Source of the DNA: Ulota crispa
Taxonomy: Eukaryota; Streptophyta; Bryopsida; Orthotrichales; Orthotrichaceae
Assembly: GCA_963920765.1 (NCBI GenBank)
Contig: OY987243.1
Span: forward strand, 29,449,060-29,513,059
DNA: 64,000 nucleotides
Reading direction: 5' to 3'
Each line of letters opens with the position of its first letter. Positions within the stretch are counted from its first letter, which is position 1. Below are positions 1-64,000 of this stretch, piece after piece. Both the position numbers and the translations under genes were made by a program. Under the pieces are notes generated by a model. That model saw nothing but the letters and a program-made list of their open reading frames with translations, searched no databases and had not been told where the DNA came from.

Positions 1-809
1 GAGTTAAGCCATTAAAAACAAGGCGATCAGAATGTGGTCAATTTTAGTGTGTTTTTAAAACCCTCGTCGTTAATGGGTTAAGAAATATTAATTATTTATC
101 TTGGATGTGATGAACGTTGCAGTAATAAAATAATAATGGCAAGAGCCCCAAGCCCATAATCCATCTTGCATGGGTAGTGGCAAGGACTTTTTTTGTTTTT
201 TCATTGTTAAAGTGACACACAACCGGAAAAGCATGCAAGAAGAGGAATTTTTGGGTAGAATCATCCACATCAAATACGTATTCATTTAAAAAATTAGCTA
301 TTATTAACAACTTTCATCCAAATATTGGCATACCTGATTATCTGAGGGCTTTGGCAATTTCATCCAGAGTTTCAACCAACTTCTTCTACTACTACGGTAT
401 CCATTAGTTTTAAAAAATGTGGCTCAATCCCACAAAACTTCTAATAAACTGTTTCACAATTATAAAAACAGTGAATACCACAATATGAAATATGAAATTT
501 TGGCCTTCCTTCCTCCGCTTTGGATATAGGGATTAGTGGATCAACATCATAAAAAAAGTGTCTCAAGTTGCCGTCACCTAAATAAATAAATATTAAAACA
601 TATTGTAATAGAAAATGGATGGCAAACTTTGCATATAAAACTCTTTTTTGCTTGTGAAATCCAAAGATTGTTTTCAATTTTGAATTCGCATAAAGCAAAT
701 TCATCATGTATGATAATTAAAGACCATCTTTATTTACTTAGTAATTTTTTTTTAGCCACATGAACTACCTCATAAAGATCACATTTGGGATCAACGTCAA
801 AATGAGATA
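1..809. other. AT-rich sequence, nothing identified
   Basis: Short frames only, no domain or clear repeat border. Confidence 0.4.
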
Positions 810-1135
810 AGGTAAGAGGCTTGCACTCCGTTAGGGCAGTAATACCGCTCACCTCCCCAAATGAACTCCACATGTACATGTTTTATTCATAGCCTTTCAA
901 AAATGTATAGCGGGTGTACATTTGAGGAAGTGATCCATTTTAGAGCCCTATGACCTTTCCACTTCAAAATTCCATAACTAATTCCACATTGCTCTGAAAA
1001 ATACAAATAAACTTGAGTTAGATGCCAATTTCTCTTGTCTTTCAAGGAAAATTTATTGAAAAATATATTAAGAAGTTCCACCTCCCCAAAATTCAATTTC
1101 AACTCTTAGATGGTTGGTTTACAAGCCTCTTACCT
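810..1135. mobile_element. AGGTA-ended MITE, family M
   Basis: 326 bp, ends aggtaagaggcttg..caagcctcttacct, flanked by TA on both sides. Related to 49267-49591 (shared interior with ctttcaaggaaaatttattg and its counterpart). Confidence 0.75.
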
Positions 1136-1137
1136 TA

Positions 1138-2270
1138 AGGTTTTGGTAAAAACCACACTAAATATTGTATTTAGGTTGCCTTATATTAAGTTGTTTTATC
1201 CTAAAATTTTATCTCATGACTCACTGCTTGTCCCTTGGAGGCGCATACTAGGATTTTACATGGTTTACAACCTGAATGCAAAGAACTTGTTTTTTGCAAC
1301 TTTGTTGTTGTTGCCATGCCTTTTAAAAATTGCATATTGCAATAACTATTGATAAAAATACTATAATATTAGTAAGTATCTCTATATAGTGTAAAATGTA
1401 ATGAAATTAGTGTGAGGCAACTAGGGTCTAGGAAATATTTGAGATTTTTTGGTAGATTTCCTTCAATTCCTGTATTGAACCGGTTTATCAAGGAGCTTTA
1501 TTGATTATTCTCTCTATTTCATACTATAAGTGAATTGTTTAAAGGATTTTGACCAATTTTTAACCAAATTTTATGAATTGCAAACGATTTTTTCTCATTT
1601 TGATCTGCTAGCATTGAACTAGCGGTCGGTTCTTCCCAGACCTTGTTTAGTGTAGCCAAAAGAAACAAATAAATTTGGACAAAAGCAGTAACTTACAAGC
1701 AAACTCTGCCAGATTACTGCTTACAGTCCTCTGTCATGGCAAAGACTTTCCCCTAACAAACCCACAAAGTCGCCACAGTCAATCCTGACCCCCCAGACTT
1801 TCCATAACAAGCAAAACAAATCAATCTCTGTTTGCAAAACCATAAACACTTATTGTTCAGTATAAACAATTATTTATTAAAACGTGCTCAATTGAAGCAG
1901 AGGGCCCTATTCACCCAAATTATAGGGCTTTTTCTTGCATAGTACAGTAGATTAGATATTTAGAATGCAGTGGAAAGGCGCCACGTGTCAAATCAGTTCA
2001 CAGACAACAACACACTTTCTTGTAAAAAAAAGACATGATATTGAATCTTGTAAATCAAGTATGGGTATTCCTGAAATTCATGGGCTATTTGGGGTCAACA
2101 TTTGTTAATTGTCACCTTTTCCAATAAGTAATGCTACAATCTTTGTTTTATTTGGAAAATTAATTTGGTAGGCGCAACTATAGTTCCCTTATTTTTATTG
2201 ATTCATAAAAGCATATACTCACAATGAATTTAAGCAAAAATAAAATAAATGTCACGCATTACAAGATACT
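1138..2270. other. no gene seen
   Basis: AT-rich. A slightly GC-richer piece at 1620-2010 holds a CACGTG at about 1982, but no supported gene. Confidence 0.35.
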
Positions 2271-2392
2271 CGTATGTTCACACTTGGTGTTGAGAATGGT
2301 AGTAGTTAAGGAAAATTAGATGCATTTGGACACAACTTTAGATTGCATTCATATTGTTAATACCCCTCCTAACATCAAGTGTGAACATACCC
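2271..2392. mobile_element. short MITE with GTATGTTCACACTTG ends
   Basis: Ends gtatgttcacacttggtgtt and acatcaagtgtgaacatac are inverted. A lone right end with atattgctaatatctccc recurs at about 18720-18770. Exact borders uncertain. Confidence 0.5.
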
Positions 2393-3097
2393 TAATGCTT
2401 GAGTTATAAAATAGACTCTTTTTAACTCTTCTAAAATGGTGAATTTTTTTCTTTCAAAAACAATTCTTATGAAAATTATGTATGCCTTACAAATTGTGCA
2501 AAAAAGGGTCTCATGTGGTTGGAAATTGGAAGTAAGTTGAAAATAAATGCAAAATAAAATTCAAAAATAACAATCTTCATGTTCAGTGCTAGAAAAGAAC
2601 ATTTTGTGGAATCACAAAGTGGAAGGAAATAAAAAAATTCATATGTATCAAAATTTTGAACTCAAAAGTTATCCACTCATTTGTATTTGATTTAGTCTTA
2701 TCTTTTCAAAATTTCATGTGTAAATGATTTGAAGAACCAACGTCATGTTTTTCTGAGAATTATTAGGCCACTTAGATTTGGGAGGTTTTGCACTAGTGAC
2801 AACAAAGATATACTCAAATAGTTGAAGGAGACATAGTGAAGCCGACAACTTGTATTTGCAAACATTCATGTCCTAGATTTTATTTTGCCTCTAGTGTTCG
2901 TAATATAAGTGAAAGGATGATCATGAACTTGACTCCAGGATGTTAGTAGCAGAAAATGTACAAACTATGTGAGAAACATTACAGCGTGGATTTCGTTTTC
3001 CAAATTTACAAATTAGAAATTGTCTAGATATATGATAGGGTAGTCAAAATATATAGGAAAAGGTGTTTTTCATTTACCACAATAAGAAAAAGACACA

Positions 3098-3643
3098 TTA
3101 ACCCCTAAATACCCAAGGGGTAAGGGCAAAACATAAATGCATTCAAAAAAATTACTCTGCTAACTTTAATGAAGTTTGTTTCAAAAAAGAAAATAAGAAT
3201 CATGATGTTTAGTAATTATCCAAATGATCAAATCTTCAAAAAAGTTTTGTACTCTTATTTAATGAATTTAGAAGCATTTACCATTTAATATTCACCAAAA
3301 TTACAAATTTTACTCATAGATTTCAAAATTTGGTATGATTGGTTAAAAATAAACATTCTATCCTAAACTTCAAGAATGCTATCTTTTGAAAGGATGGAAC
3401 ATCATTAATTTCCTGAAATAGTAAATTCTACAACGCTAGCAAATATTGAAGTGTTTGTTTTTGAAAAATTCTCCTTGGAGGAGTTTAACTTGGATTGACA
3501 TGATTCAAGTTAAGTTGGAAAGTAGACTTAATTTTCTATTAAAGAAAATAATGTTTTTTTGAAAAACTTTTTTTTTGTCTCAGGCAGCCTGAAAAAAAAT
3601 AGGTAGCAACTAGAAAATGGTCGATTGGGTGCTTAGGGGTTAA
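3098..3643. mobile_element. TTAA element, single copy
   Basis: 546 bp. Left ttaacccctaaatacccaag, right gattgggtgcttaggggttaa, TTAA at both ends. Interior AT-rich, no coding seen. Confidence 0.65.
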
Positions 3644-4429
3644 AGTAAATTCAAATGCCAAAAAATATATACATATAAGGTCCAATAAAACATCCTTATC
3701 TCTCATGAATACCTGAACTTTTCAAAGAGTAACCTTTCAAGGAACTTATACTCATAAGTTCATTTAATATTATTGGAGGAAGGGGGTGTTTTTTGAGAAG
3801 AGGATATTCCTTAGGTTTTGACCTTTGAGGGATTAGGTAAGACATGTGCAACTATAGCTTTCTAAAAATATATATTTACATTATTTTATAAAAGAAAAAG
3901 TGTACTTGGTCAAGTGTAAGAGATGGGATTAGTGCATTTAAATTGCTCGTAAATTAATAGCAAGAATGCCAATTTCAGTGGTAGTAAACGGTAAGAGTAG
4001 GGCATCTTCAGTAGTGGCTTGGCATTAGGGACCTGTACCAGTATCGCTGGGAATTATGTTTTAAATGTGTCTTTCCAAATTGGGTTAAAAAAAGAGCTTG
4101 GAATTAACGTTTTTGAAAAAAATCGAAGGCTATGCAAAACAAAACTCTTCATACCTCTACCCAAATTTTGCATGTCGGTCTTCTTCTCAACGGGATCCTT
4201 CATGATTAGTCACGACCTGCAATTAGCTTGTTCACAAAAATAGACTTTTAATGTATATGATACAAATCTAGGAAACCAAAACCTATTTCTAAAATATTTT
4301 TCTTTTATGCAAGCTATTCAAAATGCCTAGATTTGCTCAAAGATGAGATTTCTTTTTTTCAATAATGATGAGAATTGCACAAAACAAAGTTTGGTATAAA
4401 AGGGTACACAGATTTGTAACGAGAAATCA

Positions 4430-5071
4430 TTAGCCCCTAAATGCCCAAGGGCTCTTTTGAGCTTCTAGGAGTTTGCTTTAAATTGAACAAAGAGCCAACA
4501 TTTTGATAACTTGTATTGATTTTTGTAAAATTGTAACTGTACAAATTCAAACTAGATATGTTAGAGATCACATAGGGAAAAAAACACAACAACATCACCT
4601 ATAGATTGAAAGATTATAATGTTTGATCAAGAGGGTGTTAAAATTGTGAAAATGACTTTAAGTTTTTTAATCCTCCTTTTGCTTGTCAAATCTATAAAAA
4701 TGGTAACAAAAAAAATATTATGTTAAAGGACATAACATACATAACTTCAATCAGTTTTTGGCTTTTCAAGATCTTTTCTATTATTTTTTGAAATGAATTT
4801 CTAGTGTAATTTTTCTCTAAGATCTAGTGTATTTGAGGCTCATTTCCAAGAGATCTCAACATCAAGAAAGTCAAGATTGCAATGGACACCTTTGCACAAA
4901 ATCTTGAATAGAAAAATCACAATTAATCATTTTCAAAATCAAATTTTTGATGCCAAAATTAAATTTGAAAAAGAATATATCAAAAAAACAAACTACTTAA
5001 ATAGCAACTTAGTTTGGTTTTATTGAACTTCAAAATGTTGTTGACACCAAAATGTGGTGCCTTGGGCATTA
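4430..5071. mobile_element. TTAA element, family A, eroded ends
   Basis: Interior matches 43031-43663 along its length (tttgcttt, cttgtattgatttttgt, tgttgacacc). Left TTAA has become TTAG and the right end has lost its terminal bases. Confidence 0.65.
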
Positions 5072-5665
5072 AATAGAGTTTGGTAAAAAATCTTAAATCT
5101 CTACAAGAGCCTAATGAATATGGAAACAAACCATTTTTTGTTTTTTTTCTCCTTAGAAAGGATCCAGCCGGATGGTAGGGGGTGAGAAAGTCATATTGAA
5201 CTTGGAATGATATTTCACTATGTGGATTGAGAACCGTAGTTCCAAGGTTTATTCTGGTTAGTATTATTTTGGTTACACCATTGGCCACGGGACACGCATC
5301 CTTTGATGCATGCAGATAAGGAAAAGATGACTGGAGAATCATCCACGAATGCACATTCATCCATACATCACTTGTTGTTAATGGAAATTCATCCAAATGT
5401 TGGCAAACCTAATATATTTTAAAAAAAAGGAATTGGGCACTTTCAAGTATCAACCATTTTCCCACATAATTTTGTTGGTTTTAACCTCTAACTTTTGTTT
5501 GTTCTGTCTTCGCAATTGCCAAAAAGTATGACCGTAGTAATAACATCCTTTTAGAGGATTTAGAGTTTTTGTTTATTTCGCCATATGATTCCAAAGTCAA
5601 TTTGGTTTTGTAGTTTTTTCAAACCTTGGATCCATATTGTTAACAAATCACTATTGAAAAAATGA

Positions 5666-6318
5666 AGCCTCCCCTCACCGCCCATGGTATTTTTGAGTAT
5701 CTCAAAATTTGCTTGAAAGCGGACAAAATGTCAGCATTTTGATCAATCATATCAATTTTTTTTTAAAGAGCAACCGTACAAATTCAAAGTAGACATGTTA
5801 TAGATCACATAGGAAAAGAAATCACAACAATATCACTTGTGGATTGAAAGATTATAATGTTTGATCATGAGGGTGTTGAAACTGCAAAAGTGATTTGAAA
5901 TCTTTCAATCTTTTTTTGCATCTCGAACCTGAAATTGAGGGTACCAAAAAATACAAGTATGTAAAGTATAACATGCGTAACCCCAATCAATTTACGACTT
6001 CTGAGAATCTATTCTACAATTTTTTAAATTGAATTTTAATGTGATTTTTTCTCCAAGTTGTAGTGTACTTGAGGCTCACTTCCAAGAGCCTTCAACAATA
6101 GAAAGTGAAGATTTACAATGGACACCCTTGCACAAAATCTTGAATAGACAAATTGCTTCAATTCATTTTCAAAATCAGACTCCTAATGCAGTAACTAGAC
6201 TTCAATAAGAATTTAGCAATAATAATAATCACTAAAAAAAATCTTGAAAAAAGGTCGTGCTTTTGCAAATAAAATTTAGAGGGGCCCAATTTGGGCTCCT
6301 TGGGCACTGAGGGGTTAA
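5666..6318. mobile_element. TTAA element, family A, eroded left end
   Basis: Interior again matches the family (gatcacataggaaaagaaa, acaatatcacttgtggattg). Right end intact, ggcactgaggggttaa. The left end is recognisable only by alignment. Confidence 0.55.
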
Positions 6319-6472
6319 ATACTTGAGTAATGCTTGAATGAGGGAAACTAAATTTGGATGCTTATAAGTCCAAATCAAGTACTTGTATGACTTGCCCATT
6401 TTAGAGTGAAGTTGCATAAGTGTGTTGAAACTTGAAAGTGAGAAAAAATGTCAAACCAATTGGACCCATCTA

Positions 6473-6706
6473 TTAACTCTTAAATGACCATAGGGCATAG
6501 TATATACGCTAACATGTAATTGTCATTTGCTACCAATAAGAAATTTTAATTTGGGATCTCAAGTAGCTCACTAGAACCGCATTGATCTATTCTCCAACTT
6601 CTTTATTGGTCTCAAATGTAGTAAAGGTGTGGATCCATTCCAAACACAAGAAAAATACCCCGTATTGTACTAGTCGCAAAGGGCCTTTTGGTCGTTTAAG
6701 GGTTAA
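6473..6706. mobile_element. TTAA element, family B
   Basis: 234 bp with TTAA at both ends. Left ttaactcttaaatgaccat, right ggtcgtttaagggttaa. Its right TTAA is also the left TTAA of the next element. Confidence 0.8.
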
Positions 6707-7970
6707 CCTAAGGTAGGAGCACCCATAAACGTCAAACTAAGGGTTTTGAACATGATGACTATTAATAAACAACTAGCAAATTATAGGATCCTATTAGGAA
6801 CAGAAAAAAAATGAGTTTACACTTTTGAATGTATTATTTGGATATTGTGAGAATAAGTTGTGAATTTTTAAAGAGCAAACTGCCATTGCACCTATAAACA
6901 CTTTTAAGAATTCATGTTCACATGTTGTACATTCTTGTCATTACATCTATTCACTTCCACAAATTTTCCAAGATTTCAAAAAGTGACGGTTATGGGGACA
7001 TTGACACTTATGGGTGCTCCTACCTTAAAGGACTCACTTGAGCCCTTTTTTGGAAAAACTTATTGAAAAATTGCCACTTCTAGGGCAATGAATAGAAACG
7101 TTAAAAAAATGCTTTTTTGAAAGTTCAACCGTAGGATATTACCCTAGATTATGGGAGATATTTGTGGGAAATAAATCAGCTCATTCTAGATGTAGAAAAA
7201 TGGGATATTGAAGTCTAATTTGACAAAAAAAAGTTTTTCCCCTACGGCCCCAAAATTTCAGAAGCCTTTGACCATTTTATAGCAAACAAATTGCTCTACG
7301 AAAAGTTGAGGTTTAATTTCTCCATGTAAAAGACCAAGCTAGGTATATATTGGAGAAATTTCAGATCAATTGGAGGTGTACAACATACTCCAAAAAATCT
7401 TTGAATGCTAGAAGGTTATGATATTTGCAAAAATACTAGGCAAAATTAGAGGCTTTACATAAGATTCAAAAATTTTAATCACATTGATCAAATTGGTAAA
7501 AACCAAGGATTCTTAGCCTACCACAACTTGGGAAAAATATAAATAAAAAAACAAATACCAAAACTACTCAAAAAATCAAAGCACCAAATTTTACAAGGGG
7601 CAAAAGGAATGGGGGTTTGTGAGTCCCCCAAGATGGGCACCTTCCAGTCCACTCTCCTTTGCCCAAGTGTTTGTACTCCACACCTTGTGCCCATAGGGGC
7701 TAACCCTCTTTGGAGTCAAGTCAGTCAACATCCACTTATAAAGAAGAGGCCATGTCTAAAGTCCCAAACTACCCTTCCCCCCTAATTTTGAAATTCTTGC
7801 ATAACTTCTATATTGAATGTTAGAATGAAGAAAAAATTAGATACCACTTTGATCTTTAAATTCCCCATCTTCCATGAAGATTTCAAAAAAGTACAAAAAC
7901 TGGTTTAGCCATAGATACATGCCCAAAATCCCATTTGTTCCCCAAGGGACAACAATCCTTTTGGGGTTAA
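6703..7970. mobile_element. TTAA element, family E, split by a nested MITE
   Basis: Left end ttaaccta is interrupted at 6711-7025 and resumes as aaaggactcacttgagccc; right end ccttttggggttaa. Interior matches the other E copies (caattggaggtgtacaacat). It has the empty site gaggtttaatttctcc at 7309-7324 where copy 20176 holds a nested element. Confidence 0.7.
6711..7025. mobile_element. AGGTA-ended MITE, family C, inside a TTAA-element end
   Basis: 315 bp, ends aggtaggagcacccataa..ttatgggtgctcctacct, TA on both sides. It sits in the CCTAAAGG of the family E terminus. Confidence 0.8.
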
Positions 7971-8116
7971 AAGCAATTTATTTCTTAATTTGTACAAGGT
8001 GGTTTTAAAATTTTGTTATTTGAACTTCAAAGGGTGGACTTTGAAGGGAGCCTATATACCCACCCATGTGTCTACAATCACAAGAATCCACCAACATTCC
8101 ATCCATCAAAGATTGC

Positions 8117-8358
8117 TTAACCCTTAAAGGACGAGGCTACTATTATACATACTGTGTATGCTGCTCTATAACTAGCATTTACTAGCAACAAAAAGTTTTA
8201 CTTTGGGATCTTGACTACCTTCCTAGAATAGTATTGATCTATATTCTAACTTCTTTGTTGATCTCAAATGTAACAAAGGTGTGGATGCACTCCAAATACA
8301 AGAAAAATACACCATATTGTACTAGTTGCAAAGGGCTGCCTTATACTTTAGGGGTTAA
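8117..8358. mobile_element. TTAA element, family B
   Basis: 242 bp, left ttaacccttaaaggacgagg, right atactttaggggttaa. Shares its right TTAA with the element that follows. Confidence 0.8.
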
Positions 8359-9298
8359 CCCCTAAAGAATCAAGCAGCATTTTCACCAAAAACTCTCCAA
8401 AATTACCATTTTTAGAGCATCAACCAAATTTGAAAACTTTTTTTTTGTTTTTTGTTTTTTGCATATGGGATCTTGTAGTATGATAGTTTTAGAAGATTTG
8501 GAAAAAAATTCAAAATTTCCCACAGAATGGATTGGAAGATATAATGGTTTGAATATTTAGAAATGTCTTGTCAAAAATTGGGCAGCTATCCTTCAGAATG
8601 TTAAACTCCTAAGGGAAAAATGTTGTGTGGGTGGTGCTTCTCTAGATTCTATATTCCACCTAAGTAGGGTACATGCCAAAAAAAAATTTGAATCAATCGG
8701 AATTATACAACAATCCAACATATGGGAAAAAAAAGTAAATTAGAAGAAGTAGAGAATGATTAATAACACAAAATTGCTAAGAATTTCATTATGGAAATGA
8801 AAAATGCCAACCCCAACAGTTGCAATGTTGTGGTAAACAATTTACATAATTTGGCTCTTTTTTTTCCAAAATAATGAAAATTGAGTAAAACAAAGGACTT
8901 CAAAGTTTATTTTAGAGTACAAAATCCTGAATTGCTTGCAAGGAGCAAACCAAAACTCCTCATAACTTTCATCTCATTGATCAAAATGGAATGATTGAAA
9001 GCTTTCCACATTTGCATAAATCTCCTTAACCAATTTTATTATTATTTTTAAATATTGAAAAAAGCGATTTTAAAAATTTGCCTAAGCTGCACGCCAAAAG
9101 AAAAAACAACATATTAGGCCATATCTTCTTATTCTTACTTCCAAATGTTAGGAAATTTAATGCATATGAAAGATAAAACCTTGTTCCCACATTTTAATAA
9201 GATTTTAGCCTCAAATATGAAAATACCCAATCACAAGTACCTACCCAAAATTGCTATGTTGCTATAAAAGGGGGGGGGCTTGGTTCTTTAGGGGTTAA
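8355..9298. mobile_element. TTAA element, family D
   Basis: 944 bp, left ttaacccctaaagaatcaag, right cttggttctttaggggttaa, preceded by a run of nine G. Interior AT-rich, no coding seen. Confidence 0.75.
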
Positions 9299-11293
9299 AA
9301 CTAGAAAAAAAAAAAAATGGCCTCAACCCATTATGCCGTCCTTTAGGAGTGAAGGCAGCCAGTATCGAGGTAAGATTTTGCCGGAAACTCAGCAAAGAAG
9401 TACCGGGCATCCGTCCTAGAGGGGGGCAACTAACTTACTAATTTACCAAGGCCAAGATGTTTCCTCACCAGGGAGACCATTCATTCAAGTGGTGAAATCT
9501 AGAAATCTAGATCACATTGGAAGCCAAATAGATTCCAGACAAAGCTAGTTGAAGGAAGAAAGAGAGAGCTTGTACCTTTCCTACCATACTACCTTATCAT
9601 CAACTGACTGGTACTGTAATTTTAATTTTTCCATGGCATGCAGAATGATTACAAGCAGGGCAGGGCAGACTGCCGCACCAGTACACGACCATTCCAGTAC
9701 AAAAACTTAAAACACTTTGCTTAAGCGCTAAGCATCGTGCTTACAGGTCACAAAAAGCATGAACCCCGGTGTGTGTGGCCTGACACTCTCGGCATGGCAC
9801 TCAACAAAGGTACAGTGATAACCACAGCAACTACAGTAACAACAACTACAGTAACCACAGTTACTACCTACACCAAATAGTGCATTCTGGTTGCCATACT
9901 TTGGCAAAGTTACCTCACACCTCACCCTTAGATCAAGTGGAGCATGCAACGCTTTTTATGCTACAGTAGTTCTTGGTTCTGTGTGAATTTCAAGCTTCCT
10001 TATTCCCTGGCTTGTTGCGTCCAACCTTTGCTTACTTCCTTCATTGTTTGTAATCGTGGTAAGAATTTAGTATTAGGCAACCTAAATGCATTATTTGATG
10101 TAATTTCCACAATTTCCAGTCACATAGAAAATCAGCGGTTCGTGAGGGCAGGGGTAGCGCCACACTAGACGCACACTTGGTGACGTGGCTTGGCATTTCG
10201 AACTCGTGTTCCCCTGCAAGCAACACTGTAACATTCTGCCACCAAACTCTGTGGGAAACTGGAGATGAGGAGGTCTATATTTAACTTCGGTCCTCGACGA
10301 CCGAGACTGATAATGAGAGCGCCGCTTTTGTATTTTTGTGAGTGAGTGCCTTGTGAGTAGTGACCCCACCTCACCCCTCGAATAAACTCGTCGGAATAGA
10401 AACACCTATTGGAGATATTCCGTGATTCACATAGAAAATCCTGAGATTTTATTCAACAAAAAATTATTTGCTGGTTTATTGGTTTATTGGATTGTTATAT
10501 GGTTATTTCGGAGAATGGAGGCGATGATGCGTGCGAGGAGTCCTTGAGTTGAGAGCTTGCTTCCGAATTGTCATACTTGTAGGCTTTGCACAAACCCTGG
10601 TTGTAGTTTTGTATCAATCTTGCTCGGGTCTCCAAGAGAATTCATTTAATTACGTTGCAAGGAGTAAGCTAGCTTGTAGATACTAAGTTCTAGTTGCTTG
10701 TGAGGTGACCTGTATATTCACCTTGAATTGTCGATTCCTGCAACTTTCCGGACAAGTGATCCCCTGTAGTTGTCGTTGTTGATGTTGCTCTTTTCGATCA
10801 AGGGGTTGTGTATAAACTGAAGCTGGCTGGTTGAATTTAGGCGGCTGAGCGCATCGTCGATCGGGTTAGAAGTTTTGAAACTGAAGGAGCAAGTGAGTGA
10901 CGGCTGGCGATCGACGTACTACACGATGCCTGGTGTGTGCAGGAATGCATTTATTTGAATTCTGGCTGAGTTATCAGGATTGGGACACTTCTAGTTTGTG
11001 GATTTGAATGTTGAGTGAACTGGTTTTGTAATTTGTCTGGTAGCTAGTTGGGTTATTAGGTGGAAGCTTGCAATACATTTTTTTGGGTAGTTTGTTGAAT
11101 TTAAACTGGTTTATTATCAGATTTGCTAGTTTGGTACTGATGGAACAGAAACTGGTAACAATGGTAACTACGTGGTTTTGGTTGTATGGGTTGTTTGTTG
11201 GAGCTTGACGGTGGTGACTGGTGGTGGTTTGGGTACGTGACAGGGTTGAATGTGAATCTGTCGAGTCTATCTGATCAGGCAAAAGATGTATGG
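9299..11293 (+). other. upstream region and probable 5'UTR/intron of the F-box gene
   Basis: No credible coding region seen. Base composition rises from about 9330 onward. A stretch at about 9809-9870 is a degenerate repeat of ACAGTAAC/ACTACAGTAAC. The segment 10960-11243 is T- and G-rich with stop codons and an acceptor-like end, so it is probably an intron in the leader. Confidence 0.4.
10274..10285 (+). promoter_or_regulatory. possible TATA box upstream of the F-box gene
   Basis: The TATA-like string tctatatttaac sits at the start of the GC-richer island leading into the F-box gene, about 1 kb ahead of the proposed ATG. That distance would need a long leader or a 5'UTR intron. Possible donors are at 10892 and acceptors at 10941 or 11243. 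Transcript data would decide. Confidence 0.25.
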
Positions 11294-12451
11294 ATGGACC
11301 CATCGCTCTGGGGGACGCTACCAGAGCCACTGATAGAGCTCATTCTAGCGCGCATGCCATTACCAGAGCTGCTACCAATGCGAGCCGTCTGCAAGAAGTG
11401 GAACACGCTCCTACACACAGACCGGTTCCTAACAAAGCAGCGCGCTCTCACAATGCAGTGCCCGGCATACGTTCTCACTCTGAACGAGCCCGCTACTTCG
11501 GCCTTCAGTTTCTTCCAGCAAGCAGGCCCTGAGCTCTACTACCTCCGCAACAGCACCCTCTACTGTCCAGTCGCCAAGAACTGGTTCAACATGTCACTCA
11601 ACTTCTTGCCCATCCACGACTACTACATCACATCAGTCGGAGGCGGATTGCTCTGCTTTGTGGGATACAAGGCCAAGGTCATCCATCGTGAGGTCGTGAT
11701 AGGCATCTCCAACCCGGCAACACGATCGTGGCGAGTTCTCCCCCAATGGGGAAACGCTAAAGCCTACACCAACTTACCAGTGTTCGTGGCTATGGTGGTG
11801 GACAACTTCACTAATTCCTACCGAGTTCTACTAATCGACCACGACAGGAGCGCCACGTGGACATACCAGTCGGCAAGTAAGGAATGGACAGAGGCAGACT
11901 CCGTTCCTCCTCGTCATACTTTTCCATATTACGATCGGTGTCCGAGTGCAGCCGTGGTGTCGAAATCGTCGGTTCTAGTGTGCGCCACTGAGTGTAAGAC
12001 GGGGATATCGACGTTCGACATGGACACTGGAATCTGGAACTCTTACCACGTCTTTCTCCCCGGGATGCACAGTAACGTGCATCTGGTGCAGCACCACGGG
12101 CGCATTTTCATGATCAGTCGCGTCATGAAGCAGAAGTATGAAGGCTCTGATCGCGTTCAAATCTCCGAGCTCGATCCCAATGGGCTCCGTATCACCACTG
12201 CTCTTGCGGATGTTCCGCTTGGTCCTTCTAAGCAGTTTTTGGACCATTTCAAGGTGTGTGGGTATAGTCGTCATGATGATGACGACTCTGAGGGGTTGTG
12301 TTTTATCTCGGTTACTACTGGTGAGCGCTGGCTGTATGATCTCGACGCTCGCTTCTGGCACATTCTGCCTAGTAGCCCCAGATGTAAAACTAAAAGCATG
12401 GCTGCTTATGGTGGGTTCAGCGTCCACTTGAGAGTGGACATCCAACCGTAA
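11294..12451 (+). CDS. F-box protein, At5g15710/At1g27340 (LCR)-like
   Basis: Predicted substrate-receptor subunit of an SCF (SKP1-cullin-F-box) ubiquitin ligase, 385 residues from this start. The F-box is at about residues 5-48 (LWGTLPEPLIELILARMPL, then AVCKKWNTLL), followed by a long C-terminal region of kelch/F-box-associated type with spaced Trp and Gly, e.g. ISNPATRSWRVLPQ. Intronless over the domains. I chose the ATG at 11294 because MDPSLWG lies just ahead of the F-box and the sequence just upstream is TG-rich and intron-like, with a possible acceptor (gtgacag) at 11237-11243. The same frame stays open back to an ATG at 11186, adding 36 residues (including SDQAKDVW), so an N-terminal extension or an upstream exon is possible. 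Its substrate cannot be read from sequence. Assignment to this F-box group is from remembered family motifs. Confidence 0.85.
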   Translation: MDPSLWGTLPEPLIELILARMPLPELLPMRAVCKKWNTLLHTDRFLTKQRALTMQCPAYVLTLNEPATSAFSFFQQAGPELYYLRNSTLYCPVAKNWFNMSLNFLPIHDYYITSVGGGLLCFVGYKAKVIHREVVIGISNPATRSWRVLPQWGNAKAYTNLPVFVAMVVDNFTNSYRVLLIDHDRSATWTYQSASKEWTEADSVPPRHTFPYYDRCPSAAVVSKSSVLVCATECKTGISTFDMDTGIWNSYHVFLPGMHSNVHLVQHHGRIFMISRVMKQKYEGSDRVQISELDPNGLRITTALADVPLGPSKQFLDHFKVCGYSRHDDDDSEGLCFISVTTGERWLYDLDARFWHILPSSPRCKTKSMAAYGGFSVHLRVDIQP

Positions 12452-13420
12452 CATTCCTCTGCACAAAAAGCTCCAAATCTCCTTGAGGAACTCCAGTGTC
12501 GCTAACTCTCTGTTAGACTGGAACTGCACGGCGACTGGAAAAAGTCTCAGGAACTCCGGAGTGATCGATGAGTTAGGAGTGTGTGGAACTCCAGGGTGGC
12601 AAGGAAACTAATCTGGGTAAAGCGGCATATATATACTTGTACAGAATATTCAAATTAGGTCCGGAAGTGCAGTGATTAGCATAAAGTAACCCCCGGTGTT
12701 ACTGATATCCTTGCATTTTCCGAGACGAAGTTCAAGGGTGAGGGCAAATTGGGTAAGCCACCGGGCGGGGTGGTGCATTCTATGCTCTTTACTTGAGAGC
12801 CATTATAAGGTTGCACCGTAGTGACATAAAGGCATATTTTTGGGGTTGTGCAGTTTGTAGATATGGAATTTCAGCCTTTTTTTTGTTCGTAGATATGGAA
12901 CTTAAGCCTTTATTGTTCATCATGTACCCTGCCGATGCATAATGTACACAACTTAAACCTTGCATTCTCTTACATTCTCTTGCATTCTCTTGTATTATTT
13001 GGGATCAAGTTCAAGGGTTGGGAATGGATTGCTTATATTGTGATTGTTGTCCGAGTTTGGCTGTTTGGGTAATAGGACGATCAAGGTACCCAAAAAGGAC
13101 TACCTAACTCTGATTTGGCCATACCCATATACTTCAATTTTATTTGTTACGCATAGTGCTATGCTCTTAGCTTATACATGTAAATTAGTAGAAAAACAAT
13201 ACACTTTTTTAAATGATGAATGTTATCATGTCCAAAAAGAGCGATTTTTTGAGAAGTTTCAAAATTGTCTCATTTTCTTAAAAATGAATTGAAGGACTCA
13301 TCCAGACTACAAATTTGGTTAGCAAGAATTACGTTAATGCATTTACAATTATGTAAATTTCTATGGTCCATGAGTTTAAAATTTAAAGTGTATTAGTCCA
13401 TACATTATTAAAATTAGTTG
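12452..13420. other. 3' side of the F-box gene, then AT-rich DNA
   Basis: Gene-like composition continues to about 12800, so it probably includes the 3'UTR. No gene seen beyond that. Confidence 0.35.
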
Positions 13421-13424
13421 TTAT

Positions 13425-14154
13425 GGGTGATTGCAAGAAACACTTGTACTATTTTTTGTCCCCTTCACCTCCCATAGGTGCTTTTTGGCTTGTAACTTTT
13501 GCACAACAAGTTCTTTTGAGTTGAAATTTCAGAGGAAGGTACATGACATAATTACAAACCTTCCATAATTTTTGTGGCTTTTTTAAAATTATTTTACTAT
13601 TTTTAAACAGCCCCCAAACAGGTGTCTACCTTGGCCATTTTGGGGGTTCTTAGTACTATTTTGGGTCCAAAAAAGCTTTTCTAGGGCTATAAATCAAGGA
13701 TGTTGTTTATGGAGCATGCTTACACGCATTCGTAAAAAGGTTTTGCAAAATTATAAATTTCATGGCATCTACATTGTCTCAAAGTGGGCATCCTATCTCC
13801 CTTCATTGGCAAAATACAAAGAAATTCCTCAGCAAAACAATTGTACCAAGTGAATGTGTTTAATGGGTTCTCAAATGGCCAGTTTTTATTTATTTTTATT
13901 GAATTATTTTACTATTTTCCAAAAAGCAAGAAAGAAATTGGCATTTTGTTGGTGATTTTGTTTTGCTCATACCTTTTAGAATATTTTTTTTCTAGATCTG
14001 TGTATTCATGAGTATGCTATTTTAAGTGCATCACAATTTTTTTGCATTTTATTTTATTTAAAAAAAATTATTCCAAAAGCTCAGTAGTACTACTAGTACT
14101 TCGAGTACTAAGGGTGTTTGAGACAAAACTGTGAAGTGTTTCTTGCAACTACCC
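13425..14154. mobile_element. 730-bp TIR element, family J, copy 1
   Basis: Left gggtgattgcaagaaacact, right agtgtttcttgcaactaccc, perfect 4-bp duplication TTAT (13421-13424, 14155-14158). The 75-codon frame inside is not kept equally across copies. Confidence 0.85.
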
Positions 14155-15006
14155 TTATGAATTCTTTTAAGGACAATTTCACACTTTCATGCAAGTTTTT
14201 CCACGTCCAATAAAGAACATTAAAAATTTGTAAATTTTCTTTTAAGTGGCAAAAGCATGCACATACACTTGTTTCTAGGTGCACATATGGTCAAAATTAT
14301 TAAAATGTTAATAATTCATTTCAGGAAGCCATTACAAATTACAAGTCAAAAAAAGTCTGGATTAGGGCATTAGGGTTCTAATCACTTTTAAGGTGTGAAA
14401 AAAAATCAAGAAAGTCCTTTTGATGGAAGGAACACTTTCTCAATGAATGTCTTAACTTAAGGAAAGCTTAAGAAAGATGTCTCCATCACTTGCAAGTTCA
14501 AAATTTTCTCTAAACAAAAATAATCTAAACTTGCTAGTAGAGGTGAGAGATAAGAATCATGTCTGACGTCTGGTAGACTCTTTCAAGGGTACCCTAATCG
14601 TGCCATCACCCATTTGGGGTGTGCTAACTGTGCTCTAGCAATCTACCCTTGGAAGCACACCATATTCAACAAATGGGGAAAACGTCCACATTTTGGAACT
14701 ATTGAGGATCAAGTTCCAATTGAATGCAAATCATTACACAAATTTCTAGGGATAACATTGTTTGAAGAATTTTTTGTATAAACATGAATGCAAGACGTAT
14801 TTAACTACTACGGGAGTATTCATGAAATCATGAACATTCTCTGTTCCCATACATCTGGAAAATAATACTTCCATGTTCTATATGTATCTCTCAATGTTTT
14901 ACATGTCTTTTCTTTTGTAATTTGAATATGTCTCCCAATGTTCAGCTAGTATCTTTTTATGTCTTGCAAATGTTATTCATATAATTTGCAAGTTTTTTGC
15001 AAACTA

Positions 15007-15532
15007 AGGTAGGAGCACCCATAAACATCAAACTAAGGGTTTTGAACATGATGACTATTAATAAATAACTAGCAAATTATAAGATCCTATTAAGAATAGA
15101 AAAAAAATGAGTTTGTATTTTTGAATGTATTATTTGGAAACTTTGAGAATAAGTTGTGAATTTTTAAAGAGCAAACTGCCATTGCACCCATAACCAATTT
15201 CAAGATTTCATGTTCACATGTTGTGCATCCTTGTAATCACATCTAATCATTTCCACATATTTTCCAAGATTTCAGAGGTGTATAACCACTTTCAAAATTT
15301 CATAGGTGCATAACCACTTTCAAGATTTCATGTTCACATGTTGTACATCCTTGTAATTACATCTAATCATTTCCACATATTTTCCAAAATTTCACAGGTG
15401 CATAACCACTTTCAAGATTTCATATTCACATGTTGTACATCCTTGTAATTACATCTAATCATTTCCACAGATTTTCCAAGATTCCAGAGGTGACGCTTAT
15501 GGGGACAATGACGCTTATGGGTTTTCTTACCT
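15007..15532. mobile_element. AGGTA-ended MITE, family C, enlarged copy
   Basis: 526 bp versus about 315 bp for its relatives. Ends aggtaggagcacccataa..cttatgggttttcttacct, TA on both sides. The extra length comes from about 85-bp tandem copies at 15180-15480 containing ttcatgttcacatgttgt. Confidence 0.75.
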
Positions 15533-15812
15533 TAAAGCACTTTCTAAATCATTTCTTATGTATTGTGAATTTCTCTGTATGAATTTTAAAAAAAAGCAAA
15601 TCAGTGATGATACTGATGATATATTGATAGTACGTAGAACTTGAAATCAAATAGTAGTGAAGTTGAATTCCATATTTGAGACTTGGAAGTTTCCCAATGT
15701 GTTGAATATGGTGATTTAGGGCAATGGGATTGCAATAACTGCTATTTTCAATGGTAATTTATATGTTGTCATGCCTATTTTTGTGTAGATATTGCATTTA
15801 TGACATTGGAAG

Positions 15813-17046
15813 TGAACCCCTAAAGGATCAAATAACATTTTTTTTTGGCAACATAGCAATTTTGGGCAGGCTAGTACTTATAAATCATGAATAAATTTCC
15901 ACAAAATTTTAGAGAATGTGTATTGTGTGCCCAAGGAGTATCTTTTCAATGCAACAATTTTCAAACCATTTGATTTTGGAATTTTTTTTATGATGTAGTA
16001 TGTAATTTTGCTTGCTTGAAGGGTAGGACATAACATGTTATTCATGAATTTGGGAAAATGATGGGTACCATTTTGTACCGCACCTTAATCCAAAATTTTC
16101 ACTTTAATTCAAATTAAGGAGGTCACTTAAAACCTAGTTCATGAACTTCTGTCCAAAATTTCAGAAGTTAATGAACTTTCTCTCTAAAAAAAGCATATTT
16201 CTTGATGATATATATCTCATTTCATTGGAAAACAGTCAATGAATTCCCAATTCAATGAATATGACACTCACTAGAAAAAAGCCAGAAATTCCACTTTGTA
16301 CGTTTTTTCCAAATCAAAAAATAATACGTTACATACATAACTATTTACATTGGAGCTTAAATTTTGGGATCATGCCCATATGTTGAAAGGCAAAGCTATT
16401 TCCTTGTTAAACCCATTTCATTCCATGAAGGTAATTGTCTTTTCTTAATGCCCTTTCCTTCAACTTCGGTGGATGTATCATGCATGTAGTCCTATGTTGA
16501 TTAAGCTTTCCAAGTCACAAATTTTGGCCAATTTTCAACTTGCTTTTCCTTTTAAACCAGCTTAAATCTTTCACTCCACCCTTCTTATTTTGAAAATATT
16601 ATTTTATGTGGGAGCTAAAATTGTTGTAAAAATGACTTTGTATGAATATTTTCTTGAGACTAGTTTCTTATTATGTTTTCTTAGTATGTGTTCCCTAATT
16701 CAAAATGTTATGAGGATTTTTAGGCATATGACCAGCTCTATTAAAGAAACCAATTCAAAAAAATCACAAGCAGAAATGTGAGATCAATGGGAGCAAAAAC
16801 CTCCCCAAATTAGAATGGCCTAGAATTTGAATGCTCCAAAAAAATCTATATCTCACTTAGTGACACCCTATAATCTCACAGTATGTGTAACAAATATCTT
16901 TCACCTTTTTACTACAAGTAATCTACTACTAGACCCTACAATAAGTTTAACCAAGATTCATTTTCAAATTTTTAAATCTTTGCAATCATAACAACTCAGT
17001 CGAAGTGATTTTTGGTAAAATCTAATGAAAGAACTGTAGGGGTTAA
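15813..17046. mobile_element. TTAA element, family D-like, opposite orientation
   Basis: Left gaacccctaaaggatcaaa (TTAA changed to TGAA), then gcaacatagcaattttggg as in the right end of 8355-9298 read in reverse. Right end ctgtaggggttaa. The small frame at 16590-16781 is not supported as a gene. Confidence 0.5.
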
Positions 17047-17953
17047 ATTTGAATTTTCATTACCTATCCAAAATCCTCGACAACTGGATTACTGGAATGA
17101 TTAATTGGTCTTTTTTTTTGCTTCAATTTTCATTTGATAATTGATCTCTCAATAGCCAAGAGCTTATCAACTACAAATTTCCAATGAATTTGTGATTTTC
17201 AAATGGATCAATACTTAACTTTAGGACTTGCAACTTGTTATGGAAAGATTATAGCACACAACGTCACACTTAGTGCCTATAGTGGTAACAAGTTTGTAGG
17301 ATTTATTAAAACCAATTCCAAGGTTACTTCTACGTTTAAAAAGAAAAGTTTGTTTTTATACAATTAAAAGCCGTATCTAAGAGATTAGTCTTTAATACCA
17401 CAAAATATAATACTGGACTATATTAATCATAATATACAATTCATCAACCAATCATTGCAAACATGGAAGTGATGGAACTCCAACTCCGTTAAAATGGCAT
17501 TTTTCTAAGTGTCATCTTCACACAGGGAGAAAAAATGAGAAGAGAAAACAGATCTAGTGATGGTTTAAAATGCAAGACATGTAGGTTGTTTAAATAAACA
17601 TGCATCGTTGTTACAATTTCCATTCTTGCACTCCTTCTCATCTCTTAAAAGCTTAAAGTTTTATTTTTGCTTTATCATCTAAGCAGTATTTGGAGAGAAC
17701 TACTTTCTCGAGCAAAGTTTTGGCATTTTTCATTTTCAACTAGTTTTTCACGAGATTGAGCCAAAATTTTCCTATATTTATAATGTAATGTGCTACAACT
17801 AGTTTTTTTGAAAAAAGTGGAAAAGTTATACAGCCCATAATTTTAGATTCGACAAGTATTTTTGTAATTTTGACCCATTTACAATATGCCAAATGTTAAT
17901 TCTCCCCAAACATTGCTTCTAGGTCCCTACAACATTTTTTTTTTTATGGAATA

Positions 17954-18350
17954 TTAAAGGCCAAGGGTCCTTTTGGGGGACAAATGGGATTTTGGGCAGT
18001 TACCTATGGCTAAACTACTTTGCGTGATTTTATGAAACTTTAATAGAAGATGAGGAATTCAAAGGTCTACGTGGGAATGTAATTTTTTCTTCATTCTGAC
18101 ATTTATTGAAGAAGCTAAAAATGAATTTATGGAAACATGGGCATCTGCCCGAAGTCCCCTATTTCCATAAATTCATTTTTAGCTTTTTCAATATATGTCA
18201 AAATGAAGAAAAAATTACATTCCCATGCAGATCTTTGAATTCCTCAGCTTCCATTAAAGTTTCATAAAATCACGCAAAGTAGTTTAACCATAGGCACTTG
18301 CCCAGCATCCCATTTGTCCCCCGAGGGGACAATGGGCCTTTAGGGGCTAA
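17954..18350. mobile_element. near-palindromic hairpin made of two family E ends
   Basis: Arms of about 185 bp, very similar in reverse complement (ggacaaatgggattttgggc versus cccagcatcccatttgtccc), around a short centre near 18150. Left end ttaaaggcc, right end ggcctttaggggctaa. Derived from the right-hand part of family E. Confidence 0.75.
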
Positions 18351-18555
18351 GAAAATTGATGTTATATTAATACTAAACAATTAGACAAGAGATCAATATT
18401 TTTTTTTTGATAAAGTTGATTGTGCAATTGTGAAAGAAATATCAATTCCATTATGTTGGTGATGTTCATGCAGCCAAAAGTTGTGACATACATCTTCACA
18501 AAAGTCTGATTTAGTTCACAAACTAAGACTTATTTAGATTCTAGGTGTAGGCCGT

Positions 18556-18718
18556 TTTTTAACTTCTTCAATAAATGTCTGAATGAGGAAAAAATTAGAT
18601 ACCCACACATATATTTAAATTCCCCATCTTCCACAAAATTTTTAAAAAATTACATAAAGTAATTTAGCCATAAGTACATGCCCAAAATCCCATTTGTCCC
18701 CTACAAGTTGTCCTTTAG
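18556..18718. mobile_element. fragment of a family E element
   Basis: Contains aacttcttcaataaatgtct and catgcccaaaatcccatttg, as in other E right halves. No intact ends. Confidence 0.5.
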
Positions 18719-19660
18719 AGCTGCATTCATATTGCTAATATCTCCCTAACATCAAGTGTGAACATACCCTTAGACTATTAGCCAATGATTGTGATGTCAT
18801 TGCTTCAGAAGGGGATCCCTGTCTTTTTTTAATTTCTACTGTTGGTAAATCTCAGTTCATGCATCTCGAGGTCACAAGTTGAAAACTATTGTTAGAGAAT
18901 AATCAGCAAATGATTTTCAGCGATTCCTGTAATAGAAAGTGTCCAGGAATGTGAGTAGCCAACATTCTATGCAAAATTGGGTGAATTTGGGTACCATCCA
19001 AACATAGAATATTGGCTCCCCTCCCAAAGTCCCCATTCAAAAATAATCCACTGCCTTGAAACTGACGCTACAGAGTACAGACGTTCCCACTTCCCAACCG
19101 GCCAATCCTCCTCCCAGATGTCCCTCCAACTTGAGGGTTTATTTTCTCCAGCCACTGTATCCTACACCAGGCTATTTTATTTCTATCTTGCATTGGCTGA
19201 GTGACACGCACCCTTGAATTCACGCAAGAAATGAAAAGTGGATAGGTTCATACACGTGTGCAATTACATCCAGAGAACCGGCCATTTTTTGTAATATTTG
19301 CATATTTTGGGAGTGGTTCTCACCAACGTATGGGGAGGACCAGCATTTACGGCATTCACTGTGCTGTCAGCTGGTTGAAATTGCAAAAAAAAACCGGTAG
19401 AAATTTAATCTACCTGCTAAAAAACCGATCAATATAAAAAAGAAAAAGAAAAAAGACTAATTAATTACAGTATACTATCCTAGAAGTATGTGGAGATATC
19501 CAATGCAATCTTGTAAACATTTGGATGCGAATGGGAAATGTCAGAATTTACTCGGTGAAGTTAAGATTTCTCTCCAAATGGTAATTCTCACTATGTTTCA
19601 AATTTTATTTTACAAGTTCCATCTCAATGTAAGATTCTAAATCCTAGTTTCCTTAGGATA
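18719..19660. other. no gene identified
   Basis: A GC-richer patch at 18950-19210 has open frames on both strands (62-75 codons) without recognisable features. Confidence 0.3.
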
Positions 19661-19894
19661 TTAACCCTTAAACAACCAAAAGACCCTTTGCGACCAGTAC
19701 ATTATGGGGTATTTTTCTTGTATTTGGAATGGATCCACACCTTTATTACATTTGAGACCAACAAAGAAGCTGAAGAATAGATCAATGAGGTTCTAGTGAG
19801 CTACTTGAGATCCCAAATTAAAATTTCTTACTGGTAGCAAATGACAATTATACGTCAGCGGATATACTATGCCCTATGGTCATTTAAGGGTTAA
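19661..19894. mobile_element. TTAA element, family B, reverse orientation
   Basis: 234 bp including TTAA ends, left ttaacccttaaacaaccaaa, right tggtcatttaagggttaa. Aligns end to end with 6473-6706 in reverse. Confidence 0.8.
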
Positions 19895-20175
19895 GGGCAA
19901 AAAGGAGTACTAGAGAAAGCCATGAATATCTTGTACAAAAAAATTGGTGGAACTTGGGGTGAAAGTTAGATCAAGAAAAATGTTGGAAAAGCAACTCTTG
20001 AGTGAACTTTCACCTTCTTTGGCGCTAAAACTTCTAGAAAGCCTTGCCATGTATGCAAAACGCAATGAAATTAGGACTTGGGACATTATGTGAATTACAT
20101 GCATTGTCAAGTTTCAACTTTAAGACTTTAGTGGGATATGAGATATGGGATGTAGTATTGTAGTGTGAACCACCC

Positions 20176-21824
20176 TTAACCCCTAAAGAATCAAGCCATT
20201 TTTTCTATAAAAGTCATTGAAAATTGCCATTTTAGGGGAATGAGTAGAAAGTAGGAAAATAAGCTATTTTTGGAAATCTAACCGTAGGATCTTGCCCTAG
20301 ATTATGGGAGGTATTTATGGGGAAAAAATCAGCTCATCTAAGATAGAGAAGAGTGAGATAATGACATCTAAGTGAAAAAAAAGGTTTCTTCCTTCTTGCT
20401 CCCAAATTTCAAAAGCATGTGACCACTCTTATAGCAAAAAGTAGGTTTACACAATGTTAAGGTTTAACCCCTTAACACTCCAAAGGACCAAAATGGTCCT
20501 CACATGATTTCATTGGCCTTTGAGGCACTAGATCTCATTTTTGACCTTGCTATAAACTACAATTATAAAGGCATTCAAGTAGTCCATGCAAATGGAGTGA
20601 TGGCAAGGCAAGCCAAAAGTTGTACAAGTGCCTCAAGAGCTTTGATTGGGTGAAACTCCATACAAGGCAAGGTGGTAAGCAATGTTTTATAGGTTGCAAT
20701 TGGTCAATACTCCTTGCAAGCTTCCTTATGTGTGCTTTGTGGTAGCGGAAATTTGCTAGTAAAGATTCAAGCATGTTCTAGACCCTGGTTGTGGCAACCC
20801 TCAACAGTTGTGCCAATCATTGTTTTTTGCGCAATAGCAATTTGAAGCCCTAAAACTTAACATATAAAGAAGTGCACTCTTCAATAATTTGCAAGTGTGT
20901 ATGTTCATATCTAATCTTGCTACTCACCAAAATTGAGATGAATTAGGGGCATATGGAATTTTGTAAAAATCAAAAAGTAGCAACTACCTGCTAAAAATGA
21001 GATTTCACCATCACATGTTATTTGATCATATATTATATCTCCTATCTCCCACGGTCAATTGGTTCCTATAATTTTCAAGCCATTTTCTAAGTAGGTGTTC
21101 TGTTATGTTCAATGGTCTCTTGTTGTGAATCATCCAATTGACTGAGCATCAAAGTTGCAAGTCTCCTAAACCCTTTTTTTTTTAATGAAAATGGCTAGGA
21201 CGCTAAGGGGTTAATTGCTTCATGTAAAAGACCAAGTTAGGTATATGTGGGAGAGTTTCCAAATGACTTGGAGGTGTACAACATACTTCAAAAATGTTTG
21301 AGTGCCAAAAGGTCATGAAATTTGCAAATATAGTAGGCAAAATTGGAGGCTTCATATAAAATTCAGAAATCTAAATTACTTTAATCCATATAGTGAAAAC
21401 CAAGGAATCTTAGCTTACTACAACTTGAAAAAAAATTCAAAAAAAAAAATTTACAAACTGCTTAAAAAACTAAAGTATTAAATTTTACAAGGGGCAAATG
21501 AATAGGAGGGTTGGAAGTCCCCCAAGACGGGCTCCTTCCACTCCACTCCCCTTTGCCCAAGTGTCCACACCTTGTGCTTGTAAGGGCTAACCCTCTGTGG
21601 AGGCAACACCTACCCACAAAGAAGATGCCTTGCCTAAACTGCCCCTTCTCCCTTAATTTTGAAAATTTCTTAATTATTTCTTCATCAAATGTTGAAATGA
21701 AGAAAAATTAAATGCCCACATAGGTTTTTGAATTCCCCACCTTCAATAAAAAACTTCACACAAACTAGTCTAGTTGTAGGTATACACTTGTCCCTGAGTG
21801 GACACTTGGGTCTTTAGCGGTCAA
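20176..21824. mobile_element. TTAA element, family E, split by a family F element
   Basis: Left ttaacccctaaagaatcaag, right gggtctttagcggtcaa (TTAA changed to TCAA). The interior is interrupted at 20464-21214. Confidence 0.7.
20464..21214. mobile_element. TTAA element, family F, nested in family E
   Basis: 751 bp, left ttaaccccttaacactccaa, right aggacgctaaggggttaa. The 7309-7324 copy of the host has one TTAA at this point, showing the pre-insertion site. Confidence 0.8.
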
Positions 21825-23258
21825 GCCAAGATGCTCGCTATCTGTTTTCAATATGATAGCTCCAATATGTATTATGCCATATTTAGATACTTGTGAACTA
21901 TCCAAAGTTCATAAGTATTAATCCAAAAATGGTTTTGGTTGCAAAACTCTAGAAGATACATGCAAAACGTAGGGAGATCTTTAGAAATTAGGGACACATG
22001 AAGTCCACAATTACATGAAAAGTTCATAAGTAGTTAAATATGTCAATATTCACCCTTATGGATTACATAATCTACGAGAGATTTATAATATGTATCAATA
22101 TGTTTCAAGCTTTCTAGGGAAACATGGTGATTCCACCCAATGAATATCTTTGAATTTGAAATATAATCCTTCTCACCAGGTGCGGTTGGGCTTTGTGCAG
22201 ATTTTGCCAGGAAAGATTCCCTTGCTTATCAAAACAATAGGCAACACTCAGATCAAGGTCTAGCACATTACCAATCATGATTTCTGCATGAGGTACATGA
22301 TGTAGAAGAACCCCTGAGTCGTGGTTTCAACAAAATCTTCACAGAAAATGTGAAATTCATGCAGCAACGTCAACCCCTTATTTTTCTGCAGATAAATTTT
22401 TTTCTTACTTGGAAAATGAAGGAAAAAGCCACTATGAAGGTACACTAAATTCAAAGCTGTAGAATGAAAGGAAAGCAGGTAATTGTACAATCGAGTTTGC
22501 AGGCATGTCCCATAAGCAACTTATCTACTCTAGATCAACATTCTAACCTTACCTGTCATCAACATTTTATCGCCTTGAATACAACCTCAAACCCGGTGTC
22601 TTCAGGCCACCAAATTAACAAGAAAAACATTCCATAGCAGGTACTCCATTCACTTGGTTTTGCAAAGCATTATAAGTTGAAATACCAGAGTTTAGAATAG
22701 AAGTGCCGGATCGTACATTTCCTGCAGGTACGTGTTACCAAATTAGGCACACAAGGATTCCTCTTTCCTCAAAGTCCTAGCCCCTTCACAGAGTTTCAGA
22801 ACGTAATCCTGAAATTGTCTTCTATAGGTCAGCTCTGACACCCTCTGAAGGTATTCAGTAATAACTACATACCAGGATCATCTAAAGGGACATCAGGTTT
22901 ATTCCCAATGAAAGCATCGAGAACAATCTCCCTTGAAACAAACACCAAGTCTGCAAACCTAGTACAAGTACAATCTAACGAACAAAGAACCAAACGCAGA
23001 GAAAGATTGCACACAAACGACACCATGAAGGAAGAAAACTATTTATAACTCTGCTGAAATCTGGCTTCAAAACCAAGGGAGAAAAAAAAGGCTTGCAAGT
23101 CCCAACAGTCATAACGGCAAACTTTAGTGCTTATTGGCTATTGACACATGCGGGTATAATGATACTCCGTAACTATGGAGCGCACTCTATGGAAAAATAT
23201 TCTGGAAAAATCTTCACCGAGAGGGTTTTGCAAACAATTTCAGTACCTACCTGTGAAG
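21825..23258 (-). other. region downstream of the TOC159-family gene, partly 3'UTR
   Basis: No domain or credible coding region recognised. Sequence from about 22160 to 23258 looks less repetitive than its surroundings. An AATAAA on the minus strand at 22903-22898, about 355 bp past the stop codon, is a candidate poly(A) signal. The 71-residue frame at 22275-22490 has no family features and may be non-coding. Confidence 0.3.
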
Positions 23259-26200
23259 CTACTCCGAAGGCTGACCACCAAATCCGAAACGGCAATTGAT
23301 CAGAGACCTTAAAACAGGCACAATTCCTATGAGAACCATCTGCAGCTGCTCCGAGCTGCTCGCCCTGATGGACACTTGGCCGGAGCCTCGGTTGTTGAGG
23401 TTGGCCCTGCCCACCATCATCGTCTTCCCCACCATGAACTGCGACTGCAGGTTGCCACCGATGGCGAGGTCCCCGTGCCAGTCCATCACTGACAGCCCCA
23501 GCGTCGACAGCGTGCGGCTCAGAGGATACTCCTTCCCTCGCAGCGTTGCCTCCAGGCTTCCTCCAAAGGCCTTGTCTCCCTTCCCTGTCAACACCCCTCC
23601 ATTCACCACCATCTTTATCCTCTTCCCAATCAAAAGCCTGTCCTCCAGCTTCAATCCCGCCGCAATGGTGTCATTCAGCACCGTGCATGTCAACCCTCCA
23701 GTTGTCTTGTTCCTCTTGAAGTTGTTGAAACGCGTCTCTGCTCGCAGTGTATACGCCAGGTCCTTGCCAATGGTTTGAATGTCGAATCCTGTCAATGTCA
23801 CCTTGCCTTCTCCGTGCTTCAGCGACGCAGCAGCTTCAAAGCTCACCTGCGCTTCCTTCTTGTCCTTGGTCACTTGGGCTGAAATGGAGGCCGGGATCTT
23901 ATCCTTCAAAACGAACATTTTCTCCACGTTCAAACCTTCGTAGCCTGCATCGTGGTCCCAGCCGTGGGTCTCTAGCACGGGGCGTACCAGCCACTGGTTG
24001 GCTGTCTCCAAGTATCGGTACCTGCAATAGATATGGATGGTTAATTCAAGTTCAAAACCTGGTTTAAAATTTGCACATGACTAATGAGGAGTTTTTACAA
24101 AATGGTATGGAGTTACCTATGGGTGGGGGTGTCAGAATCAAACGAGGGAGGGAGAACCATGTCTGGCATAGGGACAGGAACAGAAGCAGCTTGTCCAGAG
24201 TCGTCGTCCGCGTCAGGACCTGCTTGCGGAAGCTCTTCCTCGGACATAGATACTGCTTGCTTCCTCATCTCTTTTCTTCTTCGAATCTGCTCCCTGTACT
24301 GCTTCTTTTGAAATAGTCTTTCTCGATCAGCAAGTTCCTCAGCATATTGATGCTTCTGTTCCGTACTGAGCTCCTCCAATTCTTCTTTAGCGAGCGGCCT
24401 GATACAACACATGGTTCATTCATGAGGAAGTGACCCTCAAACGATAAAACCAGCGTTACAAGCAACGGAATGTCAAGTCTTTCGAGGCTCTACAAGTTGT
24501 ACACTGTTGTATGGATGACCACTAATAAAGGAAGAGCGTGAAGTGCACAAAGAGGACCACAAAGATCCTCACAAATCATGCAGAAGTTTTGCAAAAAAGA
24601 TGCTTGCAAAGTAAGAAAAAATAACGCTGTACCTGAAGGGTGGAAGTTCGTCATACTCATCATCTTCCTCGTCATCCTCGTCATCATCGTCATCTGAAAC
24701 GTCCGATTCCTCTTGCAATTCATTTGGCATTTGCAATTGGGCGCGGGATTGAAGCAAAGACGAGAGTAGAAACGGCAGAGGTGGCACCCGAGGTCGCTGC
24801 TGCCCAAATGGTTTCCCTGGAGTTGCAGTTTCGAAGAGCTTCAACAAGGTGTTAGCCTCTGCCAGTATCTTCGAAGCGAAACAGAGCAGCAGCAGTTGGG
24901 ATTTCCAAATCTGCCCGTTGGGCAGAACCCTCTGCCCAGTGCGGTTGGTTCTGCAAGCGGGGTGATTCTCCACCAACGACACTGGATTCGACAGCCTCAT
25001 GTCACCCGCCGCTTGTCGTATCGTCTGTTGCACCACGTGAGACCGCTGTGCTAAAAACATGTCGTAATTCAAAGGAGCTCCATTCGGTCCATCAGGAGGC
25101 GCCGAACCAGCGTGCGTCAACACCACAATGGCGTTGAACCACACCGCAGCTCCAAACACGTCAGTGATGGTGCGCAGCAAGGGCACGTCACCGAGGTCTC
25201 GAGGCTGCATATCCAGACGGTCGAAGTACAAAACTATGTCCGGAGATGATTTCTTGATATACCTCTTCACTTGTCCCATGATGGTCTCGTTATGCCGTTG
25301 CTCTGCCGTCGAAGGAAGCAGCCCGGGAGTGTCTATCACCCTCACCTGTGCACACAAACGTTGGTACAACATAAGCCTCCGTCCAACCAGTATCAGAATC
25401 AAACCTTTAACAACAACTCGCATGGCAAGCTAACCACTAAAAGATCAACAATTCATGTCTTCAAAACGACCAACTCAATCGATCACATTATGAAAATCAT
25501 GATTCAGATGAAGCTAAATTTTATATCAGCGAGGAACATTTACATAAGTTAGTCAGAAAATCATAATAAATTGGACAAAAAGATAGTCCCCATACCACCC
25601 ACTCAAAACTGCAAACGCAAAAATGACACCAATGTGGTGTTCTTGAAACCAGCATGTGTACAAGTTAAAACCAGTTATTACCTTGATGCCGTGCACGGTG
25701 CCGACAATTTCATGGACTTTCTTCGTGGACGGATTAAAAGCACTTGTCAGAGACTTGCGCTCATCAAAGATTGAGTTGATGGTCGCACTCTTCCCAACGC
25801 CCGTCTTCCCCAAAACCAATATTGTACATGCAAAGTCGAGCTCCTCCTCTTGGTGTGTCGCCTCCGCTTCCGTTGCCAGAGCATTGGCGCGATCAAAACT
25901 GAAAGCTGCCGTGCGGTTCTGAGTGCTGCCACCCCTCAATGACTCTGCTAATCCAAGGCGGTACAATACTTGAGCTACAACCTGGTTCTGTGGAGATTGT
26001 CCCAAACGGTGAGCCAGCCTCAAGAACTTCACCCTAATGTTTTGAAGCTTATCGCGCGTTTCATTGCTTTCATTGTTAGTGCTCTCCTCAGTAGTAGATG
26101 TGAGCTCGGTTGGCGAGCTAGCAGTGGGCTGTTGCGTAATCCTACCAGCCGTATCCGTTGCTACAACAGCTTTTTTAGATGGTCGTTTGGGCAATGAGGG

Positions 26201-28437
26201 CAATGATGGCCCAGCTGCACCCATAGATGGCTTGCTTGCATTCTCATTTCCAGATCCTACAACCAAAAAGTAAAGATCAGTGACTATCTCATCAAGTGCA
26301 ACAATTCTGCATAAATCCGAAAAGTCAAATGAAGCAAAACACCAAAAGCAAACATGGCATCAGATAGCTCGAGTTTTTCCAAATACGTATATGATACGCA
26401 ACTTTGTAGGTTAAAATAGGATTAGGAACTACAGTTTTTGTTCATAACTGATAAGTTACAACTTACCAGATCTAGCTGCTTGTTCTAGCTGCGCTTTGGC
26501 ACGAATAGCAGCGCCATCGTATTCGTCTTCATCTTCTTCATCATTTTCATGATACTCATCCTCGGCATCGACATCCGAGTCACCTTCCTCACCTGAGTAG
26601 TCCACCCTTCCAGATTCCGGTGAGCTTGCTTGTATTTGTTCAGTCTGGTCCACATCACCACTGTCTGACCTGCCCAAGGTAGGAATTCCTGAGCTAGCAA
26701 GCACTCTCAAGTCTTCTGCAACATCTTTGGGTAACTCTTTCTTAACAACAACAAGGGAGTTTAATTCATCTTTTTCACCTCCTTCTGAATTATGTTCCCT
26801 AGTCACCCCAAGAATCCTCTCTTCCTCCTGCACATCATCACCCTCCTGTGAATCGTCGTAGATTTTGTACTTCGATCCTGTCGCAGGAGAATTGACAATA
26901 AATTCCTCCTCATCATCGTTGAACGCTGAAGTAGACTCTTGAACTGTACTCTCTAACGCAGAGGCTGGATCTCTCAATGAAACCCCAGCCTCTAGCTCCT
27001 CCAGTCTTCCACCAAAGACAGTGTTCTCCAGTTCCTCCGAAGCCGAGTCCGTGCCTCCATCGTCTGCCTCCTCAAATTCATCCTCTACGTCTGCATCATC
27101 CTCTTCTGCAAACCATCCACAACGCAATCCCTCATCAGCCAATCACATGAAGCCCTTAGCTTCTTAAACGCCCAAGGCAAATGGTTATAAAAAAGGGAAA
27201 ATTTCATGGATACCCCTGAAGTTTGCAATATTTGCATAGATACCCTTGCTTTTTCAGAAATCACACAAATACCCTTAGACCATAGTTTTTAGGCATTTCC
27301 TTGTTGTGTTTATACTTTCTTCATGACCAATATTGAAAAAGGAATGTAATGAAACAAAACAAAAAAGCAACATGCGCACAAAAAGTGGCATGCACAACAA
27401 CGCCTAAATTTTTTGGTCCAAGGATATTTGTGTAATTTCTGAAAAAGCAGGGGTATCTATGTAAATATTGCAAACTTCAGGGGTATCCATGAAATTTTCC
27501 CTATAAAAAATCATGAAATCCAGTTTGGGCCTTTTGATCCATCAGGGGTTGATCTCAAATACCGAGAACAATCTATTATATTAATTGCAAAGTGTCACGA
27601 CCCTCTGTCACAGAATCAGTCACGTTTTCATCTAATTATTTCATCCAGTTATTTTCATCGCTCCCATGTCTTTACTTAGTGACTGCAACCCTAATTGCAC
27701 TTGAACATAATCTTGATAGTAGCAATGGATAAGGAGTTACTATTTGTGTTGATCAAATGATTTGTGTTGAAATCAGATAGTTATAATTTGTATGCATCAA
27801 GTTTTGCTTAAATATAATCATCATTTTCATCATATTTGTGTTACCGTTGCATTGCAACGGGCTCCTTTCTAGTATCCATGTAAGTATCGTCTTTACCATG
27901 ATCTTCATCGCTCCTCACAAGCATTCTCCCTTGCACGAATGATGCTCCAGTATAGTCTAACTCATCTTCCGTATTGCTGGCGTTGGAGGAATACTCCGAC
28001 CTGTTACCACCAGTTTCCTCCTCGTTCTCATCATCCTCATCATATTCATCATACGCGTTTCCTTCTCGTTCCCTTCCCGGTAAACCCTCGACATCGCCAG
28101 CTTCATAATGGGACCGAGCATCAACAGAACCTACAGGACTCGAAGGTTCAAAGCTCGTGATTGAAGAAGCCGCCATCCTTTCCAAAGCACTGTCAAAGCT
28201 GTCCGCACTGCCAACACTTTCTGCATCATCTCGCTCATCCTTCTCACTCGGTGTCCGCACCCTAATTGGTGTGAGCCCTGTCATATGTGGCTCTGTCATA
28301 TGTGGCTCTTCTAGCCTGGAGCTTTTCGCCGCTCCCGGAACTTCAACCTCCGGGGAGCTGCTACTCGCCACCTCAGCCTTCACATCACGGTTCCTGCCCA
28401 GGCTACTGAACTTGCGAAGGGCGTCCATCTTTATCAA
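23259..28437 (-). CDS. TOC159: TOC159-family chloroplast import receptor GTPase, six exons
   Basis: Outer-envelope receptor of the TOC translocon that binds preprotein transit peptides. Exons on the minus strand: 28437-27897, 27105-26467, 26256-25682, 25345-24633, 24398-24117 and 24021-23259. All introns are GT-AG (e.g. donors GTAAAG, GTAAGT; acceptors TTTGCAG, TTGCAG) and every junction keeps frame, giving 1170 residues. Domains: an acidic A-domain over about residues 1-460 (DEEDEDEYDG, EYDEDDENEEE); an AIG1/septin-like G-domain with P-loop GKTGVGKS at 543-550, DTPG at 590-593 and LTHAGSAPPDG; an acidic patch; then an M-domain from FDSDTPTHRYRYLE through HGWDHDAGYEG and LGLSVMDWHGDLAIGG to the end. 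The start could be M1 or M4 (MDALRKF at 28428). TOC159, TOC132 and TOC120 share this layout, so the symbol is family-level. No break seen. Confidence 0.93.
27194..27502. mobile_element. MITE in intron 1 of the TOC159-family gene
   Basis: About 309 bp with near-perfect terminal inverted repeats of about 90-100 bp (agggaaaatttcatggatac at the left end, its complement at the right). Directly flanked by ataaaaa(a) at 27187-27194 and 27503-27510, a 7-8 bp target duplication depending on how one shared A is counted. Long TIRs and this duplication size suggest a Mutator- or hAT-type non-autonomous element. It sits wholly inside the 791-bp first intron, clear of both splice sites. Confidence 0.8.
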
Positions 28438-29788
28438 TCAACTGTGACTTGCCCCTTAATATCGCATCCTCAACATAGCAATTCCTGGTAACAGCAACAC
28501 ATGATTTATAACCTAGCTCAGATGGTTTGAAGGTGACAAAATATCAATGAAAACTTGGACACGATGTACACAAGCGTTGTAGTATACCCTCTGCAGCAAA
28601 ACCTAATCAACGAGTTTGAAACTACAACACACGGCTAAGAAAGCAACAGATGATTGCAATGTACTAAAGAGGAGTTCAACTCACCGTCTCTACTCAAAAC
28701 GGCTGGGAAATTTTATGAAGCGCTTCCTCAATTCTTCGAAGTATTGTCGCCCTCGGAAGCACCGACCGTAGTGACTTATTCACCCGCTCATTGCCTGCAC
28801 GACAACCACGTCTCAATCCTGTTCTCTAATCCACCAACATCCACTAATCCTTCCTACGAAATGGATCATCCATACTCACACCAATACAATTTCAAGCATT
28901 CCAACCCAGACAAAATATTAAAAAAAATCGAAACATACTTCTAGAGTCTCAAATTTCTCGTGTAATCCGCCGCCACAGGAACAGGAAACAGACTATGAAT
29001 AATACAAAGGGAGGCCTGTCGTGAACCTCCAAAACCCCGGCTTCGAACCTCAAAATTCAGACCCCGCCCAAACCCATCGCACCCCGCCCAAAATCACCTC
29101 ACCCCGCCCAAAATCATCGCACCCCGCCCAAAATCATCACACCCCCGCCCAAATAATTCAAACCTGCAACAAGTCGACATCATTGGCGTTCGTTCACTTA
29201 CCCGCCCAACGACAACCTAAACCCAAAGCCCTGTCTCGACTGACACCGGAAGTTGCCACCGCCATTGGCAGCAATCACGACAAAACTCACGAAACTAACT
29301 GAACACAGCAGCGTGGAAAGGTGAAGAGACAATGACGTACATTTCCAACTTTCTGCGGAGAGTTCGAATTGGAGTGGCGATGGCGCTGTTGACTATTGTG
29401 ACTATTGAGTCGCCAATGCATTGTGGGCAATGGATTCCTGAGCAGGCAGCGAGACGAGACAAAGTGAGCACCGGGATGGGATGGTGCGACTCCGCCGGGT
29501 GGGGTCGCAAAGTTGCAAAAGCACGAGAGATAGTTTGTTGTCCGTGATTTGGAGTTCGGGTTTCATTGGCTAGCGCGCGTGCGTGACGACCGTGATGACC
29601 GTGACGGACGCCGGAGTCCGGACGGGGTTGAACGGAGGGTTTCGTAACTTCAGTTACGCTTGGTAAGAGCGGAAAGAATGCTTACCTTATCTGAGAGTGC
29701 GAGTTTGTCTTTGTCTTTATCATTTTCCCCCTTGGATTTCGCTTTTTCACGTCCTCACTACATTAAATAGCGCCTCCAGGTTGCCGTG
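28438..29788 (-). promoter_or_regulatory. upstream region of the TOC159-family gene
   Basis: GC-richer sequence, without a convincing coding region, between the start of the TOC159-family gene and a MITE. It probably holds the promoter and leader. On the minus strand an acceptor-like gtcacag lies about 20 bases before the first ATG, so a leader intron is possible. It contains a 20-bp tandem array at 29061-29160. A promoter for a plus-strand transcript cannot be excluded. Confidence 0.4.
29061..29160. repeat. five 20-bp GC-rich tandem units
   Basis: Five consecutive 20-bp units, nearly accccgcccaaaatcatcgc, in register. On the minus strand, which is the direction of the TOC159-family gene, each unit reads GGGCGGGGT, like a GC box. 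It lies 620-720 bp upstream of that gene's ATG. Confidence 0.85.
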
Positions 29789-29937
29789 AGGTAAGACCAC
29801 CCATTCCCTACCCTTTAACAACCTGTCCCCAATTCCAACTTTATGTACCCAAAGAGTACATTGTAGGATTGGAATGTACACAATAAGTACATTAAGGGTC
29901 AAAATTGGAGATTGGTCGGGAATGGGTGGTCTTACCT
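29789..29937. mobile_element. AGGTA-ended MITE, 149 bp
   Basis: Ends aggtaagaccacccattccc..gggaatgggtggtcttacct. Right flank TA, left flank TG, so the duplication has mutated. Confidence 0.65.
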
Positions 29938-30156
29938 TAGAGCATTTCCATCTGCCTGGGCTCTTTCAAAGTTTTTCATATGTTTTGGTCGGCCCTCAAG
30001 CCCTTAGATCTCCACTCATGCTCTTCAAAAAGGTGGCATTGCACTCCAGCCCTTGCTAAACACAGTAGGACCAAGTGTCTTGAGAGGGTTTGGAGAGTGG
30101 CCGCAACACTTTTCATCCACTTTGAACGTGTTGAGTCACCGGTGGAAATGCTCTTA
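29937..30156. mobile_element. AGAGCATCTCC-ended MITE, copy 1
   Basis: Ends ttagagcatttccatc..ggtggaaatgctctta. Directly abuts the AGGTA-ended MITE. Confidence 0.6.
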
Positions 30157-30772
30157 ACAATTAGGTTGCTTTAGGGCTTCTCTAGCCTTGCACTAGCAAG
30201 GTCTCACACATGCCAAGCACATATGAGAAATGCTTAGGCCCCTCAAAATTCTCCCATGGCACTTCATCCTAGTGAGTCAAAGCAATAATCCATCAAAACA
30301 CTATTCATCCTAAGTTTAGTGAGCTTTATCCTATATTCCCTTTGGTGCATGGTCAAATGACTATTTATGGGGCACTCTTGGAGTGTAAGGGCCATGTTTG
30401 AAGTGCATGACTAGAGAGCAAGAATTTTGAGGGCTCCTCAAAAATAAATGTAATCTCTTGGAGTGTCAAGTTTGAAGTGCAAGGCTAAAGACGCTTTTAC
30501 CTTAGAAAGTTACCTCATGACTCATTGTATGGCCACTTTGATGTAATAACAATCTTCTAGATATTAGGGTTTCACATGGTTTACACCCTAGATTAAACTA
30601 GTTTGTTTGTTAGCATTATTGTTGTTGACAAGTCCTTATAAAAGTTTATTTAATGCAATAAAGAAAATTGGAAATTACTATAGTATCAACTAGTTGGTAA
30701 ACCTATTTACCTAAGTTAAATGAGTAATGGTGACTTCATTTAGCATGGGTTAAGATTTATATTAAAAAAATC

Positions 30773-31012
30773 CATTTAGCACCATTTAGCATAGGTTAAT
30801 CCATTTTGCAACCATGTAGCATAGGTTAATCCATTTAGCATCCATTTAGCATCCATTTAGCATCCATTTAGCGTCCATTTAGCATCCATTCATCATCCAT
30901 TTAGCATCTATTCATCATCCATTTAGCATCCATTTAGCATCCATTCATCATCCATTTAGCATCCATTTAGCATCCATTCATCAACCATTTATCATCCATT
31001 TATTATAGGTTG
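30773..31012. repeat. minisatellite of ATCCATTTAGC units
   Basis: Imperfect 11-12 bp units (atccatttagc, atccattcatc) in long runs. A second, looser stretch is at 31255-31405. Confidence 0.8.
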
Positions 31013-31611
31013 AGATTATTTTTTTTAAACTCCATTTACAACTTTTGCACTTTTACTTTTGTCCAAACTTGTACTCTACTCTATGTTTAATTTCTTTACT
31101 TTGGTTAAATTCTATATCTACTCTATATTTGGATTCATTAAACCAACACACACACATGCACACACACAACCAATTAATTTCCATAATATAGACAAGTTTG
31201 TAAACCTATTTAGTAAAGCTAAATGAGTTTACAAACTTGTATAAAAAATATTCATTTAACATCCACTTAGCATCCATTTAGCATCCATTTAGCATAGACC
31301 TCTTTAGCATCCATTTAGCATAAACCTCTTTAGCATCCATTAAGCGTAGATAAATCCATTTAGCATTCACATAGCATCCATTTAGCATACATTTAGCATC
31401 CTTTTGCACTTTTAATTTTGTCTAAACGTGTACATTATTCTATGTTTAAAGTTTTTCACTTTGGTTAAACTCTTGCTCTACTCTAATTTTAGGTGGAAAA
31501 CAAGTTAAAAATGGATTTATCAAACCAACACACACATGCACACACATAATTCTTTTGTATGATTAGATAAGTATTTATACAATTTTTTTTGAAAATTATC
31601 GTAGTATTAAC

Positions 31612-32342
31612 AAGTGATTGCAAGAAACACTTGTACTATTTTTTGTCCCCTTCACCTCCTACATGTGCTTTTTGGCTTGTAACTTTTGCGCAGCAAGTTC
31701 TTTTGAGTTGAAATTTCAGAGGAAGGTACATGTCATAGTCACAAACCTTCCATAATTTTTGCAATTTTTAAAAAAAATTATTTTACTATTTTTGAACAGC
31801 CCCTAAATAGGTGTTTACCTTGGCCATTTTGGGGGTTCTTAGTACTATTTTGGGTCCAAAAAAGCTTTTCTAGGGCTATAATCAAGGATGTTGTTTATGT
31901 AGCATGATTACATGCATTTGTACAAGGGTTTTGCAAAACTATAAATCCCATGGCATCTACATTGTTTCAAAGTGAACATCCTATCTCCCTTCATTGGCAA
32001 AATACAAAGAAATTCCTCAGCAAAGCAATTGTACCATGTGAATGTGTTTAATGGGTTCTCAAATGGCCAGTTTTTATTTTTTTTTATTGAATTATTTTAC
32101 TATTTTCTAAAAAGCAAGAAAAAAATTGGCATTTTGTTGGTGATTTTGTTTTGTGCATAACTTTTAGAATAAATTTTTTCTAGGTCTAAATTTTCATAAG
32201 TATGCTATTTTAAGTGCATCACAAATTTTCCATATTCTATTTTATTTTTTTAAAATTATTCCAAAAGCTTATAGTACTACATAGTACTACCAATTTTAAG
32301 GGTGTTTGAGACAAAACTGTGAAGTGTTTCTTGCAACTACCC
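31612..32342. mobile_element. 730-bp TIR element, family J, copy 2
   Basis: 731 bp, matching copy 1 along its length. 4-bp duplication TAAC (31608-31611, 32343-32346). The first two left bases are AA rather than GG. Confidence 0.85.
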
Positions 32343-32989
32343 TAACGAGTTTGTGAACCCATTTTGCTCTTGCAAAATGAGTTTACAAACTCGTGCCATT
32401 TATAACTCTTGCAATTTTACTTTTGTCCAAACTTGTACTCTACTCTATTTTTAAATTTTTCTACTTAGGTCAAACTGGTGCTCAACTCTTACTTTTAGGT
32501 GGAAAGTGAATTAAACATGAATTCATCAAATTGACACACACGCACACACATGCACATACGCACACAATTTTTTTGTATATATAGATAAGTATTTGTTATC
32601 ATAGTATTAATAAGTATTTGTATAGTGTAGAATGCCAAGAAATTAGTTTGGAGCAACATAAATGCATTATTAATGATAGCCCTTTCCCAAAATTAAGGTG
32701 CCCAAGCCCAAGGGCGGATCCCAAAGATAGAGCGCACCTTATTTATGAAAATACCATCAAGGAGGTGTTGCGTATGGCCTCTTGTTAAGAGTATTTTGTA
32801 AGGTATTGATTGAGGTGGTTTTTTTGCAAAGAAGCTTTATATAGAAATCAAGCAAACGGGTTTTTAGAAGGACTTAATTCCTTATGAAAATATAGTTATG
32901 TTATAATTAAGATTTAGTGAGTTTCAAACTTGACATTATTAATGCATGCAAATGGGGGGACTTTTGTGTACATATGCCATTTTTGTTCC

Positions 32990-33762
32990 TTAACCCCTGA
33001 GCGCCCAGGCCGTGGCCACCAAAATCAGGATTTTTGGAAACCGATAACTTTGATGCATGGTATTTCGGTCAATCAGATGATCCACAAAAAATGATCATTG
33101 AAAATAGTGGAACACCTACTTAGAAAATGGCTTGCAAATTCTGAGAACAATTCACCGCGAGAGATGGGAGATTATAACATGTGATCAAACAACATGTGAT
33201 GACAAAATTTCATTTTTTGGTAGGTAGTTGCTATTTGATGATTTTTACAAAATTCTATGAGCCTCGGATTCATCTCAAATTTTGTGAGCAGCAAGATCAG
33301 ATGTGAATGCACACACTTGTAAATCATTGAAGATTGCACTTCTTTTTATGTCAAGTTTTAGTGTTTCAAATTGCTAATGCATGGAAAACAATGACCAGCG
33401 CAATCGATAACAATTGCCATAATAAGGGTTTAGAACATGCTTGAACCCTTGCCAATAACTTTCCCGCTACCACAAAACTTACACAAGGAAGCTTGCATTG
33501 GATATTGATTGGTTACAGCATGTAAAATATTGCTTGCTAAACCGCCCCCGTTGCCCCGTATGGTGTTTCACCAAATCAAATCCCCTGCAGCGCTTATACA
33601 ACAATTTGGCTTTCCTCGCCATTACCCCATTGACATGAATAACTTGAATGCCTTCATAATTGTAGTTTATAGCAAGACCAAAAAGATAGATCTAGCGCCT
33701 CAAAACAAGGCTTTAAAATTTGGAGCGACCAAAATTGGGTTGCTGGAGCGCTCAGGGATTAA
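32990..33762. mobile_element. TTAA element, family F
   Basis: 773 bp. Left ttaacccctgagcgcccagg, right ctggagcgctcagggattaa. Internal sequence matches 20464-21214 in reverse orientation. The related repeat at about 41318 has the uninterrupted site (ctccttattac). The 92-codon frame at 33509-33787 crosses the element end and is not a gene. Confidence 0.8.
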
Positions 33763-34257
33763 TACTGAATACAATTATTTGTGGTAGTGCAAAAATGCCT
33801 TGTATTAAAATACAAGCTATAATCAAGAAATTTCAATTAAGAACTAGTAGATGGCCCGACTAAGTGGTTGTGAAGTGATTAGGTCTCTTTATTTATGTGG
33901 ATTCAAGCAGTTAACGTTTATACAATGTGTAGAAAGATATGCCTTGTTGAAAACCTCTGTGTACATATACATGTATATATATCAACATATATTGTTTTTA
34001 GACACTACACCTGAGTTTTTGCATTGCTACAAAGAGTTATGTAGCACACTCTTGGTCATCTTATGCTCAACAATTACAATTCACATTGCACTTGTTTTCA
34101 TTGGTCATTGTTTTGTTGTTGACTATGCTAAATTGCAAAGTCTAGAAAAGGGCTTTGTCTAATATGGGGTTCCTAGCTTGGTACATTTTGCATCTCAATT
34201 TTTCTTTTTCTTTTAGAATGTTTTGGGATAGAAGTAAATTTGGTTTTTCACAATGGT

Positions 34258-35189
34258 TTAATCCCTAAAGGTCCAATTGTCTCCCGGGGTCAGTTGAGAT
34301 TTCCATGCACCTATAGCTAATTTAGTTTCTGTGATGTTTTTATACTTTTATTGAAGGTGGGGAATTCCAAGACCTACGCAGGAATCAAATTTTTTGTCAT
34401 TCTGACATTTGACAAAGAAGTTATGCAAGAATTTTTGCTGCCCGGGGGAGGGAGGGCAATCCGGGCAGCCCAAAAACTTCTTAAAAATTTGTGTTTTCTA
34501 AAATAAAAATCTGAAATTGGTTCTATAGATTTTTTCATACATGAGAAGCTTTGAATCATTCAATTTCAATTAATGACATGAAAGTTATAAGGATTTTTTG
34601 TTTGCGGGTAGTTATGGATTCTCTACTCTAAAATAAACTTTGAAGTCCTTTATTTTCCACAATTTTCAATATTTTGGAAAAAAAAACTAAACCTATGGAA
34701 ATAGATTGTTTATCACAACATTATAACCATTGGGATTTTCATTTTTCAATTTAATAATTAAATTCTTAACAATGTACTGATTTGACTCATTCTATACTTC
34801 TTTTTACTTACTGTTTTCCCCATGTGATGTATAGTTCTAATTGATTTGAAAATTCTCCCACACATACCTAACTTGGTTTGCTACATGGAAAAAATAAACC
34901 TCAACTTTGTGTAGAGTATTTTTTTTCATATAAGTGTGGACAAAGGCTTCTAATTTTTTTTGGACAACACAAAAAAAAAACTTTTTTTTCACTTTAGATG
35001 TAAATATTTCCCTCCTCTCCACCTAGAATGACCTAATTTTTTCCCACCATTACCTCTTCTAGTCTAAGGCAAGATCTTACAATTGGATTTGCAAAACAAA
35101 CTTTATTTCCTACTTTTCTACTCATTCCCCCAAAGTGGCCGTTAATAGTGACTTTCACTGGAGAAAACTGCTTGGGCCTTTAGGGTTAA
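34258..35189. mobile_element. TTAA element, family E, with empty site at 41738
   Basis: 932 bp. Left ttaatccctaaaggtcc, right cttgggcctttagggttaa. The related repeat reads cacaatggtttaaggcc at 41729-41745 with one TTAA where this element sits, which directly shows the TTAA duplication. Confidence 0.85.
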
Positions 35190-35281
35190 GGCTTTTTTTT
35201 TGTCTTTTTCTCTTGTTTTTCATTGAGAAAACCTATACTTGTTAGGGACATTACTTCTAGAACCTTTTAGCTCCTTTTGCT

Positions 35282-36209
35282 TTAACCCCTAAAGGCCCAA
35301 GCTCTTTTTTTGTGAAAGTCATTGAAAACTGCCACTTTTGGGGGAATGAGTAGAAAATTAGAAAAATAATTAAAAAAGAATCCAACCCTAGGATCTTGCT
35401 CTAGACTACAAGAGGTACTTAAGGGAAAACTATCAGCTCATTCTAGATGTAGAGAAGTGAGATAGTGACATTTGAAGTGAAAAAAAAGTTTTTTCCTTGC
35501 TGCTCAAAAAAATTAGAAGCCTTTGACCTCTTGTATATCAAAAAAATTACTCCAAGCAAAGTTGAGTTTTATTTTTTCCATGTAGAAGACCAAGTCAGGT
35601 AAGTGTGGGAGAATTTTCAAAAGAAATGGAGTTGTGAATCATATTTGTAAAATCTTGCAATGTTGTAAGGCCATGGAATTTGCAAGCAAAATTGGAAGAT
35701 TTATGTAAAATTCAAAAATGTGAATTACTTTGATCTAAATGGTGAAAATCAATGAATCTCAATCTACTACAACTTGGAAAAAAATAAAAAAGTCAAAACA
35801 AAATAAAATCACCACATTTTACAAGGGGCAAAAGGAATGGAGGTTTGGGAGTCCCATACCTATCTGCAAACCAAAACTTCTCACTCATCAATCAAAATTG
35901 AATGGTTCAAAATTTCCCACATATATGAAAATATAAAGAACCAACTTCAACTTTTTATTTTAAAAAATAGCAATACTTAAAGAATTTTTTTGGCTGCCTA
36001 GGTTGCTTGCCCTCCTCCGTTTTTGAGAAATTCATGCATAACTTCTTCAATAAATGTCAAAATGAAGAAAGAATTAGATGTGCACGTACCTCTTTGAATT
36101 CCCCACCATCATCAAAAGTTTGAAAAAATTTATAAAATTGGTTTAGCCATAAGTACATGCCCAAGGTCCATTTGTCCCCCAAAAGGACAGTTGGGTCTTT
36201 AGAGGTTAA
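35282..36209. mobile_element. TTAA element, family E, inside the left TIR of the HD2 element
   Basis: 928 bp including TTAA at each end. Left taacccctaaaggcccaagc, right gggtctttagaggttaa. The unbroken right TIR at 37969-37972 has one TTAA at the matching place, so this insertion came after the HD2 element. It is in opposite orientation to the copy at 34258-35189. Confidence 0.85.
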
Positions 36210-36986
36210 TCTTTTACTTTGACTTTAAAGTCTCTTTTACTTAGGTTTCTTTTACTTTAAACTTTATTTTCATTAAGAGATACTTGTTCTAGTTTTGGTG
36301 AGCAGAGTTTTATTTTTATTTTTGCGCGGGTAGAGCGACCGGCACCCCAAAATGCAAACAGATAAGGAAAATTTGGCTAAACATGGAAATAATGAATGAT
36401 AAGCAAAAGTTCATTCAAACAACTACGTACTAATATAAGCTACTTTCATCCAAAAGCTGGCAAGCTAGGTTCTTGCTCCAAGAAGGATTTGGCTATTTCA
36501 CCCAATTTTTCACCCAAAGTGCTTAGTGTATTGGTAGCCAGTGGCCTTTTGAGGTAAGGTTTTGATGAAAATTTGCTAAGAAATTAAACGTTGTTGGTGA
36601 CAATGTTTTTTTTTGGCAATTTGGTGCTCAATTGCACCCAAAAAAGTTTTGACTTAAAAAATGTGCCAAAAATCTTGGATGAAATTGCCAAAAAAGCTTT
36701 AAAAAAAAAAAAATCTTGAAGAAAATGGCCAAATTATGGATGAAAACCAAATTATAGACATATAATATGTGCTAATGTGATATTTTCTACCCATTACGTG
36801 GATGAATGTTTAAATTTGGAGCACCACTAGAACATTTTAAATGACCACTTTGACACTTCTTAAAAAATGAAAAAAAACACCCTAGTTGGTGAGGCATCTC
36901 TTGGCTTTTTTCTCAAAGGATTTCACTCTCTACTCCAGATCTTTTCTTCCCAGCCTTTAATTCTGGAGTCTTCAGTTCTTCTTCAT

Positions 36987-37802
36987 CTAATTCGTCCGAC
37001 CCATCCTATCATCTTCCTTGTTGTCTTCATCTTCGTCCTTGTCCTCGTCCATGTCCTTCTCGGAATCGTCGCCCGCATCAGATTTGTCATCAGATTCGGA
37101 GGCTAAATCACTCAAAAACGGATGTCCCATACCCTCATCATCATCTGTTTCACCTTCCTTGTCAGAATCCTCCTCTTCAACTTCTTGCTTCTTTAAATTC
37201 GTCTTCTCCGCGGCTTTAGTAATGGCATTTGCAATAGTATGAGCAGCCTTTTCTATTACCTTTGCTAAAGACTTTGCACCTTTAGAGGGTTTTCCTGCTA
37301 CGGCCCCGTTAGTTACAATCGAAACTGCATCTGGGACAGGTGCATCTTTCTCTTCTTCTTCCTCCTCTTTGTCGTCCTCGTTCTCTTCGTCGTCCTCGTT
37401 CTCTTCGTCCTTTTCGAACTCGTACTCTTCATCCTCTTCGAACTCGTACTCTTCATCCTCTTCGAACTCGTACTCTTCGTCATACTCATCATTATCTTCG
37501 GGAGCCTCTGTTCGGTATCCACTAATGTAAATACTAGAGGATTTGCTATTGTGAGAAATCGTGAAGTCTCTGTCAAAAACAAGATCAAGTTGCATCTGGT
37601 CGCACTTGTCCTCTGACAGCGTTCCCAGGACGATCTCCTCCTTAGAGTCCACGCTCACCTTCAAAACCACCCGTTTCGGTCCTTCGCTATTCTCCGCCTT
37701 ACTCTCTCCAAGAGCAACTTGGGTGACATGAAGGTACATTCCGTAGCCAGGAGAACACGTGGTTGGGTTGCCAGCGGACACTTCGACTCCAAAAAACTCC
37801 AT
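36987..37802 (-). CDS. HDT: HD2-type (HDT) nucleoplasmin-like protein, intronless
   Basis: Plant-specific HD2 proteins are nucleolar nucleoplasmin-fold chromatin factors linked to histone deacetylation and ribosomal gene control. This frame gives 271 residues. An N-terminal nucleoplasmin-like domain spans 1-98, starting MEFFGVEV, with H25 in GMYLHVTQ and D73 in LDLVFDRDF at the places of the conserved His and Asp. A long acidic tract follows (102-152), including three near-copies of EYEFEEDE. Then come a Lys/Ala-rich segment (170-205) and an acidic tail. I chose the ATG at 37802 because MEFFGVEV matches the family start; an in-frame ATG nine codons upstream is less likely. Family genes normally have several introns, and many have a C-terminal zinc finger; both are absent here. 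The tail ends early through a likely frameshift. The gene lies inside a TIR element, so it may be a captured copy. Confidence 0.8.
   Translation of the reverse strand: MEFFGVEVSAGNPTTCSPGYGMYLHVTQVALGESKAENSEGPKRVVLKVSVDSKEEIVLGTLSEDKCDQMQLDLVFDRDFTISHNSKSSSIYISGYRTEAPEDNDEYDEEYEFEEDEEYEFEEDEEYEFEKDEENEDDEENEDDKEEEEEEKDAPVPDAVSIVTNGAVAGKPSKGAKSLAKVIEKAAHTIANAITKAAEKTNLKKQEVEEEDSDKEGETDDDEGMGHPFLSDLASESDDKSDAGDDSEKDMDEDKDEDEDNKEDDRMGRTN
37413..37484. repeat. three 24-bp units in the HD2 acidic tract
   Basis: Three in-frame 24-bp units (plus strand begins ttcgaactcgtactcttc) encode repeated EYEFEEDE. The third unit has diverged at its end. A multiple of three preserves the reading frame. Confidence 0.85.
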
Positions 37803-37898
37803 TATGGTGAATGCTTGCAAATAAGACAAAGTTGCGCGAATGCTATAGAGAAGCTACAAGCGGAATATCAAGACTAAAGAACTCTTTAGTCTCAACTT

Positions 37899-37909
37899 CT
37901 ATATATACT
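37899..37909 (-). promoter_or_regulatory. TATA box of the HD2-type gene
   Basis: On the minus strand this reads gagtatatatag, about 97 bp upstream of the HD2 ATG and just inside the right TIR region. If used, the core promoter would travel with the element. Confidence 0.5.
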
Positions 37910-38533
37910 CTAATTTAAAGTAAAAAAAAGTTTAAAATAAAAAAAGATTTTAAAGTCAAAGTAAAAGATTAAAGTAAAAGGAACTAAAAGGTTCTAGAAG
38001 TAATGTCTCTAGCAATACTTTTTTATTTTCTCAATCAAGAGAGCTCATGCTTGCATTTTTTGGAATTCAACTAGATGCTTAAAACTTTTTGGTCTCTCAT
38101 TTGAAAACTTGAGTTTTGCATGAAAAGATTGCAATTTCCTCTTGTGAAAATGCTTCAAAAAAATTATATTATTCTTGAGGTTTGAAACCATCTTATCTAG
38201 AGACATTAATTTCTCATGTGAAAAATGATGATTTTCTCAAAATGTATACATATATATTATCTCATATGAGAAAACCAAAAAGTTTGCACACCTAACAAAA
38301 TGTGCAAAATAGCAAGTATGGTTCATTTATGAGAAAAAAACCAGAAGCATGAGCTCTCTTGAGTGATATATATGAAAAACTGACAAAAAAGAACCTTAAA
38401 TTGATCGCAAAAAGTCAAGTTTTATCCATGGCAAATGAAGGAGAGAAAATCAAATTTAACCGCTAAATAAAATGAGCTTTTGAAACCCCCGCAATACTTC
38501 TCCCTTTCGTTTTGTGACAGAAAACAAATTGTA

Positions 38534-38949
38534 AGGTAACCGCACCCATACCTGAGCGTTTACGGGTGTTTACGGGTTTAGGGTACTTCAGAGTCTCGGA
38601 AAATTCAGGATTTTTTTTTGTAGGGTTAGTCTTTCAACAAGCTATCATGGAATATAATTTTTGTGGAAAAAAATATTATAGATTATTTTATATTAAAGGG
38701 CAAAGTTGCAACTCATAAGATCCCTATTAATAATTCTAGATTATCCTTGAAATTGTTTTGATGTGTTCCTATACATGTGTTTGACGATCCCAATTCTGAC
38801 CATTTCACAACAACTTAGCAATTGACATGTGGCAAGATTTGCTTATGCAAGTGGCATTCACTGCTACATTTTGGGTTCATAGTGAGTGGTGAACACCTCA
38901 AAAGTAGGGCTATGCTTTGGGGACTGCTCATGTATGGGTGCTATTACTT
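38534..38949. mobile_element. TA-targeting AGGTA-ended MITE
   Basis: 416 bp. Left aggtaaccgcacccatac, right gtatgggtgctattactt, flanked by TA. Absent from the matching place in 40976-42592. Confidence 0.65.
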
Positions 38950-39118
38950 TAAGTACATCAAAAGCTTATATTGAGTTGAAGCTTCACAGAGGGCATGCAG
39001 GGGAGGGATGGGGGCAGGTGGAGGGCCTTGGTGAAACTGCACTCTATGATCCTCTTGAATTGAAGCAAACTCGTGCCCTATTCTTGTTGCTTTTAGGTTG
39101 CTTTAACAATTAGGTTGC

Positions 39119-39477
39119 CTTAGAGCATCTCCTATCGCCTTCTAAATGAAGCCCTTGGAAATTAGGTTTGGAAAGGACAAGAGTAGCAAATAGCGCAACA
39201 AGGCGTGAAGTTCCCCTGTAGCCTGGAAGGTTTCAAGCCTACACTTGCATTACAACAAATCACATTGGTACATGCATGTAGCTAGCAACGTGAATAGTGC
39301 TTGGTAGGGACCGTGAAAGGGGCCTGGAGAAAGCTCAAATCTGAAGGGAAAGGGCTCTCACTATGAAGGCCCGCACCTGCAAAAAATGAATAGTGTGCTA
39401 TTGGGGACTCAAAACAAAGAAGTTGTTATGGCTAGAGAGCGCATCGCTCCAATGGCGGGTGGCAGGAGATGCTCTTA
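39119..39477. mobile_element. AGAGCATCTCC-ended MITE, copy 2
   Basis: Ends ttagagcatctcctatcg..ggcaggagatgctctta. Interior differs from the other copies. Confidence 0.6.
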
Positions 39478-39580
39478 CACTAGTAAGTTCCCTCATGACT
39501 CATCATTTAGCCACTTATAAGCGCATTCAACTCTCTGTATACATGGATTTCACATGATTTGCAACTTGATAGCCTCAAAC

Positions 39581-39966
39581 TTAACCCCTAAATGCCATGA
39601 GGACTTTCTTTGTCCTAAACCCTAAAAAAGCATACTATATAACAAAAAAAGTTGTTTTTCATTTGTTTTTTTTCCAAAGTGACCATAAACACATGATCCA
39701 TCATAGAAGGCAAATAACAATCTTATCAAATATACTCATGTTTTTAGGTAACCCAAATTGTGAGAAAATTCAAAATCACAATGTTAGGTTCCAAGCTACC
39801 CTTATTGCAATTTTCATAAGGTCAACATACGCTATTGACCTTTGAAACGTTTAGAAGCAATATCATTAGTGCCCATCAATCAAAAACTATTGAAGCTACA
39901 TTATAAATAGTGTTGAAGTTACAGTATGGGTAGGCCACAGCCACCTATTGGACATTTAAGGGTTAA
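39581..39966. mobile_element. TTAA element, small
   Basis: 386 bp, left ttaacccctaaatgccatga, right ggacatttaagggttaa. Its interior (catgatccatcat) recurs reversed near 58365, where only fragments and a right end (gcatttaagggttag) remain. Confidence 0.7.
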
Positions 39967-40212
39967 CACTTAAAAAGATATATATATTTTTTGAAGGGTT
40001 CTCAAAATTCTTGTTCTCCACCCTTGCATTTCAAATATGCCCCATAAATGATAATCATTAGAAAGTTTTATCAAGGGGAATTTAATAGGATAAAGCTCAC
40101 CAAACTTAGGATGAATAGTGTTTTGAAAAGCCATTGCTTGACACAATAAGAAGGAATGCCTTGAGAGTATGTTGAGGGGCTTGGAGCATTTATAATTCAT
40201 GCTTGAAAAATG

Positions 40213-40613
40213 TTAGAGCATTTCCACAAAGGGCTTCCCTATCCCTATTTTCATTTGGATGAAGGGGGAGCCAAGATGAAGATAGGGAAAGGCAAGCCCT
40301 ACTAGTGCTTCTCCATATGGGAGCTTTTTCCTCCGTAGTTACTAAAATAGGTTGGGAGAGGTGGCCCAAGAGAGGAATTAGGAGTGAAAGGGAGTAACAT
40401 ATTACGGAGTACACTTTTTTGGGAAAAGTGAAGACACACTTTACCACATTTGGTTTCCTTGTATGGCCTCTTGTATAGGAAATTGGGGCTGTAGTTCTCA
40501 TTCAATTTTTCTAAATATTTGAGGATATATGCTTTTGGTGGGGGAGGATTCTCCCCTATCCAAATGAACTACATCATATAGATAGGGAAGCCCCTTGGTA
40601 GAGATGCTCTTAG
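40213..40613. mobile_element. AGAGCATCTCC-ended MITE, copy 3
   Basis: Ends ttagagcatttccacaaa..ttggtagagatgctctta, with longer inverted matches inside (agggcttccctatcc near 40230, gatagggaagcccc near 40585). Confidence 0.6.
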
Positions 40614-40657
40614 ACCCTAAGAAAGCAAAGCTAGAGATACACAAAAGGCACCATGTA

Positions 40658-40971
40658 AGGTAGGAACACCCATAAGCGTTAGTATCCCCATAATTGTCAC
40701 TTTTAAAATCTTGAAAAATATATAGAAGTAAATAGATGTAATTACAAGGATGTACAACATGTGAACTTGAAACCTTAGTGTTGGTTATGGTTATAATGGC
40801 AGTTTGCTCCTTAAAAATTCACAACTTATTCTTATAGTATCCAAATAATACATTCAAAAGTGCAAACTAGTTATTTTGCTATTGCTAACAAGACCCTATA
40901 ATTTGCTAGATGTTTATTAATAGTCGTCATGTTCAAAACCATTAAATTAACACTTATGGGTGTTCCTACCT
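40658..40971. mobile_element. AGGTA-ended MITE, family C, opposite orientation
   Basis: 314 bp, ends aggtaggaacacccataagc..cttatgggtgttcctacct, TA on both sides. Confidence 0.75.
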
Positions 40972-40975
40972 TAAG

Positions 40976-42592
40976 GCACCTTCTTTTCTAACCCCTTCCC
41001 AAAAAAGAGATGCCTTGAGCCTAAAAGCGGATTCCAAAGATAAAGCGCACCTTCTTTATGGAAAGGCTACCAAAGAGGTGTTTTACATTGCATAAGGTCC
41101 CCTTCCAAGGGCGTTTTTGTAAGATTTCAATTGAGTAGGTTTTTTTGCAAAAAAGAATCCCTCTAGAAATCAAGAGCTTTGTGACAAGCAAGTTCTACAA
41201 AATTAAAAGGCAATTATTCCTTATGAAAAGATAATCATGTTTGAGTAAGTTTCATACTTGACACTATTATTGCATGCAAATGGAGTGGCTTTTGTAAACT
41301 TAAGCAGCTCTTGCTCCTTATTACAAAACACAATAATTTATAGCAGTGCAAAAAAATTTGGGTTTAATATAAACATTGTTTTCAAGAATTTGGATTGAAA
41401 GCCAAAATATGAGCTAAGTAGATGTGCCTTGTTGAGGACTTCATGCATATATATACATACATTATTTTTAGATACCACACCTTCTTGCACTGCTACAAAA
41501 GTTATACAGCACATTTTTGTTCACAATTCACCTTATGCTCAACAAGTATAATCCACAGTTTCACATTGCGCATGTTTGCATTGATCATTGTTTTGTTGTT
41601 GACTAATTTACTAAATTGCAATGTTTAGAGAAGAGCTTTGCTTGATAGGGCGTGCACACCTAGGTACTTTTGCAAGTTAACTTTTTTTCCCTTTTGGGTT
41701 TTTAGTGATAAAAACAAAATTTATTTTTCACAATGGTTTAAGGCCTTTTTTTTGTCTTTTCTCTTGTTTTCCTCTTGAGAAAGTCCATACTTTTTATTTT
41801 CTCATGCACACAAGAGAACCCATGCTTGCACTCTTTTGCATCCGACTAGGTGCATAAAAGTTTTTGGTTTCTCATTTGAAAACTTGAGTTTTGCATGAAA
41901 GGTTGCAGTTTCCTTTTGTGAAAACACTAGAAGAGAAAATACCCTAAACAATTAATTTATAATGACTGCAATTGTTCTAAACAACTATATGACTTCTTAA
42001 ATACAATTATTTAGGACATATGTAGTTATTCGAGACCAATATTTATTGCACATTTTCTTCTAGTGAAATGCTCCATCAAAAACTATGTTATGATTGACGT
42101 TTGAAATTGTCTTTGGTTAGACAAAGTTTTCTTGAAGAATTTCTCATGTGAAAATAAGTTGTTTTCTCAAAAAAAGGCAATATAAAATAACATACATATA
42201 TATTATATATAATAATAGACATATTGTATATATTGTTATTATTATGATGATAATTATGGTGATGATTGTTATTATTTATTCTCATGAGAAAATTAAACAG
42301 TATGCGCACTAACAAAGTGTGCAAAAGAGCAAGCATGGGGTCTCTTACGTGAGAAAACAAGAAACATGAGCTGTCTTGAATGATAAACTTTTAAAAGACA
42401 ACAAGATTCTTAAATTGACCACGAGAAATCCAGTTTTCTCCGTAGCAAATGAAGGAGAGAATCAAGTTTAGTTGTTGAATATAATGAGCGTTGAAACCCC
42501 CTAATATTTCTCACTTTTGTTTTGTGGTGGAAAAAAGGTTGCAAGTAAAGCAAAAGCTTTTCTTGAGTTCAGGCTTCATAGAGAGCGGGACA
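40976..42592. repeat. second copy of the ~1.4-kb repeat, holding empty sites
   Basis: Order and sequence match the pieces of 32683-39000, but the TTAA elements, the HD2 element and the 38534 MITE are absent. It carries its own 141-bp CACTA-like insertion at 41925-42065. Part of the same repeat (about 51640-51850) also recurs upstream of the FatB gene. Confidence 0.75.
41925..42065. mobile_element. small CACTA-like MITE
   Basis: 141 bp, ends CACTAGAAGA..TCTTCTAGTG, flanked by AAA on both sides. The other copy of the host repeat has the uninterrupted site gtgaaaatgctt near 38143. A 3-bp duplication with CACTA ends fits the CACTA superfamily. Confidence 0.75.
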
Positions 42593-42686
42593 AAGCTATT
42601 TGGTGAGTTTAAAACTGTGAGCTATGAGTAGGGAGTAGGGATTCAAGATTTTGTGAGCAAGAATGAATTCTCAATTCAAAATTAAT

Positions 42687-42687
<1 letters not shown>

Positions 42688-42718
<31 letters not shown>
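42688..42718. repeat. poly(T) tract
   Basis: About 30 T in a row. No clear retroposed body next to it. Confidence 0.7.
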
Positions 42719-42719
<1 letters not shown>

Positions 42720-43030
42720 ACAAGTTTTTTAAGAGATAATAGTTTAGAATACACAATTTTACGGTCCTACATACAAGCTTATTGGTGGATTTTATTATTT
42801 TAACAAAAAATCCTAACTCATCATCCACGGTTCACAAATCCTTGCTCATGAAATAACATTCCTTGGCCTTAAAGCTACCCCTTAGACACATCATGTGTGG
42901 AAATTTCAAAGGAAAAAAAAAAAGAAAATCCCATTGGTAGTGAGCTGCCTAAAATTACCATGTTGCCAAAAAAGGGTTTTCAAGGCTTTAGGGGGTTAAG
43001 AGCCAAAAACCATTACTTTACTTCTGAAAC

Positions 43031-43663
43031 TTAACCCCTAAATGCCCAAGGCCTTTTTGAGCTTCTAGGAATTTGCTTTAGATTAAACAAAAAGCCAAGA
43101 TATTGATAACTTGTATCAGTTTTTTTAAAATTGTAACCTTAGTTACAAACTCAAACTAGATATGTTAAAGATCAAATAGGAAAAGAAAACACAACAATAT
43201 CACTTATGGATTGAAATATTACTCCATAGTCCATATAATATTTGATCATGAGGGTGTTAAACCTATGAAAATGACTTGAAGTCTTTCCATCCTCTTTTTA
43301 CATGTCAAGTCTAAAAAATGGATCACCAAAAATATATGAGGTTAAAGGACATAACATATGTAACTCCAAACGGTTTACGGCTTTTCAAAATTTCTTTCAC
43401 ACATTTTAAAAATGAATTTCTAGTGCACATTTTTCTCCAAGATATAAAGTATTTGAGGCTCATTTCCAAGAGCTCTCAACACCACAAAAAGGCAAGATTG
43501 CAATGGACACCCTTGCTAAAAATCTTGAATAGAAAAATCATACTTTTGATGCTAATACTAGAATTCAAAGATTTTTTTTCAAAAATATATAAATACTAGG
43601 TTTTATTAAACTTTAAAGTATTGTTGACACTAGAATTTGGTGCCTTAGGCATTTAAGAGTTAA
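43031..43663. mobile_element. TTAA element, family A, best-kept copy
   Basis: 633 bp. Left ttaacccctaaatgcccaag, right ccttaggcatttaagagttaa, TTAA at both ends. Confidence 0.75.
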
Positions 43664-43752
43664 TTAACTTGTAATAATTGTCACCATTACAAACTAGCAA
43701 AAAGATCATCAGTTTATGAGCACCATGGAGCAACTATAGACTTTCACCTAAT

Positions 43753-44195
43753 TTAGAGCATCTCCACTGGTCCGGCAAAGTGCAAGTTTGTTGAAGGAGT
43801 TTGAGTGGGCCCTCAAAGGCAGTTCAGAGCGGGGATCTCCATTGGTGCAAGAAGGAGCAAATGTGCTAGAGGATCAGCTGCCTTGTTCTAAGCAAGGACA
43901 GTGCTTTTTGTGGCACAAAGTCACTCAGATTTTATGATAGCTCAAATGAGAGACATTGTCTTGCAAATTGAAGACCTCCCATTGGCACCAAGAATAGCAA
44001 TCCCCGACATCCACGTCTGCAATCCAGAATTTTAACTCGCTAAAAGAGAAGAGAGATCCAAGAGGTCACCATCCCTGGAGCCTAGTTTAACAAGGCCGCT
44101 CTCAAAATTTGCATGCAAGAGGCATCGATGGAAATCCAAATAGCCTTCGGCCACGCTGTTTGAGCAGCTTAAGTCAACTGGTGGAGATGCTCTTA
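43753..44195. mobile_element. AGAGCATCTCC-ended MITE, copy 4
   Basis: Ends ttagagcatctccactggt..actggtggagatgctctta. Some GC-richer interior but no gene recognised. Confidence 0.65.
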
Positions 44196-45390
44196 CCTAG
44201 CAACCACGTTGAAAGAAACACATTGACTACTAACCCACTGTAACTCCAACTTCATGTGGCCCCAAAACAAAATCTCATCACATAGCATTCTCCACCTGCC
44301 CTAGCTACTTCTCTTTAACCTCATAGGATCAAATCTACAAGCCCTTTACACCAAAGAGTCAAGGGCCATTTTGGTCCCAATAGTACTCAATCTTTGCTTT
44401 TCATTGGTTCAATTTACAACAATGAGTCTCAAGGCCTTTACACCATGTGTCAATGTTGAACTTTTGAAACTTATATTAATGCTCAAAAGATAAGATCCAA
44501 CATGGGCCCTAAGGCCAAAGATTTGGGTTCACCATAAATCAGAATGCCAATTTGTGGATGAGGGTTGTTTTCACATTTCATTGAAATACCAATTGTTTTA
44601 ATAAGAATTTTTTACGTGTTCCTCCAAATTAACAAAGTAGCATGGAATCAAAATTTCAACACTTGTACTTGAGTCTCCATTCCTTCTCTTTTGAAATATT
44701 TAGGTTTTGTAGCTATTTCAATCTTTTGGCATTATAGCATCTAGACGTACAAGGAAAGGCCGTCATGACACTCCTATTTTGATGCATGCTTGAGGCTATT
44801 ATCGATACCATGTGCATTAAAATTTTGGTTCAAATGGCCTGAAGTATTGATGACCTCAACTAGTAATGTAAAGATTTGCTTAGGATTCAAAGAAACTCTA
44901 TCATGAGTTCAATAAATATGGACTATCACCTAAAAAATAAAATCAAAAATATTTATTTTGAAGAGAATCAGATCCATATCTTTGTAAGCAATTCAAAGTA
45001 TCTTCTCCACAAATAGTTTAAAAAGGTGAGAAAGCACAATACTTGCAAAAAAAAAAAGGGACTGCGTTATATTTATTTTTTACACAAAATTTTGTAACTC
45101 CATTTCTCATGAAATTTCCATTATTTATCAATTTTGCGGTCCCTACTTTGAATCAGGCCAATGTTCTGACTCTGCCATTATAATAAAACCGTCGATATAT
45201 ATCACTATTGGGACGGAGTCAAAAATTGGATCATAGGTTTGTTGGAGACACGCCTGGTTCATGTTACTCCCTCTGTCCCAATATAAAGCTCCAAATTAGG
45301 CATACTTCTTGTCCCACTAAAAAGCTCCCTTTTGCTCATTTCAATTGTTGAAAAAGTTTTTGTCATATCCAATGATTCCATGGGGGCAAG

Positions 45391-46071
45391 TTAACCCCTA
45401 ATTTTTTTTTGTGTTTACAGGCCCAAAACTGCTTCAAATTACTAGTCCCCAAACCAGGGTCAAAATCTTCATTGAAACTTATTTTTTAACAAACCCAACC
45501 GTAGGATCCTTTGGTTGACTTGCACAAGTACATTGTCCCAAAATTTCAGAATGAATGTACCCACCAATTGCAAGATCAATGTGCCCAAATTTCAAAATGT
45601 AGGCTTTTCTAGTCCTTCCAAAAGGTGAAGTTTTGATTTTCAAACTTTTTAGAAAAAAACACATATGTTGTATTTCTTGTGCAATTTTGGCAATATGTTG
45701 GAAAATGGGTTGAAAGCATATGTAAAAAAACTTAACCAAAAAAAAATTTGGATTCATTTTTACAAAAATTGTAAAGTGAAAGGTATTGATGAATCAAAGA
45801 TATAACTAATATGCTAATAAGTTTTGGAAGAATATGAAAATTGTTAATCCCAATGGTGAGAATGCTCTAATAGACAAATAGTAACTTTGCTTTTCATTTT
45901 CATTTGTAACTTTTCAAAATTGAGAGTAAAAGATAATTTTGTATGTTTTTTCTACCCTCTTCCTACCTTCTTTGCCTGCAAAAGAAAACTCCTTGTAACT
46001 CTTACCTCATTATTTGGAATTGAGTGATTCAATTTTTTTTGAGTAGGTATCAATCTATACAATTCTATAAA

Positions 46072-46126
<55 letters not shown>

Positions 46127-46333
46127 GCTGCCCGATTTGACATTGAAATTGAAAAAACCTTATAACTTTTGCATTACTTATTGGAATGACATGAAATAAA
46201 GTTTCACATGTAGAGTATGATGAGTAGCATGCATCCTAAAAATTCATGAAAAAATTCCAAATTATGAAGTCAATAGAGCCTGCCCGAGTTCTCATAAAGC
46301 TCAAAGTGCGTTCCTTGGGCCATTAGGGGTTAA
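45391..46333. mobile_element. TTAA element inside a Stowaway-like element
   Basis: 943 bp, left ttaacccctaattttttttt, right gggccattaggggttaa. The matching place in 63339-63756 is uninterrupted. Contains a (TA)n tract at about 46077-46111. Confidence 0.7.
46077..46126. repeat. (TA)n followed by poly(T)
   Basis: TA dinucleotides to about 46111, then a T run. Confidence 0.85.
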
Positions 46334-46497
46334 GCAACTAAAGAGCAATGCTCTCCTATAAAGCTTGGCCTTGCCCATATGAGGTACCATTGCTGCTACT
46401 AATCTTTAAATCATCAGTAATGAGGAGCTAGCAACATGTACAAATATGGTACTTTTTGCATGGAATTTGGGTGCCCAAACAGCCCCACATCAAAGCT

Positions 46498-48584
46498 CAG
46501 CTATGCTAAGGTGTGAGCGTTGAGCAATGAGTAGTTGGATTTGAGCAGTGAAAATTCACATTTTACTAAAAAAAATATTTTTTAAAACAAGAAATAGTGA
46601 GGTTAAGCCAAAAAATAGTAATGAAAAAACTAATAAAATTGACAAAGTACTAATTGAACTTGGAAGAAAAGAGCTTTTGTAAATTCATTTAATGTCTAGA
46701 TAATATTTACAAAGGCAAAAATGGTGAAGATTCTATCTTACGCGCAAGAAGAGAACTTTGAATTGGATGAAAAATGAATTTTGGTCATCCATGATCAAAA
46801 ATATTCATCCAATCATTAATCCAAGTATCATCCAATGAAAGAGATTATGACATGGATTTGGGTACATAATGTTTTTCTTTTTGCTTTTTCTTTTTTTCTT
46901 TTTCTTTTTTTTGCTAAAAAATTGTGTGTTGTTTTTTTTACAGATATTTTTTGTGTGTTTTAGGACCCTCCTCAGAACTTGAAGGCCCACTTTTGGTGGT
47001 TTTCAACTTTGTAAAAGCCTCCTTGGAATCCAAGGAGCACTTCTAAAAATATTTTTATTTTTATTTTTTGATTTTTCAGATTTTTTTGTGTGTATTAGGA
47101 CCCTCCTTGGAATCTGGAGGCCCAATTTTGGTGGTTTTTGACTTTGTAAAAGCCTCCTTGGAATTCGAGGAGCATTTCTAAAAATAGATTTTCTTTTTTG
47201 GATTTTGTTTTTGTGTATTAGGACCTTCCTCGGAATCAAGAGGCCCACTTTTGGTGGTTTTAGACTTTGTAAAAGCCTCCTCGGAATCCAAGGAGCACTT
47301 CTAAAAATATATTTTTATTTTATTTATTTATTTTTGGATTTTTTTTTTGTGCTTTAAGACCCTTCTCAAAACCTGAAGGCCTATTTGTGCATGTTATGAA
47401 TTTTGTAAAGGAGTCATAGAATTTGTTAAAATTGCACAATTCATCAAAGGTCAACAAAATCTAGATTATTTAATAAGTAATTTAGTTGTTATTGCTTGAA
47501 ATCAGCTACAATGACCTTTTTAGAAAGAAAATTGTCAAATTTATCTAATCCTTGCCTTGTAAATGCAATCACTACAATGAATTGTACAATTTTAACAAAT
47601 TTTATGACTCCTTTATAAAATTCATAACGTGCACAAATAGGCCTTCAGGTTCCAAGGAGGGTCCTAAAGCACAATAACCAAGTCCAAAAAAATAAAAAAA
47701 TAAATTTTTAGAAGTGCTCCTCCATGTTTTGAGGAGGGTCCTAATACACAAAAACAAAATCCAAAAAAATTTATTTTTAGAAGTGCTCCTCGGATTTTGA
47801 GGAGGCTATTATAAAGTCTAAAACAACCAAAAGTGGGCCTCCAAATTCCAAGGAGGGTCCTAATACACAAAAAAAAATCCAAAAAAAAAAAAAAATCTAA
47901 TTTTAGAAGTGCTCTTCGGATTCTGAGGAGGCTTTTACAAAGTCAAAAACCACCAAAAGTGAGCCTCTAGGTTTTGAGGAGGGTCCTAGCACACAAAAAA
48001 AATCCAAAAATAAAAACAAAAATAAATTAAATCTATTTTTAGAAGTGCTCCAATTGTGAGGAGGCTTTTACAAAATTTAAACCACCAAAAGTGGGCCCCC
48101 AAGTTTTGAGGAGGGTCCTAGCACACAAAAAAAAAAAAATTAAAAATTAAATCTATTTTTAAAAATGCTCCTCAGATTTTGAGGAGGCTTTTACAAAATC
48201 TGAACCACCATAAGTGGGCCTCCAAGGTTCTGAGAAGGATCCTAAAACACACAAACAAAATCCGTTGCTTTGATTTGTATTTGTGATATATCTTTTTAAA
48301 CAGGTTTGCATCATATTTGTTGTCATCTTTTCATTTACATTCATCCATTTCAATTTTCATTCATCCAATATATTTTTTCATTTGTTTGTTTTAGTGGATG
48401 AATTTCAGTCATCATCCATTTCTTTTTTTCATATAGTAATCACTTTTGTTACTTACAATCATGTGCAACTCCCTAAAATATGATTTTCAATTTTCAAAGT
48501 TTCATGAAAAGTCTGCCCATTGCTCAACACTCATTGCTCAATGCTCAACTCTCATTGCTCCCTGCTCAGAGTTTAGCAACCCTG
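46498..48584. mobile_element. Mutator-like foldback with converging tandem units
   Basis: 2087 bp. Ends cagctatgctaaggtgtgag and its imperfect complement, with a perfect 10-bp duplication catcaaagct (46488-46497, 48585-48594). Inside, three units of about 125 bp (46955-47345; each has gtaaaagcctcctt and a gaggcccac-type block) face about five inverted units (47640-48250). The spacer also begins and ends with inverted sequence (aggcctatttgtgc). No coding. Confidence 0.8.
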
Positions 48585-49266
48585 CATCAAAGCTGGAGAT
48601 TTTGCACACATTTGGTAGATGATATATTGATTCTAGAACACATGTGTCAATAGTAAAAAGACTAAAACAATGAGGAGCCGGCAGCCTTCACAAACTATGC
48701 ACAATTATGGTACTTTTTGCATGGAATTTGGGTATCTAAACGGCAACATAAAATCTTGAGATTTTGCAGATATTTGGTAGGTGGTATATTGAGTCTAGAA
48801 TGCATTTGTCACTAACATAATGACTAAAAGTACAATTAATCCCTCATGGAGAAGTTTTTTGGAGCTTTATAATGGGACAGAGGGAGTATTAGTTACTAAG
48901 TTTTTAGCAAAACTGCAAAAAACAGTGTTAAACTTGATCTTCTAGCAACTTTTTTTGCAATAATACTAGCACCTTGAGCCGCTTCTGGAAACTTGGGACA
49001 AATTATCTGTAGTTCTGGTAGCTAGAAGACAATTCCATACCACAAGGGAGAAGTGAAGTTACCCAAAAGAAAGTTTGGGAGGTATCTTACACAGAAGCCA
49101 AGTTGGTGCTACTAGGACAAAGTCACTTGTAGCATAATTATTTATTAGCTTTTGATAACAAGCAGGAGGAGGTTTTGTATCAAGAGGAGAAACCCTAAGA
49201 AAGGCTTAGGAAGTACCTTTCTCAGAGGCAAACATGTGCTACAAAGACAAAATCACTCATAACGTA

Positions 49267-49591
49267 AGGTAGTGTGCTTGTAAACCGTTATTTAAGGGCT
49301 AAAACTAAATTTTGGGGAGGTGAAACTTTTTGAAATAATTTTCAATAAATTTTTGTTGAAAGACAAGAGGAATTGGCATCTATCCCAAGTGTTTTCATAG
49401 TTTATGAAACTTTGTGGAATTAGTTATGAAAATTTGAAGTTGAAAGATCATAGGTGCTCTAAAACAACTCACCTTTCAAATATTTGTCTCATGTATATTA
49501 TTAAAAGGTTGTGAATAAGACATGTACTAGAACAGTACATTTGGGAAGGTGAGCGGTTTTAGAGCATGAGCGGAATATGAGCAAACTACCT
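49267..49591. mobile_element. AGGTA-ended MITE, family M
   Basis: 325 bp, ends aggtagtgtgcttg..caaactacct, flanked by TA. Interior matches 810-1135 in opposite orientation (caataaatttttgttgaaag, then ggaattggcatct). Confidence 0.7.
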
Positions 49592-50437
49592 TAGCTATTT
49601 ACTGGCTCTGCTCTTGACTGCAAGGGAGGAGGCTTTCCATTAAGAAAAGCTACTCAGAGAAAGTTTGAGTAGATATGTTACTCAATATCCACGTCAATAT
49701 CTGAGCCAATACTACAAGGACATAGCATAGCTACTTGTTTGAAACATAGATTCCATCATTCTTGCACATGCTACCCTTGTGTTATGCATTTTGGTGTGGG
49801 CTCCTGAAAAAATGGTCTTTTCATTCATACTGGTCCTTGAGAACACTAAATTTCTCGCTCTCTCTCTCTAGCCTATCTCTTTCAAAATAAATTGATTTCT
49901 TATGTTAAGTAGTTTTCTCCAATTGGAGAGGCTAAATGAATGACCCACATGGATTTTAGTTCTAGTGTGCACACAAAAAGCATGTAATAGTTGTGTAGGA
50001 TACATACTGCGAGCAACATTAGAGACGACATCTACGAGCCACTTTTGACTATGCTTCAGGACCACTAGATCAAACCTTCAATATTGGTCAATAGGCACAA
50101 TTGTAAACTTCCACACTTTTCTCAAGCTCTAGCCAAATCATGGGTGCAAAGGTGCAAAGTGCGCGTTATTATAGTTTATAGTTATCACTTTTCATTGGTT
50201 GAGCCCATAATGTGAAATTTGATTAAATAATGAAAATTCCATGAACTTTCAAGTTAATAAGTTTTGGTTCAAACTAATAAAAACAGTCAAGTTCTTTATT
50301 TTAAATGATGTTTTCTCACTTTTTTGGGCTATTTATAAGGAATGTAGAACACAATATTTATCAAATATGTCAGTGTCCAAGGTATCTCCAAGTACACTAA
50401 AAAGGGGTTGAATTGCAACCTCCTAAGCTTTGACAGG

Positions 50438-50671
50438 TTAACCCTTAAAGGATGATAGGGCGTAGTATATATGCTGTCGTATAAATGGTATTTGCTACCA
50501 GTAAGAAGTTTTAATTTGGGATCTCAAGTAACTCACTAGAACCGCTTTGATCTATTCTCCAACTTCTTTGTTGATCTCAAATGCAATGAAGGTGTGAATC
50601 TATTTCAAACACAAGAAAAACACCTTGTATTCTACTGGTTGTAAAGGCACACTTTGTCCTTTAGGGGTTAA
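50438..50671. mobile_element. TTAA element, family B
   Basis: 234 bp, left ttaacccttaaaggatgata, right ttgtcctttaggggttaa. Confidence 0.8.
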
Positions 50672-52579
50672 GGACAAAAAATTAGGTTTTGAATAATTTA
50701 TGCAAAAGATATTGTGGGACTTGGGGTGAAAGTTGGGTTGAGCAAAATGGTAAACCCAAACTTTGAGCAATGTCCCACCTTCTTGATGCCAAAACTTCCA
50801 AAAAATGTTACCATGTAAGCAAATTGCAATACTGAAGTAAGACATGGGACTTGGAACACAGTGTGAATTGCCAAGTTCTAATTTTTAACTATCAATCCTT
50901 TAGATATTGAAAATTCAATGGGATGTAGAACATATTGTGAACCGTCCTTTATTGTTTTTGTGCTCGAAGGGGCAATCCTCACTACGTCCCACATCCCATC
51001 TTTACAAATTCCACCTCAACATAAAACCCTAACTTTATTGGATTATTAAGGGCAAAAAGTAGTTTTCATGAAAATGATGAGTATTTCATGCAAAATAATA
51101 GTGGAAAATGGGTTGAAAGTTGAATTAAGCAAAATGATCAATCCAAACCTTGAATGAAGTTTCACCTTCTTGATGCCAAAACTTCCCAAAACTACTGCCA
51201 TGTAGACAAAATGCACTAAAGTAGGAAATTAGGACGTGAGACATTGCCAAGTCCCAACTTTTGACTCTCAACCAAACCAATTAAATTCTAAGATTTCAAT
51301 GGGACTTGGGAAGTAGTGTGAACTACCCCTAAGCTTATAACGATTCTGTTCTGAAACCTGACAACCCGAGTTTCTTGAATATGTATCATGTTGTGTCATG
51401 TGCCGTATAAGCATTAAGTCCTCCTTTATTAAACTAATATGCCATTTTGATACTTATGAACGTAGTCTTGCTTAATCCGCTACTTTGTATCATATCTGCT
51501 ACCCATCTCGGGGTAATTCAGAGCAAAGCAAGCCACTTGAGAGGAGTTCCGAAATTTCATGATCTATCACCCGGGGGAGAGAATTAGGGTTCGTCCATGG
51601 AAATTAATTTTCCATGGGAGAGTGAAAGAAGGCTTGGGACTGAAATATAAGCAACTTTCAAAAAGATTGGATTGAGAGTTGATAAATGGTTCAATTAGGT
51701 GGTCTTATAAGCAATCGGATCTCTCTCTCAAAATCGTTTTACAATGTATGAAAAGACGAACCTTGTCAGGAGCTTCCCATTTATGTAAAAATTGCAAATC
51801 ACACTTTTTTTTTATAGATATCACGCCTTCTTACACTCCCACGGAAAAAAAAATGCTGTAAAGAGATATCAAGATTCCTTGAGAAAGGGAACATTTTCTG
51901 TTGCACGCACCCAATGGGTTTGCCGAACAGTTCCCACAGACCGAACCCTAAACCGCGCGAATACCGCCACAACTCCGAGGCCTTGATGTTACATGTTGCC
52001 AATAATGCCTGCATTGCTGGAATAGTAACTCCTGGGTCTTCCAAAATTCATGGTAAAGGGAGTGCCTGCACTCGTGTAGTTGCCAAGATTTTCACTCATT
52101 GAGAGTTACCCAGGACCACATTTTCCAACACACACCGCCTTTCCAGCAATGATCGAAAAATCCAAAAGTCTGCTGTAGCCAGCCATGGTGATCTTTACGT
52201 GCGAGTGTTTCTTTGGATGTTGGTAGGGTCAGTTGCGTTGTAGGTCATGGCCATGGGGACAATTACAGAGCGATGGCGACACCGGTAATACAATCTGATC
52301 TCGATCTGCTGCTTTTGAAAAAACCTGTGACAATCGGTGACGAGAGTCTCCGCCGATCGGATACTTGGGGGAATTTGACGCGGGCGTAGTTGAGGGTTAC
52401 ACACGCGTCCGATGGGGCGCGCCTTTCAACGGGGGTTGCTGGCGTAATTAGGTGAGCGTAATAACTGCATGGCGGTCTTCCTCCTGGTGAATTTTCACAG
52501 CGTGAGAGCGACAGCCCTACCAAATACTTTTAAGTCCAGAGGTTGAACTCCGACATGGCGAAAGATGATGGTGTTTGAG
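50672..52579 (+). other. region upstream of the FatB-type gene
   Basis: 50672-51350 is low-complexity AT-rich sequence with two related blocks (near 50700-50880 and 51060-51310, sharing gatgccaaaacttcc). 51640-51850 matches part of the 32683/40976 repeat. From about 51900 composition shifts to that of the gene islands, probably promoter. No gene recognised. Confidence 0.4.
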
Positions 52580-52592
52580 TATATATATATAT
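52580..52592 (+). promoter_or_regulatory. TATA box of the FatB-type gene
   Basis: tatatatatatat lies about 280 bp ahead of the chosen ATG, in a GC-richer island that begins near 51900. A start near 52615 would give a leader of about 260 nt. Confidence 0.45.
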
Positions 52593-52873
52593 GAGATGCT
52601 CACCAGCAGTTTATCAACCAAGCGTCACCCATTTCGAGCTTTTATATGCCAGGTATAATTCATTGCAAAAGCTTGCAATTGACTTGAAAACCTGCTCTAG
52701 CGAGACTGTCGTAGCGAAGTGTTAACAGTCCTGACCTAGCTGCTGTATAATTCAGACTCAAGGGAGTATTCTGGCCCAACCAATTGCTCTTTGACAGAGT
52801 CCACTTGAGAATAGAAACTTGAGTGAGGTTGCACAGGATTGGTTTAAGTGGATTTGGTGGAGATATCGTCGCC

Positions 52874-54548
52874 ATGGATGCTATGGGGTTCATGTCCACG
52901 TCCGTCTCGGCGAAGTCAGTTTTCGCGGCGACCTCGGATCTGGACCTCGCTTCCTCGTGTTCCCCGTTCGTGAAATCTTCAAGGTTGTCGATTCGTAGCC
53001 TGAAATGCAAGAGTCGACGCGAGCCTGGACCGGTGCAGGCAGTGCTGATGGAGCGTGAGTTTTCAGCATCTGTGCAAGAGGCGCTGCTGACTCATCATCA
53101 TGCGGCGACAGTGAAGCAGGCCAGCAGCGAATTCTCACCGTATGCGGAGAGATCAATGCGGCGAGAGATGATACCCTTGCACAAGCTGCGCCAAGGTGAC
53201 TTCGCATATGAGAATTCTCTCGTGTACAGACAGATCTTCGTCATCCGTTCGTACGAAGGGGGGCCGGACAAGTGCACGTCTATCCGGGAGATCTTCAGCT
53301 TGTTCCAGGAGATGGCGCTGAACCACGTGCATCTGTTGGGCATCACCGGCGATGGCTTCGGCGCCACGCGGGCCATGAACCGCGCGGGGCTCATCTGGGT
53401 GGTGACTAAGATGCAAGTGGACGTGGAGCGCTACCCCGCGTGGCCTGAGGTCATCGAAATCGACTCGTGGGTCGCGCAGGCCGGTAAGAACGGCATGCGC
53501 CGCGACTGGATCATGCGGTCGTACCGAACCGGCGAAGTGCTGGCCCGCGCCACCAGCACTTGGTGCATGATGAACGCTACCACGCGGCGATTGTCTAAGA
53601 TCCCCGACGAAGTGCGCGCCGAAATCCAACCCAATTTTCTCGACGATCACTCTGCATACAGCGACAACAAAAGCGCGGGGCCGAGAATTGTCAAACTGGA
53701 CGATGGTACTGCCGAACACCACAGTTCGCAGCTCACGTCCACTCCTGCAGATCTCGACGTGAACCAGCACGTGAACAACCTCAAGTACATCAACTGGGTC
53801 CTCGAAGTAAGTGTCGAATACCAAATTAACCGGCCAATACCCTACATTCTCTTGGGCCGGTCAAGAGTATGTTCCCAATTAAACCTATAAATGCAACTAA
53901 ACCTATAAACGCAATATTCATTAATTTGAGAAAAAATATACATTTTGGGACGTTTGGATTTTATGGTTTTAAGTTGATGATTTCTTTGAAACGAAATATC
54001 TTGGAGGAGTTATCAAAAATCTCACAATAAATCATCAAATTACTCTTATGAATGCTTAATTCATCCTTCTTTTTTTTCTCTTAAATGGTTGGTTTTTTCC
54101 CTAAATTTTTGAATTCAATTGGGCAATCCTCAAAATCGCTAGCTCATAACTAAATGCCGGTACTCCCCGTACATTGAATTCGACGTACCTCCACCACACA
54201 AACTCTCTCTCGGGATCCGAATGCTGACGTGGATCATTATTGTTGCAGAGCATACCCGCGGAGCACGTGAAAACGCACAAGCTGGCAAGCATGGTGCTGG
54301 AATACCGCAGAGAATGCCACAGCACTGACGTCGTGCAGTCTCTCACGGGCTTCAAAACCAGCGTCGGTGATTCTGAAGCAGGAAACGACGTCGACGAATC
54401 CGCCATGGATTCTTCTTCTGCTCGTCAAAGTTGCTGTCAGTTTACGCATCTCCTGCGAACTCAAGACGCAGGTCAACAAGAGATTCTCCGCGGGAAGACG
54501 ACATGGCGCTCGCGCAACGCCGACGTCTCTGCCTCTGCTCCGTGCTGA
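52874..54548 (+). CDS. FATB: acyl-ACP thioesterase, FatB type, two exons
   Basis: Plastid stromal enzyme that hydrolyses acyl-ACP and releases free fatty acids, usually palmitate for FatB, for export. Exons 52874-53806 and 54249-54548 (donor GAA/GTAAGT, acceptor TTGTTGCAG) join in phase as WVLE/SIPAEH, giving 410 residues. The first 55 or so residues are Ser-rich and basic, as expected for a transit peptide. Hotdog-domain landmarks: LFQEMALNHVHLLGITGDGF, IWVVTKMQVDVERYPAWPEV, GKNGMRRDW, RRLSKIPDEVR, then DLDVNQHVNN with N297 and H299, and EYRREC with C334, the family catalytic residues. GKNGMRRDW favours FatB over FatA. I chose the ATG at 52874 (gccATGG, strong context); an in-frame ATG at 52823 would add 17 residues. 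The final portion (HLLRTQ..GKTTWR) is complete. Angiosperm FatB genes have more introns. Confidence 0.92.
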
Positions 54549-57055
54549 CGAATGCCGACTGACCATGCTCCGGAAAGATCTGGAAAGCTCCGGAAAGAAA
54601 TCTCCGAAAGAAAAAGATCTGAATTCTGGTGGGTTTAACTTCCAGAAAATTCTTTTACGAAAGTGGCCACCGATCGCCATATCGCCAATTTTATGGTAAT
54701 TTTTAGTAAAGCTAGTACACTCCAAAATTTGATACTGTATGTAACAAATACTACTTAACTTTTTTTTTCCTATTTTTTCCTAGCAGTAGGAAGATTACGT
54801 TTCAAAGTAGTCACTCCTATTGTTGGACAAGACTTGTCAATTGGGAGGCACCTTCATTTATCACTGTTTATTTCAACACTAGAAATTAGTGAATCTCAAT
54901 GTTGGAGATTCATTATTGTATATCAAAGATAAAGATTTTATCTCTATAAATGGTGAATGTGTATCTCATTAGTAGAAAATGATGGTATTTGAAAGATGGT
55001 ACCTTTTGTATACACATGTTTTTGTGTAATAGTTCCTATGTTTACATAGTTCTAACATTTACGTTCTCCATTTCTTTTGTTGCTTTTGAAGCTATACTTT
55101 TGAAGTCTATTTGATACTGGTTTACCTCCAAAAATCAAAATGCCAAGGGTAGTTGAAATTTTCAACTATCATTTGTCATTGTGTTTGCTTTAATTATGTC
55201 TTACAAAAAAGCTCAAGCTTGTTTTGAATTTTTTTTGCATTCATTTTAGCATGATTTTATGTGATACATAAATTTTGAAAAAACAATTTGAAATGTTTTC
55301 AAATTTGACATGAATTGAGAAATAGTCATTTTTATGATATTAAAATTTTTTAAGTTTATGATGTTAGGTTTTTTATTATAGGTTTTTTGAATATATATTT
55401 TACCTAGTTTTTGAAATGATGTTTGAAGGTCTAATCCTTTGAAATAGAGAAATTGTTTATTGATGTGAATCATACATTCATTCTTGAGCTATTTTATTTA
55501 TACAAGAATTTATGTAATTTCAAATTTGTGTTGTACCAATATTAAAGAACTAACACAAGAATCCAATAACGTAAGAATGAATGAAATTTATTATAAGTTA
55601 TTATACGATTGAAACCTACCTCCAATCATTTGTTGATCAAAATTTGAAAACCCTCGAGTGGCTACATGTCCACGTGGCAAAAATAGTAGAAGCATCTCTA
55701 ACTAAGTTAACTCTATATTTACATTTAAAACCCTCCATTCCTTTTTGTCGCCCTCATATTCAAAATCTGAGGAAGGCGTGTCCTTTACAGAAGAACTTTT
55801 CATGATTACCTATATTTTTTCTTGTCACTGGAATTAAAGAAAATTATCTGTCCAATGGGAACCAGTTTAACGCCATGTAAAATATTTAGAAATCCTGTCT
55901 TTTCAACACCGTACATAAATCACAATAAATACAACTCTACATGGACAGGAAGGATTTACTGCTTGAAACGAAGGCTTTCATTATTTTCGAAGGTACTCTT
56001 CAAATGTGATCATTATTTATTGAGGAGGGTTTTGAGCTTCACTGGCTAATATCTAGCGTTTCACCCTTTCAATCTGTTTTTTTAATTGTTTGCACTCGGT
56101 ATTGCCTACATTTATGTCATAAAAGTACATTTTTTGAAAATTTGGTCAATTATTTTTTGTAGTAGTGTGGATTTTTAGGTTTGATTGGCTAAGAATACAC
56201 TAATAGCTAGTTCTCCTAGCGCATTGATGATTGCTATCTTTGTCGTTAGGTCCATTGTGATTTTTGAGATTATGTTTCTAAGATCTCATACCTTGGTTGA
56301 TTTCAAACCATATCTCAAAAACTTCCTACCGTTAAATGAGTAGATCAAAAGATAGTAGTATTTGGAGTTGCAGATATTTTTTTGGGTACTAACGTCATAT
56401 TCATTAAGTTGGGTCAAAACGTTCATTTTGGGATTTTCGAAGGTTTGGGGAGATCATCCTATATCGAGCTCCATCGTTTCATTTTGGTACACCTATCCTC
56501 ACTTAAGAGGAGGAATTTGTGAGGGAAAAAATCTTAGTGGCTCAAATTGAATTTGATATTTTTGAATCTAATTTGAGGTAACTTTTTGGGTTTAAGGTGG
56601 AGTACAAAATGGTACCTTTGTTTTTCCCAATTTACCTAATATGATGTTTACTAGATAATCTTCTTGTGCGAGTAGTTTGTTTTTAGTCTTTGTAACTATG
56701 ATTCTTAAACTGAAGATGATAGGGCAAATGCACAATAAGAAAATGGGTTTTAATAGAGGAGAAAATCCAAAAAGAAAAAAAAACTTAAAAACTCAAAATA
56801 TTTGCATTAGAACAGTTCCTTAGAAATAAACAAGATTAGAAAAGATAAATACAAACTTGAAAATTGAGGACAAAGGTTCTACTTTCCAAGCCAATTAATT
56901 AGGTGTTTTTGATGCATGAAATTATTTCATTGGCTAAATTGGGATTGATGTTATCTTACAATTAGCTCACCTAAAATCATGTAAAGACTCTTTGAAAGAG
57001 AGGGCCTCCCATCGGCTACTATAATGCAAGAAATTACAAATCTTATTGTTCATTT
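54549..57055. other. AT-rich sequence downstream of the FatB-type gene
   Basis: The 3'UTR probably lies in the first few hundred bases. Beyond that only short frames and no repeat ends I can define. Confidence 0.35.
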
Positions 57056-58267
57056 TTAACCCTTAAACGCCAGGCTGGTTATAATGACCAGCCCTACTAT
57101 AGCAATCTACAATGTTCTATAGTGTTGTGGCAAATATCTAATAATTGTAATATTAATTCTTAAAGTTGCAAAAGAAGTCAACAGTGCATGGTGTCCTCAT
57201 GAAAATTGCAAGAAGAGTAGCTTAGCCCTTGAACAACCACACCCACTTTCACAGAATCCACTGAAAACAGGGGCTCTAAGCTTAAATTTGGAATTGATTC
57301 AATATGGACCCATTTTCAATAATCCAACCGTACAAATGGGAAGTACACCTTGTTTATTGTAAAGTACCAAAATTTCAGCTAAATCTATCGTTGGAGGTGA
57401 AATATTATAATGATTGAGTGAGCCGTATGTGGAAAATCTCTTGTGTTTCATTCTCGTTTAGTTTTTAATGTTAACCTTTCATGCAAGCTTTGATTGAGAA
57501 GAGCCTTACATTTCTAGAAAGCAAGGTTTCCCACCTTTCCAACAAGACTAGTTTCACACAAAATAGACAAAAATAGCAATCACAAGGTGTAGCTAAGTGA
57601 ACAAAAAGGGTCAAAAAGCTCACTTTCTTTGCTACCCTAAAACGGTTCTACAAGAAATTTGATAATTATTCTGGAAAATCCAATTGGTGAAAACAATCAA
57701 GAATTGGCCTTCAATGTAGGATAACAAATTTTAAAGCCAAAATGATAACAACATTTCAGTAGATTTTCAAATACTACAATTATACCACTACCGTATATGA
57801 AAACAATACAAATGTATTTCTTAAGCAAATTGAATTTTTTTAGAATTGTGCAATTGAAATTTGACATTCTTCCACAGGTAAAAAAACGGGTCCACAATGA
57901 CTAAGTGACAATGACTGCAATGATTAAACAACAACTAAAATATGACTATACAGTCATGGTTTAGTCATTGTCACTTAGTCATTGTGAACCTGTTTTTTTA
58001 CCTGTGTTCTTGCATACTTGATGTATTCTGTTGTTCCTTTGATCCATTTTTGACAAAAATTGGACACGTATTTTGAAGCCATGCCGTATAAACACCATTA
58101 TTTATGAACTCACATAACCAATTGCATTGTTATTTTTTTAAATGGATGCAAAACTCTTGTGATCACATGCGTACTTCACGACCAAATTCCAAATTATTGA
58201 GCGATTTCAACCTACAGACCAAAAACCACTCCTAGGGACCAAAATGTGGTCGTGTGGTAAGGGTTAA
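57056..58267. mobile_element. TTAA element, large, with nested hairpin
   Basis: 1212 bp, left ttaacccttaaacgccaggc, right gtcgtgtggtaagggttaa. Contains the 134-bp hairpin at 57873-58006. No coding seen. Confidence 0.6.
57873..58006. mobile_element. hairpin MITE with CACAGG ends
   Basis: 134 bp, arms of about 46 bp (cacaggtaaaaaaacgggtc and its complement), 3-bp flanks TTC. The size of the duplication fits a CACTA-like element. Confidence 0.65.
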
Positions 58268-58760
58268 GGCCTAACACTGTGTCTCTCAAATCTTCTCAAA
58301 TCTTCTCACAATTTGGGCTACTTATAAATATGAGTGTGCCTCATAACGTAATTTTTTTTCTTTCCATGATGGATCATGTGTCTAAAATCAATTTTGGGAA
58401 AAAAATTTAAAAAAAAAACTTCTTTTTTGTCATACATAACGTTATTTTGGAACCAAAAGACAAGAAATGTCTTTGTCAGCATTTAAGGGTTAGCATGCAT
58501 ATGAGCTTGAACAAATTTGATTTTGTTGTCATTGAAAAAAAGATGGGAAATTAAAAGAACGTACTGTACTACTTGTTTATTAAATTTAGTTTAAATATTA
58601 TTGTGAATATTTAGGATTGGTACAAAAAATGACCCAAAAATTGCACCTAGAAATCAATTGAAATTAGTTGTCACCTCATTAGAATTTTTTTGAACCCTCC
58701 ACAAGGCCCTTAAGATATGACACTCTTAACATTTAGTGGGCCTAAAGTGAGTACATTAGA

Positions 58761-58940
58761 AGCATGTGTGAAGTGTTTTTACCATGTGTGAAGTGTTTTT
58801 ACCATGTGTGAAGTGTTTTCACCATGTGTGAAGTGTTTTCACCATGTGTGAAGTGTTTTCACCATGTGTGAAGTGTTTTCACCATGTGTGAAGTGTTTTC
58901 ACCATGTGTGAAGTGTTTTCACCATGTGTGAAGTGTCTCT
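58761..58940. repeat. nine 20-bp tandem units
   Basis: Units accatgtgtgaagtgttttc/tttt in exact 20-bp register. The middle copies are identical and the edge copies diverged. No spacers, so not a CRISPR array. Confidence 0.9.
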
Positions 58941-58959
58941 ACCTCGTATGACTTTCCTA

Positions 58960-59719
58960 TTGTACATCACAAAAACTATGAATAGAAAATGGCAATCTCG
59001 TACTATGACACAATTAATTAATTATTCTCCTACTATTGTACACAATCATAACTAAATATTACCTCCACAAGTACTAAGTTGAAGTTTTTAATACAAAGAA
59101 AATGGACCATGGTAATATGTACATGTAATTGTGACCCCCAATGAAAATTGGACATGACACTATGAGCCATGATTGTAGTCAAAGGCATAGTAGGCTGTAA
59201 GGAATTTTTATTATTCCAAAGTACAAATTAAAACAACTAAGGAGACCCCTTGAAAGGGGTTCTAAGGGGCCTTGCTTGGGGCCTTCTGGAGGGCTCATAT
59301 TTTTTCTAAAGTTTTTTTGACTCAATATTGTATTATCTATATACAAGCCTAGGTACAAGTTGTATTAACAAAGGCAACAACTTGATTCAAAGTAAAGTCT
59401 CAGTGTAAACCAATTTACGTGTGTATCCCTCTCTCCCCTATTGGTCCTTGACTAGAAGGACTTGGTGTAAACCACTTTACACATGTATCTTTCTCTCCCC
59501 GGTTGATTTTTTTGCTACAAAAACTCACTATAAACCACTTTATGCATGTATCACTCTCTCATTTGGTGGTTAACAATAAAACATGACAAATTAGTGGAAG
59601 TTACACCACAACATTATCTTTTAATTAATTAAATTGAGCTCCTTCACTAGACGTTAAAAACAATTTACTAGCAATGACACCACAAAACTCTCTCAGCCAA
59701 CTAGAATCCATATGTATTA

Positions 59720-59726
<7 letters not shown>
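58960..59726. other. AT-rich, weak internal repeats
   Basis: Several copies of a loose motif with ctctctcccc and gtaaaccactttac at 59400-59570. A related motif in reverse (ggtttacattgagt) recurs at 60960-61170. Confidence 0.4.
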
Positions 59727-59801
<75 letters not shown>

Positions 59802-59802
59802 A
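59727..59802. repeat. (TA)n microsatellite
   Basis: Nearly pure TA dinucleotides. Open frames over it on both strands are artefacts. Confidence 0.9.
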
Positions 59803-59836
59803 AGAATAGCGTTCAATCAGTTAGGTTTGGGCATGA

Positions 59837-60570
59837 GGGTTATTGCAAGAATGACCTGTACTACATTATGTCCCCCTCACTTATTGCGGCTTGTCTTTTG
59901 CTTGTAACTTTTGCAAAAGAAGTCACATGGACTTGTCCTTTTAGGATAATGTGAACAAGCAAGTTATTGACATTCAGTGATTTTTTGGTATTTTTTAATT
60001 TTTTTTCTATTTTTAAGCAGCCCCAAAATAGGTGTCTATCCTAACCATTTTGGGGGTTCTTAGTACTATTTTGGGTCCAAAAAAGCTTTTCTAGGGCTAT
60101 AAATCAGGGATGTTGTTTATGAAACTTGCTCACATGCATTTATACAAGGGTTTTGCAAAATTATAAATTCCATGGCATCTACATTGTCTCAAAGTAGGCA
60201 TCCTATCTCCCTTCATTGGCAAAATACAAAGAAATTCCTCAGCAAAGCAATTGTACAATGTGAATGTGTTTAATGGGTTCTCAAATGGCTTATTTTTATT
60301 TTGTTTTATTGAATGATTTTACTATTTTCCAAAAAGCAAGAAGATAATTGGCTTTTTATTGGTAATTTCTGTCCCTCTATTTTTGTGCATAACTTTTAGA
60401 ATAAAATTTTGTTAAATCTAAATTTTCACAAGTATGCTATTTTAAGTGCTTTACAAATTTTCCATATTGTATTTTATTTTAAAAAAATTCAAAAGCTCAT
60501 AGTACTACATATTACTACCAATCTTATGGATGTTTGAGACAAAACTGGCAAGTTATTCTTGCAACTACCC
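59837..60570. mobile_element. 730-bp TIR element, family J, copy 3
   Basis: 734 bp, more diverged near the left end. 4-bp duplication ATGA (59833-59836, 60571-60574). Confidence 0.85.
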
Positions 60571-60574
60571 ATGA

Positions 60575-61773
60575 CTAGGATTGAAAAGGTATAAATGGAT
60601 TAAGTGAAATCACCTATGACTCTCTTTTATCTGCTTGACTAGACCTTAACAACAAGTCACTTGCAGTTGTACTGTCACTGGCAGTTGCACCACAACTTTC
60701 TCTCGGCCAAAAGTAGGCACGGGGATAGAGGCACGAGGATGAGGCACAAGGATAGAGGGCACAACAATAGAGGGCACGACAATATGGGGGCACAAGAATC
60801 GGAGAGCACGGGGATAGGGGGTGGAGGGCATAAACTCGTCAGTACGTCAGGTAGTATACTAGTAAATACATAAATGAATCCCCTCCTATTTAGGGTTTTG
60901 ATGAAGCTCTGGTGTAACATGTAGTGACCAACCAACATGGGAGAGAGGACCACATGCATATAGTGGTTTACATTGAATCTTTTTAGCAAAAACTCAACAA
61001 GGGAGAGAGGGGTACATGCATGAATTGGTTTACATTGAGTCTTTTTAACAAAAAATTAACATGGGAGAGAGGGATTTATGCAAAAAGTTGTTTACATTGA
61101 GTCCTTTTAGCAAAGTACCAACATAGGAGAAAAGATCGTACATGCTTAAAATGGTTTACATTGAGATTTTACTTTGAGTCAAGTTGTTGCCTTTGTTAGT
61201 ACAACATGTACCTAAACTCATAAATTTAGAACAAACTTCCATGAGCCATTGAATTTGACAAAGGTGTAAGACATCTATTGGAGTTGGTAAGGTATATTTC
61301 TACATTAGTAACAAAGGTTTTATCTATCGCTCACATCTAAAAATGAAAAAACAAGCAAACAAAACAAAATTACCTTGTTGTACAATAAAATTGGGATGTG
61401 CTAATACTCACAATGTGTTGCCATCAATGCTATGTTTGAGTTCCACAAATGGAGTTTTTGTCCAAGTTGGATAGCTATACAAGTAACCACTAAAAAGCTT
61501 TCACCAACACCTTTACAATGACGTATTACATGTTCCATTAGAAATTTAACTACATATTTTAATATTTGTTATACCAAGCTGCAAAATAACAACCTTCTAT
61601 TGTAAATCACATTCAATTACCAAACTTGGATTAGTTTGTAGTGAGCACAAACTTCATAATCAAAGAATTTGTTGATAAATCTTGTAAGCCAAATTTTCTA
61701 ATACTTCTTTATTTGTCAATGAGTTGTATTTCATACTTTTATGCATTAGTATTGGTACATTTGTATACTTATT
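60575..61773. other. AT-rich, no gene seen
   Basis: Includes a purine-rich irregular repeat at about 60715-60830 (gggcacaa and related) and ggtttacattgagt copies at 60964-61165. Confidence 0.35.
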
Positions 61774-62012
61774 TTAACCCTAAAGGACCAAGCAACCATT
61801 GTACATACTATATATAATGTTGTATAAGTGGTATTAGGAATGTATTCACATCTCTACTACATTTGATATCAACACAAAAGTTAGAATATAGACAAATACA
61901 GTTCTAGTGAGTTGGTCAAGATCCCAAATTAAAACTTTTTTTTGGTAGCAAATGCCAATTTTACAACAACGTACATCTACTTATATTGGTCGCTTGGTCT
62001 TTTAGGGGTTAA
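61774..62012. mobile_element. TTAA element, family B
   Basis: 239 bp, left ttaaccctaaaggaccaag, right cttggtcttttaggggttaa. Shares its right TTAA with the next copy. Confidence 0.75.
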
Positions 62013-62210
62013 CCCTTAAACATCACAAAGGCCCTTTGCAACTAGTACAATACGGGATATTTTTCTTGTATTTGGAACGGATCCACACCTCTACTATACT
62101 TGAAATCATCAAAGAAGTTGGAATACAGACAAACGCAGCTCTAGTGAACTATTTGAGATCCCAAGTTAAAATTTCTTGTTGGTAGCAAATGCTAGATATA
62201 AGGCAAAGTA
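62009..62210. mobile_element. TTAA element, family B, truncated, reverse orientation
   Basis: Left ttaacccttaaacatcacaa. Matches the family up to ggtagcaaatgctagatata, then stops without a right end. Confidence 0.65.
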
Positions 62211-62390
62211 TCTACAAAATATCAAATACCCATCCTAAAAGTCACTCCATGAACTTACTTACCACTTAGCAATACATGGTCCCATTTTTTTTGGAGCCAA
62301 AGGATCCATCCCTCTATCCATCCATTCAATAGAAACAATGTTTTAGTACACAAATTCCACTCACAAACCTAAAGAGGAGTTTGTTCTTTA

Positions 62391-62637
62391 AGGTAGTGAG
62401 TTCTAATTGCGTTCGTGCTCTAATTGCGTTTGGCTCTAGAAACAAGAGACATTTTAGATTAAATATCTATGAGTGTCATTGATAAGTTAAGTGGGACTAG
62501 CTTTATGAGTGTCATTGATGAGTTAGGTGGGACTAGCTATAAAGCTAGTCCCACTTAACTCATCAATGACACTCATTTTTATTTAATCTAAAATGTCTCA
62601 TATTCCTAAAGCCAAACGCAATTAGAACACACTACCT
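62391..62637. mobile_element. AGGTA-ended foldback MITE
   Basis: 247 bp, ends aggtagtgagttctaattgc and its complement, TA on both sides. The core is a second hairpin (ctagtcccacttaactcatc facing its complement), with a duplicated left half. Confidence 0.75.
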
Positions 62638-63170
62638 TACCAACATTTAGAAACACACTACAGTACAAGAAAAATTGTATGCAATGACTAAAATGTTCAA
62701 ATTGATAAAAAAAAATGACAAAAAAATGTCCAAATTGACAAAAACAAAATTCAAATCAAGATGACCTACTTGACAAAAAAAACAACCAAATTGACATTAC
62801 TCCCTTGTACCCTACCATTTTCTTTAAGATAATAAGGCCCACTTTACATATGGAGGCTGGGCCATCTGACTGCGTTAAAGACCACTAATCTTGCCTTTTG
62901 ATTGGACAAAAAGCTGAAATCAGCCCCAAGGCCCTTACACCTAATGACAGGGCCAATTTGGTGGAATGGTTTTTTTATTCAACAAAGACAAGATTTGACA
63001 TGGCCCGAGCTCTCTGAATTGGGTGCACCAAATATGGGAGGCCAATTCTTGACCTTGGAGCCAATGTCAAGTTTAATTTTAAAAAAAAAAAAAAACAAAT
63101 CATAAAATATTAAGTTTTCTCCAATAGAATCCGTTATATCAAAAGCTTGGGACACAAGAGAGAAGCCAAG

Positions 63171-63282
63171 GGAAGGGGGGATGGGGGGATGAGGGGGATG
63201 ACATGGGGGGATGGAGGGGATGGCATGGGGGATGGTGAAGGGGATGACATGGGGATGGGGGGATGGCATGGTGGGCATGGGG
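63171..63282. repeat. G-rich minisatellite
   Basis: Irregular units of ggggatgacatgggg and ggggggatgg on the plus strand, with many runs of four or more G. Could form G-quadruplexes. Confidence 0.75.
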
Positions 63283-63338
63283 TATTTAGCTCGCTAAATG
63301 AGTTTACTAATTACTTGTGTAGGCTTGTATATTTTGTA

Positions 63339-63756
63339 CTCCCTCCATCCCAATATAAAGCTCCAAATTAGGCATAGTTCTTGTCCCACTAAAAAGCTCC
63401 ATTTTGCTAATTTCAATTGTTGAGAAAGCATTTGTCATGTCCAATGATCTCATGGAGGTAAGTTTAGCAATTACAAAGCAATCATCTCCTAACAAGCTTG
63501 GCCTTGCCTATATGAGGTACCATTGTTGCTACTAATCTTTAAATCATTAATTGTGAGGAGCTAGCAACATGTACAAATATGATACTTTTTGCATGGAATT
63601 TGGGTGTCAACGGCAACATAACAATTGGAGATTTTTCAAACATTTGGTAGGTGGTATATTGATTCTAGAATGCATTTATCACTAGCATAATGACTAAAAC
63701 TACAGTTAATCCCTCATGGAGAAGTTTTTTGGAGCTTTATAATAGGACAGAGGGAG
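63339..63756. mobile_element. Stowaway-like element, intact copy
   Basis: 418 bp, ends ctccctccatcccaatataa..ttataataggacagagggag, flanked by TA. Preserves both sites that are filled in the 45267 copy. Confidence 0.8.
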
Positions 63757-64000
63757 TATCTATTTGCAAACCTTCTTTTTCATTCTACCCTTCTCATGAA
63801 GTTTTCAACCTTGCATATGTTGATATTTTGATTTCTTTTTCTATGATCTTTTATGCAAGATACTCTTGATGATCCATAACTCATAGTATATATTTTGCTA
63901 GATACTATTTACTTAAAACTTGATTTATGGAAGAACAAATCAATACTTAAAAATATTATAAATACTCTGTGGTTGATAAAAAGATAATAATAAAGGCAAT

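Follow-up and report, generated by a model that had tools for sequence, protein, structure and literature searches.

How did an intronless gene for an HD2-type chromatin protein come to lie between inverted repeats in the genome of Ulota crispa? The question was raised by a preliminary description of a 64-kb stretch of DNA (hereafter the window; C2:29449060-29513059 of the 275-Mb genome), which regarded the gene as the passenger of a Pack-type transposon with terminal inverted repeats (TIRs). Our analysis points to a different origin, namely that the segment at 35240-38014 is a retrocopy made by an LTR retrotransposon, capped at both ends by U3 sequence in inverted orientation and inserted by integrase with a 5-bp duplication, a reading to which we assign a probability of roughly 0.8.

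The insertion and its target site

The segment at 35240-38014 constitutes a single insertion with TG...CA termini, starting with TGTTAGGGAC and ending with GTCTCTAGCA, and is flanked on both sides by ATACT, a 5-bp target-site duplication (TSD). The positions of its parts are collected in Table 1. A related repeat that lacks the insertion agrees with the joined flanks at 140 of 161 aligned bases, with small gaps left out of the count. The TSD and this empty relative (41735-41900) bear out the earlier proposal that an intronless HD2-type gene sits within a unit that moved in whole. Between the two boundary readings then offered, it is TG..CA with ATACT that fits.

The inverted arms (35239-35285 and 37969-38015) are 47 nt long with a complementarity of 91%. 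Past a later MITE-like insert, the left arm resumes at 36210 and continues to about 36260-36264, giving a left arm of roughly 100 bp; at this inner junction, the homologies to U3 and to HD2 overlap by a few A/G letters. The preliminary description recognized the HD2 ORF as the only coding content of the segment, and that ORF is accompanied by two other insertions (35286-36205 and 36303-36885). The second of these, 583 bp in length, we take to be hAT-like on the length of its TSD only. The MITE-like insert is a member of a repeated family, an inverted relative of which lies just left of the unit. A long palindrome around 35236 was dropped as a feature, since it consists of two inverted copies of this unrelated MITE-like family, one of them inside the left U3. 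Rfam and tRNA scans of the 64-kb window found nothing.

Table 1. Parts of the inserted unit and its surroundings, in window coordinates
Feature	Positions	Strand	Basis
Target-site duplication, left copy ATACT	35235-35239		Flank comparison
Outer portion of left inverted U3 end, TGTTAGGGAC...	35240-35285	+	Arm pairing, genome U3 search
Later MITE-like insertion in left U3	35286-36205		Bordered on each side by TTAA (35282-35285, 36206-36209)
Inner portion of left inverted U3 end	36210-36264	+	Meets HD2 retrocopy at about 36260-36264
HD2 retrocopy, 3'-most piece	36264-36302	-	Spans spliced exon junction of parent
Later insertion within retrocopy, 583 bp	36303-36885		8-bp duplication TTGGTGAG (36295-36302, 36886-36893)
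HD2 retrocopy with 5'UTR (from about 37865), coding exons in spliced form and frameshifts towards its 3' end	36886-37865	-	Parent alignment
ORF, 271 aa from ATG, nucleoplasmin-like (NPL) domain and acidic region	36987-37802	-	ORF list, profile search
TATA-like box of LTR U3	37900-37907	-	About 100 bp upstream of HD2 start codon, sense
Right inverted end: U3, TATA, U3/R-border stretch of LTR	37866-38014	-	Comparison with LTR copies
Target-site duplication, right copy ATACT	38015-38019		Flank comparison
Related repeat without insertion (empty site)	41735-41900	+	Alignment to joined flanks

The source of the inverted ends

Searching the genome with the right end returned 31 matches, 3 within the unit itself and 28 elsewhere, so that the case of no other locus sharing these ends, which the preliminary description had named as part of what would refute its reading, does not arise. 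Many of the inspected matches start TGTTAG...TATA and lead into an LTR whose last letters are GACA or AACA. By eye, some of these LTR copies follow a common purine-rich stretch, as 3' LTRs do, and others precede a common leader, as 5' LTRs do. Two elements, each ~5-6 kb long, have this LTR at both ends in direct orientation. Among seven short ORF pieces scanned from one of them, three matched RVT_1, RT_RNaseH or RT_RNaseH_2, and the other four gave no match at all, with no integrase domain in any of the seven; this same element has a 5-bp TSD, AATGT, in the flanks of LTR copies L033 and L021. Judged by these comparisons, the inverted ends of 35240-38014 are LTR U3 sequence, one copy at each end and in inverted orientation, and not transposon TIRs. 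The inverted ends reported earlier are accordingly real as structures, as the 47-nt arms attest, and mistaken only in identity; the remark that they do not clearly resemble a familiar DNA-transposon superfamily was sound. Likewise, the TATA box credited to the gene itself is present at 37900-37907 and forms part of the LTR U3. From its RT and RNase H domain types, the source family is presumably Ty3/gypsy-like. The copies of it that were inspected are degraded.

An 11-base primer-like site is located two bases beyond the LTR; it does not begin with TGG, and its reverse complement fits R, with the start of R and of transcription placed by TATA spacing. At nine of ten LTR-end sites, the best 11-letter match to this site in the 290 bases upstream falls at the R position (two exact, one with one difference and six with two, all differences being transitions), and the remaining site is without such an R. 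Because the primer-like site is complementary to R, self-priming is predicted for the source family. Self-priming has been described for the Tcn1 clade, found in mosses and club-mosses, and for the Tf1/Sushi group (available part of PMC6317226).

The HD2 cargo and its parent gene

The product of the HD2 ORF matched the Pfam NPL profile (E=1.1e-18), and its best PDB sequence match was Arabidopsis HDT1 (7vrr, E=1e-18). It shows the N-terminal nucleoplasmin-like domain and the MEFFG/MEFWG start of plant HD2 (HDT) proteins, and its best named relatives come from mosses, with Physcomitrium (51-71% identity) followed by Sphagnum. A C-terminal lysine-rich and zinc-finger part occurs in many, though not all, HDTs; the window copy is without it and ends inside the ninth coding exon of its parent.

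With the copy itself excluded, its best matches in the genome were five segments, each about the size of an exon, of a single C8 gene, and one further match, on C3, was weak (33%). The C8 gene is split into exons, and at eight of its splice junctions the window copy has no intron; these comprise the seven introns between eight assembled coding exons and the next junction, near 36292. The comparison with an intron-bearing HD2 paralogue, which had been recommended at the outset, led to the parent itself. At its 5' end, ~37865, the copy reaches into the upstream sequence of the parent, and at its 3' end it runs into the inverted U3 with the 3' exons absent and, by reading of the junction, no poly-A. 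Aligned blocks remain in frame over the first ~250 codons, and near the 3' end the copy differs from the parent by one 1-base and two 2-base gaps. The gene had been called nearly complete, a description that the missing 3' exons and the frameshifted 3' end do not allow. On the strength of the parent alignment, the gene at 36987-37802 is a 3'-truncated retrocopy of the intron-bearing C8 gene, and its intronless state reflects copying from spliced RNA. The genome search found just this one HD2 retrocopy.

Selection on the HD2 copy was not evident: its overall dN/dS came to 0.49, where neutral simulations had a median of 0.65 and 176 of 1000 were as low. Within the NPL part, 11 codons carried an amino-acid change compared with a neutral median of 16 (P=0.019), a low count that could be explained by the parent's own constraint. 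Since the U3 TATA stands in sense ~100 bp upstream of the HD2 start, the LTR promoter may drive the copy.

Inverted-U3 units elsewhere in the genome

Our survey of the genome was pattern-limited: list 1 gives every match to one exact pattern (88 rows, 73 sites), and a second pattern list of 45 rows, pooled with the first, gave 94 sites; L011, the end of which is truncated, was left out of the counts. Among neighbouring U3 starts lying no more than 3 kb apart in list 1, 6 pairs pointed inward and 0 outward, with ~0.014 inward pairs expected, and in the pooled lists the corresponding figures were 10 inward, 0 outward and 0.024 expected. The ten inward pairs, as well as the TSD counts given below, include two pairs that we rejected as clean units. 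One of them, C8:16510817/16512868, has no TSD and is probably nested, as a same-direction U3 lies 4.3 kb off; the other, C6:3371315/3373648, contains coding-like sequence and its TSD is unclear. The recurrence of inward U3 pairs in the genome indicates that the HD2 unit is not a single accident.

The unit at C4:15461866-15462770 carries what is, by our reading, a SUMO-like copy with a stop, and the closest relative of this copy is contiguous over positions 1-644 of its 646 bases (91%), so that splicing, and with it an RNA step, is not evident for that unit. The 910-bp unit at C5:7878261-7879170 is 73% self-complementary, consists of LTR and other sequence, and has the TSD AATGA, and at C8:1162913-1163820 the element's own LTR and leader are fused to an LTR piece in inverted orientation. 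Short palindromes (224-279 bp) are found at C5:10589301, C2:20863391, C8:20293853, C6:4930959 and C3:11268838, the first of which is 97.5% self-complementary with the TSD TTTGA. Another inverted pair, C6:5759738-5760320, in which one side runs into element-internal sequence, stands outside both pattern lists and all counts, its ends being among the matches listed for a further pattern (179 matches).

For the 12 units with both flanks compared, the TSDs comprised five identical 5-mers (the HD2, eIF4A, C5:10589301, C2:20863391 and C5:7878261 units, where the reading for C2:20863391 permits one eroded end base), four that were one base off and three that were unmatched; a convincing TSD was lacking for C8:1162913, C6:3371315 and C8:16510817. 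Among 110 flank cross-pairs from 11 units, which served as the control, four matches occurred in 2 and five in 0.

Comparison of the arms bears on whether these units had one origin or many. The two arms of C5:10589301 are 0.99 alike and their next closest sequences are LTR copies, at 0.92, while C6:4930959 and C8:1162913 have in common another U3 type. At C3:11268838 (right arm) and C2:20863391 (left arm), as in the eIF4A and SUMO-like units, another sequence matched better than the partner arm, and C8:20293853 lies no nearer to LTRs than to other palindromes. We read this pattern as repeated formation from different LTR copies, a reading that is firm for one palindrome only, C5:10589301.

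An eIF4A copy with an intact reading frame

The unit at C5:11285296-11287344 is composed of U3-TATA-R, an intact 414-aa eIF4A ORF in sense with DEAD and Helicase_C domains, and an inverted U3, with the TSD TTGCT. This copy is intronless, and its closest relatives are three equal-scoring loci on C9 (85-98% identity), each divided into five coding pieces (exons). Against one of these relatives, over 403 codons, dS was 0.105 and dN 0.013, a ratio of 0.12, and 0 of 2000 neutral simulations showed as few altered amino acids; as the comparison is pairwise, part of the low dN/dS reflects the parent's constraint. The eIF4A copy is apparently a complete, conserved retrogene, which suggests that the route can yield a gene kept by selection. 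A closer eIF4A parent missing from the assembly would further weaken the low dN/dS.

Proposed mechanism and alternatives

Any explanation of the window unit has to account for U3 at both ends, a spliced HD2 cargo, one TSD together with an empty relative, and inverted-U3 units that recur in the genome. We infer that the family's own particle, reverse transcriptase and integrase were responsible, and the order of steps proposed here has the same standing. Reverse transcription in the retrotransposon particle would have linked U3 DNA with a 3'-truncated cDNA of spliced HD2 mRNA, followed by a second U3 in the opposite direction. Plus-strand U3 would begin at the polypurine tract, its 3' end would switch onto the HD2 mRNA, synthesis would proceed to near the mRNA 5' end, and a further switch onto R/U3 would allow copying out to the second U3 terminus; integrase would then insert the linear cDNA via its two U3 ends, leaving the 5-bp duplication. 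As the seven scanned pieces held no integrase domain, the role of integrase is deduced from TG...CA and the 5-bp TSD, and because the junction letters are eroded, microhomology at the junctions is unproven. The short palindromes could be further products of this process, formed when the U3 strand folds back on itself where U3 meets R. A hairpin at this U3/R border was clear in two of five LTR copies, marginal in one (8 of 200 shuffles as good) and shuffle-like in two, and this mixed result makes the snap-back step tentative.

A Pack-type TIR DNA transposon, whose transposase would recognise a TIR of ~100 bp and which would have captured the gene before an LTR family borrowed its sequence, would also have inverted ends, a TSD and an empty relative, and palindromic MITE-like relatives do exist. 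Capture from DNA would keep introns, however, whereas the HD2 copy is spliced and the eIF4A copy intronless. The end sequence is moreover a U3 with a TATA box, which elsewhere continues into R-U5 and the primer-like site; TG...CA and the 5-bp TSD are the same as in the full-length LTR element; and the palindrome C5:10589301, its own partner arm aside, is nearest to LTR copies. With the same end sequence serving as the direct LTRs of the two ~5-6 kb elements, the Pack-type transposon of the preliminary description is judged very improbable here. Ordinary LTR-mediated retroposition with direct LTRs, followed by a local rearrangement that inverted one end, strikes us as very improbable as well, although both plants and animals are known to contain LTR-mediated retrocopies (available part of PMC5408686): the inverted layout recurs at unlinked loci with a 5-bp TSD of its own, and both ends terminate at the U3 terminus. 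The spliced, intronless state of the copy would equally suit a LINE-type processed pseudogene that came by chance to lie near LTR fragments, an origin we consider scarcely credible, given that the copy is without poly-A, that its 3' end is joined to U3, and that the TSD flanks the U3s rather than the gene.

Relation to known systems and implications

The capture of mRNA by LTR elements is known, as exemplified by Bs1 in maize and by Tan et al. 2016 (both via the available part of the review PMC5408686). The unit resembles such LTR-mediated retroposition, as outlined there, in the joining of mRNA sequence to LTR-element sequence by template switching and in insertion by integrase. It has spliced cDNA with LTR-element sequence on both sides, TG...CA termini and a short integrase-type TSD; it differs in having two inverted U3 ends, with neither a direct LTR pair nor internal element sequence. 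The self-primed chromoviruses Tf1/Sushi and Tcn1 (available part of PMC6317226) resemble the source family, whose primer-like site, two bases beyond the LTR, pairs with sequence close to where the 5' end of its own R is placed, and no inverted-U3 derivatives of Tf1/Sushi or Tcn1 elements were found in the literature searched. Pack-MULEs and other Pack-TIR elements (see PMC8277862) likewise enclose gene sequence in inverted repeats and are flanked by a TSD, whereas the ends here are LTR U3, the genes appear to have entered as spliced cDNA, and the TSD is 5 bp. DIRS-type elements have ORFs between two inverted LTRs and a tyrosine recombinase (available part of PMC5633606). They are alike in being retroelements with inverted terminal repeats; the present units have instead TG...CA, a 5-bp TSD and host-gene cargo. 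DIRS elements are not known to produce a TSD. The literature searched contained no host-gene cDNA between inverted LTR or U3 ends, and as most subscription papers fell outside its scope, this is not proof of absence; host cDNAs with inverted-U3 caps are not described in the available parts of PMC6317226, PMC2864245, PMC8764390, PMC5408686, PMC3212995, PMC5633606, PMC2151762 and PMC8786324.

Host mRNA copies made by LTR retrotransposons are expected to carry ordinary LTR ends, and inverted U3 caps imply that integration is possible for a cDNA bearing U3 at both of its ends. We lean slightly towards the view that inverted-U3-capped cDNAs form a recurrent class of retroelement product, in which integrase takes two U3 ends, a captured mRNA can acquire a sense LTR promoter, and the route has given at least one complete conserved retrogene (eIF4A), which would make it a source of new genes besides MITE-like palindromes. 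We lean no further because the arm comparison is clear for repeated independent formation in one palindrome only. Such a route would readily account for some of the MITE-like palindromes that would be classified as DNA transposons during annotation. With both HD2 and eIF4A, a TATA-bearing U3 stands directly upstream of the captured gene, an unusual way for copied genes to gain a ready-made promoter. Inverted-U3 units are probably missed or misfiled by current tools, since LTR finders seek direct repeats and TIR finders seek transposons.

Judged from match coordinates alone, further inward U3 candidates lie at C4:16171727-~16174308, C6:3280613-3282495 and C5:12128362-12129740. Shorter candidates are located near C1:13529761, C2:6276782 and C3:13869892.

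Related loci and neighboring ORFs

The inverted U3 pair on contig C6 (L032), in which the purine-rich internal end of the element precedes the right arm, has a middle similar by eye to that of the inverted-U3 unit at C5:7878261, and is possibly a longer product of the process behind the other inverted-U3 units. A repeated MITE-like family with ends TTAACCCCTAAAGGCCCAA is present twice here, once beside and once inside the main element, the two copies being inverted relative to each other; the C6:3371315 unit contains a further copy. Of loci L063 and L018, L063 has an R and a primer-like site following the LTR that both depart from the commoner form while still being exact complements, a hint that the parts of the self-primer covary.

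The three eIF4A loci on C9 match the C5 eIF4A unit with equal scores, one being oppositely oriented; either the locus was duplicated recently or the duplication belongs to the assembly.

Judged by eye, the window also holds acidic-residue-rich ORFs with a GTP-binding-like domain after them, an arrangement that recalls the chloroplast import receptors of the TOC159 type, and two ORFs resembling an acyl-ACP thioesterase (355 aa) and an F-box/kelch-type protein (421 aa).

Coordinates of the loci described
Feature	Position	Strand
Inverted U3 pair (L032)	G000:C6:5759738-5760320	
eIF4A locus	G000:C9:18473541-18475636	
eIF4A locus	G000:C9:18587517-18589612	
eIF4A locus	G000:C9:18629553-18631648	
MITE-like copy, beside	window 34500-35185	
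MITE-like copy, inside	window 35286-36205	
TOC159-type candidate	window 24569-28437	-
Thioesterase-like ORF	window 52823-53890	+
F-box/kelch-like ORF	window 11186-12451	+
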